NCBI RefSeq assembly: GCF_029338395.1
Contig: NZ_CP119809.1
Location: 1,922,001 to 1,986,000 of the forward strand
DNA length: 64,000 nt
DNA from: Halorussus caseinilyticus
GTDB lineage: Archaea; Halobacteriota; Halobacteria; Halobacteriales; Haladaptataceae
Direction: 5' to 3'
The notes beneath the pieces were generated by a model. The model had not been told where the DNA came from. It worked only from the letters and a program-made list of their open reading frames with translations, and did no database searches. The position numbers and the translations under genes are program-made. Numbering within the stretch: the stretch's first letter is position 1; every line of letters starts with the position of its first letter. Below, one piece after another: positions 1 through 64,000 of this stretch.

Positions 1-923
1 GCGAACACCGTCGCCGCGCGCTTGTCGTCCGCGATGGCGCGCTCGACCCGTCGGAGTCCGATGCTGGTCTCGCGGTCGGCGGGTTCGATTGCGAGAAGCG
101 CGCCGTCCTCCGCGAGGAAGTCGAGGTAGCGCTCGACCACCGCCTCGGGGTCGTCCAGTTCGTTCAGGACGTTGGCGAACAGAATCAGGTCGTACTCACC
201 TCCGGTCCCCGAGTCCGACCCCGCCCGTTCGCTCCGGGGGTCGAACGCCTCTGCGGTCTCCCGGTGGAGTTCGACGTGAAAGTTCCGGCCCGCGTCGGCC
301 GCAACCTGCTCGAACACGTCGGCGGCGGCGCTGGGTTCCAGCGCGTCGTACTCCACGAGGGCGTCGTCGGGCAGGTAGTCGGCGACGCCGAGCGCCGGAC
401 CGCCGACGCCAGCGCCCACGTCGAGAATCCGGAGACGGCGGTCCACCAGTCCCGACTCGGCGAGTTGGTGGAGGACGTACTGGACCACCGCGTAGTTGTC
501 CGGCAGGTGGTAGACGGCGTATCCGAGCGCGGCCGTCTCGTCGTACTCGACGGGGTTGTTCCGGAAGTAGTCCTCCTTGAGTCGCCGAATCACGTTCCGG
601 AGTCGGTTGCCCGACTCACCCTCGTGCCAGTCGGGACCGAACCGCCCGACCAGCAGGTCTTCGAGTCGCCGACCGTACTCCGCGGGGAACGCCTCGACGC
701 CGTGGAACGCGGGGCTAATCCGGCCTTCCTCGACCGGTTCGAAAGTTCGGTCCTCGCGCTCCGCGAGTCCGAGCGACGGGGCTTCCTCCCGGAGAATCTG
801 GCGGACGACGCCGGGATGGGGTTGGCCCTCGACGTACTCGGAAATCTCGTCGGGGTCGATGGGCCGGACCTCCCGGAGGTACTTGGCGTTCTCCCGAATC
901 TTCTCGCGCCGGTCGTCGGTCAT
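1..923 (-). CDS. Rsm22-like SAM-dependent methyltransferase (C-terminus beyond the window)
   Basis: The reading frame starts at ATG 923 and runs off the left edge without a stop, so the C-terminus is missing. A helical N-terminal part (KYLREVRPIDPDEI, then EYVEGQPHP) precedes a class I methyltransferase fold whose motif I reads LDVGAGVGGPALGV near residue 160, followed by an acidic loop and LILFANVLNEL. This matches the Rsm22 family linked to small ribosomal subunit assembly or modification; the exact substrate is unknown. The tyrA stop overlaps its start by four bases, so both are probably co-transcribed with tyrA first. A generic SAM methyltransferase is the alternative. Confidence 0.7.
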   Translation of the reverse strand, partial: MTDDRREKIRENAKYLREVRPIDPDEISEYVEGQPHPGVVRQILREEAPSLGLAEREDRTFEPVEEGRISPAFHGVEAFPAEYGRRLEDLLVGRFGPDWHEGESGNRLRNVIRRLKEDYFRNNPVEYDETAALGYAVYHLPDNYAVVQYVLHQLAESGLVDRRLRILDVGAGVGGPALGVADYLPDDALVEYDALEPSAAADVFEQVAADAGRNFHVELHRETAEAFDPRSERAGSDSGTGGEYDLILFANVLNELDDPEAVVERYLDFLAEDGALLAIEPADRETSIGLRRVERAIADDKRAATVF

Positions 924-1696
924 CGTTCTTTCCCCTCGTCAGTTCCGTCTCGGTCGCGGGCGCTCGCGTCCCGGTACAGTCGCTCGAACTCGTCCGCCTC
1001 GGCGTCGGCGAGTCGCGCCGCGGCGTCGGCGACTCGCTCGGCCCCGTCGAACGTCGCCTGAATCTCGGCGTACACCTCCGGCGAGTTGCCCGTGACCTGC
1101 TCGGCCACCGCCGACAGGTCCTCGAACACCGGGGTCGTCAGGCCCTCGGGCACGTCCTCGGCCGCGTGCGCGAACGCGAGGACGGCCGCGTGACTCGCGG
1201 CCTGCACCGTCTCCATCGCCTCGTCGTGTTCGGCGGGCGTCGTCTCCACGAGTCGGTTGCCCGCCGACCCGAGGGCGTCCAGCACCCGGTCGGTGACGGG
1301 ACCCGACTCGTCGGTCACGACGGCCACGTTCCCCGGCGCGTTCGCCGCGGCGAACAGCGGGTGGAGGCTCACGCGCTCGCGGTCGGGCGCGACCGCCGCC
1401 ATCGCGTCCACGGGACCGGCCATCTGTCCGGTCACGTCGAGAAGCGCGCGCTCGGTTTTCCCCGCGTGGCGCTCGATAACTTCGTCCGCGGCCGCGATGG
1501 GGACCGCGACGCACACCGCGTCGAACTGCTCGTCGGTCGAGAGCGATACCCACCGCTCGCCGACCGCTTCGGCGACAGATTCGGCGACTTCCGGGTCGGC
1601 GTCGGCGAACGCCACGTCCGCGTCTCCGAGTTCGGTCGCGACGACCTCGCCGAACCACCGGCCCATCTCGCCCGAACCGACGACGAGTAGCTTCAT
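920..1696 (-). CDS. tyrA: Prephenate dehydrogenase (TyrA)
   Basis: Converts prephenate to 4-hydroxyphenylpyruvate in tyrosine synthesis, using NAD(P). The protein (about 258 aa) opens with a Rossmann loop, LLVVGSGEMGRWF, and an acidic end of the second strand (FADAD) for cofactor binding. The middle carries SLHPLFAA, the conserved HPxF-type active-site motif, and the C-terminal half is the helical dimerisation domain. ATG 1696 is chosen; a GTG directly before it is possible. It overlaps the downstream methyltransferase by four bases. aroA and aroC, two earlier steps of the pathway, lie 6-8 kb away in separate transcription units. Confidence 0.85.
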   Translation of the reverse strand: MKLLVVGSGEMGRWFGEVVATELGDADVAFADADPEVAESVAEAVGERWVSLSTDEQFDAVCVAVPIAAADEVIERHAGKTERALLDVTGQMAGPVDAMAAVAPDRERVSLHPLFAAANAPGNVAVVTDESGPVTDRVLDALGSAGNRLVETTPAEHDEAMETVQAASHAAVLAFAHAAEDVPEGLTTPVFEDLSAVAEQVTGNSPEVYAEIQATFDGAERVADAAARLADAEADEFERLYRDASARDRDGTDEGKER

Positions 1697-1784
1697 CACG
1701 TGGTGGTTGCTGTCGTGGTCTCAAAAGGGGTTCGCTCCGAATCAGCGTCACGACGCGGTGTCGGGAAGTGGTGACGGATACCCA

Positions 1785-1959
1785 GAAAGCCCCCGCCCGC
1801 TCGCGGTCGCTCAGCGACATATCTTCGACTCACCTTCGGTTCGTCTCAGATAGGGGTCGCTGAGGCGACTGAACTGCACGCGAGCGGGCGGCCCCTTTCA
1901 TCCACCCACACGGTGGATGGTGCCACCGAGCGCGTCCTGTTGGTTGGTGGGCCGAGCGC
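1785..1959 (-). repeat. Family A structured repeat, copy A1
   Basis: On the minus strand, 1903-1785 folds as GAAAG/CTTTC, a GGG/GGG internal loop, a 13-bp stem CCGCCCGCTCGCG/CGCGAGCGGGCGG, a 13-bp inner helix with one bulged base, and an apical TATCT/AGATA helix. About 120 bp are identical to copies A3 and A4. The 5' flank (to 1959) carries the GGCCGAGCGC box seen next to the other copies. It fills the gap between the aldo/keto reductase end and tyrA, on the same strand as both. No protein is encoded. Confidence 0.9.
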
Positions 1960-1991
1960 ACGCCCGGAAGGTTCTCCGGCGCGTCGTCGGC

Positions 1992-3197
1992 CTACCGGTT
2001 CCACGGCGCGTCGTCCGGGTCCACGATTCGCTCGCGCTCTTCGATGGAGTCGATTTTCTCCACGTCCTCGTCGTCCAACTCCACGCCGAGGCTGAGCCAG
2101 TTCTCCCGGAGGTGGTCCTCGCTTGTCGCCTTCGGGATGGCCGTCACCTCCTTCTCGCGCAACCACGCGAGGCTGACCTGCTGTGGCGTGGCGTCGTGCT
2201 TCTCGGCGACTTCCTGAAGTTCATCGACATCTTCCACGTCCCCGCGGGCGATGGGCGAGTAGGCCACCAGTTCCACGTCAACGTCGTCCTGCGCGCAGAA
2301 CTGCCGGAGTTCGGTCTGGGGGAGCAGGGGATGCATCTCGACCTGATTGGCGAAGATGGGTTCCTCGGCGACTTCGACCGCCTCTTCGAGCAGTTCGACC
2401 GTGAAGTTGCTCACGCCGATTTCGCCGACGAGTCCCTCCTCGCGGAGTTCCGCGAACGCTTCGAGTGTGTCTCTGGCCTCGTACTCGCCCATCGGCCAGT
2501 GGACGTACAGCAGGTCCACGAAGTCAACGCCGAGTCGCTCGAAGCTATCGGCGGCGCTGGTCAGCACGTGGTCGTAGTCGAGGTTGTCGGGACTCACTTT
2601 CGTCGCCAGAAAGATGTCCTCGCGGTCCGCCCCGTACTCGTCGATGGCGTCCCCGACCGCGCTCTCGTTGTCGTAGCCCTCCGCAGTATCGACGTGTCGG
2701 TACCCCATTCGGAGGGCGGTCCGGACGCTCTCGAAGCACTCGTCGTAGTCGTCCATCTGGTACGTACCGAGACCGAGCATCGGCATCCCGTTGGTCGTCG
2801 GCGGCGAGAGCGCGGCCACTTCCTCGCCTACTTCCTCTTCGACTTCTTCGTCCGCTTCGGCCTCTTCTTCGGTCACTCCTTCGTCTGCGGTCTCCCGTTC
2901 GGTTTCGGCACCCTCCCGTTCGGTCTCGCGTTCTTCCTCGCCCGCGACGCTCCCCATCGAACTCGGCTGGTCGGAGTCGGAACTCTCACCCGGCGTCGCT
3001 CGTTCGCGGACCTCGCTCGCGGCCTCGCCGAGGTGGTCTTGCCCGTCTCCAGCGCTCGCCGCGCCGCCGCGCTGTCTGCCGAACAGGAAGCCCATCACGA
3101 ATGCGGCCGCGAAGGGGAGCGTCTTCCGGAGCAGTCCCCCGCCTTCGCGCTGGTCTCGCTCCCGGCGCTCGTCGGTTTCCGTCTCTCGTCGGAGCAT
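1992..3197 (-). CDS. Membrane-anchored aldo/keto reductase
   Basis: NAD(P)H-dependent reductase of the aldo/keto reductase superfamily, about 401 aa. The catalytic barrel starts near residue 135 (MPMLGLGTYQM) and shows the tetrad regions HVDTAEGYDNE, LATKVSPDN and YVHWP, ending with the cofactor region AIPKATSEDHLRENW. Unusually, about 130 residues precede it: a basic start, one hydrophobic helix (LPFAAAFVMGFLFG, residues about 22-35) and a long Glu-rich linker. Haloarchaeal relatives are normally about 265-275 aa without this part. The anchor suggests attachment to the cytoplasmic face of the membrane. ATG 3197 fits the basic-then-hydrophobic order; longer upstream starts are less likely. 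Confidence 0.8.
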   Translation of the reverse strand: MLRRETETDERRERDQREGGGLLRKTLPFAAAFVMGFLFGRQRGGAASAGDGQDHLGEAASEVRERATPGESSDSDQPSSMGSVAGEEERETEREGAETERETADEGVTEEEAEADEEVEEEVGEEVAALSPPTTNGMPMLGLGTYQMDDYDECFESVRTALRMGYRHVDTAEGYDNESAVGDAIDEYGADREDIFLATKVSPDNLDYDHVLTSAADSFERLGVDFVDLLYVHWPMGEYEARDTLEAFAELREEGLVGEIGVSNFTVELLEEAVEVAEEPIFANQVEMHPLLPQTELRQFCAQDDVDVELVAYSPIARGDVEDVDELQEVAEKHDATPQQVSLAWLREKEVTAIPKATSEDHLRENWLSLGVELDDEDVEKIDSIEERERIVDPDDAPWNR

Positions 3198-3291
3198 GGC
3201 CTCTCGGTTCGAGAGACGCGTACTTTGTGGTTGTGGCAGTTTGGGCCAGTCGTCCCCGGCGCGGCGGGCTGGTCGCCCGCCGCGCCGCAAC

Positions 3292-3299
3292 GACTATAT
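3292..3299 (+). promoter_or_regulatory. TATA box for the unknown protein at 3323
   Basis: The element ctatatag is centred about 27 nt before ATG 3323, the spacing expected for a leaderless haloarchaeal transcript. Confidence 0.6.
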
Positions 3300-3322
3300 A
3301 GAGATTAGTTGGGTTTCTAACT

Positions 3323-4213
3323 ATGGATGGGGGAGACTCACGACAGACGCCGCTCGACCAGAAACTCCAGTGGATGCTCGACGCGCCGTTCTTCATCGAC
3401 GCCGCGCAGTTGGATTCGTTCTACGACGCCGTGGTCCAACCGAAAGCCGAGCGAAAGGAGTCGCTGAAACTGGAGATAACCGAGCAGAAGACCAGCGAAC
3501 TCAGTTCCAATTTGGACGTGGACGTGAGTCCTTTGAGCGTGTTCGGAAGCCTTACCAAGGTACTCAGCCCCGTCGAAGCGACTGTCGGCGGCGAAGCGAA
3601 GAAAAAGCGGTCGAAGAGCGAGAACAACACCCGGACCATCGAACTCACGCCCATCGACACACCCCAACGACAGTTGATTCAGTTGGTGTCCCAGTATCTG
3701 GTGAACAACTCCGACCGCATCTTCTTCGTGGACGACGTTGCCGAAGACCGTGGCTGGTTCAAGGACGAACAGATAGAGGCGGTCCCGCGAGAGTTGGTCT
3801 TCCTCGACCTGCCGTCGAAGTACGAAGCGGAGTCGTACAACGTTCCCGAGACGAAACTCATCCCCATGGCCGTCGAGTTCGAGGACGGCCGTATCGAGAC
3901 CCTCTACGACAAACTTGGCGCGACGAGGCGAGACGACTCGTGGAAGCCGTACGTCGAGAACTTCACGCCCGAAGAGTCGATTCGGGCGATAGAGGAAGCG
4001 ACCGAGGGGAAAGGGAAAATCGAGTGGATAAACTTCCGGCTCCCCCTCGACGACGAGCGGACGGCCCGAGTCCACTTCGAACCGAGAGGCGAGTACAACA
4101 ACGGGACCTTCGCCTACAACCTCGTCAAGCTCGGCTACAAACACGGCCTGCGACTCGTCGGCACGGTCTACTCCGAACCCGACGTGCGAGTGCTGGCGGG
4201 CTACCGGAAGTAG
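3323..4213 (+). CDS. Unknown protein, 296 aa, lower G+C than its neighbours
   Basis: I do not recognise this gene with confidence. It is soluble, with no signal peptide or membrane helix. The start has an aromatic-rich segment (FFIDAAQLDSFYDAV, residues about 22-36), then a charged, low-complexity stretch with KKKRSKS near residue 95. The C-terminal half mixes strands and helices and ends in FAYNLVKLGYKHGLRLVGTV. The IDAAQLDSFYD motif recalls the N-terminal LDxxxVxSxY motif of DUF6414-type proteins, but this is only a resemblance. Codon use is less G+C-biased than in adjacent genes, hinting at transfer. It has its own strong TATA box and ends 17 nt from the convergent peptidase gene. Confidence 0.75.
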   Translation: MDGGDSRQTPLDQKLQWMLDAPFFIDAAQLDSFYDAVVQPKAERKESLKLEITEQKTSELSSNLDVDVSPLSVFGSLTKVLSPVEATVGGEAKKKRSKSENNTRTIELTPIDTPQRQLIQLVSQYLVNNSDRIFFVDDVAEDRGWFKDEQIEAVPRELVFLDLPSKYEAESYNVPETKLIPMAVEFEDGRIETLYDKLGATRRDDSWKPYVENFTPEESIRAIEEATEGKGKIEWINFRLPLDDERTARVHFEPRGEYNNGTFAYNLVKLGYKHGLRLVGTVYSEPDVRVLAGYRK

Positions 4214-4229
4214 CGTAGCCGTCGGCCGA

Positions 4230-5405
4230 CTACTCCGCTTCCAACCGAATCGGGTAGTCGGTCAGGTTCCGGTAGCCGTCTTCGGTCACGACCACGAGGT
4301 CCTCGATGCGGACGCCGCCGACTTCGGGGTCGTAGAGACCCGGCTCGATGGTGACGACGTGGCCCGGTCGCAGTTCCCCGCCGTCGGGACTGACCCGAGG
4401 GAGTTCGTGAACGTCGAGACCGATGCCGTGGCCCGTGCTGTGGATGAATCCGGTCTCGGCCGAGGGGTCGCTACGGAGTGTGTCGTAGCCTTTCGCCTCG
4501 TACACGTCGCAGACCGCGGCGTGAACTTCCTCGCCGGTCGCGCCGGGTTCGATGGCGTCCAGCGCCGCCTCGAACGCCTCGTAGGTGTCGTCGTACCGGC
4601 GTCGAACCTCGTCGGTGGGTTCGCCGACGACGAACGTCCGTGTCATGTCGCCGTGGTACTTGGTGGTCTTGTTCCGCGGGAAGATGTCGATGATGATGGT
4701 CTCGTTCGCTTCGAGAGGGCCACTGCCGCGGTTGTGAGGCCCGGCGGCGTCGGCACCGCAGGCGACGATGGTCTCGTCCAATCCGGCCCCGTGGCGCAGG
4801 AGCGTCACCTCGATTTCCTCCTTGAGTCGCTCGCTGGTCAGCACTTCGCCGTCGTGGTACAGCACGCCGTCCTCGACGGTGGCGTCGGCCAGCATCTCCT
4901 CGGCGGCCCGCATCGCGGCCTCGTTCGCTCGCTGGGCCTCGTGGACGTGTTCGACTTCCTCGTCGGTCTTGGTCGCGCGAATCCGCGTCACCACGTCCTC
5001 GTCCAGCACTTCGACCGAGACGCCCTGCTCGCGGAGTCCGTCGGCGGTGCCGAGGGGGAACCGCTCGGGCGCCGCGACGGACTCGACGCCGTGGTCCGCG
5101 AGGAACGCCGCGCAGACGCGGTGCTTGCCCTCGGTCCGGCCGTGTTCGGCGACCTTCTGCTGGAAGTCGTAGTCCGAGAGGCGGGCCACCTCGTCGGCGC
5201 GACTCTCCTCGGTCGCGCGGCCGTACTCAAGTCCCGAGACGAGCAGGTAGGTCCCCTCGGGCGTGTAGAGCGTGACGAAGGGGTCGGGCGCGTCGAATCC
5301 CGAGAGGTACAACTGGTCGGAATCGTCCGAGCCAGCGTCGAGGAGGTAGCCGTCCACGTCGGCGGCGGCGAGCGCGTCGGAGAGCGGTGATAGGTCCGGG
5401 TCCAT
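4230..5405 (-). CDS. M24 family Xaa-Pro aminopeptidase
   Basis: Cytoplasmic metallopeptidase, about 391 aa, predicted to remove N-terminal residues before proline. An N-terminal creatinase-like domain (residues 1-145) precedes the pita-bread catalytic domain. All five metal ligands are visible: Asp in IIDIFP, Asp in GDMTRTF, His in STGHGIGLDVHE, Glu in TIEPGLYDP and Glu in VRIEDLVVV. ATG 5405 is chosen; a GTG two codons upstream is an alternative. Related proline dipeptidases cannot be separated from sequence alone. Confidence 0.88.
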   Translation of the reverse strand: MDPDLSPLSDALAAADVDGYLLDAGSDDSDQLYLSGFDAPDPFVTLYTPEGTYLLVSGLEYGRATEESRADEVARLSDYDFQQKVAEHGRTEGKHRVCAAFLADHGVESVAAPERFPLGTADGLREQGVSVEVLDEDVVTRIRATKTDEEVEHVHEAQRANEAAMRAAEEMLADATVEDGVLYHDGEVLTSERLKEEIEVTLLRHGAGLDETIVACGADAAGPHNRGSGPLEANETIIIDIFPRNKTTKYHGDMTRTFVVGEPTDEVRRRYDDTYEAFEAALDAIEPGATGEEVHAAVCDVYEAKGYDTLRSDPSAETGFIHSTGHGIGLDVHELPRVSPDGGELRPGHVVTIEPGLYDPEVGGVRIEDLVVVTEDGYRNLTDYPIRLEAE

Positions 5406-5494
5406 ACTCACCGAAAGCCACGCGAACAGGAAAACGATACGGGTTCCGGAACGTGAGCGACGGGGACGCGCTCAGTGTCACAGACTACCGGGAC

Positions 5495-5637
5495 GCGCTC
5501 GGCCGACCAACCGACAGGGTTGGATAAAGGGACCGCCCGCTCGCGCACCGCTTGGTCGTCTCAGCGACCCCTATCCGGAGCGAACGGAGTGAGCGACGGA
5601 TACGTCGCTGAGCGACCGCGAGCGGGCGGGGGCTTTC
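5495..5637 (+). repeat. Family A structured repeat, copy A2
   Basis: Plus-strand copy with the GCGCTCGGCCGACC box at 5495 and core 5522-5637. It keeps the 13-bp outer stem, the bulged inner helix and a changed apical helix, TATCCG/CGGATA instead of TATCT/AGATA. The tail to about 5710 includes the shared GCGGTT-CCTGCGGTTGCGG track and a weaker second GAGCG/GGGAG half. The remaining gap to 5829 is A+T-rich (5745-5800, TTCTAAAACAATC-like) and holds no gene. The copy is antisense to both neighbouring genes. Confidence 0.85.
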
Positions 5638-5829
5638 GAGGAAGTCACCGCGGTTCTGGTTCCTGCGGTTGCGGAAACGAGACGTAGCGAGCGACCGGGA
5701 GCGTTCTACGTGTTCGTCGCCGGTCCTAAGCATCCTATTTCGTTCCAAAGACTCATTTTACAATTTTCTAAAATAACTACTTATTTCTAAAACAATCAAA
5801 ATTATGTCTCTCTCCCTTCGTTCCGTCGC

Positions 5830-6393
5830 TCACTCGCGTTCCGCCGACTTCCCGTCGCGCCGGACCGTCCCGTCGGGACCGACGACGTAGGTGGCGTACT
5901 GCGTGAAGTAGTCGGCGTGGAGCGTCGTCCCGTTTCGGCCGGTGTTCGCCCACGCCGAACACCACGCGACGACGCGAAAGCCCTCGCCGTACTGCTCGAC
6001 GGCATCGACGCCGCACTCCTGATGGACCGTGGTCGAGTCGTCGCGGTAGAGGCGGTTGTACACCCATCGGCGCTCGAAGGTCCGGACGAACTCCCGGACG
6101 CTCGCCGCGGTCAGCACCGCCGGGCGCTCCGGCCGGGACTTCGGTCCCGCGGGGAACTCGACCGACCCCTGCGGAAGCGAGGGACCCGCGCTCGCGGGAT
6201 ACGTGGTGGGGTCGTCGGTCGTCGTCTCGGCAGACGCCGGGGATTCGGGGGTCGTCGGCGTCCCGCGCGATTCGGTCGTCGCCTCCGTCTCGGTCACGTC
6301 CGACTCCCCGAGCGTTCCGGACGCGCATCCGGCGAGCGACCCCGCGAGGGCGACTGTGCCGAGGCGGAGGACGCGGCGTCTCGACGGTGACAC
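5830..6393 (-). CDS. Tat-type lipoprotein of unknown function
   Basis: Small exported protein, 187 aa. GTG 6393 is chosen because it places SPSRRRVLRLG at the N-terminus, followed by a hydrophobic stretch ending in a lipobox, LAGC, at about residue 22. A Thr/Ser/Glu-rich linker (residues 25-75) is typical of haloarchaeal lipoproteins. The globular domain (residues 85-187) has conserved-looking aromatic and cysteine positions (HQECGVDAVEQYG, VVAWCSAWANTG). Function unknown; it probably sits on the outer face of the membrane. A longer start is possible but would bury the signal. Confidence 0.7.
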   Translation of the reverse strand: MSPSRRRVLRLGTVALAGSLAGCASGTLGESDVTETEATTESRGTPTTPESPASAETTTDDPTTYPASAGPSLPQGSVEFPAGPKSRPERPAVLTAASVREFVRTFERRWVYNRLYRDDSTTVHQECGVDAVEQYGEGFRVVAWCSAWANTGRNGTTLHADYFTQYATYVVGPDGTVRRDGKSAERE

Positions 6394-6489
6394 GTACGGC
6401 GACTCTCGGCGGCGCGGTAAATACTTTCTCCGAGGGAAGCCGCTCCGCAACAGCACCGCAACTGCACGACCTACGAGGCGGAAGGCTCA

Positions 6490-6638
6490 GAAAGCCCCCG
6501 CCCGCTCGCGGTCGCTCAGCGACATATCTTCGACTCACCTTCGGTTCGTCTCAGATAGGGGTCGCTGAGGCGACTGAACTGCACGCGAGCGGGCGGCCCC
6601 TTTCATCCACCCAGACTGTGGGCTGGTCGGCCGAGCGC
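6490..6638 (-). repeat. Family A structured repeat, copy A3
   Basis: Minus-strand copy; the core 6608-6490 is identical to A1 and A4 over about 120 bp. The 5' box GGTCGGCCGAGCGC lies at 6625-6638. It fills the divergent gap between the lipoprotein start and the small membrane protein, upstream of the lipoprotein on its strand. Confidence 0.9.
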
Positions 6639-6685
6639 GTCCCGAACACCGAAGCTATTCGGTCCCGGCGTTCGAGGGCGCAGGC

Positions 6686-6931
6686 ATGCCCGCCGACGAA
6701 TCCCCGACGCGAGCGTACGAACCCTCGACCGGCCTCCGAGTCGCGCTCGGGGTCCTCGCGCTCGTCGTGGTCCTCTACAGCGTCGTCGTCGCAACCCGGC
6801 CGCTCTTGGGCGTCGCCATCGTCGTCTGGCTGTTCGGAGCGTACCTCCTCTGGCGGTTCTTCCGCCTCGCGGCGCGGTTCGTCCGCGCAGTCGAGCGCAT
6901 CGCCGACGCGATGGAGGCCCGCGAGTCGTGA
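6686..6931 (+). CDS. Small two-helix membrane protein
   Basis: 81 aa. Two hydrophobic segments (LRVALGVLALVVVLYSVVVA, about 18-37, and LLGVAIVVWLFGAYLLWRFF, about 40-59) are followed by a short amphipathic tail with basic and acidic residues (RFVRAVERIADAMEARES). It precedes the universal stress protein by 78 nt on the same strand. No family is recognised. Confidence 0.65.
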   Translation: MPADESPTRAYEPSTGLRVALGVLALVVVLYSVVVATRPLLGVAIVVWLFGAYLLWRFFRLAARFVRAVERIADAMEARES

Positions 6932-7009
6932 CCGAGTGACTTGCTCTCGCTGGCGGTCGGCCGGAAACCCGCCACAATCCAGATTACCGCTCGCGTCGAA
7001 CCCTCGCGC

Positions 7010-7459
7010 ATGAGGTACCTCGTCGCCGTCGATGGCTCCGAACCCAGCATGGACGCGCTCCGCTACGCGGTCGAACAGGCCGCCGCGACCGGCGCGACGG
7101 TCGTCGCAATCAGCGTCGTCGTGCCCGAACAGTTCTTCACCGGCGGCGACGACCCGCCGACCAGCTACGCCGAGGCCGCCGACGAACTCGTCGCCGAGGA
7201 CGTAGCGGACGCCGAGGAGGACGCCCAGCGAGCGCTCGACGAGGCCGCCGAAGTCGGCGACCGGACCGGGGTCGAAGTCGAGACCGGCATGCTCTACGGC
7301 GAACCGGTCGAGGCCATCACCGAGTACGCCGACGACGAGTCGTTCGACGCCATCTTCGTCGGCCACCGCGGTCTCTCCGAGGAGTACGAGGGACTGGTCG
7401 GAAGCACCGCCAAGGACATCGTGGGCCGGGCGACGGTTCCCGTGACCGTCGTCCGGTGA
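7010..7459 (+). CDS. Universal stress protein (UspA family)
   Basis: 149 aa cytoplasmic nucleotide-binding protein. It starts RYLVAVDGSEPSMDALRYA, the usual first strand and helix, and ends with the ATP-loop region FVGHRGLSEEYEGLVGSTA and VTVV. The loop matches the G-2x-G-9x-G-(S/T) consensus, so ATP binding is likely. An acidic insertion (residues about 50-85) is typical for haloarchaea. ATG 7010 is chosen because an in-frame start at 6941 would add residues that are not conserved in this family. The specific stress is unknown. Confidence 0.88.
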   Translation: MRYLVAVDGSEPSMDALRYAVEQAAATGATVVAISVVVPEQFFTGGDDPPTSYAEAADELVAEDVADAEEDAQRALDEAAEVGDRTGVEVETGMLYGEPVEAITEYADDESFDAIFVGHRGLSEEYEGLVGSTAKDIVGRATVPVTVVR

Positions 7460-7516
7460 CGCGGAGAACTCGCTCCCTCCGGTATTCTGAAACCCCCTCG
7501 GGCCGTCGGGTCGGAC

Positions 7517-8830
7517 ATGGACGTAGAAATCGAACCATCGACGCTCTCGGGGTCGGCGCGCGCGCCTTCCTCGAAGAGCTACACCCACCGAGCGATTCTC
7601 GCCGCTGGCTACTCCGGCGGTGCGCTCGTCTACGACCCGCTGGTGAGTGCCGACACGAAAGCGACGATGCGAGCGGTGGACGCCTTCGGCGGCGACGTGA
7701 CCCGCGAGTCCGACCACCTCGACGTGGACGGGTTCGACGGCCGACCCGAGGTGCCCGGCGACGTTCTCGACTGCGCCAACAGCGGAACGACCATGCGACT
7801 CGTGACCGCGACGGCGGCGCTGGCCGACGGCGCGACGGTTCTCACGGGCGATAGCTCGCTTCGCTCACGGCCCCACGGCCCGCTCCTCCGGGCCATCGAC
7901 GAGTTGGGCGGACGCGCAGAGAGTACTCGGAAGAACGGACAGGCCCCGCTGGTCGTGGAGGGACCGCTCTCGGGCGGTACCGTCTCGATGCCCGGTGACG
8001 TGTCCTCGCAGTTCGTCACGGCCCTGTTGATGGCCGGGGCCGTCACCGACGAGGGCATCGAAGTCGAACTCGAAACCGAACTCAAGTCCGCGCCCTACGT
8101 GGACATCACGCTCGAACTGCTGGACGAGTTCGGCGTCGAGGCCGGGAAGCGCGGCGTCGGCGCGGACGGCGAGGGCGGCGGTACCTACCACGTCGAGGGC
8201 GGCCAGTTCTACGAACCCGAAGACGGCGAGTACCACGTCCCCGGCGACTTCTCGTCAATCTCGTACCTGCTCGGCGCGGGCGCAGTCGCCGCCGACGAGG
8301 ACGACGAGGTTCGGGTGCGCGGCGCGTATCCGAGCGCGCAGGGCGACTCGAAAATCGTCGGCGTCCTCGGTCGGATGGGCGCGGACGTGGACTGGAACCG
8401 CGACGACGGCGTGATAACCGTCGAACAGTCGTCGCTCTCTGGCGTCGAGGTGGACGTGGGCGACACGCCCGACCTCCTGCCGACCATCGCGGCGCTCGGA
8501 GCGGTCGCAGACGGCGAGACCCGCATCGTCAACTGCGAACACGTCCGGTACAAGGAGACCGACCGCGTGAGCGCGATGGCCGAGGAGTTGGAGAAGCTCG
8601 GCGCGACGACCGAAGAGCGTGAAGACACCCTCACCGTCGTCGGCGACGAGAGCGACCTGACGGGCGGCACCGCCGACGGCCGGGGCGACCACCGCATCGT
8701 GATGGCGCTCTCGATGGCGGCGCTGGCGGCCGACGGCCCGACGACCATCGCGGGCGGCGAACACGTGGACGTGTCGTTCCCCGACTTCTTCGAGGTGCTG
8801 TACGACCTCGGCGCGACCGTGAATCGGTAG
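7517..8830 (+). CDS. aroA: 3-phosphoshikimate 1-carboxyvinyltransferase (EPSP synthase)
   Basis: Transfers enolpyruvyl from PEP to shikimate-3-phosphate in the shikimate pathway. The 437-aa length is standard. Recognisable blocks include [13 protein letters not shown] at residues about 17-29, the [12 protein letters not shown] signature near residue 86, [13 protein letters not shown] and the C-terminal [17 protein letters not shown]. Two inverted alpha/beta domains are expected. It lies 57 nt after the universal stress gene and about 460 nt before aroC, separated from aroC by a repeat, so the two are probably separate transcripts. Confidence 0.96.
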
Positions 8831-8863
8831 GAACGCGTTCTGAATCTGCCTTTCCGCGGCGGG

Positions 8864-9115
8864 TGCGCTCGGCCGACCACCCGCCAGCGAACGCTCGGCC
8901 GACCAGCCCACAGTCTGGGTGGATGAAAGGGGCCGCCCGCTCGCGTGCAGTTCAGTCGCCTCAGCGACCCCTATCTGAGACGAACCGAAGGTGAGTCGAA
9001 GATATGTCGCTGAGCGACCGCGAGCGGGCGGGGGCTTTCTGGGCGTTCATCACGGCAGTTCCTGCGGTCGTTGTGACGATGTGAAACGAGCGAGTGGGGC
9101 TTTCGAGGAAATCGC
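8864..9115 (+). repeat. Family A structured repeat, copy A4, with extended tail
   Basis: The plus-strand reference copy. Two CGCTCGGCCGACC boxes lie at about 8865 and 8891, and the core is 8931-9039. Helices: GAAAG/CTTTC, GGG/GGG loop, 13-bp outer stem, 5' bulge TGCAGTTCA, inner helix GTCG[C]CTCAGCGAC/GTCGCTGAGCGAC, apical TATCT/AGATA. The core matches A1 and A3 exactly. A tail follows with GCAGTTCCTGCGGTCG and a second GCGAGTGGGGCTTTCGAG half near 9088-9106. It lies between aroA and aroC on their strand; nothing else is visible in the 459-nt gap except the aroC promoter. Confidence 0.92.
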
Positions 9116-9255
9116 CGCTTTCCGGTTCCTGCGGAGTGGTACGGTGCGGTCTTCGTCGGGTCAAATCCGAGGTCCATCCGACTCACCCCACCGATTCACC
9201 CCCGACTCTTCCCCGACACCCTCGCGCGCCGAGGACCAACTTGCACCTTTTGCAA

Positions 9256-9265
9256 ACCATAAATA
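9256..9265 (+). promoter_or_regulatory. TATA box of aroC
   Basis: cataaatag is centred about 28 nt before ATG 9290, so aroC is probably transcribed from its own start without a leader. Confidence 0.6.
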
Positions 9266-9289
9266 GCCCGCCCGCACAACCACACGCCA

Positions 9290-10456
9290 ATGAACGGAAA
9301 CAGCTTCGGACGACTCTTCCAAGTCACGACGTTCGGTGAGAGTCACGGCGAGGCGATGGGCGTCACCATCTCGGGGTGCCCGGCGGGTCTCGAACTCGAC
9401 GAGGACGACGTACAGACCGACTTGGACCGGCGGAAACCCGGCCAGTCGATGATTACCACGAGTCGCGGCGAACCCGACCACGTGTCGATTAAGTCCGGCC
9501 TACAGGACGGCTACACCACCGGTACCCCCATCGGGATGGTCATCGACAACAAGGACGCCCGGTCGGAGAAGTACGAACCGTTCATCACCGCGCCGCGGCC
9601 CTCCCACGGCGACTTCACCTACTCGGCGAAGTTCGGCACGCGCAACTGGGGCGGCGGCGGACGCTCGTCGGCACGTGAGACGGTCAACTGGGTCGCGGCG
9701 GGTGCCGTCGCCAAGAAACTCCTCGCGCGCGAAGGTATCGAACTGAAGGCCCACGTCAACCAAATCGGCGACATCGAGGCTCCCGAGGTGAGTTTCGAGG
9801 AAATCAAAGAACACAGCGAGCAGAACGAGGTCCGATGTGCCCACCCCGAGACGGCCGAGGAGATGCGCGAGCGAATCGCCGAGTATCAGGAGGAAGGCGA
9901 CTCCATCGGCGGGTCCATCTACTTCGAGGCCCGCGGCGTCCCGCGGGGACTCGGTGCGCCGCGGTTCGACTCCGTGCAGGCCCGACTCGGACAGGCGATG
10001 CTGTCGGTTCCGGCCGCCACCGCCTTCGAGTTCGGTCTCGGCCGCGAGGCCCGCGAGTACACCGGTATGGAGCGAAACGACGAGTGGGAGTTCGAAGACC
10101 CCCAGAATCCCGGCGAGAGCGACCCCGTACCGGTCGAGAACGACCACGGCGGTCTACAGGGCGGCATCACCACGGGCGAACCCATCTACGGCGAGGTGAC
10201 GCTCCACGCGCCCACCTCGATTCCGAAGTCCCAGACCACCGTGGACTGGGAGACCGGCGAAGAGAAAGAAGAGCAGGTAATCGGCCGCCACGACCCGGTG
10301 CTTCCGCCGCGTGGCGTCCCGGTCGTCGAGTCGATGCTGGCGCTGACGCTCGTGGACTTCATGCTGTTGGGCGGGCGCATCAACCCCGACCGCGTGGACG
10401 ACCGCCCCGGCGAGTACGACACCGACTACCACCCGAGCAGTCCGCACAACGAGTAG
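9290..10456 (+). CDS. aroC: Chorismate synthase
   Basis: Last common step of aromatic synthesis, forming chorismate from EPSP with reduced FMN. 388 aa. It shows the family signature GESHGEAMGVTISGCPAG near the start, RRKPGQS, and the FMN-binding GGGGRSSARETVNWVAAGAV. The C-terminal ALTLVDFMLLGG is typical. It has its own TATA box and ends 45 nt from the convergent cupredoxin gene. Confidence 0.97.
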   Translation: MNGNSFGRLFQVTTFGESHGEAMGVTISGCPAGLELDEDDVQTDLDRRKPGQSMITTSRGEPDHVSIKSGLQDGYTTGTPIGMVIDNKDARSEKYEPFITAPRPSHGDFTYSAKFGTRNWGGGGRSSARETVNWVAAGAVAKKLLAREGIELKAHVNQIGDIEAPEVSFEEIKEHSEQNEVRCAHPETAEEMRERIAEYQEEGDSIGGSIYFEARGVPRGLGAPRFDSVQARLGQAMLSVPAATAFEFGLGREAREYTGMERNDEWEFEDPQNPGESDPVPVENDHGGLQGGITTGEPIYGEVTLHAPTSIPKSQTTVDWETGEEKEEQVIGRHDPVLPPRGVPVVESMLALTLVDFMLLGGRINPDRVDDRPGEYDTDYHPSSPHNE

Positions 10457-10489
10457 AAGGAGACCGAACGCCCAGAAGGAGACCGAACG
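10455..10489. repeat. Short direct duplication at the aroC end
   Basis: The 16-bp string AGAAGGAGACCGAACG occurs twice, at 10455-10470 and 10474-10489, across the aroC stop codon and the gap to the convergent gene. Confidence 0.8.
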
Positions 10490-10501
10490 TCGGAAGTCGG
10501 A

Positions 10502-11131
10502 CTATCCGGAACTGTTGTCCGTTCCGCCGCCGCTCTGGACTTCCACGTCGCCGACCATCGTGTTCGGGTGGACCAGACAGATGTACTGAGCCATCTCCGA
10601 AGTCGCGGTGAACCGAACGCCCTGTACGGCCCCCTGTTCGGCGATTATTTCGGTCTCGGAGACCAGCGATTCGGTGGACTGCTGACCGCCGGTCTGGTTT
10701 CCCGTCGCGTTTCCGCCGCCACCGGTACCGACCCCGGTGACGTTTCCGTTCGAGATGTCGAGCGAGACGCTCTCGTTGCCCCCCGTGCCGTTGATTTGCT
10801 CGAACACGTCCGACTGGACGGTGAGGGGTTCGAGGACTTGGAGGTTCTCGCCCTGCGAGTCCTGAATGGCGAAGTTGTGGCCCACGCCGTCGCCGTTCTG
10901 CCACATCAGGGTGTAGGTCGTCCCCCTCTGAAGCGTCAGCGTCGGATTTCCTCCATCGGTCGCTTCTTGCCCGCCGGGGAGACGATACCCCTGCCACGCC
11001 CGCGTGTACCCGCCGAGCAGGATTATCTCCTCGTTCTGGCCCTGTGCGAGAACCGTCGCGTTCAGACCGGCCAATGCACCTGTCGCTGCCGCCGCTTTCA
11101 GAAAGCGGCGACGGGATGACTGTTGTGTCAT
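10502..11131 (-). CDS. Tat-exported cupredoxin (halocyanin-like)
   Basis: 209 aa blue-copper-type protein, probably extracytoplasmic. A twin-arginine signal (SSRRRFLKAAAATGALAGL) opens it. The copper ligands are readable as His in GVGHNFAIQD and the Cys-x2-His-x3-Met cluster in YICLVHPNTMVGDV. A Gly/Asn-rich insertion (residues about 125-150, GVGTGGGGNATGNQTGG) interrupts the fold and contains N-glycosylation sequons. Likely role: small electron carrier, partner unknown. No oxidase or denitrification gene is nearby. Confidence 0.85.
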   Translation of the reverse strand: MTQQSSRRRFLKAAAATGALAGLNATVLAQGQNEEIILLGGYTRAWQGYRLPGGQEATDGGNPTLTLQRGTTYTLMWQNGDGVGHNFAIQDSQGENLQVLEPLTVQSDVFEQINGTGGNESVSLDISNGNVTGVGTGGGGNATGNQTGGQQSTESLVSETEIIAEQGAVQGVRFTATSEMAQYICLVHPNTMVGDVEVQSGGGTDNSSG

Positions 11132-11377
11132 GAAACCCCCGACGGAGAGTCATCCGCGAGCGGATTAAATGGGGGCAATCGTTCGTCGCTTTCGCTCGCC
11201 GGGAGGAACGTAATGGGAGGTTACGAATCGTCGTGAACCGTTACGTCGGGCGAGTGCCCACTCCGGGGCGGATTCCGGCCGCCGATTTCGGTCTCGACTT
11301 CTTTCACTCTCGCCGTAAATTTATTATTATACGAAACGAAATAAGTAACGGGGTCGGGAAACGTGTCTAAAAGCAAT

Positions 11378-11698
11378 ATGGGAAACGATACGAGCGAAAG
11401 TTCGGGACTGGCGGAGTCGTCGGACCGTCCCGGCGTCTACCGTGCGTCGTACGACCCGGACGGTCCGGCAACAGTCAGCGACACCGTTATCGAGGCGATA
11501 GCGGAAGTCGCGGACGTAGACCCGACGCAGACCGTCATCCCGCTTTCCGACAAAATCGACCCGGACGCACTCGACGCATTGTTCACCGACCACGAGGGCG
11601 ACTCGCAGGTCACGTTCCGTGTCTGCGGCCTCGAAGTCCTCGTGCAGAGCGACGGTCGGGTCCGAATCGTAGACGAGTCGGTTTCAGACGCCGAGTGA
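11378..11698 (+). CDS. HalOD1 output domain protein
   Basis: 106 aa. The last 75 residues (TVSDTVIEAIAEVADVDP through CGLEVLVQSDGRVRIVDE) match the HalOD1 domain, a small haloarchaeal output module of signalling proteins; the effector function is unknown. The N-terminus is Ser/Asp-rich. ATG 11378 is chosen, but GTG 11363 is also compatible with the upstream A+T-rich promoter (11318-11344). A DUF7504-like gene follows 13 nt later, so the two are very likely co-expressed. The bases TCTAAAAGCAATAT at the start recur in family C elements. Confidence 0.8.
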   Translation: MGNDTSESSGLAESSDRPGVYRASYDPDGPATVSDTVIEAIAEVADVDPTQTVIPLSDKIDPDALDALFTDHEGDSQVTFRVCGLEVLVQSDGRVRIVDESVSDAE

Positions 11699-11711
11699 AG
11701 GGGGGAGTGGT

Positions 11712-12602
11712 GTGCAAGACACGAAGTTAGTACGAACCAGCGTGGACGCGGACCCGCACAAACTCGTCTTGCGGCGGACCCGCGGCAAAATCTCGACGCT
11801 CGACCTCCTGTTCGATTCGTTCTCGGAGAACGAACCCACCGACGCGCTCGCCGTCACCCACGAGGGACCGGAGGAGTTCCTCGGGACGTGGCGCGACCGC
11901 ATCGACCGACGCCCCCGGAACGTCGGCGTCGTCAGCGTCGGCGAACAGATGCGGTCGGCGGCGGCGACGACGCCCTCCGACCGGAACGTCGTCCGCGGGG
12001 TCGCCGACCCGATGGACGCCGACGCGATACGCGACGCCACGACGGGATACCTCGACGCGTGGCCCGCCGACGGCCAGACGGTCGGCTACTTCGACTCGGT
12101 AACGCCGCTCCTCGACTGCTGGGACATCGCCACCACGACGGCGTTCGTCCGGGACTTGCTCCGCGCCCTCGACGCTCGTGACGCGGTGGGCTACTTCTGC
12201 CTGACGCCCGCGGCCCACGACCGGGCGACGGTCCGGGAGGTCGCGTCGCTGTTCGACACGGTGGTCGAGTGTGTCGAGAGCGGCGTCGAGGCGACGGTCG
12301 AACCCTGCGTCGGCGACTGCTTCGACGCCATCGCGGACCCCCGACGCCGGTACGTCCTCGCCGGTGTTCCCGACTCCGAGTCGGTCGCCGTCGCCGACCT
12401 CGCGGCCACCGTCGCCGGTCGGAGTTCCCTCGACCGCAAGCAGGTCGAGTCCTCGCTGAGACACGTTCACCTGCCGAAACTGGCCGACTTCGGCATGGTC
12501 GCCTACGACCGCGAACGCGGGCGCGTCGAGCGAGGGGACCACTTCGAGCGAGTCGAACCCTACCTGCGGAAGGCGATGGAAGTAGACGAGTCGCTGATGT
12601 AG
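11712..12602 (+). CDS. DUF7504-like signalling protein with C-terminal DUF7344-like winged helix
   Basis: 296 aa, GTG start. Residues about 20-190 resemble a degenerate RecA/KaiC-type fold with no clear Walker A (VVSVGEQMRSAAATTPS, then QTVGYFDSVTPLLDCW). The C-terminal 90 residues read DPRRRYVLAGVPDSESVAVA, then RHVHLPKLADFGMVAYDRE, the pattern of the haloarchaeal DUF7344 winged-helix domain, which suggests DNA binding or protein contact. Paired with the HalOD1 gene, it probably forms a small signalling module. Domain names are from memory and only moderately certain. Confidence 0.75.
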   Translation: MQDTKLVRTSVDADPHKLVLRRTRGKISTLDLLFDSFSENEPTDALAVTHEGPEEFLGTWRDRIDRRPRNVGVVSVGEQMRSAAATTPSDRNVVRGVADPMDADAIRDATTGYLDAWPADGQTVGYFDSVTPLLDCWDIATTTAFVRDLLRALDARDAVGYFCLTPAAHDRATVREVASLFDTVVECVESGVEATVEPCVGDCFDAIADPRRRYVLAGVPDSESVAVADLAATVAGRSSLDRKQVESSLRHVHLPKLADFGMVAYDRERGRVERGDHFERVEPYLRKAMEVDESLM

Positions 12603-12852
12603 GTCGGCAGACGATGCCGGGTCGCGGAACGTCTCGTCCTCTCCGGCAATCGCCGGAACCGTGGCGACTCGCCAGTCCCGTCTCCGCTCGCTTCGTTCGC
12701 TCCGGAGGACCGTCCGACCCTAGGACAGAAATATGATTCTTCCAGCAAGGATTATATTTGCTATAGCCATGCATATATTTTCTTAACGCTCGAACTTCGC
12801 CGTTCGAGCCTCTCCGACCGGTTTTTACCGCGCGGTCCCCACGGTACCGACG
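12603..12852. other. Intergenic region with A+T-rich island and glycosylase promoter
   Basis: The first half is G+C-rich with small inverted pairs (TCCGGCAATCGCCGGA near 12640, CTCCGCTCGCTTCG near 12681). The second half (12731-12786) is A+T-rich with AGCAA-N9-TTGCT (about 12745-12763), a loose relative of family C. A tttttac element near 12821 suits the start at 12853. No gene is seen. Confidence 0.5.
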
Positions 12853-13485
12853 ATGGACGCGAACCAGCAGACTCGCGCGAACCCGTTCGGGATGGACGCC
12901 GACTGCGAGAACTGTCCGGAACTCTGCGCGACCCGCCAGCAGGTCGTCCACGGGTACGGTGACGTGGGCGCGGACTTCCTCTTCGTCGGCGAGGCCCCCG
13001 GCGAGGGGGCCGACCGGACCGGGGTGCCGTTCACCGGCGACGAACGCGGCGAGGCCCTCCAGCACGTCCTCGGCCTGCTCGGACTCAACAACTCCCTGCC
13101 GAGCGACGAGCAACCGGAACTCGAAAACGCCTTCCTGACCTACCTCGCGCGGTGTCGCAGTCCCGAGCGTCCGCCGACCGACGACGAGATTCTGACCTGC
13201 GAACCCTACCTCAACGCCGAGATTCGGATGATAAACCCCGAAATCCTCGTCCCGGTCGGCGAGCGCGCGCTGGCCGAGATTGCGACCGAGTACACCACCA
13301 CGCCCGCCGCGGAGTTCGACGTGGCCGACGACCACGCGACGACCATCCGGGGTCGGGGCTTCGAAATCGTCCCGATGGCCGACCCGCTGGACGCCTCCGA
13401 GGACCAGCGCGAAGCGTTCGTGGACCACTTCGAGTCGCTGATGGACCGCGACTACCGCCAGACGAAGGGTCGGCGCGGTCGGTGA
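12853..13485 (+). CDS. Uracil-DNA glycosylase superfamily protein (family 4/5-like, divergent)
   Basis: 210 aa. The N-terminal DCENCPELC and later RC plus LTCEPYLN supply cysteines typical of the 4Fe-4S cluster in family 4/5 enzymes. Motif 1 is GEAPGEGADRTGVPFTG (residues about 47-63), and MINPEILVPVGERAL is the usual central strand. The second catalytic motif, normally HP(S/A), reads MADPLDAS and lacks the histidine. Base excision is therefore possible but uncertain; it could bind DNA without cutting uracil. A TATA-like tttttac lies about 27 nt before the ATG. Confidence 0.8.
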   Translation: MDANQQTRANPFGMDADCENCPELCATRQQVVHGYGDVGADFLFVGEAPGEGADRTGVPFTGDERGEALQHVLGLLGLNNSLPSDEQPELENAFLTYLARCRSPERPPTDDEILTCEPYLNAEIRMINPEILVPVGERALAEIATEYTTTPAAEFDVADDHATTIRGRGFEIVPMADPLDASEDQREAFVDHFESLMDRDYRQTKGRRGR

Positions 13486-13489
13486 AGAC

Positions 13490-13696
13490 TCACCGACCCC
13501 AGTAGGGCGTCGAGAGCGCGCCGTTCGGCCCGGTCCCGGCTCTGCTCGCCGCGAGAATCGAAACGACGAGCAGGCCGACCACCGCGAGCGCCCCGAAACT
13601 GCCGAGAGCAACGTCGAGCGCCCCGACGAGTCCGCCGACGGCGACGAACGCGAGCAGTGCGAGCGCGAGCGCCGCGAGGGGTTTCCACCAGTTCAC
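13490..13696 (-). CDS. Small membrane protein
   Basis: 68 aa from GTG 13696. Two hydrophobic segments (PLAALALALLAFVAVGGLVG and FGALAVVGLLVVSILAAS) flank a short loop; the tail is TGPNGALSTPYWGR. It converges with the glycosylase gene (4-nt gap). Function unknown. Upstream starts would add an unlikely basic stretch. Confidence 0.55.
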   Translation of the reverse strand: MNWWKPLAALALALLAFVAVGGLVGALDVALGSFGALAVVGLLVVSILAASRAGTGPNGALSTPYWGR

Positions 13697-13757
13697 GCCA
13701 CCACTGTCGGCGGCCCGGAGTAAAACTTTCAAGGTTCGCGCACGCGGAGAGACGAGC

Positions 13758-14519
13758 ATGACCGACATCGCGGTCTTCGCCGACCCGCCGCGGCCCGGAC
13801 TGGTACTGTCGACACTCGCCGAGTCGTCTCCCCTCTCCGAGGAGGAGGCGGCCGACCTCTACGCCGCGACCCTGAAAGACACCATGCGGGCCGCCGAGCG
13901 GAGCGGCGGCGAACTGCTCGTGAACTATCGCGACGAGGAGTCGCTCCCCGACGAGTACGCGGGGACGACCGGCCAGAGCGCCGAGGCCGAAGTCCGCGCG
14001 CTCGCCGCCGATGCTCTGGAGGAACCCGACGAGACCCGCTTCGAGGTGCAGGTGGGTTCGACCTTCGCCGCGCGCGCCGGGAACACCGTGACCCACCTCC
14101 TCGAACAGGAGGACGCCCAATCGGTCGCGGTGGTGCCCGGCACCGCGCCGATGCTCACCCGGAAGGAAATCGACAGCGCCGCGATGAAACTCCGGCGCAA
14201 CGAAGTCGTCCTCGGGCCGAGCGGCCGGGGCCGGGTCCACTACGCCGGGTTCACCGAGTCCATCGACTTCGAGGACGCCTACGCCACCCCCGAAGTCGAG
14301 ACGCTGACGAACCGCGCGGGGGACGCGGGCCACGAAGTCGGCTTCCTGCCCGCGGCGACCCGCATCGAGACCGGCGCGGACCTGCTGTCGCTCGTCCCGG
14401 AGTTGAACGCGCGGGCGGCCGCCGGGCGCATCGTCCCGGAACACACCGCGACCCTGCTCCGAGAGTTCGGCCTGCGCGTCGAAGACGGCGAGGACGGGCC
14501 GACCCTGACGCGAGCGTAG
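13758..14519 (+). CDS. DUF2064-like nucleotidyl/glycosyl transferase-fold protein
   Basis: 253 aa, conserved in haloarchaea. It starts DIAVFADPPRPGLVLSTLAE, consistent with a nucleotide-sugar-transferase-like Rossmann fold, then ATLKDTMRAAERSGGELLVNY. The stretch VGSTFAARAGNTVTHLL and SVAVVPGTAPMLTRKEIDSA follow the DUF2064 plan, in which acidic metal ligands are often degenerate. A C-terminal segment (GDAGHEVGFLPAATRIETGA) is also conserved. The substrate is unknown. tRNA-Ser follows on the same strand. Confidence 0.65.
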   Translation: MTDIAVFADPPRPGLVLSTLAESSPLSEEEAADLYAATLKDTMRAAERSGGELLVNYRDEESLPDEYAGTTGQSAEAEVRALAADALEEPDETRFEVQVGSTFAARAGNTVTHLLEQEDAQSVAVVPGTAPMLTRKEIDSAAMKLRRNEVVLGPSGRGRVHYAGFTESIDFEDAYATPEVETLTNRAGDAGHEVGFLPAATRIETGADLLSLVPELNARAAAGRIVPEHTATLLREFGLRVEDGEDGPTLTRA

Positions 14520-14592
14520 GCGTCTCTCGCCGGGTATCGTCCGGACGAGACCGACAGTTCTTAGACGCCGGAGTTGGTAGAATCGACCGCGA

Positions 14593-14675
14593 GGTGGGAT
14601 GGCAGAGCGGCCTATTGCGCCTGCCTTGAAAGCAGGTGGCGTCATGCCTCTTGGGTTCAAATCCCAATCCCACCG
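14593..14675 (+). tRNA. tRNA-Ser(UGA)
   Basis: The acceptor arm GGTGGGA pairs with TCCCACC, and the discriminator base is G, as in serine tRNAs. The anticodon arm CCTGC-CTTGAAA-GCAGG gives anticodon TGA. A long variable arm (about GGCGTCATGCC) marks a class II tRNA, and the T arm TTGGG-TTCAAAT-CCCAA is complete. CCA is not encoded and no intron is seen. Confidence 0.95.
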
Positions 14676-14817
14676 TACTTCTGGCGCGAGCAAGACGGCG
14701 AACACCTCGTGTGTTCGCCACTCCGCGAGCGCCTGATTCGGCGAGCGAGTTCCGTAGTTTTTGGTTTGAGAGTGGAAGATTGCGTCGGATAGGTCGCCGA
14801 TTCGTGAACTGCGGCGA

Positions 14818-15000
14818 GGAAGCTAGCTACTGCCGACAAAAAGGAGTCACCGCAACCGCACGGCACCGCGACGGCCACGTCCTCCCCAACCGACTCCCTC
14901 GTTCCCTTCGGTCACTCAGTCGTCCCTCGGTAGAGCAAGCTCTGCCGGGCCTTCCGTCGCTTCGCTCCGGAGAGACCTCGCGCGGGCGCGGCGCACGAGA
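14818..15000 (+). repeat. Family B structured repeat, copy B1
   Basis: It begins with a GAAGCTAGCT motif at 14819-14828, then shares 55 bp (14863-14917) exactly with copy B2 in inverse orientation and a later 34-bp block (about 14968-15001, AGACCTCGCGCGGGCGCGGC onward). Between these blocks lies a hairpin, AGAGC/GCTCT (14932-14943), at the place where B2 has GTCGGAA/TTCCGAC. The rest of the gap to 15103 is G+C-rich with no gene. Confidence 0.8.
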
Positions 15001-15103
15001 GCGCCGGGGGACAACCCGCGTCCCCCGAGCCGTCGGTCGCTCCGCTCCCGACGACGCCGCGCCCGCACGCGCCGGTAACGATTAATAATCGACCGAGAGA
15101 CCT

Positions 15104-16126
15104 TCAGACCACGGAGAGCGCCCGGTCCAGCAGGTCGGCGTCGTAGCACTCCCGCGCTTGGGTCTCGCGGGCGTCGTGGACCGCTCGAACCGTCTCGACG
15201 GTGTTCTCGAAATTCTTCAGGGTCGCCTCGTCAACCATCTGGCCGTCGATGGATACCGCGCCGGTCCCCTCGTCTTTCGCCTCGTTGAAGGTCTCTATCT
15301 TCCGGACCGCCTCGCGGAGTTCCTCGTCGGTCGGGAGGTGGATGCGGTTTGCCTGTTCGGTCTGGTTGGGGTGGAGCGACCAACTGCCGTCGAGTCCGAC
15401 GCGGGCCTCGCGTTCGACGTACTCGGCGTAGGCCTCGCCGTTGTAGAACGTGACACCCGCCCGCTCGCGGTAGAGTTTGTCGAAGGGACCGCCGATTGCC
15501 AGCAGGTCGTTCGCGCTGGCCTCGTTCGACATCGCCTCGTAGAGACCGGGCCACGCCGGACTGCCGCCCACGTCGCGGCCGCCCAACTCGGCGGCGTAGT
15601 CCACCGGGCCGAACACGAGCGCCGAGAGCCGCGAGTCCGCGCCGAACTGCGCGATTTCCCGGAGGTCAGACCGAGCGCGAGCAGTCTCCACGATTATCGC
15701 AAGCTCGATGTCGTGGCCCGACTCCTGCACTGCGGCCTCCACTGCGGTCTCGGCCGCCCGCACGTCGTCGAGTCGCCCGACCTTCGGGACGACCACGCCG
15801 TCGAGGTGGTCGCCGACCGACTCGGCGAGGGTCGCAATCTGGTCGCGGCCGCGTTCGCGGGTCGCCTCGTCGCCGTAGCCCCACTCGACGCGGGGCCAGA
15901 TTTCGCCCGCGAAGTCGGGCGCGTACTCCGGCAGGAGGTCGCAGACGTTCTCCAGCGCCTCGGCTTTGCAGTCGGGGGCGGTGCCGTCTTCGAGGTCCGG
16001 CACCAGCCAATCGGGTGCCTGCCACCCCTCGGCGGTCAGGCCCGACAGGAGGTACTTCGCGCTGTCGTCGCGGGGGACGCCAGCGGGCGCGGTCTGGAAC
16101 GTTCGGCAGAGTCGTGTGTTCGTCAT
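15104..16126 (-). CDS. Beta-methylmalyl-CoA lyase (HpcH/HpaI-CitE family), methylaspartate cycle
   Basis: 340 aa. Cleaves beta-methylmalyl-CoA to glyoxylate and propionyl-CoA in the methylaspartate cycle. TIM-barrel blocks: WLVPDLEDGTAP (residues about 39-50), IWPRVEWGYG, VVVPKVGRLDDV, LAIIVETARARSDLREI (Glu ligand) and ALVFGPVDYAAELG (Asp ligand), ending with SWSLHPNQTEQAN. It is the last gene of a five-gene operon and lies 13 nt after mch. Assignment as methylmalyl-CoA rather than malyl-CoA or citrate lyase rests on the neighbours. Confidence 0.85.
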   Translation of the reverse strand: MTNTRLCRTFQTAPAGVPRDDSAKYLLSGLTAEGWQAPDWLVPDLEDGTAPDCKAEALENVCDLLPEYAPDFAGEIWPRVEWGYGDEATRERGRDQIATLAESVGDHLDGVVVPKVGRLDDVRAAETAVEAAVQESGHDIELAIIVETARARSDLREIAQFGADSRLSALVFGPVDYAAELGGRDVGGSPAWPGLYEAMSNEASANDLLAIGGPFDKLYRERAGVTFYNGEAYAEYVEREARVGLDGSWSLHPNQTEQANRIHLPTDEELREAVRKIETFNEAKDEGTGAVSIDGQMVDEATLKNFENTVETVRAVHDARETQARECYDADLLDRALSVV

Positions 16127-16139
16127 TGGTTGTGGGGTC

Positions 16140-17231
16140 TCAGTTTCGCTTCCGAATCAGTGCGGTTCGGGTCCCGGAGTAGACCGGTTCGTCGCGCTGG
16201 TTGAACGCGACGTGTTCGAAGGTGACTTCGCCCGCGCCGTCTCGGTCGGTCTCCCGCGCGTCGAGCGCACGTGTGAAACCGTAAATCGTGTCGCCGACGG
16301 TCACGAAGTCGTGGAATCGCTCGTCGCCGCAGGCCACCTCGCGGGCCGTGCGCTCGTCCGAGCGCGCGTGCCCGAGAGCGATGGAGCGGGTCACGTCGCC
16401 GTAGGCGACGATTTCTCCCGACGGCGAGTCGGCCATCACGTCGCCGTTGTGGTGCTGTTTCGCGGTGTTGAGCGTCGAAAGCGGCAGTTGGGCGACCGTC
16501 GTGTCGTCTACCGTCCGGCCGCGTTCGTGGCGGTAGGCGACCGCGGCGTCCCGGCCCTCCGCGCGGTCGAGCGCCTCGCGGAAGTCCTCGAAGTGGCCGC
16601 CCTCGGGCGCGAGCAGTTCCTCGGGGAGGTCGGCGTCGGCAGACGCCGAGGACGCCTCGGCGTCTGCCGACTCGCTCTCGGTCGCGGTCCCGCCCTCGCC
16701 AGCGCCGTCGGTGGCGAGCGGTTCCCGGCGCGGAATCATGTTCGTCCGGGTGTACGACAGCAGGCGCTCGCCGGTCGCGGCGTCGTAGCCCGTGGTCTCC
16801 CACGTCACGATGCCGTAGGCCGGACGGGAACTCGACTCGGCCTTGCTCTCGACGACCGACTCCACGCGGAGTTCGGTGCCCGGTTCGACGCCCGGTCGGT
16901 GGTAGCGCAGGTCGTCGCGCCCGAGGAAGTAACCGCCCTTCTCGCTCAGGTCCTCGACGCTCGCGCCCATCACGCACGCCAGCAGGTAGTCGGGGTGGAC
17001 CGGCACCTCGCCGAATCCGCGCTCTTCGGCGACCGAGGGCCGCCAGTACGCCGGGTCGTAGTTGAGCGTCTGCCCGGCCCAGAGTTCCGACCCGTGCCGC
17101 GAGAGTTCGAGACCCGGCGAATGTTCGATGGTCTCGCCCTCGGCGAAGTCCTCGAAGCAGTTGCCCTTCTGCTTGGTTTCCGCGCGATTCAGCGCCGCCG
17201 CGAACGTGTCCGAATCCGTCCAATCAGTCAT
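16140..17231 (-). CDS. mch: Mesaconyl-CoA hydratase (MaoC family)
   Basis: 363 aa from ATG 17231. Hydrates mesaconyl-CoA to beta-methylmalyl-CoA. Two hot-dog domains are visible: the first around residues 20-150 (PAYWRPSVAEERGFGEVPVH, where HPDYLLA follows), the second around 230-350 (QLPLSTLNTAKQHHNGDVMA). Between them is an acidic Ala/Ser-rich linker (SADAEASSASADAD) encoded by a perfect 37-bp palindrome. It overlaps mal by eight bases. Operon position and fold make this assignment firm. Confidence 0.88.
   Translation of the reverse strand: MTDWTDSDTFAAALNRAETKQKGNCFEDFAEGETIEHSPGLELSRHGSELWAGQTLNYDPAYWRPSVAEERGFGEVPVHPDYLLACVMGASVEDLSEKGGYFLGRDDLRYHRPGVEPGTELRVESVVESKAESSSRPAYGIVTWETTGYDAATGERLLSYTRTNMIPRREPLATDGAGEGGTATESESADAEASSASADADLPEELLAPEGGHFEDFREALDRAEGRDAAVAYRHERGRTVDDTTVAQLPLSTLNTAKQHHNGDVMADSPSGEIVAYGDVTRSIALGHARSDERTAREVACGDERFHDFVTVGDTIYGFTRALDARETDRDGAGEVTFEHVAFNQRDEPVYSGTRTALIRKRN
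16635..16671. repeat. Perfect 17-bp inverted repeat inside mch
   Basis: GTCGGCAGACGCCGAGG at 16635-16651 is the exact reverse complement of 16655-16671, with a 3-nt loop (ACG). It encodes the low-complexity linker between the two hot-dog domains, where length can probably vary. Confidence 0.95.
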
Positions 17232-18540
17232 CTGCAATCACCTGCGAGTTCCGTAGGTCGCGGCGCGCGAGCGCCCGCCGCATCTCGTTTTCCACTATCA
17301 TGTACCCCTCGTCGAAGCCCATGCCGGGTTTCGCCAGCACCTGCGCGGCGTCGGTTGCGAGAGCGACGTGCGCACAGGTCCGGGCGGACTCGGCAGTCTC
17401 GTTGCAGGTCCCGCCGAGGTACGCGCGGGTGTCGGTCCCCTCGCAGTACCGGACCGCCTCGCCGCTCCGGTGGACGCCGCCGAGGTCGGGCGTCTTGACC
17501 TGCACCACGTCGGCCGCACCCGCGTCCACGAAAGCGCACACGTCCTCGAACGTGTTGCACCACTCGTCGGCCACGATGTCCACGCCGACGCCAGCGTCCG
17601 CGAGACCCTCGCGGAGTTCGGTCATGGCGTGAATCTGGTCGCCGCGACCGCCCTCGTCCATCGGTCCCTCGACCTGCACGGGGTAGGGTGCCGCCGCCTC
17701 GCGGAGGTCCGCGAAGTAGTCGGCCACCTCCGGTCGGTCGTAGGGCGGGCCGAACACCTCGCCGAGGACGCCGTACACGTCCACGTGGAACCGCGGCGAG
17801 TAGCCGCCTTCCTCCGTCTCGCCGCCCGACGGACCGAGTTCCTCGGTCCGTCGGGCGAGCCATTCGAGATACTCGACCAGTCGCTCGCCCTCCTCGCCGA
17901 CCTTCTCGACGCTGTTGAACAGACCGTGGGGCAGGACGGGAACGCCCTTCAGAAGCATCTTCTCGGCGTTTTCCCACCGGTCGTCGCCGGACTGGCCGAA
18001 CACCGGAATCGGTTCGTCGGCCGGGTCGGTGCCGAGGGCGTCGGCCAGCACGTCGGTCTCGGTCTCCCGGCGCGCGGTCGCCGCGGCGTCGAGCAGGGCC
18101 TGCGAGACGCCGTACCGAATCGCGGTGTGGAGTCGCCGGTCGTCGGTCCCACAGAGGTCCTCCACGAGTTCGGCGTTCTCGCGGAAGTTCTCGGACCGTC
18201 TCCCGACCAGCGCGTCGGCGACCGGACCCTCCACGACCGGGACGAACTCCTCGGCACGGAAGAGGGGGTCGCGGCCGCCCGCCCCGGAGTACTGGACGGC
18301 GGCGCAGTCGCCGGTCGCCACCGTGCCGTCGCCGAGTTCGAGCAGGACGCTGATGGCTTCGCCCGCCTGTCGAACCCGGTCGAACCCGGGCGTCACCGGG
18401 TCGCCGCGGTAGCCCGCGCCGTCGCGCTCCGCGCCCCGCTTGATTGCTCGCTGGTCGTCGAAGAAGAACCCCGAGACGCCCGCCACCGCCCGGACGGACT
18501 CGATGGTGGTCGCGCCGTCCGCAGTCCGAATCGGACTCAC
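17224..18540 (-). CDS. mal: Methylaspartate ammonia-lyase
   Basis: 438 aa, enolase superfamily. Converts (2S,3S)-3-methylaspartate to mesaconate and ammonia. The N-terminus has GFFFDDQRAIKRGAERDGAGY, and the barrel includes HVDVYGVLGEVFG (metal ligand region), IVADEWCNTFEDVCAFVDAG and the catalytic lysine in VVQVKTPDLGGVHR. GTG 18540 overlaps the glmE stop by four bases (GTGA), showing translational coupling. Chain length and motifs match the clostridial enzyme closely. Confidence 0.94.
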   Translation of the reverse strand: MSPIRTADGATTIESVRAVAGVSGFFFDDQRAIKRGAERDGAGYRGDPVTPGFDRVRQAGEAISVLLELGDGTVATGDCAAVQYSGAGGRDPLFRAEEFVPVVEGPVADALVGRRSENFRENAELVEDLCGTDDRRLHTAIRYGVSQALLDAAATARRETETDVLADALGTDPADEPIPVFGQSGDDRWENAEKMLLKGVPVLPHGLFNSVEKVGEEGERLVEYLEWLARRTEELGPSGGETEEGGYSPRFHVDVYGVLGEVFGPPYDRPEVADYFADLREAAAPYPVQVEGPMDEGGRGDQIHAMTELREGLADAGVGVDIVADEWCNTFEDVCAFVDAGAADVVQVKTPDLGGVHRSGEAVRYCEGTDTRAYLGGTCNETAESARTCAHVALATDAAQVLAKPGMGFDEGYMIVENEMRRALARRDLRNSQVIADD

Positions 18541-19970
18541 GCGCCCTCACCTCCCGGTCGGCCGATGAGTCGCCCTTCGCTTATCGCGTCCACGTCGTCG
18601 GCGACCATCTGGAAGGACCGGTCGCGGTTCTCCGCGCGCGCCCGTCGGTCGAGTCGGTCGATGTGAACGTCCTTGAGGTCCGGGTCGAGTGCGAGGTTTC
18701 CGAACTGGAGGATGCGGACCCGGCCGTCGTCGTCGCGGGCCGGGAGGACCGCGCTCTCGGCGCTCTCGCTCGGCGCGAACGGAACGTCGAGTTTGCCCGT
18801 CTCGAACGCCGCGAGGACGCCCTGCGCCACGTCCTCGTCGCCGAGTTCGAGGATGGTGTCCATCAGCGACCGGGTGGACTTCTCGATGAACTCCCGTTCT
18901 CGGCCGACGCCATCGAGTTCGATGTCCTGCTCGCGCATCATATCGATGAGCTGTCTGGTTGTGCGCAGGCCCGCGGCGTTGGCCTCCTTGGTCGGGACGC
19001 CGCCGAACTCCTGTGGCGACTTGGTGATAACTTTGTCCGGTTCCGCGATGGCGGCGGTGGCCGCGCCGAGGGCGATGACGCCGTTGGCGCGGGCCTCGTC
19101 CGGCGGGAACCCGCCCATCCACTCGTGGAAGACGGTGGTGACTGTCACCTCGTTCGGGAGGTACTCCTCGCCGAGTTCGCGGAGCGCACGGAGCGCCGCG
19201 ATGTCTTGGACGAGGTTGCCGACCTGCCCGTATCCGAGCGTGATGCTCCGGACGCCCTGCGTGGCGGCCAGCATCCCCTCGACCAGTCCGACCGCGATGG
19301 CGATGGACGGCGGGACGAGTGTCCCGGTGAGGGGACCGAACGGTTCCCGGTTGATGGTGATACCGCGCTCGGTGTAGGCACCGGCGAGGCGGTCCACGTA
19401 CTGCCAGTGTTCGATGGTTTCGGCGAGGTCGTGTTCCTTCGTGTAGGGGATGTTGTACGAGATGGGACCGCCCTCGAAGCTCTGGAACCCGCCAGCGAAG
19501 GTGACGGCCGCGAGCAGTCGGGCGTCGGGCGTCCCGTGGCGGACCTCGATGGGCGCGTCCACCGCCTCGATTAGTTCGCGGCACCCCTCGACGCCGTGGT
19601 TGACGGCCGGGAAGCCGTTGAGGGTGTCCTCGCCGCTCTCGCGGGCCTCTTCGAGACCCTGCTGGGCCTTCCCGTACTCGTTGTCCCGCGTGTAGGAGTC
19701 GATGGTCGTCGGGAGCAGGTCGGCTCGGCCCGCCTCTTCGAGGTGGTCCAAGAGCGCGATTTGGTCGTCGAGTCTCGGGACGCCAGCGCGGGGTTGGAGG
19801 AGCGGCCGGTCGGCGGATTCGAGGACGTGGGCGAACTGCTTGCCCGCCGGGAGCGAGTCGTGGTAGGCGACCGCTTTCTCGAAGTCTACGTCTTCGACCG
19901 ACCAGTCGTCGCGTATTCGTTCGTCGATTCGTGAGAGTTCCTCTCCGGATAGTCTTGTGTCGCGTAACAT
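18537..19970 (-). CDS. glmE: Glutamate mutase, epsilon (catalytic) subunit
   Basis: 477 aa. With the B12-binding sigma subunit it rearranges L-glutamate to threo-3-methylaspartate. Recognisable blocks: PRAGVPRLDDQIALLDHLEE, VRHGTPDARLLA, YNIPYTKEHDLAETIEHWQY and GYGQVGNLVQDIAALRALRE, all typical of the epsilon TIM barrel. ATG 19970 lies 17 nt after the sigma subunit, and the stop overlaps mal by four bases. Confidence 0.95.
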   Translation of the reverse strand: MLRDTRLSGEELSRIDERIRDDWSVEDVDFEKAVAYHDSLPAGKQFAHVLESADRPLLQPRAGVPRLDDQIALLDHLEEAGRADLLPTTIDSYTRDNEYGKAQQGLEEARESGEDTLNGFPAVNHGVEGCRELIEAVDAPIEVRHGTPDARLLAAVTFAGGFQSFEGGPISYNIPYTKEHDLAETIEHWQYVDRLAGAYTERGITINREPFGPLTGTLVPPSIAIAVGLVEGMLAATQGVRSITLGYGQVGNLVQDIAALRALRELGEEYLPNEVTVTTVFHEWMGGFPPDEARANGVIALGAATAAIAEPDKVITKSPQEFGGVPTKEANAAGLRTTRQLIDMMREQDIELDGVGREREFIEKSTRSLMDTILELGDEDVAQGVLAAFETGKLDVPFAPSESAESAVLPARDDDGRVRILQFGNLALDPDLKDVHIDRLDRRARAENRDRSFQMVADDVDAISEGRLIGRPGGEGA

Positions 19971-19987
19971 GCTGAAAAAGGGGCGGC

Positions 19988-20428
19988 TCAGGTCGTCAGC
20001 CTCGCTCGCTCGGCTTCGGATTCGGCGATGTTCATGTCCGCCTTGAGCGCGGCGATGGCCTCCGTCGGCTTGGTCTCGGAGTCGAACACCCGGTCGAAGC
20101 CCATCTCGCGGAAGCGGTCTCTGGTCCGGTCGAAGTCGTCCTGACCCACCGCGAGGTTGCCGCCGATGTAGGTGATGGGGTCGAGACCGGCGTCTTCGAT
20201 GGCCTCGTGGAACCCGCGGCAGTCCTGCTCGGCGTGACCGTACAGCGAGGAGACGAGTACCGCGTCACCCTCGTGTGCCTGTGCCGCGCTGATGAACTCC
20301 TGCTGACTGGACTGGACGCCGAGGTTGACGACCTCGAAGCCAGCAGTCGAGAGGGCCTGTTCGAGTATCGTGATTCCGACGGCGTGTGCGTCGGACCCGA
20401 TAACGCCGAGGATGACTGTGGCAGACAT
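19988..20428 (-). CDS. glmS: Glutamate mutase, sigma (B12-binding) subunit
   Basis: 146 aa. Binds adenosylcobalamin base-off through the DxHxxG motif, here GSDAHAVGITILEQAL near residue 12, followed by SSLYGHAEQD and TYIGGNLAVGQ. First gene of the methylaspartate operon. ATG 20428 is chosen because the TATA element (about 20455-20463, minus strand) sits 27-35 nt upstream and because upstream residues fall in the promoter. Its promoter is flanked by a dyad. Confidence 0.94.
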   Translation of the reverse strand: MSATVILGVIGSDAHAVGITILEQALSTAGFEVVNLGVQSSQQEFISAAQAHEGDAVLVSSLYGHAEQDCRGFHEAIEDAGLDPITYIGGNLAVGQDDFDRTRDRFREMGFDRVFDSETKPTEAIAALKADMNIAESEAERARLTT

Positions 20429-20445
20429 CGCATCCAAGAAAACCA

Positions 20446-20477
20446 ATGAACAATACTTAAAGATAATCATTGTTCAT
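20446..20477. promoter_or_regulatory. Operator-like dyad around the methylaspartate operon promoter
   Basis: ATGAACAAT (20446-20454) and its exact reverse complement ATTGTTCAT (20469-20477) flank the minus-strand TATA-like CTTTAAGTA. A regulator bound to both arms would cover the glmS promoter and lie upstream of mct. Identity of the regulator is unknown. Confidence 0.7.
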
Positions 20478-20581
20478 GATTAAATCCCTTTAAGGTCATT
20501 TGAGGGTGTATGTGTCCCTTCGACACAAACCACATGATTTATTGAGAAGGTTTTTGGTCCGGGTGGTCCACCGTCGCAACG

Positions 20582-21772
20582 ATGCAAGCGCTGGACGACG
20601 TGCGCGTGTTAGACCTCACGCAGGTTCTCGCGGGACCGTACTGCACCATGCTCCTCTCGGACCTCGGGGCCGACGTAGTGAAGATAGAGCGCCCCGGCGG
20701 GGACCTCATCCGGCCGAACCCCCCGTTCGTCGGCGACGACGACGCCTACGGCGGCTACTTCCAGAGCGTCAACCGCGGCAAGCGGAGTCTGGAGATGGAC
20801 CTGACCGGCGAGGACCGCGAGGACTTTCTGGCGCTGGTCGAGGACGCCGACGTGGTTGTCGAGAACTTCCGGGCCGGGACGATGGAGAAGTTCGGACTGG
20901 AGTACGAGACCCTGCGCGAGCGCAACCCGGAACTCGTCTACGCCTCCATCCGCGGGTTCGGCGACCCTCGCACGGGCGAGACCGACCGGCAGGGCCAACC
21001 CTCGTTCGACCTCATCGCCCAAGCACTCGGCGGCGTGATGGAGATTACCGGACAGGAGGACGGCCCGCCGACCAAGGTGGGACCGGGCATCGGCGACCTG
21101 TTCACCGCGACGCTGAACGCGGTCGGGATTCTGGCGGCGCTCCACCACCGCGACCGGACCGGCGAGGGCCAGTACGTCGATACCGCGATGTACGACGCCA
21201 TGATTTCGATGTGCGAGCGCACCGTCTACCAGCACTCCTACACCGGCGACGTGCCCACGCGCCGGGGCAACGCCCACCCGACGCTGTTCCCGTACAACGC
21301 GTTCGAGGCGGCGGACGGCCACGTCGTGATAGCCGCGTTCGGCGACAACCACTGGCGGGCGCTCTGCGAGGCGATGGACCGGCCGGACCTCGCGGCGGAG
21401 TACCCGACGACGGCGGACCGACTCGAACACCGCGAACCCCTCCGGTCGGAAATCGCCGACTGGACCGCGACCCTCACCGCCGCCGAAATCCGTGACGCCC
21501 TCGAAGGGTCGGTCCCCTGCGCGCCGGTCCAAGACGCGGCCGACGTGTTCGAGGACCCCCACGTCCACGCTCGGGAGATGCTGGTGGACGTGGAACAACC
21601 GGGCGCGGACGAGGACGTGACCATCGCCGGGTCCCCCATCAAACTCAGCGAGACCCCGCCAAAACCGGGCGAGCGCGCGCCCCTGCTGGACGAACACCGC
21701 GAGGAACTGCTCGGAGACGGCGCGAGTCGCGCCCCGCGCGACGAGCGCGAGACGGCGGACGCCGACGACTGA
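20582..21772 (+). CDS. mct: Succinyl-CoA:mesaconate CoA-transferase (CoA-transferase family III)
   Basis: 396 aa. Activates mesaconate to mesaconyl-CoA using succinyl-CoA. Family III features: RVLDLTQVLAGPYCTMLLSDLGADVVKIE at the start (read in parts), NRGKRSLEMDL, VVVENFRAGTM, and the catalytic aspartate in PGIGDLFTATLNAVG near residue 176. Divergent from the glmS operon, completing the cycle's special steps. A tttatt element about 40 nt upstream can serve as TATA box. Other family III substrates are excluded only by context. Confidence 0.88.
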   Translation: MQALDDVRVLDLTQVLAGPYCTMLLSDLGADVVKIERPGGDLIRPNPPFVGDDDAYGGYFQSVNRGKRSLEMDLTGEDREDFLALVEDADVVVENFRAGTMEKFGLEYETLRERNPELVYASIRGFGDPRTGETDRQGQPSFDLIAQALGGVMEITGQEDGPPTKVGPGIGDLFTATLNAVGILAALHHRDRTGEGQYVDTAMYDAMISMCERTVYQHSYTGDVPTRRGNAHPTLFPYNAFEAADGHVVIAAFGDNHWRALCEAMDRPDLAAEYPTTADRLEHREPLRSEIADWTATLTAAEIRDALEGSVPCAPVQDAADVFEDPHVHAREMLVDVEQPGADEDVTIAGSPIKLSETPPKPGERAPLLDEHREELLGDGASRAPRDERETADADD

Positions 21773-21813
21773 CCGGGAGACGGCCGACGCTCGGTGAACC
21801 GGACCACCGGAAC

Positions 21814-22060
21814 GCGCTCGGCCGACCGACCGCCAGCAGAAGCTTCTCTGACCGGACCACAGGGGGGATGAAGGGGCCGTCCGGTCGCGTTTACGTGGTC
21901 GTCTGGCCGGGCCAGTATTCGGCGCGGGCTGTGCGGAGAGCGCCGAATATCCCGGCCAGCGACCGCGACCGGACGGGGGCTTCGAGAGGACGACACCGAT
22001 TCTGCGATTCGCGGTCGCGGTCACGCCGAGACGAAGCGAGCGGGCGGGGGCTTTCTACGC
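21814..22060 (+). repeat. Family A structured repeat, diverged copy A7
   Basis: Box GCGCTCGGCCGACC at 21814; core 21866-21983. Every helix survives with changed sequence: GAAG/CTTC, GGG/GGG loop, CCGTCCGGTCGCG/CGCGACCGGACGG, inner helix GTCG[T]CTGGCCGGG/CCCGGCCAGCGAC with the same bulge, and ATTCGGCGC/GCGCCGAAT at the apex. A second GAGCGGGCGGGGGCTTTC half ends near 22056. It lies between mct and the DUF5785-like gene. Confidence 0.88.
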
Positions 22061-22078
22061 CCTCGGAGAAATTTATAC

Positions 22079-22113
22079 ATTGCTTAAAACAATATCTGGT
22101 TGGCTAAAGAAAT
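22079..22113. repeat. Family C A+T-rich dyad, copy C1
   Basis: ATTGCT and AGAAAT (one mismatch to AGCAAT) separated by 23 bp, next to the tail of repeat A7. The reverse strand reads AAGCAATGTATAAAT, as in the other C copies. Confidence 0.6.
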
Positions 22114-22197
22114 TGTATGCCGATACCACCGCCCCGAATCCCCGGAACGCTCGGGCGAACGGTAAACTCTTTTTACGGGCCGTCCCACGTTCCGGAC

Positions 22198-22518
22198 ATG
22201 GACTGGCCGCACGACCCCGACGGCGAGGAAGGGAGCGAAGGCGGACGCAAGTACGGCATGGCGATTCTCGCCAAGAAACTCGACGAGGACGAGGACTTCC
22301 CGCTGAACAAGCGGGAGTTCGCCGAGGAACACGCCGACGAACCGATTCGCATCAACCACAAGCGCGTCGTCAGCGTCGGCGACATCTTCGAACACGTCGA
22401 GGGCGAGGAGTTCGAGACCATCGTGGACTTCCACAAGGCCGTGGGCGCGGGGATGCGCCGCGGCGGGTTCTGGGACTACCACCCGCAGGGCGAGAACCCC
22501 GAGAAGAAGAGCGCCTGA
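22198..22518 (+). CDS. DUF5785-like conserved haloarchaeal protein
   Basis: 106 aa, soluble and acidic. It begins MDWPHDPDGEEGSEGGRKYG and contains INHKRVVSVGDIFEHVE and a C-terminal FWDYHPQGENPEKK, the pattern I associate with DUF5785. Function unknown. ATG 22198 is chosen over an in-frame start at 22117, which would place the promoter-like tttttac inside the gene. It converges with udk (9-nt gap). Confidence 0.75.
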   Translation: MDWPHDPDGEEGSEGGRKYGMAILAKKLDEDEDFPLNKREFAEEHADEPIRINHKRVVSVGDIFEHVEGEEFETIVDFHKAVGAGMRRGGFWDYHPQGENPEKKSA

Positions 22519-22527
22519 GTCCGTTTC

Positions 22528-23328
22528 TTATTCTGCGCTGTCGTCTTCCCACCGCCGGTCGTCGTCGTCGCGTTCCACGGCGTCTCGGTCGGTGTCGCCC
22601 AACTCCGGGCCGTCCGGGGCCGCGTCGGCGGTGGCGGGACCGGTGACGGCGAGGCGTTCGCGCTCCTCGCGTTCGACGCCCTCGTCGCTCAGTGTCCACG
22701 CCGACCCCGAGTCGGTGTAGGTCTCCGCGCGGACTTTCTCCTCCAGCAGGTTGACCGCGACGGCGTTCGCGCCCTCGGGGATGATGAGGTCCGCGCGCTT
22801 CTTGGTGGGCGCGACGAACTGCTCGTGCATCGGTTTGACCGTCGAGAGGTACTGGTCGATGACGCCCTCCAAGTCCCGGCCGCGGTCCACCACGTCGCGT
22901 TCGATGCGCCGGAGGATGCGCACGTCGGCGTCCGTCTCCACGAAGACGCGGATGTCCAGCATCTCGTTCACGTCCTCGTCGTAGAGCGCGAAGATGCCCT
23001 CCAGCACGATTACGTCGGTGGGTTCGACCGTGACGGTCTCGTCTTTCCGGTTGTGGATGGAGAAGTCGTACTGGGGCATCTCGATGGTCTGGCCCGAGAG
23101 TAGGGCGTCCATGTGGTCCCGGAGCAGGTCCCACTCGAACGCCGAGGGGTGGTCGTAGTTGACCTCCTCGCGTTCCTCGAAGTCCATGTGGCTCAGGTCC
23201 TCGTAGTAGTTGTCCATCGGGATGCGCGTCACGGCGTCCTCGACTTCCTCGGTGATTTCGCGGGCGACCGTCGTCTTTCCGGCCCCGGTCCCCCCCGCGA
23301 TACCCACGACGAACGACGGGATGGTCAT
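22528..23328 (-). CDS. udk: Uridine kinase / phosphoribulokinase family kinase
   Basis: 266 aa. Phosphorylates uridine or cytidine in pyrimidine salvage. Walker A is GIAGGTGAGKTTVAREI (residues about 9-25); IPMDNYYEDLSHMDFEERE and NYDHPSAFEWDLL are uridine kinase signatures, and VIVLEGIFALYDEDV is the Walker B region. After about residue 205 it carries an acidic, disordered 60-residue tail that is not part of the catalytic fold. Other members of the family cannot be fully excluded. Confidence 0.88.
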   Translation of the reverse strand: MTIPSFVVGIAGGTGAGKTTVAREITEEVEDAVTRIPMDNYYEDLSHMDFEEREEVNYDHPSAFEWDLLRDHMDALLSGQTIEMPQYDFSIHNRKDETVTVEPTDVIVLEGIFALYDEDVNEMLDIRVFVETDADVRILRRIERDVVDRGRDLEGVIDQYLSTVKPMHEQFVAPTKKRADLIIPEGANAVAVNLLEEKVRAETYTDSGSAWTLSDEGVEREERERLAVTGPATADAAPDGPELGDTDRDAVERDDDDRRWEDDSAE

Positions 23329-23439
23329 TGGTGTGGTGCAGGGCGGACTGGGGTTTGAATCTCCCGGATTCCGATTCTTTCCGTTTCTGCTAGGAGCGTC
23401 TCCGGTGTTCGGACGAGTCGAGTGAGGACACGAGGTAGA

Positions 23440-23620
23440 CTGCGCTCCGTGACGTTATTCATCCCGGCGCGTGCGGGCGCGGCGCGCGCAGAACTGCGCG
23501 CGCCGCGTCCAACCGCGCGAGGCCTGCGGGCGCGGTGCCGTGCGGTCGCCGGGCAGTGCCGTGCTATGCGGGGCGGTTGCGGTCTGATTTGCTCGGGCCT
23601 GAAGCTAGCTTGGTCGCTGT
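23440..23620 (-). repeat. Family B-related repeat, copy B5
   Basis: A 13-bp perfect hairpin (23478-23490 with 23495-23507, 4-nt loop) is followed by the CGGTGCCGTGCGGT track, GGGCGGTTGCGG and CCTGAAGCTAGCTT near 23600, the same module order as copy B2. An ACTGCT-N17-AGCAGT dyad lies at about 23643-23671. The 409-nt gap between udk and cspA has no other visible feature. Confidence 0.65.
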
Positions 23621-23737
23621 GGTAAACGAGATACCTAACTCAACTGCTCAAACTGGTATACCGTAAGCAGTCGCTCGCGGAAGATAATTGCACGGAAAAA
23701 GCGCGTTCACCCGCCTCGCGGCGGCCTGAAAGCGTAT

Positions 23738-23932
23738 TTAAAGGCGCGTAAGATTCGTCGCGCGCGGGCCCTTGGGGGCTTGGTCGATGTCGAACTCTAC
23801 GTCAGTTCCCTCTTCGAGGTCCGGGCCGCCGATGTCTTCCATGTGGAAGAATACGTCGTCGTCCGCGTCGTCCGTCGAGATGAAACCGTAGCCGCCAGTG
23901 TCGTTGAAGAAATCAACGTTTCCTTCTGCCAT
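23738..23932 (-). CDS. cspA: Cold-shock domain protein
   Basis: 64 aa single OB-fold protein. It shows FFNDTGGYGFISTDDADDD (RNP1-like) and DVFFHMEDIG (RNP2-like), then a C-terminal GPRATNLTRL. It probably binds single-stranded RNA or DNA as an RNA chaperone. It is monocistronic, with a TATA-like element about 36 nt upstream. The 271-nt gap up to metG holds nothing else I can name. Confidence 0.95.
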   Translation of the reverse strand: MAEGNVDFFNDTGGYGFISTDDADDDVFFHMEDIGGPDLEEGTDVEFDIDQAPKGPRATNLTRL

Positions 23933-24203
23933 TGCAATTAGACAGATGTGGGTTATACGGATAAGTCTTGGGTAATTCGTTTCGCAGATTAGTGAATATT
24001 TGGACGGATATATCCGTAACGTAGGTTCTGATGGTCAGATGCGACTGATTGGTCACGTCTAGCGGCTATCGCGCTCGATTCCGCGCCTTCGTCGCCGATT
24101 CTGTCGGTTTCGGTAATTGTCGTCCGGGGTGGCCCGACGCCGATACCCGTCACTCGCCGGTCGTCGCGGCGAAAAAGAAGCTTCCTCGACCGTCGCGTCG
24201 GCG

Positions 24204-26333
24204 CTACTTGACCTTCGTGCCCGGAACGCTGTCGCCGTGGGTCGTCAGGAGGTCGGCGTCTTCGCCCGCCGCCAGCACCATGCCGTTGGACTCGACGCCG
24301 AAGAGTTCGGCCTGTTCGAGGTTCGCCACGACGACGACTTTCGTGCCCGGCAGTTCGTCGAGGTCGTGGAGTTGCTTGATGCCCGCGACGATTTGGCGGG
24401 TCTCGACGCCGATGTCCACTTCGAGGCGCGCGAGGTCGTCGGCCCCTTCGATGGGTTCGGCGACTTCGATTTCGCCGACTCGGATGTCGAGGTCTTGGAA
24501 TTCTTCGAAGCTGATGCGGTCGTCGTTGACGGGTTGGATGTCTGACTCGCTCACGGTTTCGTCCTCGCTCTCGTCCGCTTCGTCGTCGTCTTCCGTAGCC
24601 GCTTCGATTCGCTCCTGTAGCTTCTCGTTGAGTTGCTCGACGCGTTCGTCCTCGATTTTCTCGAAGAGTTCGTCGGGTTCGCCGAACTCGCCGGGCGGCG
24701 ATTCGAGGCAGGCGTCGAGGTCCGCGTCGTGGACCGTGCCGTCCTCGCCCAACTGCTCCCAGAGCGTCTGTGCCTTGCCGGGCAGGATGGGGGCCGAGAG
24801 GACCGCGACGGCCTTCGCTATCTGCACGCAGTCGTAGATGACCTGCGCGGCGCGGTCGGGGTCGTCGCCGGTCAGGTTCCACGGTTCGTTGCGCTGGATG
24901 TACTCGTTGCCGAACCCGGCGAGCGAGAGGGCGGCGTCTCCGGCCTTCTTGAGCGAGTAGTCGTTGACCGCGGTCTCGAAGTCGGCGACGGCCTCCTCGA
25001 TGCGCTCTTCGACTTCCTCGGAGGTGTCGGCGTCGGGCGCACCGTCGTAGTTCCGGGCCGCGAACAGCAGACTCCGGTAGGCGAAGTTGCCGAGCGTGCC
25101 CACCAACTCGCCGTTGACGCGCTCTTGGAACTTCTCCCACGAGAAGTCCACGTCGTGCTGGAAACCGCCGGTCGTGGTGAGGTAGTAGCGCACGAGGTCC
25201 GGGTGGAAGCCCTCGTCGAGGTAGTCGTCGGCCCAGACCGCCCGGTTGCGACTGGTCGAGAACGCTTGACCGTCGAGGTTGACGAACCCGCTGGCCATGA
25301 CCGCGCGCGGTTCGTTGTAGCCCGCGCCCCGGAGCATCGAGGGCCAGAAGACGGTGTGGTGCTGGATGATGTCCCGGCCGATGACGTGGACGATTTCGCC
25401 GGTGTCGTCGGCGTCCCAGTCGGGGTCGCTCTCGCTGGCCGCGGGCGCGCCGTCTTTCCACACTGCTTCCCAGTCGTAGGTGTCGGTACCGACGCGCTCG
25501 GTGTACTGCTTCGTGGAAGCGACGTACTCGATGGGGGCGTCTACCCAGACGTAGAGAACGAGGTCCTCTTTGGTCTCTCCGTCCTCGCCAGCGGGGTAGT
25601 CGATGCCCCAGTCCATGTCGCGGGTGATACAGAGGTCCTGCAGTTCGCCCTCTATCCACTCTCTGGGCTGGTTGCGGGCGTTCGCGGTGCCCTCGAGTCG
25701 GTCGATGAACTCCCCGAGGTACTCCTGAAAGTCCGAGAGTCGCAGGAACTCGTGTTCGCGGGTGCGGTACTCCGCGGGGTTGCCGGTGAGCGTCGAGTGG
25801 GGGTCTTCGATTTCGCCGGGTTCGAGGTGGCGCTGACACCCCTCGTCGCACTCGTCGCCGCGGGCCTTCTCGCCGCAGTAGGGACAGGTGCCCTCGACGT
25901 AGCGGTCGGGGAGCGGTTGGTCGGTCTCGGGGTCCCACGCGACCTGAATCTCCTTCTCGAAGACGTGGCCCTCGTCTATCCACGACCGGACGAACTCTTG
26001 GGTGAGTTCGGTGTTGGTCTCGTCGTGGGTGTGACCGTAGTTGTCGAACTCGACGTTGAACTTCGGGAAGGTCGCGGCGTACTTCTCGTGGTGGCGCGTG
26101 GCGAACTCCTCGGGGGAGACGCCCTCCTTCGCGGCGTTGACCGCGACGGGGGTCCCGTGCATGTCGGACCCGGAGACGAACGCGGTCTGCTGGCCTAATT
26201 TCTCCAGCGCGCGGGCGTAGGCGTCGCCGCTGACGTACGTCCGGAGGTGGCCGATGTGCAGGTCGCCGTTGGCGTAGGGCAGTCCGCACGTCACCACCGC
26301 GGGATTCTCCGTGGGGAAGTCGTCGTGGCTCAT
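24204..26333 (-). CDS. metG: Methionyl-tRNA synthetase
   Basis: 709 aa. Charges tRNA-Met. HIGH is seen as DLHIGHLRTYV near residue 25; a zinc knuckle reads CPYCGEKARGDECDEGC; the KMSKS loop is the haloarchaeal variant FSTSRN. After an acidic linker with EDDDEADESEDE, the last 110 residues form a Trbp111/EMAP-like tRNA-binding OB domain (DIRVGEIEVAEPI, QIVAGIKQLHD). ATG 26333 is chosen since the longer frame adds non-conserved residues. Confidence 0.96.
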   Translation of the reverse strand: MSHDDFPTENPAVVTCGLPYANGDLHIGHLRTYVSGDAYARALEKLGQQTAFVSGSDMHGTPVAVNAAKEGVSPEEFATRHHEKYAATFPKFNVEFDNYGHTHDETNTELTQEFVRSWIDEGHVFEKEIQVAWDPETDQPLPDRYVEGTCPYCGEKARGDECDEGCQRHLEPGEIEDPHSTLTGNPAEYRTREHEFLRLSDFQEYLGEFIDRLEGTANARNQPREWIEGELQDLCITRDMDWGIDYPAGEDGETKEDLVLYVWVDAPIEYVASTKQYTERVGTDTYDWEAVWKDGAPAASESDPDWDADDTGEIVHVIGRDIIQHHTVFWPSMLRGAGYNEPRAVMASGFVNLDGQAFSTSRNRAVWADDYLDEGFHPDLVRYYLTTTGGFQHDVDFSWEKFQERVNGELVGTLGNFAYRSLLFAARNYDGAPDADTSEEVEERIEEAVADFETAVNDYSLKKAGDAALSLAGFGNEYIQRNEPWNLTGDDPDRAAQVIYDCVQIAKAVAVLSAPILPGKAQTLWEQLGEDGTVHDADLDACLESPPGEFGEPDELFEKIEDERVEQLNEKLQERIEAATEDDDEADESEDETVSESDIQPVNDDRISFEEFQDLDIRVGEIEVAEPIEGADDLARLEVDIGVETRQIVAGIKQLHDLDELPGTKVVVVANLEQAELFGVESNGMVLAAGEDADLLTTHGDSVPGTKVK

Positions 26334-26644
26334 ACTATGCAGTCCTCCTTCGCGGGTGTAAAACCCGCCGATTTCCGTGTTCGAGCATCGTATCGGGTCG
26401 TCAGTGTTCGGTGGGTCGCAGTTGCGACTGGTCGGCGATTCGGGCGGGTGGTCGGGTTTCGCCACCGCGAGAAACCGTCCGCGCCACGGTCCGGCGGGTC
26501 CTCCCGACGCTACGCGCGACTGCGCATACGCATAGCGCGGGCGGACGCCGTGAGGTGGACCGCGGCCGACATACCCGTCGGTGGGGGCCGCGAGCAGTTA
26601 AACGTGCCGACGGGTTGGGAGAGCGTCACCGGCCAGTTACGCCC

Positions 26645-26843
26645 CGGCCGACCAAACCACTGGCAGACGCTCGGCCCGACAACCACCAGCGAACGCTCGG
26701 CCGACCGGACCCCCGTGTGGGTGGATGAAAGGGGCCGCCCGCTCGCGGGTCGCAGACCCGTGGTCGTCTCAGCGACCCCTATCCGAGCGAACGCAGTGAG
26801 CGAGGATATGTCGCTGAGCGACCGCGAGCGGGCGGGGGCTTTC
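26645..26843 (+). repeat. Family A structured repeat, copy A5
   Basis: Three 5' boxes of the GCTCGGCCGACC type lie at about 26645, 26669 and 26693. Core 26723-26843: outer 13-bp stem unchanged, 5' bulge replaced by a small hairpin GGGTC-GCA-GACCC, inner helix with the same bulged T, and apical TATCC/GGATA. The tail GCGGTTTCTGCGGTTGC follows. The 717-nt divergent gap between metG and GTP cyclohydrolase also holds 26340-26640, in which I see nothing definite. Confidence 0.87.
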
Positions 26844-27050
26844 TGGGTGTTCGTCGTTGCGGTTTCTGCGGTTGCTGTACCGATTCTATTTCGTAGCGAA
26901 CGGGACTTTCGAGGACCTCTCCCCGGCGACTCTCGCAGGTGGCGTATCGCTACGAACGGAGGCCCCGAGAACGAACCCGCCCTCCAATTCTGGAAACGCT
27001 ACCAGAATTAGGACGACTTATTAACCATCGAACCGAAACCCCTGTCAACA

Positions 27051-27809
27051 GTGACGAACGCGCAGGTCACCCTGATTCAGATTGACAACTACGGACCGTG
27101 GACCGTAACGCCCGAACCGCGTCGGGAAGTAGACCTCCAGACCCTCCAATCGCGGTTGTACGCCGACCTCTCGCAACTGGTCGGCAACCGCGAGGGGTAC
27201 GTCTTCTTCACCCGGTTCGACAACATGATTGCGGTGACGAACGGGATGGACGAGACCGACCACGCCCTCGTTCAGGAGTCGGTCGGCAACCGCTATCCCG
27301 TCACCGTCAGTTTCGGCGTGGGCGTGGACCCGAGTCCCGTCGAAGCACTCTCGGCGGCGACCGACCACATCCAAGACGCCGGGAGCGCCCAAGAAGCCGA
27401 CAGAACCGAGATTCTGCGGGGTAGGACGTTAGACCCCGACGAACGGGCGGACGACGACGTGCAAATCGCCCACTTCGACGTGAACGACGCCACCGGGAAG
27501 TACACCGACCGGATGAACGCCTTCGACTCGTTCATCCACATCGAACAGGGCTACGCCGAACTCATGCAGTACATGCGCCGCGCCCACGACGCCCTCTCGT
27601 TCTTCGTCGGCGGGGACAACATCATCGCGGTGTGTCCCGACTTGGACGCGGCGGCCTACGAGGACGCCATCGAACACGTTCGGGACACCGTGGAAGTCGA
27701 GTTGAAGGTCGGCGTCGGACAGGCCGCGAACCCCCAGACTGCGGGGATGGCGGCCAAGCACGCACTCGAAGAGTGCCGCGACGACGGCGACCGGGTTGTC
27801 ATCGACTGA
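27051..27809 (+). CDS. gch3: GTP cyclohydrolase III
   Basis: 252 aa. Opens GTP to 2-amino-5-formylamino-6-ribosylaminopyrimidinone phosphate, an early step toward archaeal riboflavin and F420. It starts with VTLIQIDNYGPWTVTPEPRR, contains FFTRFDNMIAVTNG and VTVSFGVGVDPSP, and repeats the fold in the second half (FFVGGDNIIAVCP), the tandem GGDEF-like arrangement of this family. GTG 27051 has a TATA element (cttatta) about 30 nt upstream. Confidence 0.93.
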   Translation: MTNAQVTLIQIDNYGPWTVTPEPRREVDLQTLQSRLYADLSQLVGNREGYVFFTRFDNMIAVTNGMDETDHALVQESVGNRYPVTVSFGVGVDPSPVEALSAATDHIQDAGSAQEADRTEILRGRTLDPDERADDDVQIAHFDVNDATGKYTDRMNAFDSFIHIEQGYAELMQYMRRAHDALSFFVGGDNIIAVCPDLDAAAYEDAIEHVRDTVEVELKVGVGQAANPQTAGMAAKHALEECRDDGDRVVID

Positions 27810-27892
27810 GGACGTTCGCCGACTCCGTTTCCCCGAGTCCGTCGGTGGTCGCGTCCTCGAACACGTTTTTTAATTTCTTTAGGCAGATATAG

Positions 27893-27928
27893 ATTGCTTT
27901 TAGACTTGTACGGATTTGCTAGAGCAGT
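27893..27928. repeat. Family C A+T-rich dyad, copy C2
   Basis: ATTGCT and AGCAGT separated by 24 bp. On the minus strand, the stretch from GTACAAGTCTAAAAGCAAT on aligns well with copy C3. It directly precedes B6. Confidence 0.7.
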
Positions 27929-27940
27929 ATAGTCACACTC

Positions 27941-28090
27941 GCCCCATCCGACTCCCTCACTCGCTTCGCTCGTTCGGTCGTCCACCGGCGGAAGCGAGTG
28001 CCGACGCACCTGCGCGAATGACCGTTCGCCCAGACACCTCCAAAGGCACGCGCTGAGGCCCCTTCCGTCGCTTCGCTCCCGACTGCTCGT
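27941..28090 (+). repeat. Family B-related repeat, copy B6, plus a family A fragment nearby
   Basis: CCGACTCCCTCACTCGCTTC and GTTCGGTCGTCC align with B1 and B2. The hairpin position carries CGGC/GCCG (27986-28003), and a second hairpin GCGAA/TTCGC (28014-28029) follows. At 28207-28230 an isolated GCGAGTGGGCGGGGGCTTTC is the 3' half of a family A element. No gene is seen in this 538-nt gap. Confidence 0.65.
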
Positions 28091-28315
28091 CAGAGCGACG
28101 CTCTGCCGGAGAGCAACGTTCCGTTCGAGCGAAAGCTTGGCCGGTGGCGAGCGGACACTTTCTGAGTGTACTTTTCCGGTCGCCTCGGTGACAACCTACG
28201 CCGTTTCCAAGCGAGTGGGCGGGGGCTTTCGAGAAGGGGAGACGCTGGCACCGTCGTCCGCTTTCCGACTTCGAAACTAGTCATCTCGCCGACCACCTAT
28301 GTTCCGCCACACCGA

Positions 28316-28323
28316 GTTTTATA
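28316..28323 (+). promoter_or_regulatory. TATA box of the dgcN-dgcA operon
   Basis: gttttata is centred about 28 nt before ATG 28348, giving a leaderless transcript. Confidence 0.6.
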
Positions 28324-28347
28324 CCCCCGTATCGCAACCCTTCTCCC

Positions 28348-29379
28348 ATGAGAGTCGCCGTACTCGCACACGAGAAGTTCCCCGACCGCGCCAAGACCGC
28401 CGTCGGGTTGTTGCGCTACTCCGACTACGAGGTCGAGGCGGTCCTCGACCGGGACAACGCCGGGAAACGGGTCTCGGACTTCGTGGCCGACGTGCAGGAC
28501 GCCCCAATCGTCGCCGAGATGTCCGACGCGCCCGAGGTGGACGCCCTCATCGTCGGCATCGCGCCCATCGGGGGCGGGTTCGACGAGTCGTGGCGCTCGG
28601 ACGTGACCACCGCGTTGGAGCGGGGATGCGACCTGATTTCGGGTCTCCACTACTTCCTCGCGGAGGACGACGAGTTCGCCGAACTCGCCGCCGAGAACGA
28701 CTGCGACGTGTGGGACGTTCGCAAACCTTCCGAAGACCTGACCGTCGCGCAGGGGGTCGCCGACGAGGTTGACGCCGAAGTCGTGCTGACGGTCGGCACC
28801 GACTGCTCGGTCGGGAAGATGACCGCCACGCTCGAACTTCTCGAAGCGGCCCGCGAACGCGGCGTTGACGCCGGGTTTATCCCGACCGGCCAGACCGGAA
28901 TCATGATTGAGGGGTGGGGAAACCCCATCGACCGCGTGGTCAGCGACTTCACCGCCGGGGCGGTCGAGGAGATGATTCTGGAACGCGGCGACGACTACGA
29001 CTACCTCTTCGTGGAAGGACAGGGAAGCATCGTCCACCCGGCCTACTCCGCGGTCACCTGTGGCATCCTCCACGGGTCGATGGCCGACAAACTCGTCCTC
29101 TGCCACGAGGCGGGCCGCGAGGCGGTCCACGGCTACGAGGAGTTCGACCTGCCGCCGATAGCCGACTACGTGGACCTCTACGAGGACCTCGCCCGACCGG
29201 TCCACGAGACCGAAGTCGTCGCCGGGGCGCTCAACACCAGAGAAGTCGCCGACGACGACGCGGCCAGAGACGCCGTGGCGACCTTCGGCGACGAACTCGA
29301 CGCGCCCGTGACCGACCCCGTTCGCTTCGGCGGTCCCGACTCCGAGAGCCTTGAGGCGGTGCTGGAGGCGATTCTGTGA
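28348..29379 (+). CDS. dgcN: DUF1611 / DgcN-type D-glutamate N-acetyltransferase
   Basis: 343 aa. Belongs to the DUF1611 family; bacterial DgcN acetylates D-glutamate for its catabolism. A Rossmann-like N-terminal domain (residues 1-110) is followed by a P-loop domain whose loop reads TVGTDCSVGKMTATLEL near residue 150, then FIPTGQTGIMI, LFVEGQGSIVHPAYSAV and a C-terminal Asp/Glu-rich part. The downstream epimerase gene overlaps by four bases (GTGA), so the pair is coupled. The biochemical role in archaea is inferred from this pairing only. Confidence 0.8.
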   Translation: MRVAVLAHEKFPDRAKTAVGLLRYSDYEVEAVLDRDNAGKRVSDFVADVQDAPIVAEMSDAPEVDALIVGIAPIGGGFDESWRSDVTTALERGCDLISGLHYFLAEDDEFAELAAENDCDVWDVRKPSEDLTVAQGVADEVDAEVVLTVGTDCSVGKMTATLELLEAARERGVDAGFIPTGQTGIMIEGWGNPIDRVVSDFTAGAVEEMILERGDDYDYLFVEGQGSIVHPAYSAVTCGILHGSMADKLVLCHEAGREAVHGYEEFDLPPIADYVDLYEDLARPVHETEVVAGALNTREVADDDAARDAVATFGDELDAPVTDPVRFGGPDSESLEAVLEAIL

Positions 29380-30416
29380 GCCTCGAAACCCACTTCGAGC
29401 GCGTCACGCTCCCGCTGGAAAACGCCTTCACCATCTCGCGCGGGACCCAAGAGACCGCCGAGAACGTCGTCGTCCGAGTCGAGGACGACGACGGGACCGC
29501 GGGCGTCGGCGCGGCCGCTCCCTCCGAACACTACGGCGAGACCGCCGCCACCGTGGAAGCCGTCCTCCCCGACCTCCTCGAAGTCGTCGAGGAAGTCGGC
29601 GACCCCCACCAACTCGACCGCATCGAGCGCCGAATGCGCGAGACGGTCGCGCGCAACCCGGCCGCGAGGTGCGCGGTCAGCATCGCGCTCCACGACTTGG
29701 TGGCCAAGCGCGCGGACCTGCCGCTGTACCGCTACTGGGGACTCGACCCCGACGAGACGGTCCCGACCTCCTACACCATCGGCATCGACTCCACCGAGAA
29801 GATGGCCGAGAAGACCGAGACCGCGGTCGAACGCGGCTACTCCGTCCTGAAGGTGAAGGTCGGCACCGACCGCGACGAGGAAATCGTCTCGACGGTCCGC
29901 GACCACGCGCCCGACGCGACCATCCGCGTGGACGCGAACGAGGCGTGGTCGCCGCGCGAAGCGGTCCGGAAGATAGACCGCCTCGCGGACTACGACCTCG
30001 AGTTCGTGGAGCAACCCGTCGCGGCCGCGAATCCCGAGGGAATGCGGTTCGTCCGGGAGCGCGCGGCGCTCCCCATCGCGGCCGACGAGTCGTGCGTCAC
30101 CCTGCCCGACATCCCTCGAATCGCCGACAAAGCCGACATCGCCAACCTGAAACTCATGAAGTGCGGCGGTCTCCGGGAGGCCAAGCGGATGATTCACGCC
30201 GCGCGCGCCCACGGACTCGAAGTCATGCTCGGGTGCATGATAGAGTCCAACGCCGCTATCGCGGCGGCGGCCCACCTCGCGCCACTGCTTGACTACGCCG
30301 ACCTCGACGGGTCGCTGTTGCTCGCCGAAGACGAGTACGCGGGCGTCCCGATGCCCGAGGGAGAAATCGACCTCGCCGGGATGGAGCGACCGGGGACCGG
30401 CGCGCGCCGGGAGTGA
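29376..30416 (+). CDS. dgcA: Enolase-superfamily amino-acid racemase / dipeptide epimerase (DgcA-like)
   Basis: 346 aa, GTG start. Racemises N-acyl-glutamate or epimerises L-Ala-D/L-Glu. The barrel shows KxK in YSVLKVKVGTDRDEE, metal ligands Asp in RVDANEAWSP, Glu in EFVEQPVAA, Asp in IAADESCV, and the second base in NLKLMKCGGLREAKRM. The order dgcN-dgcA suggests N-acetyl-D-glutamate racemase; Ala-Glu epimerase is the older annotation and remains possible. Confidence 0.82.
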   Translation: MSLETHFERVTLPLENAFTISRGTQETAENVVVRVEDDDGTAGVGAAAPSEHYGETAATVEAVLPDLLEVVEEVGDPHQLDRIERRMRETVARNPAARCAVSIALHDLVAKRADLPLYRYWGLDPDETVPTSYTIGIDSTEKMAEKTETAVERGYSVLKVKVGTDRDEEIVSTVRDHAPDATIRVDANEAWSPREAVRKIDRLADYDLEFVEQPVAAANPEGMRFVRERAALPIAADESCVTLPDIPRIADKADIANLKLMKCGGLREAKRMIHAARAHGLEVMLGCMIESNAAIAAAAHLAPLLDYADLDGSLLLAEDEYAGVPMPEGEIDLAGMERPGTGARRE

Positions 30417-30444
30417 AGCAGACAACGACCCGGCTTCCGGTGGT

Positions 30445-31896
30445 TCAGTCGTCCGCAGAAACCGGTGTCTCTGACTGCGGGGACTCCTGTCTGGTCGTGT
30501 TCCACCCGAGTAACGTCGTCACGAACAGCACCAGCGGCGAGAGGAACCCGAAGAAGTAGTACGGGGCGTATTCGAGGGTCGCCACGCCGAAGACGCTGGC
30601 CATGTAGACCGCGCCAGCGTGCCACGGGATGAGCGCGCCCGTGGGCGTCCCGGCGGCCTCGACCGCCCGCGAGAGGTTCCGGCTTTCGAGGTCGTACTCG
30701 TCGTAGAGGTTTCGGAGGGTCATACCGGGCACCACAATCGCCATGTACTGCTGTGCCGAGAAGAGGTTGACCAGAATCGCGGACGCGCCGGTACTCACGA
30801 CGAGGCCGGTTGCACTCCGGACGCCCCGCGCGAGGTAGTGGGCTAGCACCGCGAGGACGCCCATCCCCTCCAGTAGACCGCCGAGCGAGAGCGCGGCGAC
30901 GACGACCGAGATTGTCCACGCGGACCCGGAGACGCCCCCGGCGGCCAGCAGGTCGTTCACGAGTTTCGTGCCGGTCTCGGGTGCGGTCCCGTTCAGGAAC
31001 ACGTCCCACGCGGCGGTGAAGCCGACGCCCTGCACGAGAATCGTGGTGAACACGCCAGCGAAGACGCCCGCGACGAGCGACGGGAGCGCGGGGGAGCCGT
31101 AGAGCGCGAGACCGAAGGTGACGACCAGCGGCAGGAACACCAGCGGCGAGAGGTCGTAGGTGCCCGCCAGCGCGCCCTGAATCTCGGCGACCTGTCCGGC
31201 CGGAATCGCCCCACCGGCCCGGAGTCCGAGCAGGGCGTAGAGAACCAGCGAGATGCCGAGTGCCAGCGCGGTGCCGGTCCGCATCGCTCGGATGTGGTCG
31301 TAGAGGTCGGTGTTCGTGACCGCGGCCGCGAGGTTGGTCGTGTCCGAGAGCGGCGACTGCTTGTCACCGGCGTACGCGCCGCTGAGAATCGCGCCCGCGG
31401 TCATGGGTTCGGGGATTCCCAGCCCCGACCCGATGCCGACGAACGCGACGCCGAGCGTCCCCGCGGTGGTCCACGACGACCCGATTGAGAACGCGACTGC
31501 GGCCGCCAGAATCGCGGTCGCGGGCAGGAACACCTCCGGCGTGAGTATCGACAGGCCGTAGTACATCAGGCCGGGAATCGTCCCCGCGCTGACCCACGTT
31601 GCGATGAGCGCGTAGATGACGAACAGGATGAGGACGGCCTGTAACCCCATCAGGAGGCTGTCGGCGATGCCGTCGTAGAGGTCGTCCCACGAGAGACCAA
31701 TCCAGTAGTAGCCGACCAGTCCGGTCAGGACGATGCTCCAGAGCAGGGGACCGTGGGGCGCGAGTTCGAGGTACCCCGACCCGATTCCGAGGAAGACGAC
31801 GACGCCGAGGACGGGCACGAGCGCCTGCGCCAGCGTCGGCCGTCGCTCGGGCGACAGTTCTCCGTACGTGAGCGGTTCGAAGTCGAGCGAAGCCAT
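30445..31896 (-). CDS. nhaC: Na+/H+ antiporter, NhaC family
   Basis: 483 aa integral membrane protein with about 11 helices. Key blocks: IVLTGLVGYYWIGLSWDDLYDG, ATAILAAAVAFSIGSSWTTAG and the polar segment GAILSGAYAGDKQSPLSDTT, the conserved NhaC ion-pathway motif. It probably exports sodium in exchange for protons. It is monocistronic; TTTAATA (31921-31927, minus strand) lies 27 nt before the ATG. It may instead carry malate or lactate, as some NhaC relatives do. Confidence 0.88.
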   Translation of the reverse strand: MASLDFEPLTYGELSPERRPTLAQALVPVLGVVVFLGIGSGYLELAPHGPLLWSIVLTGLVGYYWIGLSWDDLYDGIADSLLMGLQAVLILFVIYALIATWVSAGTIPGLMYYGLSILTPEVFLPATAILAAAVAFSIGSSWTTAGTLGVAFVGIGSGLGIPEPMTAGAILSGAYAGDKQSPLSDTTNLAAAVTNTDLYDHIRAMRTGTALALGISLVLYALLGLRAGGAIPAGQVAEIQGALAGTYDLSPLVFLPLVVTFGLALYGSPALPSLVAGVFAGVFTTILVQGVGFTAAWDVFLNGTAPETGTKLVNDLLAAGGVSGSAWTISVVVAALSLGGLLEGMGVLAVLAHYLARGVRSATGLVVSTGASAILVNLFSAQQYMAIVVPGMTLRNLYDEYDLESRNLSRAVEAAGTPTGALIPWHAGAVYMASVFGVATLEYAPYYFFGFLSPLVLFVTTLLGWNTTRQESPQSETPVSADD

Positions 31897-32092
31897 TGAC
31901 GACCTCGAATAATGCGCGAGAGTATTAAACAGGAACGATTTTATTCGTATAAGGAATATTCAAATTGCAGTCTGGTATCGCTAGACACGGCTGTAGCCGC
32001 TTCACAAGCGCTGTGTCGTAGAACGCGGCAACTTCGACCGGTGACTCGGAGTCGGGCGGAAGTTCGTCCTACCTATCAGTGGAACCCTCGGC

Positions 32093-33940
32093 CTACCGGC
32101 CGGTGAAGTTCGGGCGTCTGCTGACGTGTTTCGGCAGGTAGCGGCGCTTCTTCGGCAGGTCGCCGATGTCGGCAAGCACTGCCTCCCGCAACTCCTCGAA
32201 GGTGAGTTCTCGTTCGGTCTGCTCGCCGCGGACCGTGACTTTGAACGCTTCGTCGTCGGCGACCTCCCGGTCGCCGACGACCGCGTAGTAGGGCACCCAG
32301 TCGGTCTCGGCTCTGGCGATGCGCTTGCCGACCGACTCGTCTCGGTCGTCCACGTCGGCCCGGATGCCGTCGGATTCGAAGTCGTCTGCGAGGGCGTCGC
32401 AGTACTCGACGTGTTCCTCGCCGACCGGGACGAACCGGACCTGCGTGGGCGAGAGCCACGTCGGGAGTCGCGGCGTTTCTTGCTTGGCGGCGGTTTCGAG
32501 CAGAGCGGCGACCACCCGCTCGATTCCGCCAGACGGCGAGTAGTGGAGGATGGGCGGGTGTCGGGTCTCGTCTCCGGTATCGTAGGTGATGTCGAAGCGC
32601 TCGGCGCTCTCCACGTCGATTTGGACCGTCGGGTTCTCGATAGACCTGCCGAGACTGTCGATTGCCGCGAAGTCGATTTTGGCCGACCAGTAGTGGTGGC
32701 GCTCGGGCAGGACTTCGAGGAGGGCCGGCTTGCCGAGGTCTTCCACGAGCGACTCGACCCACGCCTCGTTGTCGTCGTAGAACTCGCTGGTCACGCGAAT
32801 CGCGGGTTCGTAGTTCAGGCCGAGGTCGTCGCCGGTCCGCAGGGCGAGTTTGGCCTGCGCCCGGAGTTCTTCCTTGGCCCGTCCGAGGTCGCGGGTCGCG
32901 GTGTGCATGTCGGGCATGGTGAACGCGCGCTGGCGCTTCAGGCCCACGACCTCGCCGCGTTGCTCGCGTCGGAACGAGTAGGTCGCCATCTCGTAGATTC
33001 GCAAGGGCAGGTCGTTTTCGGAGACGTGCATGTCCCGCATGATTGAGAACTGGCCGAAGCAGGCCGCGAACCGGAGCATCATCCGCCGGTCGCCCGAGTC
33101 GAAGCGGTACTGGCGCTCGCCGAACTTCTCGGCGTGTTCCCGAACCGCGCGGACGCCGAGGTCGTACATCACGGGCGTCTCGACCGGCATCCCGCCGTAC
33201 TCGACCGCGAGGTCGTCGACGTACTCCATCAGCGAGTCGCGGATTACCTTCCCGCGGGGGTACCACCGGAGGTTGCTCACGTCGCTCAACTCGTCGTAAC
33301 CCGCGATTTCCTTCTCCTGCATGAGTTCGACGTGGGGCGGTCGCTCGCCCGCGCTGGCGGTCTCGCCCTCCACCTCGCCAGTGACGAACGCGCGCATGTC
33401 GTCGCTCACGCGGTCGGAATCTTTAGCTTGGAGAGCGTCCACCGTCTCGCCCTCGGGGAACGCGAGTTTCCAGTCGCTCGGCGCGCGTTCGGCGGCTTCG
33501 TCGTCGCCGTCGCCTCGTTCGGGCGTGACGTGCCGGGAGAGTTCCGAGAGCGGGTGGCCCTTGCAGGCGACCTCGAACGACTTGTACCACCCGAAGGGGG
33601 CGCGCAGGACCTCGAAATCGTCGGCGAGCGCGGTTTCGAGGTCTTGGAGGACGGTCTTGGCACTGTCGGGGTTTGCGAGGTCCTCGCTCAGGTGGGCGTA
33701 GGGGTAGAGGACGACATTCCGGGTGTTCAACTGGTCGGCAACGTCGCGGAGTTCGTCGGCGGCGTTCTCGACCACGGCGTCTACGTCGGCCTCGTCCTCG
33801 CGCTCGACGCTGATAAAGGCGGTCACGCAGTCCTCCATCCGACCCGCCATCGGGACGCCCTCGGTCTCGGCGAGACCTTCCCCGGCCTCGGTGGTGGTCT
33901 CGAACTCGAGGTGGTCGGAGTGGACGAACAGGAGTCGCAT
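32093..33940 (-). CDS. thrS: Threonyl-tRNA synthetase, archaeal type
   Basis: 615 aa. Residues 1-140 (LLFVHSDHLEFETTTEAG) form the archaeal editing domain related to D-aminoacyl-tRNA deacylase; the class II catalytic core follows, with WYPRGKVIRDSLMEYV, MLRFAACFGQFSIM, motif 2 in SFRREQRGEVVGLKRQRAF and motif 3 in YSPSGGIERVVAALLE. The C-terminal anticodon-binding domain ends in KKRRYLPKHVSRRPNF. ATG 33940 gives the family-standard N-terminus. Confidence 0.96.
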   Translation of the reverse strand: MRLLFVHSDHLEFETTTEAGEGLAETEGVPMAGRMEDCVTAFISVEREDEADVDAVVENAADELRDVADQLNTRNVVLYPYAHLSEDLANPDSAKTVLQDLETALADDFEVLRAPFGWYKSFEVACKGHPLSELSRHVTPERGDGDDEAAERAPSDWKLAFPEGETVDALQAKDSDRVSDDMRAFVTGEVEGETASAGERPPHVELMQEKEIAGYDELSDVSNLRWYPRGKVIRDSLMEYVDDLAVEYGGMPVETPVMYDLGVRAVREHAEKFGERQYRFDSGDRRMMLRFAACFGQFSIMRDMHVSENDLPLRIYEMATYSFRREQRGEVVGLKRQRAFTMPDMHTATRDLGRAKEELRAQAKLALRTGDDLGLNYEPAIRVTSEFYDDNEAWVESLVEDLGKPALLEVLPERHHYWSAKIDFAAIDSLGRSIENPTVQIDVESAERFDITYDTGDETRHPPILHYSPSGGIERVVAALLETAAKQETPRLPTWLSPTQVRFVPVGEEHVEYCDALADDFESDGIRADVDDRDESVGKRIARAETDWVPYYAVVGDREVADDEAFKVTVRGEQTERELTFEELREAVLADIGDLPKKRRYLPKHVSRRPNFTGR

Positions 33941-34080
33941 GGAGTGAGTGACCGCGCGTGCGGTGAAAAGTGTACGGGGGTCGGCTATCGGCACGGGTGA
34001 GTTTTGGCGTCGAACGGCCGAGAATCGCAACCGTACCGTACGCAACAACACCGCGACCGTACATCACGACGACGAGAACG

Positions 34081-34170
34081 CTAGCTTCGGGCTTGAATTG
34101 TGGAAGACAAGAGGAACTAGCTTCGGGCTTGAATTGTGGAAGACAAGAGGAACTAGCTTCGGGCTCGAGC
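34081..34170. repeat. 36-bp tandem repeat, 2.5 units
   Basis: The unit starts CTAGCTTCGGGCTTGAATTG and recurs at 34081, 34117 and 34153 (partial). Units have no spacers, so this is not CRISPR. The CTAGCTTC motif is the same as in family B elements. Confidence 0.95.
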
Positions 34171-34179
34171 CAATCGAGA

Positions 34180-34345
34180 CCGCAACCGCACCGCGACGCC
34201 TCACGCCTCCCCAACCTCGTCGGCCGCCTCCGGCGGCCGACTCCCTCGCGCGGGTTGGCGCGACCACGACGGTCGCGCCAGCGCGCGCCGATAGAGAATT
34301 AAATAGGATTCTTAAAGCAATATTTAGATACTCTTAAGCAATAGA
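34180..34345 (+). repeat. Family B-related (B3) and C-related (C5) elements upstream of thrS
   Basis: ACCGCACCGCGACG, CCTCCCCAACC and CGACTCCCTCGCGCG echo B1. Then GATAGAGAATTAAATA and TTAAAGCAATAT (34289-34320) align with C3, though the left ATTGCT arm is lost; CTTAAGCAATAG repeats at 34334. A lone GCGCTCGGCCGACC box (family A) sits near 34411. No gene is seen in the 534-nt gap. Confidence 0.6.
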
Positions 34346-34474
34346 AATATATTTTATACGCGGCAGAACGGCTTCACCGCGAACGCTCCGGGGACGCGAC
34401 CACCGAACGCGCTCGGCCGACCACCCGAACAGGCATAAAGCACGTTACCGTGACACATCCTACGGAGTGACACG

Positions 34475-35740
34475 ATGAGGTGGACGAAAACGGTCTCGGC
34501 GGTCGTACTTGCACTGGCGGTATCGGTGGGCGGACTGGGAGCGTTCTGGACGCCGGTGGCGTCGGCGTCCCACCAGTCGGTGACGATTGACTCGCCCTCG
34601 GAGGGCGACCAGTACTTCGTGGGCGAGGCAGTCTCCATCAACGGGACGGCGAACGGGAGCGTCGGGTCTGTCGCGCTCTACGCGCGGGCCAGCGGCGATT
34701 GGCTGTTGCTCGACGTGAATCAGGACGGGGTTCGGGACGGAAGCGACACGCTCACGGTCGACACGGACGGGAGTTGGTCGGTTCGGAACCTCGTCCTCGC
34801 GGACTCGAACCCGATACTGTCGTACCCCGGCAACTACCAGCTAGGTGCCGTCGATGCCGCCGAGGTCGGCGAGAACGGGTCGGTCCCGAGTAGTCTTCCG
34901 GCGAACAGACTCCTCGAGGCCGGAGGCGCGCAGTCCTCGCTCCGAATCGAGCGCGCGCGACTCGAAGGGAGCTTCCTGACCGTCGGCGGCGAACTCCCGA
35001 CCGAGAACGCCGAGATTACCGTCGAGGGGACCGCACGCGGCGCGCAGGAACTGCTCGTCGTCCTCGTAGACTCGCGCGGGAACGTCGCGGCCGACCGGAT
35101 AGCCGTCCCGCGCGGAAGCGGTTCGTTCGACCAAGACGTGGCGCTTCTGACCCCGGACGGCGAGCAACTCGCCGAGGGCCAGACGACCGGGTACGTACTC
35201 GCGGTCGGTCGAGACAACCGGGTCGGCGACGGACTCCTCCCCGACGGGTCGAACGCCACTCTCGACGCGCTCGCGGAGTACCTCACCACCTCGCCGGGTC
35301 GACTCGACGCGTGGCAGGTCCGCGAGCGACTCCTCGGCCAGACAGTCGACGAGGCGGGGAGCGACGACCTTCTGGTCTCGACCCAGTTTCGCTACGCCGA
35401 GAAGTCTACTACCGTCTCCAGCGTCACGCCCGAGAGTCTGGTCGGTGCGGAGGGAATCTACGCGGTCACTGCCGGGGAGACGATGGTCGTCCGCGGCCGG
35501 ACCAACCGACTCCCCGACGAGAGTACGATTATGGTCGAAGCGACCGACGGACCGACTCCCAGTCGCATCTCGACCGCGTGGACCCAAGACTGGAACTTGG
35601 ACGGCAACTGGGCGGTGTCCATGAACACCGACGGCGTTGAACCGGGTCGCTACACCCTGACGGTGGACGTGGACGGCGACACCGCCGACCAAGTGCAGGT
35701 CCGGATACTCCCCTCGTTCGGGAACGTGACGCCGGGATAA
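34475..35740 (+). CDS. Secreted surface protein, unknown
   Basis: 421 aa. A Sec signal peptide (KTVSAVVLALAVSVGGLGAF, cleavage near ASA, residue about 33) opens it. The mature chain is acidic and beta-rich, with repeated Ig-like pieces: VTIDSPSEGDQYFVGEAVSI, later ITVEGTARGAQELLVVL and ETMVVRGRTNRLPDESTIMV. The last piece, YTLTVDVDGDTADQVQVRIL, resembles haloarchaeal S-layer modules. No PGF-CTERM anchor or C-terminal helix is present, so it may be secreted or held by partners. A GGAG lies 8 nt before the ATG. Confidence 0.7.
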   Translation: MRWTKTVSAVVLALAVSVGGLGAFWTPVASASHQSVTIDSPSEGDQYFVGEAVSINGTANGSVGSVALYARASGDWLLLDVNQDGVRDGSDTLTVDTDGSWSVRNLVLADSNPILSYPGNYQLGAVDAAEVGENGSVPSSLPANRLLEAGGAQSSLRIERARLEGSFLTVGGELPTENAEITVEGTARGAQELLVVLVDSRGNVAADRIAVPRGSGSFDQDVALLTPDGEQLAEGQTTGYVLAVGRDNRVGDGLLPDGSNATLDALAEYLTTSPGRLDAWQVRERLLGQTVDEAGSDDLLVSTQFRYAEKSTTVSSVTPESLVGAEGIYAVTAGETMVVRGRTNRLPDESTIMVEATDGPTPSRISTAWTQDWNLDGNWAVSMNTDGVEPGRYTLTVDVDGDTADQVQVRILPSFGNVTPG

Positions 35741-35743
35741 CGG

Positions 35744-35759
35744 TCGGTCCCCGGACCGA
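35744..35759. other. Short palindrome between convergent genes
   Basis: TCGGTCC/GGACCGA (2-nt loop) lies in the 25-nt gap between the surface protein and the permease. It could help end both transcripts, but no T-run follows. Confidence 0.35.
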
Positions 35760-35765
35760 AGTCAC

Positions 35766-36755
35766 TCACCGCTTCTCGCTGATTCGCGGGTCCAACACGG
35801 CGTACAGCACGTCCTGCAGGAAGTTGGCCGCGATGCCGACGAACGCGATGACCATGGTCGTCCCGACGACGACCGGCACATCGCGCTTCTCGATGGCGTA
35901 GAGGCTCAGCGCGCTCAGTCCCTGAATGCCGAATATCTCCTCGATGACGTAGATGTTGACCACGAGGACCGCCACCATGTCGGTGAAGAAAAGCGACAGG
36001 ATGGGGACCGCGGCGTTCCGGAGGACGTGGCGAGCGACCGACAGGCGCGAGACGCCCTTGGCCTTGAGCGCCGCGACGAACTCGGCGTTGACGTACTCCA
36101 TCGACTCCGCGCGTGCGTACCGGAGTTGCCCGGCGAACAGGCCCGACGACAGCACCAGCGCCGGGAGGACGAACTGCTTCAGGTGCGAGACGCTCCAGAA
36201 CGCCCCGCCCGAGAAGTCGGGTTGTCCGACGCCAAGACCCGACGACCCGACCTGCACCGCGAACGCCAGCGTCACGATTTCCGCGAGCCAGAAGTTCGGC
36301 ACCCCGAGTCCGAGATAGGCGGTCAGACTCGACACCCGGTCGAAGATGCCCCGGCGGTTGAACGCCGCGTAGAGACCAATCACCACTCCGTTTATCAGCG
36401 ACACCAACAGCGCCGGGACGACGTACAGCGCGGTGTAGGGAAGTCTGTCGCGTATCAGCGACGTGACCGGGACGCCGAAACTGTACGACCGCCCCCACTC
36501 GAACGTCGAAACGGCCACTACCCAGCGACCGTATCGCTCGACCAGCGGTTCGTCCAAGTTCCGCGTCGCTCGGTAGACCCGAATCGCGCTCTGCACGTCT
36601 TCGGTACTCCCGCCTTTCTTCGACACCTGATAGGCCACCAACGCCTGATTCGGGTCCGGTGTGGCCGCGACGAAGACGAACGCCACGCTCGTCACCAGAT
36701 AGACGGCGACGAGCGCGACGATTGTCCGACGAGTAACGTGTCGGAGCAGTCCCAT
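35766..36755 (-). CDS. ABC transporter permease, DppB-like
   Basis: 329 aa inner-membrane subunit of a dipeptide/nickel-type importer. The N-terminal helix (RRTIVALVAVYLVTSVAFVF) is typical of DppB proteins; the EAA loop reads FVAALKAKGVSRLSVARHVL; about six helices are present and the C-terminus is DPRISEKR. ATG 36755 is chosen; upstream residues are Cys-rich and not conserved. A DppC-like permease is divergent on the other strand. No solute-binding protein or ATPase is near, so the ligand is unknown. Confidence 0.85.
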   Translation of the reverse strand: MGLLRHVTRRTIVALVAVYLVTSVAFVFVAATPDPNQALVAYQVSKKGGSTEDVQSAIRVYRATRNLDEPLVERYGRWVVAVSTFEWGRSYSFGVPVTSLIRDRLPYTALYVVPALLVSLINGVVIGLYAAFNRRGIFDRVSSLTAYLGLGVPNFWLAEIVTLAFAVQVGSSGLGVGQPDFSGGAFWSVSHLKQFVLPALVLSSGLFAGQLRYARAESMEYVNAEFVAALKAKGVSRLSVARHVLRNAAVPILSLFFTDMVAVLVVNIYVIEEIFGIQGLSALSLYAIEKRDVPVVVGTTMVIAFVGIAANFLQDVLYAVLDPRISEKR

Positions 36756-36914
36756 CGTTCTCCGTTGCCGAGGACAGAAAATTAACACTTGCGGTCGACT
36801 CTCGGGGTCGATGGTACCGATACCCACGGCAGGGTCGAACGGGACGCCGCCACGACAGTTACGACAGAATCTCAATATTTATTTGCGGTGGGTGACAATC
36901 GCTCCCACGTTCAC

Positions 36915-38054
36915 ATGGGCGGCGACGTAGGGTACGACGGCGCGGCGACGACCCGACGAGCGTCGGTCGGCGGCCGATTCGCGGCGTTCGGTCTCGGGAC
37001 ACTCGGTCTCGGCGTCGGGTTCGCAATCGACCGATTCGTCCGCGGGGACCGACCGCTGGTCGCGGGTATCGACCCCTCCGGGTTGGACTGGCTTTTCGCC
37101 CTCTCGTGGCTTGCGCTGGCGACGTTCGTCGTCTGGCCGCTTGTCGCGCGTCCGCGGATGACTCGCACCTACTGGGGACGACTCCGGACGAACCGGTTGG
37201 CAGTCGCCAGCCTCGCGTACCTCGTCGTCTTCTTGGTCGTCGGCACCGTCGGTCCGTGGTTCCTCGAACCCGACTTGAACTTCGGCCACGCCAACCAACC
37301 GCCGATGTTCTTCACCATCACCGACGGACTCGTCTACAACTGCCTCGGTCCGGTCGTGGACGGTCGGTGTCACGGGACTCTGCGCTATCCCCTCGGGACC
37401 AACGGCACCGGCAAGAGCGTCCTCGCGCTGTTGGTGTCGGGGATGCGCGTGAGCCTGCTGGTCTCGCTCGTCTCGGCGACGATTCTGGTTCCGGTCGGCG
37501 TCACCATCGGCGTCGTCGCCGGGTACGCGGGCGGATGGACCGATACCCTGTTGATGGGCTACGTGGACGTGCAACAGACGCTTCCGGCGTTCGTCCTCTA
37601 TCTCGTCCTCATCTTCCTATTCGACAAGGGACTGTTGCTGGTCGTCCTCGTGTTCGGCCTGACCAGTTGGGGCGGCACCGCCCGGATGGTCCGGAGCGAA
37701 GTCCTCCAGCGTCGGCGCGAGGGCTACGTCACGGCCGCACGGAACGCGGGCGCGAGCCACTGGCACGTCCTCAGAAAGCACGTCCTCCCGAACGTCTCTT
37801 CGACCGTCGCAACCGCGATGAGCCGACAGATTCCCGTCTTCCTGCTGACCGAGGCGGCCATCGCCTACCTCGAACTCAACAACCTCCTGTTGATGTCGTG
37901 GGGCGAAATCATCGCGCTCGAACTCCGGAAGGGGTTCCCGAAGACGTGGTGGGCCTCGACGTTCGCGGTGGCGCTGTTGGCGACGACGATAGTCTCGTTC
38001 AGCGTCCTCGGAGACGCGATGCGGGACGTACTCGACCCGAAGGAGTCGGCGTAG
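36915..38054 (+). CDS. ABC transporter permease, DppC-like
   Basis: 379 aa. After two extra N-terminal helices (VGGRFAAFGLGTLGLGVGF and DWLFALSWLALATFVVWPLV) comes the usual DppC start, TYWGRLRTNRLAVASLAY. The EAA loop is YVTAARNAGASHWHVLRKHV, and the C-terminus is GDAMRDVLDPKESA. It pairs with the divergent DppB-like gene; divergent transcription is unusual since such permeases are nearly always in one operon. ATG 36915 is chosen; an earlier ATG at 36789 would overlap the promoter region. Confidence 0.83.
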   Translation: MGGDVGYDGAATTRRASVGGRFAAFGLGTLGLGVGFAIDRFVRGDRPLVAGIDPSGLDWLFALSWLALATFVVWPLVARPRMTRTYWGRLRTNRLAVASLAYLVVFLVVGTVGPWFLEPDLNFGHANQPPMFFTITDGLVYNCLGPVVDGRCHGTLRYPLGTNGTGKSVLALLVSGMRVSLLVSLVSATILVPVGVTIGVVAGYAGGWTDTLLMGYVDVQQTLPAFVLYLVLIFLFDKGLLLVVLVFGLTSWGGTARMVRSEVLQRRREGYVTAARNAGASHWHVLRKHVLPNVSSTVATAMSRQIPVFLLTEAAIAYLELNNLLLMSWGEIIALELRKGFPKTWWASTFAVALLATTIVSFSVLGDAMRDVLDPKESA

Positions 38055-38119
38055 CGACCGGTTCCCAGTTCTCGAAAACGACGACCCGGTACTAAGCCCG
38101 AGAGGGCGTAGTGACACGT

Positions 38120-38413
38120 ATGACCAGTTCACAAGCCCTCGCCGACTCCGCGATGGTGGTCGCACTCAAGACCATCACGCTGGCGCTCGGCATCGCGCTG
38201 ACCTACTTCGCGTACGAGGCGTATCGCCGGACGAACGTCGCTGCGCTCCGCGCGCTCTCGGTCGGGTTCGGTCTCGTGACGACCGGCACCGTCCTCGGCG
38301 GCGTCGTCCACCAGTTTACCGCCCTCAGCATCGCCGACGGCATCGTCGTCGAGAGCGTCTTCATGGCCCTCGGGTTCGGCGTCCTGACCTACTCGCTGTA
38401 CGCGGAGACGTAG
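38120..38413 (+). CDS. DUF7521-like small membrane protein
   Basis: 97 aa with three hydrophobic segments: TITLALGIALTYFAYEAY, LSVGFGLVTTGTVLGGVVH and GIVVESVFMALGFGVLTYSL. The YEAYRRTNVAALRALSVGFG stretch is characteristic of haloarchaeal DUF7521 proteins. Function unknown. Confidence 0.65.
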   Translation: MTSSQALADSAMVVALKTITLALGIALTYFAYEAYRRTNVAALRALSVGFGLVTTGTVLGGVVHQFTALSIADGIVVESVFMALGFGVLTYSLYAET

Positions 38414-38479
38414 CTCGCACTTTCGGAGAACCGAAACCGGAGAATCGTCGCTATTCGAGCGTAATGTTCGACAAAATGA

Positions 38480-38554
38480 TGCTCCGTCTGGGATTTGAAC
38501 CCAGGTCATCGGCTCGAAAGGCCGAAATGATTGGCCGGACTACACCAACGGAGC
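38480..38554 (-). tRNA. tRNA-Glu(UUC)
   Basis: The minus strand begins GCTCCGT and ends ACGGAGC plus discriminator A. The anticodon arm TCGGC-CTTTCGA-GCCGA gives TTC. D arm and T arm (CTGGG-TTCAAAT-CCCAG) are intact; no intron or encoded CCA. Confidence 0.95.
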
Positions 38555-38608
38555 GTTAGCTTCCATCCGGGTCCTCTTCCGGACGCATTTTGACGAATGG
38601 ACCGCATG

Positions 38609-38616
38609 CTTATAAA
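38609..38616 (-). promoter_or_regulatory. Promoter of tRNA-Glu
   Basis: TTTATAAG on the minus strand lies about 55 nt before the tRNA, a classical TATA box that also sits in the tail of the HNH pseudogene. Confidence 0.6.
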
Positions 38617-38621
38617 CCCAA

Positions 38622-39194
38622 CTAAATCGTTCTATCAGCGTGGTGTGGTTTAGCATGTCTGTCCCGACCACCCTCTCGTTCCGCCTCGAATAGTAACTCT
38701 ATCGGAGCGTCGAGAGTTATCTTTCCGTGTTCGGCTCGGCCGTGGCATCGTTTACGGAGGAGTACGAGGTTTTCCCCACGGTGGGCGTCTTTCGTTGAGC
38801 AGTTCTCCGACTGGCGAAAGAGTCGGACGGGCACGATGTGGTGAACCTCCAGACGGTACTCCGACCCGACGTGACCGCGTGCTGGCATACCTCGCCGCGT
38901 TCTCGAACGTCCTCGCGTGCAACCGACCAACCGGAGCCGTAGTGGTTGCTGTAGCCGCCTCGCCAGTTCGGGTTTCGCTCTCCTGCCGTCGATTCGCTCA
39001 TTCTTCGACGAGTCTCCTTCGAACGAGTGAGGATGATTCTCGCCACGTATCTATCGTGTCGGAATACTGAACTTCTCCATGTACTTCCGGATAGCTCTCG
39101 GTGAAACGCCGCACTCTTCGGCGATTTTCTGCTGTGTGAGACCCCCCTTCTGGTATTTTACTTCGAGCCAGTGTCCACTTCGATACCGCCCCAT
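38622..39194 (-). pseudogene. HNH endonuclease with N-terminal HTH, broken by two frameshifts
   Basis: Three frames carry one protein. Piece 1 (39194-39051, 47 codons from ATG, then TAG) is an HTH: GRYRSGHWLEVKYQKGGLTQ followed by QKIAEECGVSPRAIRKYM. Piece 2 has ERNPNWRGGYSNHYGSGWS and EVCQH. Piece 3 has GSEYRLEVHHIVPVRLFRQ and KRCHGRAEHGK. Restoring one base after CAC would give CQHCGHVGSEY, completing the zinc pair; the second pair reads RKRC instead of CKRC. The gene is decayed. It lies upstream of tRNA-Glu on the same strand and has a TATA box near 39222. Confidence 0.85.
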
Positions 39195-39323
39195 CTATAG
39201 TCGGGTTAGACTTCCTAGACTATAAAGCACTACGACTTCCGAGAGAAAAGGACGAATAGAACCGATACGATGGCCACCGATACCGGATGGCCCTCGCTTC
39301 GCTTTTTCGGAAACGCCGTTCGC

Positions 39324-41306
39324 TTACTTCCCTTCGAACTCCGGTTCGCCGTCCCCCATGAAGGCGGTAATGCCCTCCATCAGGTCGTCGGTGTTCATCA
39401 GGTGGCCGAAGGCCTGAGACTCGACTTCGAGACCGGCATCGGTGTCGTCGCGGCCCGCGAGCATCGCGCGCTTGGTGTACTTCTGGGCGATGGGCGGTCC
39501 GGCGGCGAGGTCCGCGGCGAGTTCGAAGGCGCGGTCCTCGAACGCGGGGACCTCCACGACTTCGTTGACGAAGCCGTAATCTTCCATCGTCTCGGCCTCG
39601 AAGCGGTCGGCGGTGAAGATGATTTCTTTCGCGCGGCCCTCGCCGACGATGTGCTTGAGGCGCTGGGTCCCGCCCCATCCGGGCAGGAGACCCAAGTCGT
39701 GTTCCGGTTGGCCGAACTCCGAGCGGTCGCTGGCGACGCGCATGTCGGCGCAGGTCGCCATCTCCATCCCGCCGCCGAGACAGTAGCCGTCGATGCCCGC
39801 CACGACCGGCATCGGGCAGGCTTCGAGTTTGCCGAAGGTGTCTTGGCCCTTCTTCGAGAGTTCGACCGCCTGAATCGGGTCGCCCCCGCCCGCGGCCATG
39901 CTCTGTACGTCCGCGCCCGCGGAGAAGGCCTTGTCTCCCTCGCCGACGAGCAGGAGCGCGCGCACGTCGTCGTCCTCGGTCAGAGCTTCGACGGCCTCGC
40001 CGAGTTCGTCCAGCAGTTCCTCGCTGACGGTGTTCATCCGGTGTGGTCGGTCGAGGACGACCTTCCCGACCATCTCGCCCGGTTTCTCGACGCGGATGTT
40101 GTCGTAGTCGTACGCGCCCTCCTCGCCCTCGGATTCCTCGTCGCCGCCGTAGAAACCGCCCTCGGCGGCGGCCTCACGGAGGTAGTCGCTGGCCTCGTAC
40201 CGGGCCGCACCGGTCTCGTCGTGGAGTTCGTTCAGGGTGTCGGCGAGCGCGTCGAGACCCGCGTCGTCGGCCATCTTCGCCGGTCCCTCGGGGAAGCCAG
40301 CGCCGAGCATGACCGCCTCGTCGATTGCGTCGGGGTCGGCCACGTCGTTGGCGACGAGTTTGGCGACTTCGTTGGCCATCACCGCTTGGAGGCGGCGAAC
40401 CGCGTCCTCGCTCCCGGCGTCGGTGGGGATGTCCGCGCCGCCCTCGTCGTAGTCGTAGAAGCCCTCGCCGGTCTTCTTGCCGAGTTTCTCGGCCTCGACT
40501 TTCTCCACGAGGAGCGGGCACGGTTCGTAGGCCTCGCCCAACACGTCGTTCATGTAGTCCAAAACGTGGTAGCCAACGTCGATTCCCACTTGGTCGGCGA
40601 GTTCGAAGCTCCCCATCGGCAGGCCCATGTCGAACTTGGTCGCGCTATCGACTTCCGCGACGGTGTAGTCGCCGGATTCGACCATCCACGCCGCCTCGTT
40701 CATCAGGGGAACGAGGATGCGGTTGACGATGAATCCGGGACTGTCCTTCCGGACCCGGACGGGCGTCTTGCCCATCGCCTCGGCGAGGTCCTCGGTGAGG
40801 TCCAGCACCTCGTCGTCGGTGTGTTCGCCCGAGATGACCTCCACGAGTTGCATCCGGACCGGCGGGTTGAAAAAGTGCATCCCGCAGAAGCGCTCGGGTC
40901 GCTCGGTGACTTCCGAGAGTTCCGTGACCGAGAGGCTGGAGGTGTTGGTGGCGAAAATCGTGTGGTCGGGCGCGTACTCTTCGAGTTCGCCGTACACGTC
41001 CTTCTTAATGTCCATCTTCTCGGGGACCGCCTCGACCACGAAGTCGGCGTCTTCGACGGCCTCCTCGAAGTCCACGATGGGAGTCACTCGGTCGAGGGCG
41101 GCGTCGGCCTCCTCGTCGGAAATCTGGTCTTTCTCGGCGAGTTTGTCGAGGCTCCACTCTATCTGGTCGTAGCCGTTCTGGACGAACTCGTCTTTGATGT
41201 CGCGCAGGTTGACCTCGTACCCGGCGAGTGCCGCGACTTCGGCGATGCCGTGGCCCATGTTGCCCGCTCCGAGAACCGCGATGGTGTTGATATTATCTAC
41301 TTCCAT
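39324..41306 (-). CDS. Bifunctional 3-hydroxyacyl-CoA dehydrogenase / enoyl-CoA hydratase
   Basis: 660 aa. Domain order is dehydrogenase first, hydratase last. N-terminus: Rossmann AVLGAGNMGHGIAEVAALAG; catalytic region ATNTSSLSVTELSEV and FCGMHFFNPPVRMQLVEVI (His/Glu pair); the C-terminal 3HCDH helices follow to about residue 400. The hydratase has the oxyanion loop FSAGADVQSMA, GIDGYCLGGGMEMATCADM, and the acidic FGQPEHDLGLLPGWGG. Performs two consecutive beta-oxidation or crotonyl-CoA steps. An acyl-CoA dehydrogenase is divergent next to it. Confidence 0.93.
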   Translation of the reverse strand: MEVDNINTIAVLGAGNMGHGIAEVAALAGYEVNLRDIKDEFVQNGYDQIEWSLDKLAEKDQISDEEADAALDRVTPIVDFEEAVEDADFVVEAVPEKMDIKKDVYGELEEYAPDHTIFATNTSSLSVTELSEVTERPERFCGMHFFNPPVRMQLVEVISGEHTDDEVLDLTEDLAEAMGKTPVRVRKDSPGFIVNRILVPLMNEAAWMVESGDYTVAEVDSATKFDMGLPMGSFELADQVGIDVGYHVLDYMNDVLGEAYEPCPLLVEKVEAEKLGKKTGEGFYDYDEGGADIPTDAGSEDAVRRLQAVMANEVAKLVANDVADPDAIDEAVMLGAGFPEGPAKMADDAGLDALADTLNELHDETGAARYEASDYLREAAAEGGFYGGDEESEGEEGAYDYDNIRVEKPGEMVGKVVLDRPHRMNTVSEELLDELGEAVEALTEDDDVRALLLVGEGDKAFSAGADVQSMAAGGGDPIQAVELSKKGQDTFGKLEACPMPVVAGIDGYCLGGGMEMATCADMRVASDRSEFGQPEHDLGLLPGWGGTQRLKHIVGEGRAKEIIFTADRFEAETMEDYGFVNEVVEVPAFEDRAFELAADLAAGPPIAQKYTKRAMLAGRDDTDAGLEVESQAFGHLMNTDDLMEGITAFMGDGEPEFEGK

Positions 41307-41421
41307 GTTCGTGGAGTCGGTTGCCGGGCGTTTGAACGTTTCCCTATCGCAGGTTAGAAACTCTCTTCCAGTTTACTCTCGGTTACGAAGAGATTTAGGG
41401 CAGGGTATGTAATCCGGACAC

Positions 41422-42573
41422 ATGGACTTCGGACTCTCCGACGAACAGAAGCAGATTCGAGAGGAAGTGCGGCGATTCGCCGAGAACGAAATCGCTCCGG
41501 TCGCCAAGGAGTACGACGTAGAGGAGAAGTACCCCCACGACCTCATGGACGAGGCCGCCGAGATGGGCCTGCTCGGTGCCCACATCCCGCTGGAGTACGG
41601 CGGTGCGGGCTACAGCAACCTCGAATCGGCCATCATCACCGAGGAGTTGTTCGCGGTGGACCCCGGCATCGGTCTCTGCATCACGTCGGCGGCGTTCGGT
41701 GCGGACGCCATCATGGAGTTCGGTACCGACGACCAGAAAGAGCGCTTCCTGACGCCGGTCGCGGAGGGCGAGGCCATCATGGGCGCGGCAATCTCGGAAC
41801 CCGACACGGGGTCGGACGTGTCGAGCGTCTCCACCTCCGCCGAGAAGGACGGCGACGAGTGGGTCGTCAACGGAAACAAGATGTGGATTACCAACGGGTC
41901 GGTCGGCGACTACTACGTCGTCCTCTGTCAGACCGACCCCGACGCCGACGGCCGGTACAACGGCTTCAGTCAAATCGTCGTGGAGTCGGACCGCGACGGC
42001 TTCGAGGCCGACAAGATTACGGGCAAACTCGGCATTCGGGCCTCTGACACCGCCGAACTCATTCTGGACGACGTGCGCGTGCCCGAGGAGAACCTCATCG
42101 GCACCCGCGGCATGGGCTTCCTCCAGCAGATGCAGTTCTTCGACGAGACCCGAACCGCCGTCGCCGCCCAAGGCGTCGGCATCGCCAAGGGCGCGTCCGA
42201 GGCGGCGCTCGACTACGCCAAAGAGCGCGAGCAGTTCGACCGCCCCATCTCGGAGTTCCAAGCCATCCAGCACAAACTCGCCGAGATGCACACCCAGACC
42301 GAGGCGGCGCGCAACCTGACCTACAAGGCGGCGTGGAACGTCGACCAAGGCGAGGACATCACGAAACTGGCGAGCATGGCCAAGGAGTTCGCCTCTAAAG
42401 TCGCCGTGGACGTGGCCAACGAAGCGGTCCAGATTCACGGTGGCTCGGGCTACGTCAACGACTTCCCGGTCGAGCGGTTCTACCGCGACGCCAAGATTAC
42501 CCAAATCTACGAGGGCACCACCGAGATTCAGAAGAACATCATCGCTCGGGAGTTGCTCGGTAAGGGCTTCTAG
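41422..42573 (+). CDS. Acyl-CoA dehydrogenase
   Basis: 383 aa FAD enzyme for the first beta-oxidation step. Signatures: [58 protein letters not shown] and [20 protein letters not shown]; the catalytic glutamate lies in [14 protein letters not shown]. Its TATA element (gatttag, about 41391) gives a leaderless start. A T5 run follows the stop by about ten bases and may end the transcript. Confidence 0.95.
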
Positions 42574-42599
42574 ACGACCTTTTTATTGCGAACGCAGTC

Positions 42600-42835
42600 G
42601 CCACCGGCGACTGCGTTCGATAAAAGCTCGACCAAAAAGCCGTCGTCACTCCCTCCGAAGCGCCGGGGGCGCTTCTCCGGGGTTCCTCGGCCCGCGAGCG
42701 AGGAGCGCCGACGGCGCTCCTCGCTCGCGGAAGAATCGCTGGTACTCACCGCGCCGCGACCGCACGGCACCGCGACCGCCACCGCTCAGCACAGCGTCGC
42801 GACCGCACGGCACCGCACTCCCCGCTTCGGTCACT
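42600..42835. repeat. G+C-rich intergenic repeats including copy B4
   Basis: 42598-42622 is an inverted repeat (CGCAGTCGCC/GGCGACTGCG). 42690-42735 holds CCGCGAGCGAGGAGCGCC with a complementary GGCGCTCCTCGCTCGCGG. From 42750 the CGACCGCACGGCACCGCGA track occurs twice, then CTTCGGTCACTCG, as in family B. No gene is seen between the dehydrogenase and gtrA. Confidence 0.65.
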
Positions 42836-42849
42836 CGAAACGAAAGACA

Positions 42850-42884
42850 ATTGCTAGAGAATTAAATACACATCTAAAAGCAAT
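42850..42884. repeat. Family C A+T-rich dyad, copy C3
   Basis: ATTGCT and AGCAAT separated by 23 bp; the centre carries AGAGAATTAAATA, and the right side continues ATATCTCTTTTT. Best-preserved member of the family. Confidence 0.75.
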
Positions 42885-42920
42885 ATATCTCTTTTTCAAA
42901 CGTCGGATGAGCGTGCCGAC

Positions 42921-43349
42921 TCACGCAATCTGCCACGTCCACCGCGAGTCCAGATAGTACCGATACAAGCCGCTGATGAAGATGGCGAACCCGTTGGCGA
43001 GCAGGTACATGAGTCCGGCCCAGTTGACGAACGCCCACAGCAGACCGAGTTGGAGCGGAATCGCCGTCCCGCGCACGACGTTCGTCCGGAGCAGACCCAC
43101 CAGATAGTCCGACCGGGCGTGGTGACGCGAGTGCTGGAACGTCCACGCGTTGTTCGCAAAGAACTGGAGGATGATGGTCAACTCGATTGCGAGCGTCGCC
43201 GCGAACAGGTAGTTGAGACCGCCGTACTCGACGAGTAGCCAGAGGACCGCCGTCTGTACGAGAGCGGCGCTCGCCCCGACGACGACGAACCGATAGAGGC
43301 GGACGAACGTCGGGTGTTTCGTCACGTTCCGGTATCCAGAGTCGCCCAC
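42921..43349 (-). CDS. GtrA family membrane protein
   Basis: 142 aa, GTG start, four hydrophobic segments (FVVVGASAALVQTAVLWLLV; GLNYLFAATLAIELTIILQF; GTAIPLQLGLLWAFVNWAG; LMYLLANGFAIFISGLYRYY). The NNAWTFQ motif after the second segment is the GtrA hallmark. GtrA proteins may flip lipid-linked sugars for cell-surface polysaccharide. No glycosyltransferase partner is adjacent. Confidence 0.88.
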   Translation of the reverse strand: MGDSGYRNVTKHPTFVRLYRFVVVGASAALVQTAVLWLLVEYGGLNYLFAATLAIELTIILQFFANNAWTFQHSRHHARSDYLVGLLRTNVVRGTAIPLQLGLLWAFVNWAGLMYLLANGFAIFISGLYRYYLDSRWTWQIA

Positions 43350-43406
43350 GGGAGATACTGGAAGGCTTCGAGACTGTAGTACGTTCTGGTTTGGGTCCGT
43401 TACCCA

Positions 43407-44282
43407 ATGGAGCGGTCAGTCCTCGGTCGGCGGTTCGAGCGGTACGCGCTCGACTTCGACCCGCTCGGACGAGAGAACGTCGCTACCGCGTGTTTCGGCC
43501 GCCGCCGCGTGGAAGGCGTCGAAGGGGGTCATGCCGTCGTCGTAGTACTTGGTGGCTTTCAGGACGACCTGTTTCTCTCGCTCGCCCCCGGTCTCGCGGC
43601 CGGGGAGCAAGACGACGCCGAAATCGACCCCCGGTACGGCTATCCGGTCCCGGACGCCGGGAAGATTCCCGCCGACCTGCGACCCGACCACGAAGTCGCC
43701 CTCGAAATCACGCCGCCCGACCCGCAAGCGGGGACCCCGCCGTCGTTCTTCTTCGAACCCACCGGTCTCCGGGTCGAAGCGGGCGACATCGTTCAGTTCA
43801 CCTTCGACACGCCGGACCACACCGTCACGGCGTACCATCCCGCCAACGGCTTCCAGCGGCGAGTCCCCGAGAACGTCCCGCCGTTCTCGTCGCCGGTGGT
43901 CAACGTCGGGGGCGCGTGGCTCTACCGATTCGACCGCGAAGGGGTGTACGACGCCTACTGCGGGCCACACCACGTCTTCGGCATGGTGATGCGACTCGTC
44001 GTCGGCGAACTCGGCGAGGATGCCGTCCCCGAGTACGAAGCCACGTTCGAAGGCTCCGAGGACCCGCCGGTGTTAGCCCCCTACAGTCGGGAGATGCTCG
44101 AAGGAGAACTCGACGGGTTCAGCGACCGAAACGAGGGTACCGAGTGGGTGTGGCTGACGCCCGCGGAAGTCCTCGACGCCGACGCACTCGACCCGACCCG
44201 GATTCAGGAGGCAGGCACTGTCCCGTTCGGTGCGGTTCGTGACGAACTCGGAGGCGACGACAATCAGACGACGACTTCGTAG
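43407..44282 (+). CDS. Cupredoxin-domain protein with displaced N-terminus
   Basis: Residues from about 66 on (GEQDDAEIDPRYGYPVPDAG) are a halocyanin/plastocyanin-like protein: FFFEPTGLRVEAGDIVQFTF, His in DTPDHTVTAYHP, and Cys-x2-His in YDAYCGPHHVFGMVMRL. Such proteins normally carry a signal peptide or lipobox, but here the first 65 residues are a read-through of the antisense strand of a VapC fragment. The gene is probably 5'-truncated and may be non-functional or uses a start I cannot identify. Electron transfer was the likely original role. Confidence 0.65.
   Translation: MERSVLGRRFERYALDFDPLGRENVATACFGRRRVEGVEGGHAVVVVLGGFQDDLFLSLAPGLAAGEQDDAEIDPRYGYPVPDAGKIPADLRPDHEVALEITPPDPQAGTPPSFFFEPTGLRVEAGDIVQFTFDTPDHTVTAYHPANGFQRRVPENVPPFSSPVVNVGGAWLYRFDREGVYDAYCGPHHVFGMVMRLVVGELGEDAVPEYEATFEGSEDPPVLAPYSREMLEGELDGFSDRNEGTEWVWLTPAEVLDADALDPTRIQEAGTVPFGAVRDELGGDDNQTTTS
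43416..43600 (-). pseudogene. 3' fragment of a VapC-type PIN-domain toxin gene
   Basis: The minus strand encodes EKQVVLKATKYYDDGMTPFD then AFHAAAAETRGSDVLSSERV and VERVPLEPPTED, followed by a stop. The acidic DDGMTPFDAFHAA and the later VLSS region are the C-terminal half of a PIN-domain ribonuclease. The N-terminal half and the antitoxin are absent; beyond about 43600 the sequence belongs to the opposing cupredoxin gene. It looks like the remnant of a rearrangement. Confidence 0.75.
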
Positions 44283-44314
44283 GCCGTTTCGCGGGCCGTC
44301 CTATTTCGCGGCTC

Positions 44315-45685
44315 TCAGACCGTGTACTCGGATTCCTCGAACTGGACGTACTTGCCCTTCTTGTACTTGCGCTTTACCGTCTTGTACTTCGTGACGATTT
44401 TCGCGCCGGTGAGACCCGACGATAGCTTGTACTTCCGGAGTCGGCCCTCGCTCTCGTCGGCCAGAATGTCGCTCGCGGCCGAGAACGTCTTGTCCCAGTC
44501 GTCGGGACCGTAGTCGGCCACGATGTCGGCGAACGTGACGTTCCGGGTAATCTCCTCGCCGATGGCGTCTTTCCATCGGTCGTTGTACCCCGACAGGCGG
44601 CCCTTCCCGGCGAGTTCGCCCGCAATCCTCCCCGTCCGGACCGCGACGTGATAGCCGCCCTCGTGGAACGCCGAGGTGGTGCCCATCGCGCCGCCAGCGA
44701 CGGCGATGTTCGCGGCGGTCGGCGAGTCGATGGGTCGCGTCGAGGAGATTGGGTAGGTCTCGGTACCCGCACTCTTCCCTCGGTCTTCGACCAGCGGGAA
44801 GTCGCTCACGTCGTACTCGTCGCCGAACTCGCGTTCGAGCAGGCGCTCTACGTACTCCGCGGGCCGGGGAACCGCGTCGTCGTCTGCCCGCAGGAGGTCG
44901 TAGTCGCCGGGACGGTCCACATCTTGGAGGTCCATCCCGATGGGCATCGTCAGGCCGACGCGGGCGACGGTCCCGTCGTTGGGGAAAATCCACGGATAGG
45001 CCGTCTCGCCGGGCATCACGCCCCACCAGAACTTGAGCGAACTCGGGTCGAACAGCTCTTCGGGGAACCGTCGGTACTCCTGATACGCGATGTGGTTCGC
45101 CTCGTTCGGGGCCATCACCTCGGAGATACGGCGGTCCGCGGGCGAGAATCGGTCGAGGACTCGCATCGTGACCTGTCGCTGTGGCCCGTCGGCCAGCACC
45201 AGATACTCGGCCTCGACCTCCTCGCCGTCAGAGAGGTGGAGCGTGTGTGTCGGCGTCCCCGTGAGGTCGGTCTCCACGTCGGTCACGCCGAGACCGACGC
45301 GGTACTCCGCGCCTGCTCGCTCGGCCCGGTCTCGTAGCCAATCGTCCATCCGTGTGCGGTGGAAGGTGAACCCGAACCCGTCGTAGGACGACTCGATACC
45401 CGTACTCTCCATGACGCACGCTTCGCTCGGCCCGAAGAACTCGGTCCGTTCCAACTCCCGGAGGACCACGCGGTCCGGAATCTTCTCGAACGGAATCCCC
45501 ATGATGTCCACCCAGTAGTCGAGCATCCCGGCGGCGTCCGTCGAGTCCGGTCCCAACTCCTCGCGGTCGGCGCGTGGAACGCCCTTCTCGACGAGGAGCG
45601 CGTCGGCCCCCTGCTCGGCGGCCGCCCGCGCCGCGGAAGTCCCGGCGGGACCCCCGCCGACGATGGCAACATCGACTCGCTTCAT
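44315..45685 (-). CDS. FAD-dependent oxidoreductase, geranylgeranyl-reductase family
   Basis: 456 aa. The FAD loop is VAIVGGGPAGTSAARAAAEQ, followed by LLVEKGVPRADREELGPDS; FHRTRMDDWLRDRAERAG and the second FAD motif NIAVAGGAMGTTSAFHEGGY are conserved in the GGR family. The C-terminus is Lys-rich (KTVKRKYKKGKY), perhaps for membrane contact. The substrate may be isoprenoid chains of lipids or quinones, but this is uncertain. It converges with the cupredoxin gene (32-nt gap). Confidence 0.8.
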   Translation of the reverse strand: MKRVDVAIVGGGPAGTSAARAAAEQGADALLVEKGVPRADREELGPDSTDAAGMLDYWVDIMGIPFEKIPDRVVLRELERTEFFGPSEACVMESTGIESSYDGFGFTFHRTRMDDWLRDRAERAGAEYRVGLGVTDVETDLTGTPTHTLHLSDGEEVEAEYLVLADGPQRQVTMRVLDRFSPADRRISEVMAPNEANHIAYQEYRRFPEELFDPSSLKFWWGVMPGETAYPWIFPNDGTVARVGLTMPIGMDLQDVDRPGDYDLLRADDDAVPRPAEYVERLLEREFGDEYDVSDFPLVEDRGKSAGTETYPISSTRPIDSPTAANIAVAGGAMGTTSAFHEGGYHVAVRTGRIAGELAGKGRLSGYNDRWKDAIGEEITRNVTFADIVADYGPDDWDKTFSAASDILADESEGRLRKYKLSSGLTGAKIVTKYKTVKRKYKKGKYVQFEESEYTV

Positions 45686-45800
45686 ATCCCTACGGTTCCG
45701 CGCCGGGTATTAAAGAATTGACCTTCCGAGTTTGTGATGCTACGTCGCGGGATTTTCCGCGTTTCGTATCGGACGAATCACAGGTCCGGGGCGGCGAGTA

Positions 45801-46301
45801 TCACGGTTCGTCGTCACGTTCCGAATCGTCTGCGTCCTCGGTGAGTCTCCCGGCGGCGCTCTCTCTGCGGCCGGTCGCTGGCACGAGCGGGGCCGCTTCG
45901 CCGAGTCCCTGCGGCGGTACGTTGTTGTACACGGTCTCGTAGTCGCCGGGACCGACGACGTACGTCTCGTGCCAGATACCCACCGCTCCCGACGCCGCTC
46001 GCTTCTCGTTGTACTCGCTCCACGCGGGCAGGTGTTCGGCCTCGTCATCGCGGGCGTACTCGGTCAACTCCTCGAACGAGCGCCAGTACTGGACGACCAT
46101 CCAGTTTCGCAGGCCGGGTTTGGTTCGACTGCCGAGCATCGCGTCGTCGTCGGCCAGTTCGCGGAGCATCCGGGGCATCGCGAGCAACACCGGAAGCCAC
46201 TCCCACACGCGCCAGAACGAGTTGATGCGCATCCCGACGAGGAAGACTACGAACGGTTCGTCCATCTCGGCGTGGAGACGCTCTCGGTTGGGGTCGGTCA
46301 C
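45801..46301 (-). CDS. DUF4188-like protein
   Basis: 166 aa from GTG 46301. It reads EPFVVFLVGMRINSFWRVWE, LLAMPRMLRELADDDAMLGS and WMVVQYWRSFEELTEYARDD, the pattern of DUF4188, which is distantly related to heme-containing monooxygenase-like ferredoxin folds. Residues about 105-125 include GIWHETYVVGPGDYETVYNN. The C-terminal tail is acidic. Function unknown. Confidence 0.75.
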   Translation of the reverse strand: MTDPNRERLHAEMDEPFVVFLVGMRINSFWRVWEWLPVLLAMPRMLRELADDDAMLGSRTKPGLRNWMVVQYWRSFEELTEYARDDEAEHLPAWSEYNEKRAASGAVGIWHETYVVGPGDYETVYNNVPPQGLGEAAPLVPATGRRESAAGRLTEDADDSERDDEP

Positions 46302-46408
46302 GTGCCGTCGTTCGCACCCCGCCGAGAAAAGGATACGTCCCCGCGCGAGTTCGTCCGGAAACCGCCGGTGCCCGAAATCTAAATACCGGGACCCCCGTAC
46401 TTTATTCC

Positions 46409-48361
46409 ATGACGAATAGAACACGAATTCTGACACTGGTGGCGACGTGTCTGCTCGTCGCCGCACAGGTCGGGCCGGTACTCGCGGCCCCGCCGACGGA
46501 GTTGTCGAACCGGCAAGACGAGACGCGAGGCGTGGACTCCCGCGAGGAAGTCGAGACCTTCGTGGACGAACAGATGACCGAGGACATGAAGGAGCATCGC
46601 TTCTCGGGCGCGACCGTTTCGGTCGTCAAAGACGGCGAAATCCTCTTCAGCGAGGGGTACGGTTACGCCGACCGGCGCAACGAGACGCCGGTCGTCGCCA
46701 ACCGGACCATGTTCCGAATCGGGTCGGTGTCCAAACCCATCCTCTGGACCGCGGTGATGCAACAGGTCGAACGCGGAAACATCGACACGAACGCGAGCGT
46801 GAACCGGTATCTCGACCGGATACACGTCCCAAAGAAGTACGGCGAACCCGTCACCGTCGAACACCTCGCCACCCACACGCCCGGCTTCGAAGCCGAGGTC
46901 AAAGGCATCATGCTTGAATCGCCCGAGGACGTGCAACCGCTCGGAAAGTCACTCAGCGACGTGCCCGCCCGCGTCCGACCGCCGGGCGAAGCCACGTCGT
47001 ACTCCAACTACGGCGCGGCGCTGGCCGGTCACATCGTCGCTCGACAGGCCGACACGACGTTCCCGCGCTACATCGACCGGCGCATCTACGAACCGCTGAA
47101 CATGACACACAGCACCTTCCGCCAGCCAGTTCCGGCCGAGATGCCCGGCACCCTCTCGAAGGGCTACCAGTACAAGAACGGCGAGTACGTCCCGCAGGAC
47201 TTCGAGGCCGTCGCCACGCCGCCCGCCGGAGCGATGAGCGCCACGGCCACCGACATGGGTAAGTTCATGATTGCCCACCTACAGGACGGCCGCTACGGTG
47301 ACGCCCGCATCCTCTCGGAGTCGTCGGCCGAGCGGATGCACACCCAGCAGTACACCAACCACCCCGCGCTGAACGGGATGACGTTCGGTCTCATGGAGCA
47401 GAGCCGAAACGGGGTGCGAATCCTCGCTCACGGCGGCGACACCCGCGTCTTCCACTCGGGGATGTGGCTGTTCCCCGAACGCGACTTGGGCGTGTTCGTC
47501 TCCTACAACGGCAACGGCGGCGTGCCCGCCCGCGAGGAGTTCTTCGACTCGTTCATGAACCGCTACTTCCCGACGGAGGGGACGCCGACCGCGACCGAGG
47601 ACGGCGCGGCGTCCGGGCCGTCGCTCTCTGCGTTCACCGGGCCGTACCGCACCACGCGGTTCCCCCACACGACGTTCCTGAAACCCATCTCGCTCAACTC
47701 CCACTTCCGGGTCCGGAAGGCCGACAACGGGACGCTCGTGACCTCGGCCCCGCGCCAAGGCACCCGGTACTGGACCCGGACCGGACCGACGGTGTTCAGC
47801 GAAGTCGGCGGCGACGGGAAGATGGCCTTCCGGGTCGAGGACGGCCGAGCGACCTACGTCTTCTTCGACAGCGCCGCGCCACAGAGCTTCGAGCGCATCC
47901 CGTTCTGGGAGTTCAGACTCTTCCAAGGCGGTCTGTTCGGCGGAGCGCTCGTCGTGTTCCTCTCGGGCATCCTCGGATGGCCCGGCGCGGCGCTCTGGCG
48001 ACGGTGGCGGGGGAGCGACGACGGGCCGACGCAAGCGAGTAGCGCGACCAGCGACCGACCGCGGGCGGCGCGCTGGTTGGCCGGGTTCGCCGGTTTGCTC
48101 GGACTGGGATTCCTCGGCGGATTCGTCGGCTTGGCCGCGACGAACCCGACGGGTCTGCTCTACTTCCCCGGCAAGCCCGCGCTCCTGTTCGCCGTCCCGT
48201 GGCTGGTCGGCGCGACGACGCTCGGCGTCGTCGCGTTCGCGGTGCTGGCGTGGAAGGACCGCTACTGGGGGCTGGTCGGCCGACTCCACTACACCCTGTT
48301 CGCGGTGGCACTCGCGGCGTTCGTCTGGCAGTTGTCCTACTGGAACATGCTCGGTCTCTGA
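46409..48361 (+). CDS. Exported serine hydrolase (beta-lactamase/class C fold) with C-terminal membrane helices
   Basis: 650 aa. A signal peptide (TRILTLVATCLLVAAQVGP) precedes a serine beta-lactamase-like domain: SxxK at S106-V-S-K109 in FRIGSVSKPILW, YSN in GEATSYSNYGAA and HGG in ILAHGGDTRVF. A linker domain (residues about 390-500) follows, then four hydrophobic helices, for example GGALVVFLSGILGWPGAALW and LLFAVPWLVGATTLGVVAF. It probably acts outside the cell on peptides or esters; archaea lack murein, so penicillin binding is not implied. It has no visible operon partner. Confidence 0.85.
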   Translation: MTNRTRILTLVATCLLVAAQVGPVLAAPPTELSNRQDETRGVDSREEVETFVDEQMTEDMKEHRFSGATVSVVKDGEILFSEGYGYADRRNETPVVANRTMFRIGSVSKPILWTAVMQQVERGNIDTNASVNRYLDRIHVPKKYGEPVTVEHLATHTPGFEAEVKGIMLESPEDVQPLGKSLSDVPARVRPPGEATSYSNYGAALAGHIVARQADTTFPRYIDRRIYEPLNMTHSTFRQPVPAEMPGTLSKGYQYKNGEYVPQDFEAVATPPAGAMSATATDMGKFMIAHLQDGRYGDARILSESSAERMHTQQYTNHPALNGMTFGLMEQSRNGVRILAHGGDTRVFHSGMWLFPERDLGVFVSYNGNGGVPAREEFFDSFMNRYFPTEGTPTATEDGAASGPSLSAFTGPYRTTRFPHTTFLKPISLNSHFRVRKADNGTLVTSAPRQGTRYWTRTGPTVFSEVGGDGKMAFRVEDGRATYVFFDSAAPQSFERIPFWEFRLFQGGLFGGALVVFLSGILGWPGAALWRRWRGSDDGPTQASSATSDRPRAARWLAGFAGLLGLGFLGGFVGLAATNPTGLLYFPGKPALLFAVPWLVGATTLGVVAFAVLAWKDRYWGLVGRLHYTLFAVALAAFVWQLSYWNMLGL

Positions 48362-48415
48362 GACCGGAAATCCCGCGCGACTCTTCGGGGTCGCGCGCGA
48401 ACCACCTATTTAACT

Positions 48416-48451
48416 CCGTAACGAGCTATACCTGAGGCCGTAACGAGCTAT
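48416..48451. promoter_or_regulatory. Direct repeat CCGTAACGAGCTAT, twice, 22 bp apart
   Basis: Copies at 48416-48429 and 48438-48451 follow an A+T stretch (ctatttaac, 48406-48414) that resembles a TATA box. Two helical turns of spacing suggest cooperative binding of a regulator, presumably of the amidohydrolase gene. Confidence 0.5.
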
Positions 48452-48552
48452 TCGTCCCGCGTCCGGTGGGGCCGACCGCTCCCGTCGTCGGGGGAGCGGC
48501 CGGTGGTACTTCGACCCGAAACCCTCTTGCTCGCGCTTTCGAACATCGTGGT

Positions 48553-49755
48553 ATGCGAGCAATCGTCAACGGAACGGTTCACACGGTGGCCGAGAGCGGG
48601 ACCATCGACGGCGCTACGGTGCTGGTCGAGGACGGCGAGATTTCGGCGGTCGGACCGGACGAGGAGGTCGAAGTACCGGACGGCGCGGAAGTGTTCGACG
48701 CCGAGGGTGCCCACGTCACGCCCGGCCTAATCGACGCCCACAGCCACGCGGGGATGGCCGAGTGGGGCGAACCCGAGGACGGCGACTTCAACGAGGTGTC
48801 GGACCCGGTGACGCCCCACGTCAACGCCTTGGACGGCTTTCACCCGCGCGACGACGAGTTGAAACACGCCTTTCAGGGCGGCGTGACGACGGTTTCGGCC
48901 CGGATGGGGAGCGCGAACGTCGTCGGGGGAATCATCTGCTCGATGAAGACCTACGGCGACGTGGCCGACCGAATGCTCATCCGGGAGGACGGCATGAAGG
49001 CGGCGTTCGGCGAGAACCCAAAGCGGTTCCACGGCGACGAGAAGGACCGCCAACCCTCGACCCGGCCGGGAGTCGCCGCGACGCTCCGCCAAGCCCTGAT
49101 GGACGCCGAGGACTACCTCCGCAACAGGGACATCGCCCGAGAGAACGACCAGCAGTTCGAGCGCGACTTGGGGATGGAGAACCTCGCGCGCGTCCTCGAA
49201 GACGACTTGCCCCTCCGGGTCCACGCCCACCGCGCCGACGACATCGCCACCGTGTTCCGCATCGCCGACGAGTTCGGCATCGAGAACCTCTCCATCGAAC
49301 ACGCCACCGAGGGCCACGTCCTCGCCGAGGAGTTCGTCGCGCGCGACGTGCCCGCCGTCGTGGGACCGACGATTTCCTCGGCCAGCAAGTACGAACTCCG
49401 CAACATCACCTTCGAGACGCCCGGCATCCTCCACGAGGCGGGCGTGAAAGTCGCCATCCAGACCGACGCGCCGGTCCTCCCACAGGAGCATCTGGACGTG
49501 TGCGTGGGTCTGGCGGTCCGCGAGGGCCTGCCGAAGGAGGTTGCGCTCCGGACGGTCACGCGCAACCCGGCGGAGATTCTGGGCGTCGAGGACCGCGTGG
49601 GCACCGTCGAGGAAGGCACCGACGCCGACCTCGTGGTGTGGGACGGCCCGATGTTCGAACTCGACTCGGACGCCCGGCAGGTGTTCGTGGAGGGCGAACG
49701 CGTCTACGACCGCGAACGCGACGACGTGGACCCGCGCGAGGAGTACGCGTGGTAG
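48553..49755 (+). CDS. Metal-dependent amidohydrolase
   Basis: 400 aa, imidazolonepropionase-like. HxH is in VTPGLIDAHSHAGMAEWG (residues about 55-70); VHAHRADDIATVFRIADE and LSIEHATEGHVLAEEFVA contain further metal histidines; IQTDAPVLPQEHLDVC carries the catalytic aspartate. ATG 48553 places the standard small beta domain (RAIVNGTVHTVAESGTIDGA) at the N-terminus. Substrate unknown. Confidence 0.9.
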   Translation: MRAIVNGTVHTVAESGTIDGATVLVEDGEISAVGPDEEVEVPDGAEVFDAEGAHVTPGLIDAHSHAGMAEWGEPEDGDFNEVSDPVTPHVNALDGFHPRDDELKHAFQGGVTTVSARMGSANVVGGIICSMKTYGDVADRMLIREDGMKAAFGENPKRFHGDEKDRQPSTRPGVAATLRQALMDAEDYLRNRDIARENDQQFERDLGMENLARVLEDDLPLRVHAHRADDIATVFRIADEFGIENLSIEHATEGHVLAEEFVARDVPAVVGPTISSASKYELRNITFETPGILHEAGVKVAIQTDAPVLPQEHLDVCVGLAVREGLPKEVALRTVTRNPAEILGVEDRVGTVEEGTDADLVVWDGPMFELDSDARQVFVEGERVYDRERDDVDPREEYAW

Positions 49756-49881
49756 TCGATTTCGGTCCCGTCTAGACGCGCCGGTCGGCCGGTCGCTATC
49801 CGGACTCGACGCGAGAGAAGCGCGGCCGCTTGGCGCGACGGGGCGGTGGAATTATATTGACCACGGGCCTACGCCAATCTA

Positions 49882-50370
49882 GTGAGCGTCAACGTCGATA
49901 CAGAAACCGCTCGCCCCGGCGACGACAGTTACGTCGGGGCGGCGTGGGAACTCAAAGAGCGCATCCGACAGACGGAGGATGTCCTGAAACAGCGGAAGGG
50001 CTTTTTCACCGACGCCTACCGACGCTCGACCGTCTACCTCCTCGTGAGTCACGAGGGCGACGACGAACATCTGATGGGGTTCGCCGCGGTCCGACGCGAC
50101 GGCTACATTCTCTTTCTCGCCGTCGCACCCGAGTTCCGCGGAGAAGGCGTCGGCAAGCGCCTCGTTGGACGAGTCGCGGAGAACCACGACAGCGTTACCT
50201 GCCACGCCCGCGCGAGCAACGAGAACGCGCTCGGATTCTACGAACACCTCGGCTTCGAAGTCGAGCGACACATCCAGAACTACTACGAGGACGGTGGGGA
50301 CGCCTACTACCTGAAACTCGGCGGCGGCGGCGGTCTCACCGAGAAAATCTCGGACTTCATGCGCGGGTGA
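49882..50370 (+). CDS. GNAT family N-acetyltransferase
   Basis: 162 aa from GTG 49882, which has a TATA element (attatatt) about 28 nt upstream. The acetyl-CoA loop reads FLAVAPEFRGEGVGKRLVGR, followed by CHARASNENALGFYEHLGFE, typical of RimI/GNAT enzymes. The Gly-rich C-terminus is GGGGGLTEKISDF. The acceptor is unknown. Confidence 0.88.
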   Translation: MSVNVDTETARPGDDSYVGAAWELKERIRQTEDVLKQRKGFFTDAYRRSTVYLLVSHEGDDEHLMGFAAVRRDGYILFLAVAPEFRGEGVGKRLVGRVAENHDSVTCHARASNENALGFYEHLGFEVERHIQNYYEDGGDAYYLKLGGGGGLTEKISDFMRG

Positions 50371-50382
50371 GCGACCCGAGAC

Positions 50383-50760
50383 CTACCCGAGGTACTGTCG
50401 TCGCTGGACGACGTAGACGGTTCCGACCAGCGGTGCGAACGGAAGCGCACCGAGCATGTAGAGCAACCGACTCGGCGACCACTGCACGTCCGCGTCCTGT
50501 ACCGACGCGATGTCGAAGAAGAGACCGACCTCCACGAGTATCACCGTCAGGAACCCGCCGAGAGCGAGGACGAGGAAGCCGAGTCCGGCGACGGTGCCGA
50601 TAGCACGAATATCGGTCGTCATGTACACACCGATAGCGACGGCGGTCAGAAGCGAGAGGACCAGATTCGCCGGTCCCGCGTAGACGAGGTAGTGCCACGG
50701 GAATCCGGAATCGGTCGGGGAGTCGCGTTCGGCCGTCTGGGTTTCGACTTTCATACTCAT
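50383..50760 (-). CDS. Three-helix membrane protein
   Basis: 125 aa. Helices: LVYAGPANLVLSLLTAVAIG, TVAGLGFLVLALGGFLTVIL and LLYMLGALPFAPLVGTVYVV. A polar cytoplasmic start (KVETQTAERDSPTDSG) precedes them. No family is recognised; it converges with the acetyltransferase gene. Confidence 0.7.
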   Translation of the reverse strand: MSMKVETQTAERDSPTDSGFPWHYLVYAGPANLVLSLLTAVAIGVYMTTDIRAIGTVAGLGFLVLALGGFLTVILVEVGLFFDIASVQDADVQWSPSRLLYMLGALPFAPLVGTVYVVQRRQYLG

Positions 50761-50862
50761 TCGTTTCTAGAATCTAACTTGAAATTTCCGGTATTTGACG
50801 GGGGTTCACTCCCGTCGTAAACGGCGCGAATCGCTCCTCGCAGAGAGATAGTCAGCGTTTTA

Positions 50863-50887
50863 GTCTCGGCCCGAGCATAGCCGAGAC
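50863..50887. promoter_or_regulatory. Dyad at the priS promoter
   Basis: GTCTCGGC (50863-50870) and GCCGAGAC (50880-50887), 9-nt spacer, lie between the TATA-like gttttag (50857-50863) and ATG 50891, overlapping the expected transcription start. It could be an operator or, if transcribed, a hairpin at the start codon. Confidence 0.6.
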
Positions 50888-50890
50888 AGC

Positions 50891-52060
50891 ATGGAAGAGC
50901 GCACCCTACGCTACCTCCGTGGTCGGTTCCGCGACCACTACCGGGGGACGGACCTCACCCCGCCGCCGGACCCGGAGGCGCGCGAGTGGGGATACATCCC
51001 GTGGACCCACGGCGCGACCCGGATGGTCCGCCACCAGTCCCTGCTGGAACTCGGCGAAATCGGGGACTTCCTCCGGCGCGAGCGCCCGCGCCACGTCTAC
51101 TTCTCGGCCGGGCGCTACGACGACCCCGGCGAGGACGACATGGACGCGAAGGGGTGGCGCGACTCCGATTTGGTCTTCGACATCGACGCCGACCACCTCT
51201 CGGGCGTGGACCCACAGCGAGACGGCTACGGCGAGATGCTCGCGGCGGGCAAAGCCGAAGTGCTGAACCTGCTGGACCTGCTCGAAGACGACTTCGGCTT
51301 CTCGGAGTTGACGTTGGTCTTCTCGGGCGGGCGGGGCTACCACGTCCACGTCCGCGACGAGGGCGTCCGGGAACTCGGGCGGGACGAGCGCCGGGAAATC
51401 GTGGACTACGTTCGCGGCGAGGGCATCGAACTCGACGCCATCCAGCGCACCGAGATGGGCGGCACCGCGACCCGACGGGTCCTCAAGAAGGACGGCGGGT
51501 GGGGTCGGCGGGTCCACCGGGAACTCCTCTCGCTGGCCGACGAACTGCTCGAACTGGACGAAGAGGACGCCCTCGAACGCCTCAAGGAGTTCGACCGCAT
51601 CGGCGACGGCCGGGCCAAGACCATCCTCGGAGCGGTGTCGGAGGACTACGAGAAGTTGGAGAGCGGCAACATCGAACGCGGCGGGCCGGGCATCCGACAG
51701 TTGGCGAAGGTGACGACCCAACAGGTCGTCGCCGACCAGTCGGCGGCAATCGACGAACCCGTCACCACCGACCTCCGGCGACTCATCCGCCTGCCGGGGA
51801 GTCTCCACGGCGGCACCGGACTCGCGGTCACGCGCATCCCGCGCGAGGAGGTGGCCGACTTCGACCCGCTGGTAGACCCGGTGTCCGAGACGTTCGTCGG
51901 CCACGACGTGACCGTCGAAGTGACCGAACCGGGACCGGTGGAACTCGGCGGCGAAAGCTTTAGGCTCTCGGCCGGCGACGTATCGCTTCCCGAACACGTG
52001 GCCGTGTTCCTGATGGCGCGCGGCCGGGCCGAAAAAGGAAAAGAGACGACCGAGAGATGA
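50891..52060 (+). CDS. priS: DNA primase small (catalytic) subunit
   Basis: 389 aa. Synthesises RNA primers with PriL. The catalytic acidic motif is LVFDIDADHLSG near residue 96; VFSGGRGYHVHVRDEG follows, the second conserved block, and GGTATRRVLKKDGGWG and LIRLPGSLHGGTGLAVT are typical of archaeal PriS. ATG 50891 lies directly after a dyad. The GINS gene starts 24 nt after the stop, making a replisome operon. Confidence 0.95.
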   Translation: MEERTLRYLRGRFRDHYRGTDLTPPPDPEAREWGYIPWTHGATRMVRHQSLLELGEIGDFLRRERPRHVYFSAGRYDDPGEDDMDAKGWRDSDLVFDIDADHLSGVDPQRDGYGEMLAAGKAEVLNLLDLLEDDFGFSELTLVFSGGRGYHVHVRDEGVRELGRDERREIVDYVRGEGIELDAIQRTEMGGTATRRVLKKDGGWGRRVHRELLSLADELLELDEEDALERLKEFDRIGDGRAKTILGAVSEDYEKLESGNIERGGPGIRQLAKVTTQQVVADQSAAIDEPVTTDLRRLIRLPGSLHGGTGLAVTRIPREEVADFDPLVDPVSETFVGHDVTVEVTEPGPVELGGESFRLSAGDVSLPEHVAVFLMARGRAEKGKETTER

Positions 52061-52084
52061 CGGAACGACGATGACGGGACGACG

Positions 52085-53065
52085 ATGAATCTGGACGAAC
52101 TCCGCACGGTACAGAGCAAAGAGCGGTCGAAAGACAGCCTCCAACACCTGCGGGAGTCGTTCTACGCGGACGTTGCCGACTACATCGCCGACCTGAAAGA
52201 CCAGCGAGAGCGCGCGGCCGAACGCGCCGACAGTCCGTTCGACGACCCGGAGGTCAACCGACTGACCGACGAAATCAGCACCGCCGAGGACGTGGTAGAG
52301 GCCGTCTACGAGCGCCGGGTCGGGAAAATCGTCAAGCGCGCGAGTCTCGCCGCGGCCGGGATGCCCGCCGACGAGGAGGGTCTGACCGGCGAGGAACAGG
52401 AGCTTTTCACCGAACTGGTCGAACGCATCGAGTCGAACAAACAGGACGTGCTGAGCGTCCTCGCTGGCGAATCGGCGGGTGCCGCGGAGTCGCCCACGCC
52501 GCCGCCAGCCGACTCGCCGTCCGGCGAGTCGGCACCCGCTTCCGGCGGGTCGGCCGCCAGCGACCCCGTGGCCGACTCCGGCGACCCGTCGGACCTCGGC
52601 GGCGCGCCCGCTCCCGGCGCGGGCGCGTCGGGCGAGGACGTGAGCGCCGCGGACGTGATGGGCGGAGACGCTGGCGAGGCGACGGACGCGAGGTCCGACG
52701 CGACGGTCGGTTCGACGCCCTCGGGCGGGTCGGACGGCGACGGCGAGCGTCCGGCGGCCGCGGAAGCGGCCGCCATCGCGGACGGACCCGACCCCGGAGC
52801 GACGGCAGGCCCGGCGAATGGGGAGTCGCCCGCCGACGAGCGGTCATCCGCTGGCGCGGCGTCAGCACCGGACTCGGGCGCTGACGACGACGACCCGCTG
52901 GCGGGACTGGACGAGCGCACGACGGTCCGTCTCACCGACGACGTGGGCGAAATCTTCGGCGTGGACGAGCGCACCTACGAACTGGCGAGCGAGGACGTAG
53001 TGACCCTCCCCGAGGCGAACGCCGAACCCCTCGTGGAACGCGGCGCGGCCGAGCGACTGGAGTAG
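52085..53065 (+). CDS. gins51: GINS complex subunit (Gins51 type)
   Basis: 326 aa. N-terminal helical A domain (NLDELRTVQSKERSKDSLQ, YADVADYIADLKDQRE, VEAVYERRVGKIVKRASLAA), then a long acidic Gly/Ser/Pro/Asp-rich linker (residues about 130-265), then a small beta-rich B domain (RTTVRLTDDVGEIFGVDERT). A-then-B order is that of Gins51. GINS binds MCM and Cdc45/RecJ-like proteins in the replisome. The linker is longer than in most archaea. A T5 run after the stop may terminate transcription. Confidence 0.9.
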   Translation: MNLDELRTVQSKERSKDSLQHLRESFYADVADYIADLKDQRERAAERADSPFDDPEVNRLTDEISTAEDVVEAVYERRVGKIVKRASLAAAGMPADEEGLTGEEQELFTELVERIESNKQDVLSVLAGESAGAAESPTPPPADSPSGESAPASGGSAASDPVADSGDPSDLGGAPAPGAGASGEDVSAADVMGGDAGEATDARSDATVGSTPSGGSDGDGERPAAAEAAAIADGPDPGATAGPANGESPADERSSAGAASAPDSGADDDDPLAGLDERTTVRLTDDVGEIFGVDERTYELASEDVVTLPEANAEPLVERGAAERLE

Positions 53066-53243
53066 GGCGGTGTTTTTCCGCGACCGTCGAAGACGCGTAT
53101 CGGTTGCTTTCGGCATCGGAAATATTGCTTTCGTAAATGTATACTCGTGTTAGATATATGCTCGCCTTTGTCAAAACCGGACCGCGCTTCGCGGAAGCGT
53201 TCCCCTGCCGATTTAAGTCCGGCGGGCGACACCACCTACCCGA

Positions 53244-54260
53244 ATGGTTACGCCGATTCTGGAGTACGCGGTCGTCGCAGTGGTCGCAACCGCGGTTATC
53301 TGGAAAGCCAGCGGACTGCTCGAACGCGCGGCCGAGAATCTCTCGGTCTACTACGGTCTGCCCGCCGTCGTGCAGGGCGCAGTCGTCGTCGCGGTGGGGT
53401 CGAGTTTCCCGGAACTGTCGAGCGCGGTCATCTCGACGTGGATTCACGGCGAGTTCGACCTCGGCGTGAGCGCCATCGTCGGGTCGGCAATCTTCAACCT
53501 GCTGGTCATCCCCGCGCTGTCGGGCATCCTCGGCGACGGCGTGGAGGCCGACCGGACGCTGGTGTACAAGGAAGCCCAGTTCTACATGATTTCGGTGTCG
53601 GTGTTGGTCATCACCTTCGCGCTGGCGGTCATCTACAACCCCGTCGAGGGGATGCGACTCGGCGGGTCCGTCACCCGCCGACTCGCGCTGATTCCGGTGG
53701 GCTTCTACGCCGTCTACGTGTTCACCCAGTATCAGGACACGATGGACCACGACGCCGAGGCCGCGCCCGGCGACGTAGAACCCCTGAAGGAGTGGGCGTT
53801 TCTCGCGGTCAGCCTCGTCCTCATCGCTGGCGCAGTCGAGGGTCTGGTCCACGCGGCCCTCGGGTTCGGCGAGGTGTTCGACACGCCGAGTTTCGTCTGG
53901 GGACTGACCGTCATCGCCGCCGGAACCAGTCTCCCGGACACGCTCGTCAGCGTCCGGGCCGCCAGAGACGACGAGGGCGTGACGAGTCTCGCCAACGTCC
54001 TCGGGAGCAACGTCTTCGACCTGCTGGTGGCGGTTCCGGCGGGCATCCTCGTCGCCGGAACCGCGCCCATCGACTTCGCCGTCGCGGTCCCGATGATGGG
54101 CTTTCTGACCCTCGCCACGATGGTCGTCTTCGGCTTCCTCCGGACGGAACTTGCGCTCTCGACGGGTGAGTCATACGCTCTGCTCGCCTTCTACGGCGTC
54201 TTCATCGTCTGGATGGTCTTGGAGACGCTGGACGTGACGGGGTTGGTTCCGGGGGCCTGA
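53244..54260 (+). CDS. Sodium/calcium exchanger family protein
   Basis: 338 aa, about ten helices. Two inverted alpha repeats carry the ion-binding motifs: VAVGSSFPELSSAVISTW (alpha-1, residues about 50-67) and IAAGTSLPDTLVSVRAAR (alpha-2, about 226-243), with ASNVF-type GSNVFDLLVAVPAGIL. It probably exports calcium in exchange for sodium or protons. The short lipoprotein gene starts one base after its stop. Confidence 0.92.
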   Translation: MVTPILEYAVVAVVATAVIWKASGLLERAAENLSVYYGLPAVVQGAVVVAVGSSFPELSSAVISTWIHGEFDLGVSAIVGSAIFNLLVIPALSGILGDGVEADRTLVYKEAQFYMISVSVLVITFALAVIYNPVEGMRLGGSVTRRLALIPVGFYAVYVFTQYQDTMDHDAEAAPGDVEPLKEWAFLAVSLVLIAGAVEGLVHAALGFGEVFDTPSFVWGLTVIAAGTSLPDTLVSVRAARDDEGVTSLANVLGSNVFDLLVAVPAGILVAGTAPIDFAVAVPMMGFLTLATMVVFGFLRTELALSTGESYALLAFYGVFIVWMVLETLDVTGLVPGA

Positions 54261-54261
54261 G

Positions 54262-54507
54262 ATGCCGCCCGAGCGTTCCCGTCGCCGTCGCCGCGTCCTC
54301 CGAACCGCCGGAACGACGCTCTCGCTCGCGCTCGCTGGCTGTTCGGCCCCGCGACGACTCGCGCCCGGCGAGACGCCGGCGGAGACCTACGCCCTGCTCG
54401 CGGCCCCCGCGGGCGACGCGCTGTGTCCGCTGTCGGGCGAGTACCGCTTCGAGAGTCACAGCTACTTCGAGGGGGACCTGTGGGGTTTCTCGGCGATTCT
54501 GGACTGA
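54262..54507 (+). CDS. Small Tat-type lipoprotein
   Basis: 81 aa. RRRRRVLRTAGTTLSLALAGC is an Arg-rich lipoprotein signal (lipobox LAGC near residue 27). The mature part (TYALLAAPAGDALCPLSGEY) is short. One base separates it from the exchanger stop, so it is probably co-transcribed. Function unknown; possibly a truncated paralogue. Confidence 0.6.
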   Translation: MPPERSRRRRRVLRTAGTTLSLALAGCSAPRRLAPGETPAETYALLAAPAGDALCPLSGEYRFESHSYFEGDLWGFSAILD

Positions 54508-54691
54508 CGAACCGAAAAATCAGCAACCGACGCGCTTGGCTCGGCGGGTCCGTCCGCGGGAGCGTACCGCAAGCCGCGGGAGGATACCGCAATCCACCGC
54601 GAGTGAGGGAGCGAAGCGACCGAGCGAGCGGACCGAGGAATCCTCGAAGTCACGCGCCGCAGGCGCGTGGCCGAGGGTGACGACGCGTTTT

Positions 54692-56953
54692 TCATTGGAA
54701 GGTCCGACCCAGTTGGTCCTCGCCGGTCTCGGGTTCGGCCGTGTCGAACTGCTCTTCGATTTCCTCGTAGCGTTCCTTGGTCTCCTCGGTGACGCTGGGC
54801 GTCACTTCGTCGAGTGCTTGCTCGAAGTGTTCCTTGCCGATGCGGACGTTACCGACGCTCTCGCCGATTTCCTCGGGGTCCACGCTCTGGATGAACTCCC
54901 GAGAGGCCGCCATCGACGCTTCGCGGGTGACTGCTTCGATGTCCGCGCCGACGTAGCCTCCAGTCTCGCCCGCCAACCAGTTGAGGTCAACGTCGTCGGC
55001 GACCGGCTTGTTCCGGGTGTGGACCTCGAAGATTGCGCGGCGGGCGTCCTCGTCGGGCACCGGCACGTGGACGTGGCGGTCCAACCGACCGGGGCGCAGG
55101 AGCGCCGAGTCGATGAGGTCGGGCCGGTTCGAGGTGGCGATGACCACGACATCTTCGAGTTCTTCCAGACCGTCGAGTTCGGTCAGCAGTTGGGAGACGA
55201 CCCGTTCGCTGACCTGCGACCCGCCGCCCTGTCCGCTCCCGCGTTCGGTGGCGATGGAGTCTATCTCGTCGAAGAACACCACCGTCGGGGCGTTCTCGCG
55301 GGCCTTGCTGAACACCTCGCGGACGCCCTTCTCGGACTCGCCGACCCACTTCGACAGGAGTTCCGGCCCCTTAATCGAGATGAAGTTGCTGTCGCTCTCG
55401 TTGGCGACGGCCTTCGCCATCAGGGTCTTGCCGGTCCCCGGCGGGCCGTACATCAGCACGCCCTTGGCGGCCTGCATGTCGAGGGCCTCGAACACCTCGG
55501 GGTAGTCAAGCGGCCACTGGATGGTCTCCCGGAGGCGCTCTTTGGTGTCTTCGAGTCCGCCGACATCCTGCCACGTCACGTCGGGGACTTCCACGAACAC
55601 CTCGCGGAGCGCCGAGGGTTCGATGCCCTTCAGCGCCTCTTTGAAGTCCTTCTCGGTGACTTTCAGCGACTCCAGCACGTCGGCCGGAATCTCCTCGGAT
55701 TCGAGGTCGATTTCGGGCCGGATACGCCGGAGGGCGTTCATCGCGCCCTCTTTCGCCAGATTTTCGAGGTCAGCGCCGACGAAGCCGTGGGTGTTGTCGG
55801 CGTACTCCTCTAAGTCCACGCCGTCCGCGAGGGGCATCCCGCGGGTGTGGACCTGCATGATTTCGAGGCGGCCCTCGCGGTCCGGCACGCCGATTTCGAT
55901 TTCGCGGTCGAACCGTCCCGGCCGACGCAGGGCTTGGTCCACGGCGTCCACGCGGTTGGTCGCCGCGATGACCGTGACCTCGCCGCGGGATTCGAGACCG
56001 TCCATCAGCGAGAGGAGTTGCGCGACGACGCGGCGTTCCACGTCACCACCGGCCTCCTCGCGCTTGGGCGCGATGGAGTCCAACTCGTCGATGAAGATGA
56101 TTGCCGGAGCGTTCTGCTCGGCCTCCTCGAACACCTCACGGAGTTTCTCCTCGGACTCCCCGTAGTACTTCGACATGATTTCGGGACCCGAGATGGTCTG
56201 GAAGTGGGCGTCGATTTCGTTGGCGACGGCCTTCGCCATCAGGGTCTTGCCGGTCCCCGGCGGGCCGTGGAGCAGGACGCCCTTCGGCGGGTCGATGCCG
56301 AGACGACTGAACAGTTCGGGGTGGCGCATCGGCAACTCTATCATCTCCCGAACCTGTTCGAGTTCGCTTTCGAGTCCGCCGATGTCCTCGTAGGTCACGC
56401 TGGGCGTGCCCTCGCCGCCAGCGCCGCCCTGCGCGATTTCCTCGGCGGCGCGTTCGCTGATGTTGATGTTGGTCGAGTCGGTCACGACCACCGTTCCCTC
56501 GGGGTCGGTGCTGGCGACCTTCAGCGGGATGGACTGACCCGAACCCATCCCCATCAACCCGAATCCGAACGGGACGTTCTGGCCCTGCGTGATGGCCTGT
56601 CCGCTGAGTTTGTCCCGGACGTGCGGGGTGATGTCGCCCCGAATCTGGAGGTTCTGCGGGAGCGCGATGGTGACGGAGTTCGCGGGCTTCACGTCGGCCT
56701 TCTCGATGGTAACTTTGTCGTCGATTCCGACGCTCGCCTCCTGTCGCAGTTGTCCGTCGATGCGGACGACCCCCCGGCCCTCGTCTTCGGGGTAGCCCGG
56801 CCAGACGCGAGCGACTGCCCGACCCTGATTCTTCCCCTCGATGACGATGTAGTCGCCGTTTTCGACGCCGAGGTCGTGCATCGACTGGCGGTCGATGGCG
56901 GCCAGTCCGCGACCGGCGTCCTTCTGTTTCAACGGCTTGACAGTTAGCTTCAT
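54692..56953 (-). CDS. cdc48: Cdc48/VCP-like AAA+ ATPase
   Basis: 753 aa unfoldase. N-terminal double-psi barrel and four-stranded domain (residues 1-185, [20 protein letters not shown]) are followed by two AAA modules, each with [19 protein letters not shown] or [19 protein letters not shown], Walker [12 protein letters not shown] or [11 protein letters not shown], and arginine fingers. The C-terminus is LGRTFQ. It acts with proteasomes to extract or unfold proteins. Its start overlaps the stop of the upstream small gene by four bases. Confidence 0.96.
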
Positions 56954-57195
56954 AGTCCCACCTCGATAGTGAGGACGCCGTTGGTGATAAACGCTTCCGC
57001 CCCGCTTTCGGGCAGTTGGAGTTCGATTTGGCGCGCCTCGTCGTCGTCCTCGAAGACGACGATGGCGGCGTCGTCCAGAACGTCCACGGTAGCGTCGTTT
57101 CCGACGCCGAGGTCGGCCACGAGGACCTCCTCGTCGTCGTAGACGTATCGGCGGGCGAACACGTCGTCGCGGTCGGCGATGTGTTTCAGTGACAT
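56950..57195 (-). CDS. DUF7127-like, Hsp20-fold-like small protein
   Basis: 81 aa. [40 protein letters not shown] and [14 protein letters not shown] make a beta-sandwich pattern ending with the NGVLTIEV motif of Hsp20/alpha-crystallin proteins. The gene is coupled to cdc48 by a four-base overlap and has its own promoter, so it may deliver substrate or modulate the ATPase. The DUF number is from memory. Confidence 0.75.
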
Positions 57196-57202
57196 TTTGG
57201 TG

Positions 57203-57236
57203 CTAACTACAGGTTAGTGTTTCTAGTACTTAAATC
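57203..57236 (-). promoter_or_regulatory. Promoter and small dyad of the cdc48 operon
   Basis: The minus strand has a TATA element ATTTAAGTA (about 57228-57236), with CTAAC-N5-GTTAG (57203-57217) at the expected start of transcription, before ATG 57195. Confidence 0.5.
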
Positions 57237-57347
57237 TTTCTCCTGAAAATCGCGGTATGGCGTCGGGGTTCCTCAGGACAAGCTGAATTGCGGTTCGGAC
57301 CGTGGCGCGACCGGAGGTTTTTGTCTCGCGCACACGTTTGTCTCGGC

Positions 57348-58127
57348 ATGCAACGGGTCACGCACCACGGACGGACCACGGCCTATCGAGCCGCCGACCG
57401 CGGCGGCGAGGGGTCACCACTACTCGCGGTCCACGGGTCGGGCGGCACGCACGAAGTCTGGAAGTCCCAACTCGGCCGACTGGCGAGTCGGCGGCCGGTC
57501 GTCGCACTCGACCTGAGCGGGCACGGTGACTCCGAGGACTTCGAGGCCGACCCCGGTTGGGAGACTATCTCGGCCTACGCCGACGACGTGTTGGCGGTCG
57601 CCGACGAGACGGACGCGGACGTGCTGGTCGGCAACTCGCTCGGCGGCGCGATTGCGCTCCACGTCGCCATCGAACGCGACCACGACTTCGAGGCCCTCGT
57701 CCTCGCGGGAACGGGCGCGAAACTTCCCGTACTGGACGACCTCCGGGGATGGCTCGAATCGGACTTCGAGCGCGCGGTCGAGTTCCTCCACGGCCCGGAC
57801 CGCCTCTTTCACGACGCCGACTCGCGGTACGTCCAACTCTCGACCGAGACGATGCGGGCGGTCGGCCAGCGCGTCACTCGCCGGGACTTCGAGACCTGCC
57901 ACGTCTTCGACGTTCGGGACCGACTCGGCGACGTTGGCGTGCCGACGCTCGCTCTCGTCGGCGAATACGACCACCTGACGCCGCCGGAGTACCACGAGCA
58001 GTTGGCCGAGGCGGTTCCCGACGGACGCTACCGGGAGGTCCTCGGCGCGGCCCACCTCGCCATGCTGGAGGAACCGGAGGGGTTCAACGCCGCAATCGTG
58101 GACTTTCTGGACGAGACGGGCGTCTGA
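57348..58127 (+). CDS. Alpha/beta hydrolase
   Basis: 259 aa. Nucleophile elbow VGNSLGGAIALHV (Ser near residue 100), acid in LVGEYDHLTPPEYHEQL and histidine in VLGAAHLAMLEEPEGFNA; oxyanion region LLAVHGSGGTHEVWKSQL. ATG 57348 is chosen, as the longer frame adds a non-conserved basic stretch. Substrate unknown. Confidence 0.87.
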   Translation: MQRVTHHGRTTAYRAADRGGEGSPLLAVHGSGGTHEVWKSQLGRLASRRPVVALDLSGHGDSEDFEADPGWETISAYADDVLAVADETDADVLVGNSLGGAIALHVAIERDHDFEALVLAGTGAKLPVLDDLRGWLESDFERAVEFLHGPDRLFHDADSRYVQLSTETMRAVGQRVTRRDFETCHVFDVRDRLGDVGVPTLALVGEYDHLTPPEYHEQLAEAVPDGRYREVLGAAHLAMLEEPEGFNAAIVDFLDETGV

Positions 58128-58142
58128 ACCGGTGTCGGCGAC

Positions 58143-58233
58143 GACCGAACCACCACCGACATCACCCGACCGAACCACCACCGACACCCGACCGAACCAC
58201 CACCGACACCCGACCGAACCACCACCGACACCC
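58143..58233. repeat. 22-bp tandem repeat, four units
   Basis: The unit GACCGAACCACCACCGACAC (plus CC) occurs at 58143 (25 bp, with three extra bases), 58168, 58190 and 58212, immediately after the hydrolase stop. No spacers. Confidence 0.95.
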
Positions 58234-58239
58234 GGCGCG

Positions 58240-58560
58240 CGAGGGCGCGGCGCTCTCGTGCGCCGCGCCCGCGCGAGGTCTGCGCGAACGAACGTGAGCG
58301 CAGGCTCGTCGGAACTCGCTTCCGACGGTGGACGACCGAGTGACCGAAGGGAACGAGGGAGTCGGTTGGGGAGGACGTGGCCGTCGCGGTGCTGTGCGGT
58401 GCGGTATGATTGGTTCAAGCCTGAAGCTAGCCTTCACCGACTTCTCGTGTTCGCGGTGCGGTTGTGGCCCTGATTGGCGCAAACCTGAAGCTAGTTTCCG
58501 CGAATCGTCGCTCCGTCTGCGGTGCAGAGCGGTGCTGTACGGTGCCGTGCGGTCCCGCCT
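58240..58560 (-). repeat. Family B structured repeat, copy B2 (extended)
   Basis: Inverse copy of B1: 58338-58392 is 55 bp identical to 14863-14917. The hairpin GTCGGAA/TTCCGAC (58308-58326) replaces B1's AGAGC/GCTCT. Two CCTGAAGCTAG motifs lie near 58428 and 58485, separated by TGCGGTTGTGGCCC-like tracks. No gene is visible in this 554-nt gap. Confidence 0.82.
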
Positions 58561-58586
58561 CGACCCCGCGACAAAACTAACTTTAC

Positions 58587-58622
58587 ATTGCTAAAAGAAA
58601 CAGAAAAACTGCTCAAAGCAAT
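58587..58622. repeat. Family C A+T-rich dyad, copy C4
   Basis: ATTGCT and AGCAAT separated by 24 bp; the right side continues CTATACC. About 60 bp upstream of the next gene. Confidence 0.72.
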
Positions 58623-58681
58623 CTATACCTTTTCAAAGCCACGACGGAACCTTCATTGCCCCAGCGTGAGCGCGAGGTGAT

Positions 58682-59254
58682 ATGAACTACGCGAGACACG
58701 AGCGCTACGCCTACGCGCTGGCGCTGTTCGCCCTCGGCGTGGCGTTCCTCGGGCACGGCATGGCCGCGACGGTGTACACCGACGGGGTGACGCCGGTGAC
58801 CGTGGCGCTTCCGTTGGTCGGGTCGGTGGTCGCTTACCGGAGTTTCGTCGGCCTGCTCCCGCCGGGGTCGTCGCTGTCGGCCGACGGCTTTCTCGCGCTA
58901 CTCGCCGCGGTGACGACCGCGGTGGTCAATCTGGTCGTCCCGGCGATAGACGCGACGACGGACCTCTTCGCGGCCGTCTCGTCGCCGCCCGCCTACTGGC
59001 CCGCGGTCGTCGCCGGGGTCGCGGGGTTCACGACGCTGGGCGTCTACGAACTGCTCGCCGACCGACTCTCGGGACCGCACGCGCTGGCGAAACTGCTCGG
59101 GGCCGGAACCGTTGCCACCGCCGTCGGCGTCCTGCTTCTGGTCGCTCCGGCGCGTCCGTCCGGATTTCTCACGCCCGGCGAGGCGATGGCGGGCGTCGGC
59201 GGTGCGGTCCTCGCGGCGGTGCTGTTCGACGGCGCGGACGCGCCGACTCAGTAG
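58682..59254 (+). CDS. Integral membrane protein, unknown
   Basis: 190 aa with about five helices (YALALFALGVAFLGHGMAA; VTVALPLVGSVVAYRSFVGL; FLALLAAVTTAVVNLVVPAI; WPAVVAGVAGFTTLGVYELL; GTVATAVGVLLLVAPA). No family is recognised. Its end overlaps convergent panB by seven bases. Confidence 0.7.
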   Translation: MNYARHERYAYALALFALGVAFLGHGMAATVYTDGVTPVTVALPLVGSVVAYRSFVGLLPPGSSLSADGFLALLAAVTTAVVNLVVPAIDATTDLFAAVSSPPAYWPAVVAGVAGFTTLGVYELLADRLSGPHALAKLLGAGTVATAVGVLLLVAPARPSGFLTPGEAMAGVGGAVLAAVLFDGADAPTQ

Positions 59255-60063
59255 ATGTCGTCGATTTCGGCTTCCTCGTAGCTGTGTTCCTCGGCCGGGA
59301 ACTCCCCGGACTCGACGGCCTCGCGGAACCCTTCGACCGCTCGCTCCATCTCGCTTCTCACGTCGCCGAACTGCTCGGAGAACGACGGACTCCGCTCGCT
59401 CATGCCGAACACGTCGTTCAGAACGAGGACCTGCCCGTCGGTGTCCGGTCCCGCGCCGATGCCGATGGTCGGGATGTCGATGGCGTCGGTAATCTGGGCC
59501 GCGACGTTCGACGGGACGTGTTCCAGCACCAGCGAGAAGGCACCTGCCTCCTCGTGGGCCTTCGCCAGTTCCAGCATCTCTCCGGCGCTCTCCTCGTCGG
59601 TTCCCTGCCGGAAGTAGCCCCCGAGTTGGTTGACTCGCTGGGGCGTCAGGCCGAGGTGGGCCATCACCGGGATGCCCAACTCCACCAGTCGCTCGGTCAA
59701 CTCCACGGTGTGGGGGCCGCTCTCTAACTTCACGGCGTTGGCGTCGGCCTCCTTGAGCATCCGCCCGCAGTGTTCGATTGCCTCGCTCTCGTCTACCCCG
59801 TAGCTCAGAAACGGCATGTCCGCGACCACCATCGCGTCGTCGGTCGCTCGCGCGACCGCCGCGGTCCGACTCCGGGTCTCCTCGACGGTCACGGGGAGCG
59901 TCGAGTCGTAACCCAACACCGCGTTCCCCATGCTGTCGCCCACCAGCACGAGGTCCACGCCCCCCTCGTCCACGATTGCCGCGGTCGGCGCGTCGTACGC
60001 CGTCAGCATCGTAATCTCCTCGTCTCCCGCCATCTCCGCGAGGTCTTGAACGGTCGTCGCCAT
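59248..60063 (-). CDS. panB: 3-methyl-2-oxobutanoate hydroxymethyltransferase
   Basis: 271 aa. First step from 2-oxoisovalerate toward pantothenate and CoA. Signatures: ITMLTAYDAPTAAIVDEGGV, LVGDSMGNAVLGYDSTLPVT (Mg ligands Asp), VKLESGPHTVELTERL, VMAHLGLTPQRVNQLGGYF and IGIGAGPDTDGQVLVLNDVF. ATG 60063 is the family-standard start. CoA from this route supports the CoA-dependent pathways in this window. Confidence 0.95.
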   Translation of the reverse strand: MATTVQDLAEMAGDEEITMLTAYDAPTAAIVDEGGVDLVLVGDSMGNAVLGYDSTLPVTVEETRSRTAAVARATDDAMVVADMPFLSYGVDESEAIEHCGRMLKEADANAVKLESGPHTVELTERLVELGIPVMAHLGLTPQRVNQLGGYFRQGTDEESAGEMLELAKAHEEAGAFSLVLEHVPSNVAAQITDAIDIPTIGIGAGPDTDGQVLVLNDVFGMSERSPSFSEQFGDVRSEMERAVEGFREAVESGEFPAEEHSYEEAEIDDIY

Positions 60064-60170
60064 ATCGAGAACTCTCCATCCCTCGGTTAAACGTATTCGA
60101 TTCCGTTCGTTCGTGATAGATTCCGGCCGAGACTGCAACGTTTAAGCCCCGAGCGTCCCGCCTTTCGGAC

Positions 60171-60410
60171 GTGCCCGAACCAGTCGAGACTCACGACCCC
60201 GAGGGCGTCGATTACGGGTGGGTGATGCAGACCACCTTCGTCGTCACCATCGTCGCCGGTGCGCCCCTCGTCGCCCTCGTCGCGTTGGCCGTGGGCGTCT
60301 CGCTCCCGACGTGGGGGGCGCGGGTGTCGTTCGCCGTCCGTGTGGGGGCGCTGGTGTGGTTCGTCGTGGCCGTGGGCGTGTTTCTGTACGCCAAGCGGAA
60401 TCAGGAGTAA
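60171..60410 (+). CDS. DUF5822-like small membrane protein
   Basis: 79 aa from GTG 60171. PEPVETHDPEGVDYGWVMQT is followed by two helices (FVVTIVAGAPLVALVALAVG and VGALVWFVVAVGVFLYA). The VDYGWVMQ and WGARVSFAVRVGALVWF patterns resemble DUF5822. Function unknown. Confidence 0.7.
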   Translation: MPEPVETHDPEGVDYGWVMQTTFVVTIVAGAPLVALVALAVGVSLPTWGARVSFAVRVGALVWFVVAVGVFLYAKRNQE

Positions 60411-60527
60411 GCGTCTCGAAATCGTTTTCCGGCGACGGAGACGGGGTGTCTTCCTCGGAAGCCTCCGCCTGCTCTACGTCATTGAATAGGCGACACCAAC
60501 CGCCAGAACCGCCGACGAGAAGTCTCA

Positions 60528-60774
60528 GAAAGCCCCCGCCCGCTCGCCACCGGAAGACGTTCCTGCTCACTGCGTTGCGCGGGCGTGCGACTTCCGAGGT
60601 CTGCGTCGCTTCGCTCCGCAGACGGCCGCTCAGCGACATATCCTCGCTCGCTTCGCTCGCTCGGATAGGGGTCGCTGAGACGACTGAACTGAACGCGAGC
60701 GGGCGGCCCCTTTCGTCCACCCAAACCGCGGTCTGGTTCACCGGCCGTTTCCGGTGGTCTGTCGGGCCGAGCGC
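60528..60774 (-). repeat. Family A structured repeat, copy A6, with an inserted hairpin module
   Basis: Minus-strand copy, core 60718-60528, box CGGGCCGAGCGC at 60763-60774. Outer stem, bulged inner helix (one U-G wobble) and TATCC/GGATA apex are kept, but about 80 nt (near 60548-60626) are inserted between the inner and outer 3' arms. The insert contains its own hairpin GTCTGCG/CGCAGAC. It lies between convergent genes, and the rest of the gap shows no gene. Confidence 0.85.
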
Positions 60775-60797
60775 CCGCGGCTATCGCTCGACCCCCC

Positions 60798-61334
60798 TCA
60801 CTCGACCCGCTCGAACTTCGTCCCGGCGCGCTCGGCGGTCTCCTCGTCGCTCGCCGAGTCGCCGACGAACAGGACGCGCTCGGGTTCGACGCCCAACTGC
60901 TCGACGGCCGCGAGCAGGGCGCGGGGGTGCGGTTTGCGCTCGGGGACGGTGCCCCGGCCGACCACGCTCTCGACGCTCTCAGCGAGTTCGTGGGCGTCGA
61001 GCGCGATGCGGACCGCTCTCTCGTGGTTGAGCGAGCAGACACCCACCGGAATCTCCCGAGCGAGGAGTTCGTCGGCCAGCGGCAGGCGCTCGGACGCGCG
61101 GGCACCCTCGCGCTCGGCCGCGGCGACGAGTTCGTCGGCCTCGTCGCCGACTCCCGCGTCCTCGGCGGCGTCCAGCAACGACCACGCGCTCAGCGGGTCG
61201 GCGTTCACGCCCTCTCGCTCCAGCAACTCGGTCAGTCGTCGCTCCACGTCCTCCCAGTCCACGGCGAGGCGGACCAGCGTGCCGTCCAAGTCGTAGACGA
61301 CCGCCTCGACTTCGCTCGCGTCGTCTCGGGTCAC
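60798..61334 (-). CDS. HAD-superfamily phosphatase
   Basis: 178 aa, GTG start. Motif I VYDLDGTLVRLAVDWEDVE (nucleophile Asp near residue 15), motif II VGVCSLNHERAVR, motif III lysine in VPERKPHPRALL and motif IV VLFVGDSASDEETAERAGT. A small helical cap is inserted after motif I. It resembles phosphoglycolate phosphatase; substrate unknown. Confidence 0.87.
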   Translation of the reverse strand: MTRDDASEVEAVVYDLDGTLVRLAVDWEDVERRLTELLEREGVNADPLSAWSLLDAAEDAGVGDEADELVAAAEREGARASERLPLADELLAREIPVGVCSLNHERAVRIALDAHELAESVESVVGRGTVPERKPHPRALLAAVEQLGVEPERVLFVGDSASDEETAERAGTKFERVE

Positions 61335-61406
61335 GTTCCGCGGTAGGTCCAGCGCGGAAAAAGGCGTGTCGGTCGCGCCAGATGGGTCTCTGCGCCGTCT
61401 TCGGCG

Positions 61407-62534
61407 CTACTCCAACAGCTTTCGGGCGATAACCTTCTTCTGAATCTCGGAGGTGCCCTCGTAGATGGTCGTAATCTTCGAGTCCCGGTAGAGACGTTCC
61501 ACGTCGAAGTCGGTGGTGTAGCCGTAGCCGCCGTGAATCTGGACCGCCTCGTTGGTCACGTCCACCGCGGCCTCGCTCGCGAAGTACTTCGCCATGCTCG
61601 CGGCCATCTCGACGTTCTCGCCGCGGTCCTCGCGGCGTGCGGCGTCCCGCGTCAGCAAGCGGGCGGCCTCCAGTTGGGTCTTCATGTCGGCCAACTTGTG
61701 CCGGATGGTCTGGATGTCGGCGATGGGCTTGTCGAACTGCTCGCGGTCCTGTGCGTACGCGACGGCCTCGTCGAGCGCGGACTGGGCCAGTCCGACCGAC
61801 TGGCTGGCGATGCCGATGCGCCCGCCGGTCAGGATGTGGAACGCCGCCGAGAGACCCTTCCCTTCCTCGGTGAGGCGGTTCTCCGCGGGGATGCGAACGT
61901 CGTCGAAAATCAGCGAGGTGGTGTCGCTCGCGCGAAGCCCCAACTTGTCTTCCTTCTTGCCGACCTCCAAGCCATCGGCGTCCTTCGGGACGACGAACTG
62001 GGTCACGGACCGAGGGTCCTCGCGGTCGGTCTTGGCGAACAGGACGACGACGCCCGCGCGCTGGCCGTTGGTTATCCACTGCTTCTTGCCGTCGATGACG
62101 TACTCGTCGCCCTCCCTGCGCGCCTCGGTGGTCATCTCGGCGGGGTTCGACCCGGCCTGCGGTTCCGAGAGCGCGAACGCTCCCACGGGGCGGCCCTCGG
62201 TCATGTCCGGAAGCCACCGCTCTTTCTGGTCCTCGTCGCCGAACTCCGCGATGCAGGAGGTGGCGAGGCTGTGGACCGAGAGGGCAGTCGCCACCGAGAG
62301 CATCCCGTAGGCGACTTCCTCGTTGACCAGACTGTAGGTGAGTCGGTCCACGTCGAGTCCGCCGTACTCCTCGGGGACGGTCATGCCGGTGACTTCGAGG
62401 TCGGCGAGTCCATCCCACACTTCCTCGGGGAACGTCTGGTCTTCGTCGCACTCGGCCGCGGTCGGGCGTATCTCCTCGACTGCGAACTCCCGTACCACGT
62501 CGCGGATGGCCCGTTGCTCGTCGGAGAGGTTCAT
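61407..62534 (-). CDS. Acyl-CoA dehydrogenase, second paralogue
   Basis: 375 aa. FALSEPQAGSNPAEMTTEAR, KKQWITNGQRAGVVVLFA, REQFDKPIADIQTIRHKLAD and VQIHGGYGYTTDFDVERLYR are family blocks; the catalytic glutamate lies in TTIYEGTSEIQKKV. Similar to the enzyme at 41422 but clearly diverged, so a different chain length or branched substrate is likely. Confidence 0.95.
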   Translation of the reverse strand: MNLSDEQRAIRDVVREFAVEEIRPTAAECDEDQTFPEEVWDGLADLEVTGMTVPEEYGGLDVDRLTYSLVNEEVAYGMLSVATALSVHSLATSCIAEFGDEDQKERWLPDMTEGRPVGAFALSEPQAGSNPAEMTTEARREGDEYVIDGKKQWITNGQRAGVVVLFAKTDREDPRSVTQFVVPKDADGLEVGKKEDKLGLRASDTTSLIFDDVRIPAENRLTEEGKGLSAAFHILTGGRIGIASQSVGLAQSALDEAVAYAQDREQFDKPIADIQTIRHKLADMKTQLEAARLLTRDAARREDRGENVEMAASMAKYFASEAAVDVTNEAVQIHGGYGYTTDFDVERLYRDSKITTIYEGTSEIQKKVIARKLLE

Positions 62535-62605
62535 ATCTGACGTGTCGGGGAGTGCGTGGAAAAAGTTGCCTGTTCTCGGCGGGGGTCCCGAACGCTACTC
62601 GTCGG

Positions 62606-64000
62606 TCACCCCTCGGGGGACGGAACGACGTTCCGGAACTCGAAGCGCGCCCCGCCGCCGTCGCTCTCGACGACCCGGTACGACCAGTCGTACACCTCGG
62701 CGAGTTCGCCGACGAACGCCAGTCCGAGTCCGGTTCCTCCCTCGCTGGCCGCGGTGGTGAATCCCGCCTCGAACACGGCGTTCCGGTCGTCCGCCGGGAT
62801 ACCGCACCCGTCGTCTGCCACGTAGAACCCGCCCGGTAGCTCTCCAACTCGGACGGCCACGTCGCAACCGCCGTGTTGGACCGCGTTCTCGAACAGGTTC
62901 CGGAAGAGGTGGCGGACGTACGTCTCGTCGGCTTCCACGACCGCATCGACTTCGACTTCGAGTCTCGCGTCGGGCGCGTCCACGCCCCCCCACGCGTCCC
63001 GCGCGACGGCCGAAAGGGAGAGCGAACTGTTCTCGCCGACCGCCTCCCGGCCCCGCGTCAGAATCAGCATCACGTCTATCATGTTCTCGATGCGGTCGAA
63101 CGCCTCCGTGACGTAGCCGACCGCCTCCGGGTCCGACTCGTCGGAGAGTTGCTGAGCGTAAATCTGGCCGATGGTGACGGGGTTGCGGAGTTCGTGGGCG
63201 AGCATGCTGGCGAAGCTTTCGAGTCGCTCGTTCGACTCTTCGAGTTTCGCGACGGTCTCTTCGAGTTTCTGCTCGCGGTCGACCTGTTCGGTGATGTCCT
63301 GCGTGAAACTCAGTCCGCCGAAGATGTCGCCGCTCGCGTCTCGGAGCGGTGCCGCCCACAACTGCCACGTTCGGCCGCCGAAGTCGATGGTGATGCTATC
63401 GGTCTCGCCGTCCTCGACTGCGCCCCCGAACAGGGATTCGAGTTCCGCCGCGGTGTCCGGAGGGAACACCTCGCTCACGGTGTTGCCTTCGAGCGCCTCC
63501 CTGCCGGGAAGTCCGTTACCCAGCGCGGCACCCTGCGTCAGCGTGTACCGGAGGTCCGTGTCGTACGCGCCGACCGCACCGTTCGGGAAGTTCTCGGCGA
63601 GAGTTCGGTAGCGGCGCTCGGACTCTTCGAGTTGGCGCTGGTACTCCCGGCGGTCGGTGATGTCCGTTATCGTGGCGACGGCGCGCGTGACCTCGCCGGT
63701 CGAGTCCCGGACCGGCATCCCGTGAACCATGACGGTCCGGCGCTCCCCGCTGGCCGTCTCGATTTCGTAGATGTCCGGCTCTGTGACCTCCTCGCCGTCG
63801 AGGACGCGCGCGAGGGTCCACTCTTCGGGACCGACGGGTTCGCCGGTGTCGGCCCACCACCCGCGAAACCGGTCGTAGTCGGTGACGCTCTCGGCGTCGA
63901 ACAACTCTTCGCCCCAGATGTCCCTCGCGGCTTCGTTGGCTTCCACGAGTCGGCCGTCGCGGTCCGCGACCAGAACGCCGACAGGGAGGACCTCGAAGAG
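62606..64000 (-). CDS. PAS-domain sensor histidine kinase (N-terminus beyond the window)
   Basis: At least 465 aa; the frame enters from the right edge (VLPVGVLVADRDGRLVEANE), so the start is missing. A PAS domain (to about 63680) is followed by a second PAS (SERRYRTLAENFPNGAVGAY), HisKA with the phospho-acceptor in FASMLAHELRNPVTIGQIY, and HATPase_c with the N box LFRNLFENAVQHGG, G1 DDGCGIP and G2 GGTGLGLAFVGELA. Soluble as far as visible. No response regulator is adjacent, common for haloarchaeal orphan kinases. Confidence 0.93.
   Translation of the reverse strand, partial: LFEVLPVGVLVADRDGRLVEANEAARDIWGEELFDAESVTDYDRFRGWWADTGEPVGPEEWTLARVLDGEEVTEPDIYEIETASGERRTVMVHGMPVRDSTGEVTRAVATITDITDRREYQRQLEESERRYRTLAENFPNGAVGAYDTDLRYTLTQGAALGNGLPGREALEGNTVSEVFPPDTAAELESLFGGAVEDGETDSITIDFGGRTWQLWAAPLRDASGDIFGGLSFTQDITEQVDREQKLEETVAKLEESNERLESFASMLAHELRNPVTIGQIYAQQLSDESDPEAVGYVTEAFDRIENMIDVMLILTRGREAVGENSSLSLSAVARDAWGGVDAPDARLEVEVDAVVEADETYVRHLFRNLFENAVQHGGCDVAVRVGELPGGFYVADDGCGIPADDRNAVFEAGFTTAASEGGTGLGLAFVGELAEVYDWSYRVVESDGGGARFEFRNVVPSPEG

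Follow-up and report, generated by a model that had tools for sequence, protein, structure and literature searches.

A structure-conserved hairpin family of Halorussus caseinilyticus and its haloarchaeal relatives: a probable miniature mobile DNA element

The window analysed here, a 64,000-nucleotide stretch of the Halorussus caseinilyticus genome (contig NZ_CP119809.1), contains seven copies (A1 to A7) of one hairpin. Copy A7 differs strongly in sequence from the other six, yet keeps every helix. Is such a hairpin kept as a functional RNA, or as a piece of DNA that is recognised by its shape? The original prediction was that structure rather than sequence is selected, either in a functional RNA or in a hairpin recognised by a transposase. 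Our preferred answer, to which we give a probability of about two in three, is that the A7 family is a structure-conserved miniature mobile DNA hairpin: dispersed, non-coding, about 118 nt long in its standard form, and spreading as DNA.

Structure of copy A7 and extent of the family

The hairpin predicted at 21866-21983 is present with all its helices, its GGG/GGG loop and its bulge, as is each of the paired changes listed between A7 and A1-A6. In the basal helix, GAAG (21870-21873) pairs with CTTC (21980-21983); this is followed by an internal loop of GGG (21874-21876) opposite GGG (21977-21979) and by a 13-bp outer stem (CCGTCCGGTCGCG, 21877-21889, with CGCGACCGGACGG, 21964-21976). Beyond an 8-nt 5' loop (TTTACGTG), GTCG (21898-21901) pairs with CGAC (21960-21963), and after a bulged T (21902) comes a 9-bp inner helix (CTGGCCGGG, 21903-21911, with CCCGGCCAG, 21951-21959), topped by a CCAG/T loop, TATTC/GAATA and an upper stem. 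The strand folds to -79.9 kcal/mol as RNA (z = -6.1) and to -47.6 kcal/mol as DNA (z = -7.2), and in neither case does any shuffle equal A7. The G-tracts at the hairpin base (GGGTGGG ... GGG ... GGG; window 21862-21876 and 21977-21979), which have equivalents in other copies, may form a G-quadruplex with the hairpin as its loop. The features of the window are collected in Table 1.

Table 1. Hairpin copies, flanking units and inserted modules in the window.
Feature	Position	Strand	Basis or remark
Copy A7, 118-nt hairpin core	21864..21985	+	Helices read from the sequence, folding, covariance-model match
Apical motif (C)GGGCTGTGCGGAGAG of copy A7	21926..21940	+	Exact site holds a ~50-nt double-hairpin insert in other copies
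Upstream U array, ~26-bp units (consensus CGCTCGGCCGACCAACCGCC), ending GGGGGGAT adjoining the hairpin	21785..21863	+	
Downstream D unit(s), ~60-70 bp period, in which the 3' outer arm recurs (GCGAGCGGGCGGGGGCTTTC, 22036-22055)	21984..22059	+	
Hairpin copy, core as in the copies at 6489 and 8920, flanks different	1784..1904	-	Covariance model and comparison
Hairpin copy	5520..5638	+	Covariance-model match
Hairpin copy	6489..6609	-	Covariance-model match
Hairpin copy, in the gap separating aroA-like and chorismate synthase genes	8920..9040	+	Covariance-model match
Hairpin copy with mini-hairpin (GGGTCGCAGACCC) in the 5' internal loop	26722..26844	+	Covariance-model match
Hairpin copy interrupted by a ~90-nt hairpin module (GTCTGCGGAGCGAAGCGACGCAGAC...GTCTTCCGG) that sets its 3' outer arm apart	60528..60715	-	
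Double-hairpin module in family B (second repeat family)	14978..15056	-	
Double-hairpin module in another copy of family B	58276..58332	+	

The hairpin is flanked by degenerate tandem units. In most copies, zero to five strict 26-bp U units adjoin it upstream (e.g. L026 2158-2290 and L020 9150-9283); the D units, about 60-70 bp each, follow downstream and contain further copies of the 3' outer arm. By analogy, the U units resemble a protein-binding array. How many U units a copy has does not correlate with its number of D units (rho 0.13, p 0.43), which argues against nested insertion of whole U-hairpin-D units. The copies at 1784, 6489 and 8920 are identical over about 130 bp and then diverge sharply in their flanks. 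Since these three copies are identical but carry different U and D units, the hairpin is exchanged as a cassette, which either gene conversion or insertion at the junction of U and D could achieve. The flanking modules also blur the ends of the element. At 34350-34450 in the window, a run of U units ending GGCATAAAG has no hairpin after it, possibly marking an empty or decayed site. A separate intergenic inverted repeat pair lies at 27942-28035 and 58278-58371 (94 nt, 82% complementary).

The count of seven copies holds for the window, but the family is far larger. BLAST and profile searches located about 47 copies in the same genome, and a covariance model built from 42 of them finds 104-109 (109 covariance-model matches in all). 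Copies per genome within the genus range from none (G018) or one (G016) to at least 128. Across the order Halobacteriales the distribution is patchy, with the family present in 63 of 146 genomes and named matches in Halorussus, Haladaptatus and Haloarcula. The copy on Haloarcula plasmid pNG500 places an unrelated outer stem (CACGCCGCTGGCG/CGCCAGCGGCGTG) within the same architecture; on this plasmid and the related pHH126 (L045 and L048), a diverged copy stands upstream of a gene annotated as a SOSS complex subunit B family protein. The original prediction did not recognise the family, and the overlap with an Rfam family that we looked for is absent; viral contigs contain no exact match to the repeat. 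The family is abundant and apparently uncatalogued in haloarchaea.

Covariation, fixed loops and the case for and against an RNA

The window alone offers few independent changes, since the copies at 1784, 6489 and 8920 are identical over the hairpin. In a much wider alignment, the anticipated covariation rises far above background. Standard pairs fill 97.9% of the pair cells in the 42 aligned copies from the same genome (40 distinct), and among the distinct copies 12 of the 34 pairs have double-sided changes. None of 500 shuffles matched these copies in paired cells, in double-sided pairs and cells or in covariation score, and the covariation is lost when the partner is slid by 1-3 columns; the number of further pair types is not significant when taken alone (47/500 shuffles). 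For the foreign copies, from other genomes, counts from a structure-fitted alignment lean towards the model to which that alignment was fitted, and we therefore used an alignment made with a sequence profile only (n = 156 unique copies). Its pair cells comprise 4977 Watson-Crick, 64 G.U, 33 A.C and 82 other combinations. Perfectly paired outer stems come in 17 versions among these copies and inner helices in 28, with many CG/GC flips and almost no intermediates.

Against this variation, a few positions are nearly invariant across copies: GGG/GGG, which sits between AAAG/CTTT and the outer stem, GTCG/CGAC, and TAT/ATA beside the C-rich/T loop. The one-base bulge and the C-rich/T loop are likewise kept in place in nearly all copies. 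Structure is indeed what the copies share, but to call it selected, as originally proposed, is too strong given the gene conversion in the window and what is known of template switching, which makes and repairs hairpin stems and leaves multibase compensatory changes (PMC8794818). Inferring selection from covariation is not safe here, because template switching and gene conversion change both arms together, and the two may lie behind part of the covariation. Taken to its limit, this reasoning makes the hairpin functionless, with paired changes arising by mutation through quasi-palindrome correction during replication template switching and through whole-hairpin gene conversion. The common CG/GC flips with their near-absent intermediates fit such an origin, as do the identical cores inside different flanks and the occurrence of outer, loop and inner cassettes in most combinations. 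However, the same process should also have erased the GGG/GGG, bulge and C-rich/T asymmetries, and by itself it leaves more than 100 dispersed copies unexplained. We therefore consider a purely mutational origin unlikely; the survival of the asymmetric loops points to some factor that recognises the fold.

Strong covariation, invariant internal-loop bases, the RNA fold (z = -6.1) and the multi-branched long forms would all suit a family of structured regulatory or non-coding RNAs, transcribed from many intergenic loci, with a fold selected for protein binding. The slight excess of G.U over A.C in the foreign copies (64 vs 33, or 50 vs 33 without pair 48/89) would also fit some RNA-level selection, and counts against a DNA reading. 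However, G.U and A.C are equal in the copies of the same genome (11 vs 11), and the many CG/GC flips cannot have gone via G.U. With genes called by a simple codon-usage script, the copies are intergenic and randomly oriented relative to the neighbouring genes (16 ++, 14 --, 10 -+ and 5 +-; n = 45). There is no conserved promoter-like element in the 150 bp upstream, where nothing is kept beyond the GC-rich U units, and a runs test finds no significant replication-strand bias (P = 0.12). An RNA gene family would also sit uneasily with 0-128 copies inside one genus and with the missing Rfam match. The functional RNA that had been suggested thus loses ground on orientation, on the upstream region, on the weakness of the G.U excess and on the gain and loss of copies between close genomes; the balance of evidence is against an RNA role, which we regard as distinctly unlikely. 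GC-rich, strong hairpins in gene gaps might otherwise serve as transcription terminators or as stabilisers of mRNA 3' ends. Yet gene ends are not preferred (convergent gaps are the rarest, 5/45) and no T-run follows the stem, making this idea scarcely credible; a terminator or 5'-leader role was rejected on the random orientation.

Mobility and nesting

The site of A7 itself varies between relatives. It is plain short intergenic DNA in G015 and G016; in G023 the U sequence runs straight into TTTCGA with the hairpin absent, and in G027 a copy is present. Two genomes that are about 93% identical at two test loci (G012 and G026) have copies at about six loci in common and at several different ones, and three sites were aligned as filled versus unfilled. 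These three sites show no clear target duplication, and their flanks have diverged. As the surrounding intergenic DNA also differs there, each site is compatible with gain as well as with loss, and loss in the unfilled genome is possible. At another pair of loci (L231 in G012 and L234 in G026), two opposed hairpins in one genome correspond to a single hairpin in the relative, with extra intergenic DNA between the two.

A hairpin recognised by a transposase, the other reading originally offered, comes nearer the mark than an RNA, but no transposase or transposition intermediate was found for the element. Beside the copies, no transposase gene recurs, only ABC ATPases and other common families. 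In scale and form the family does match REP/REPIN elements, which are intergenic DNA hairpins of about 100 nt at high copy number (PMC3116915) and would be moved by a Y1 tyrosine transposase (RAYT or IS200-type); haloarchaeal genomes commonly contain PATEs, which would derive from IS605-type elements, as well as small mobile repeats (PMC3119063). However, the Y1 transposase profile (PF01797, Y1_Tnp) has no match in the genome of A7, with its 109 copies, nor in five other copy-rich relatives (G011, G013, G014, G017 and G020), and mean copy numbers are 55.9 per genome with Y1 and 48.1 without. With Y1 absent from the genome itself and unrelated to copy number, we reject mobilisation by RAYT/IS200 transposases and find it very unlikely that the family belongs to either group. 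Terminal inverted repeats shared with a transposon of the genome would mark the element as a MITE, but no pair of arms was seen enclosing a transposase gene. We also looked for an autonomous parent whose long terminal repeats would be the hairpin arms; the isolated 5' arms instead lead to minimal, truncated or module-bearing hairpins, and this parent was rejected.

Element lengths fall into discrete classes: the shortest are no more than an outer stem closed by a small loop, and the longest reach about 460 nt. The additional hairpins of the longer elements are found for the most part at one of two fixed positions, in the 5' internal loop or in the apical loop. Some of the minimal forms resemble the long form after a deletion between its GCGAGCG repeats. 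The apical motif CGGGCNGTGCGGAGAG, as found in A7, is empty at 28 sites and occupied at 15. Most occupied sites hold a module of about 50 nt bounded by GGTG, which has the properties of a double-hairpin element: two adjacent hairpins inserted as one unit into an otherwise intact site. This module also occurs outside the hairpin family. A second dispersed, hairpin-rich repeat, family B (CCTCCCCAACCGACTCCCTCG... / CGCGCGAGG...), is found in the window at 14850-15080, at 58238-58400 and near 34210-34290; its inverted copies are 97% alike over 71 nt and have the same double-hairpin module aboard.

With its high and variable copy number, intergenic and randomly oriented placement, presence and absence between relatives, helices conserved independently of sequence, and modular nesting, the A7 family has more in common with small mobile DNA elements than with RNA genes. 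We infer that it spreads as DNA, and the mechanism we propose is equally an inference. A strand left single during replication or repair would fold into the hairpin, and further intergenic sites could then receive a copy, made by template switching at the fold or by a structure-reading nuclease, recombinase or transposase supplied in trans. Through gene conversion, the copies would become more uniform as whole hairpins and exchange inner cassettes, so that both arms of a helix would change together. What is kept would be the folded shape with a few fixed contact positions (GGG/GGG, GTCG/CGAC with the bulge, and TAT/ATA by the C-rich/T loop). More tentatively, the family may even represent a new class of archaeal mobile DNA read by shape: a hairpin of about 118 nt with fixed internal-loop contacts, spread by a candidate structure-specific enzyme of the host or the element, and itself parasitised by a double-hairpin element of about 50 nt that enters the hairpin tips and builds nested trees of up to about 460 nt. 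Covariation usually counts as proof of a functional RNA, and the repeat family in which we see it resembles mobile DNA. With hundreds of copies and close relatives for comparison, this family allows one to test to what extent selection on structure can be mimicked by template switching and gene conversion.

Comparison with known systems

The nearest analogues of the A7 family are REPINs, the small mobile repeats of Haloquadratum and the hairpin elements of mitochondria. REPINs are also intergenic DNA hairpins of about 100 nt, many per genome and patchy between strains (PMC3116915). The A7 family shares the many dispersed extragenic hairpins but, in its own genome, not the associated Y1 (RAYT) transposase, and on that count does not qualify as a REPIN. 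It differs further in carrying nested modules and in having U and D arrays at its sides, and inspection of the aligned copies by eye found no GTAG/CGTC-type tag of two inverted REP units. PATEs and IS605-type termini are non-coding haloarchaeal elements with palindromes (PMC3119063), but PATEs have near-terminal palindromes around a core, whereas in the A7 family the entire element is a palindrome, and the genome of A7 lacks a Y1 gene.

By description, the family can be set beside the small mobile repeat SMR-A of Haloquadratum walsbyi, which is likewise haloarchaeal, about 110 bp long, dominated by an inverted repeat and present at high copy number (PMC3119063). SMR-A has no reported target duplication and no known mobiliser, and inserts into the palindromes of other elements (PMC3119063). 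However, most SMR-A copies are more than 95% similar to others of their type, and their insertions fall mainly in PATE/IS605 elements, whereas the A7 family varies strongly in sequence while keeping its structure.

The module of about 50 nt is close to the mitochondrial double-hairpin elements of Allomyces, at least as these are outlined in a later paper (Paquin et al. 2000, cited in PMC7218506). The Allomyces elements, in that outline, and the repetitive hairpin-forming elements of sponges (PMC2800124) are short hairpins (single or double in Allomyces) in intergenic DNA, optional between relatives and with no mobiliser known. Both differ from the present elements in belonging to organelle genomes and in having unrelated sequences, and the host hairpin here is larger and forms a separately conserved family. 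Nesting of hairpins within hairpins, for which mitochondria provide known cases and Haloquadratum a hint, is found here in an abundant haloarchaeal family.
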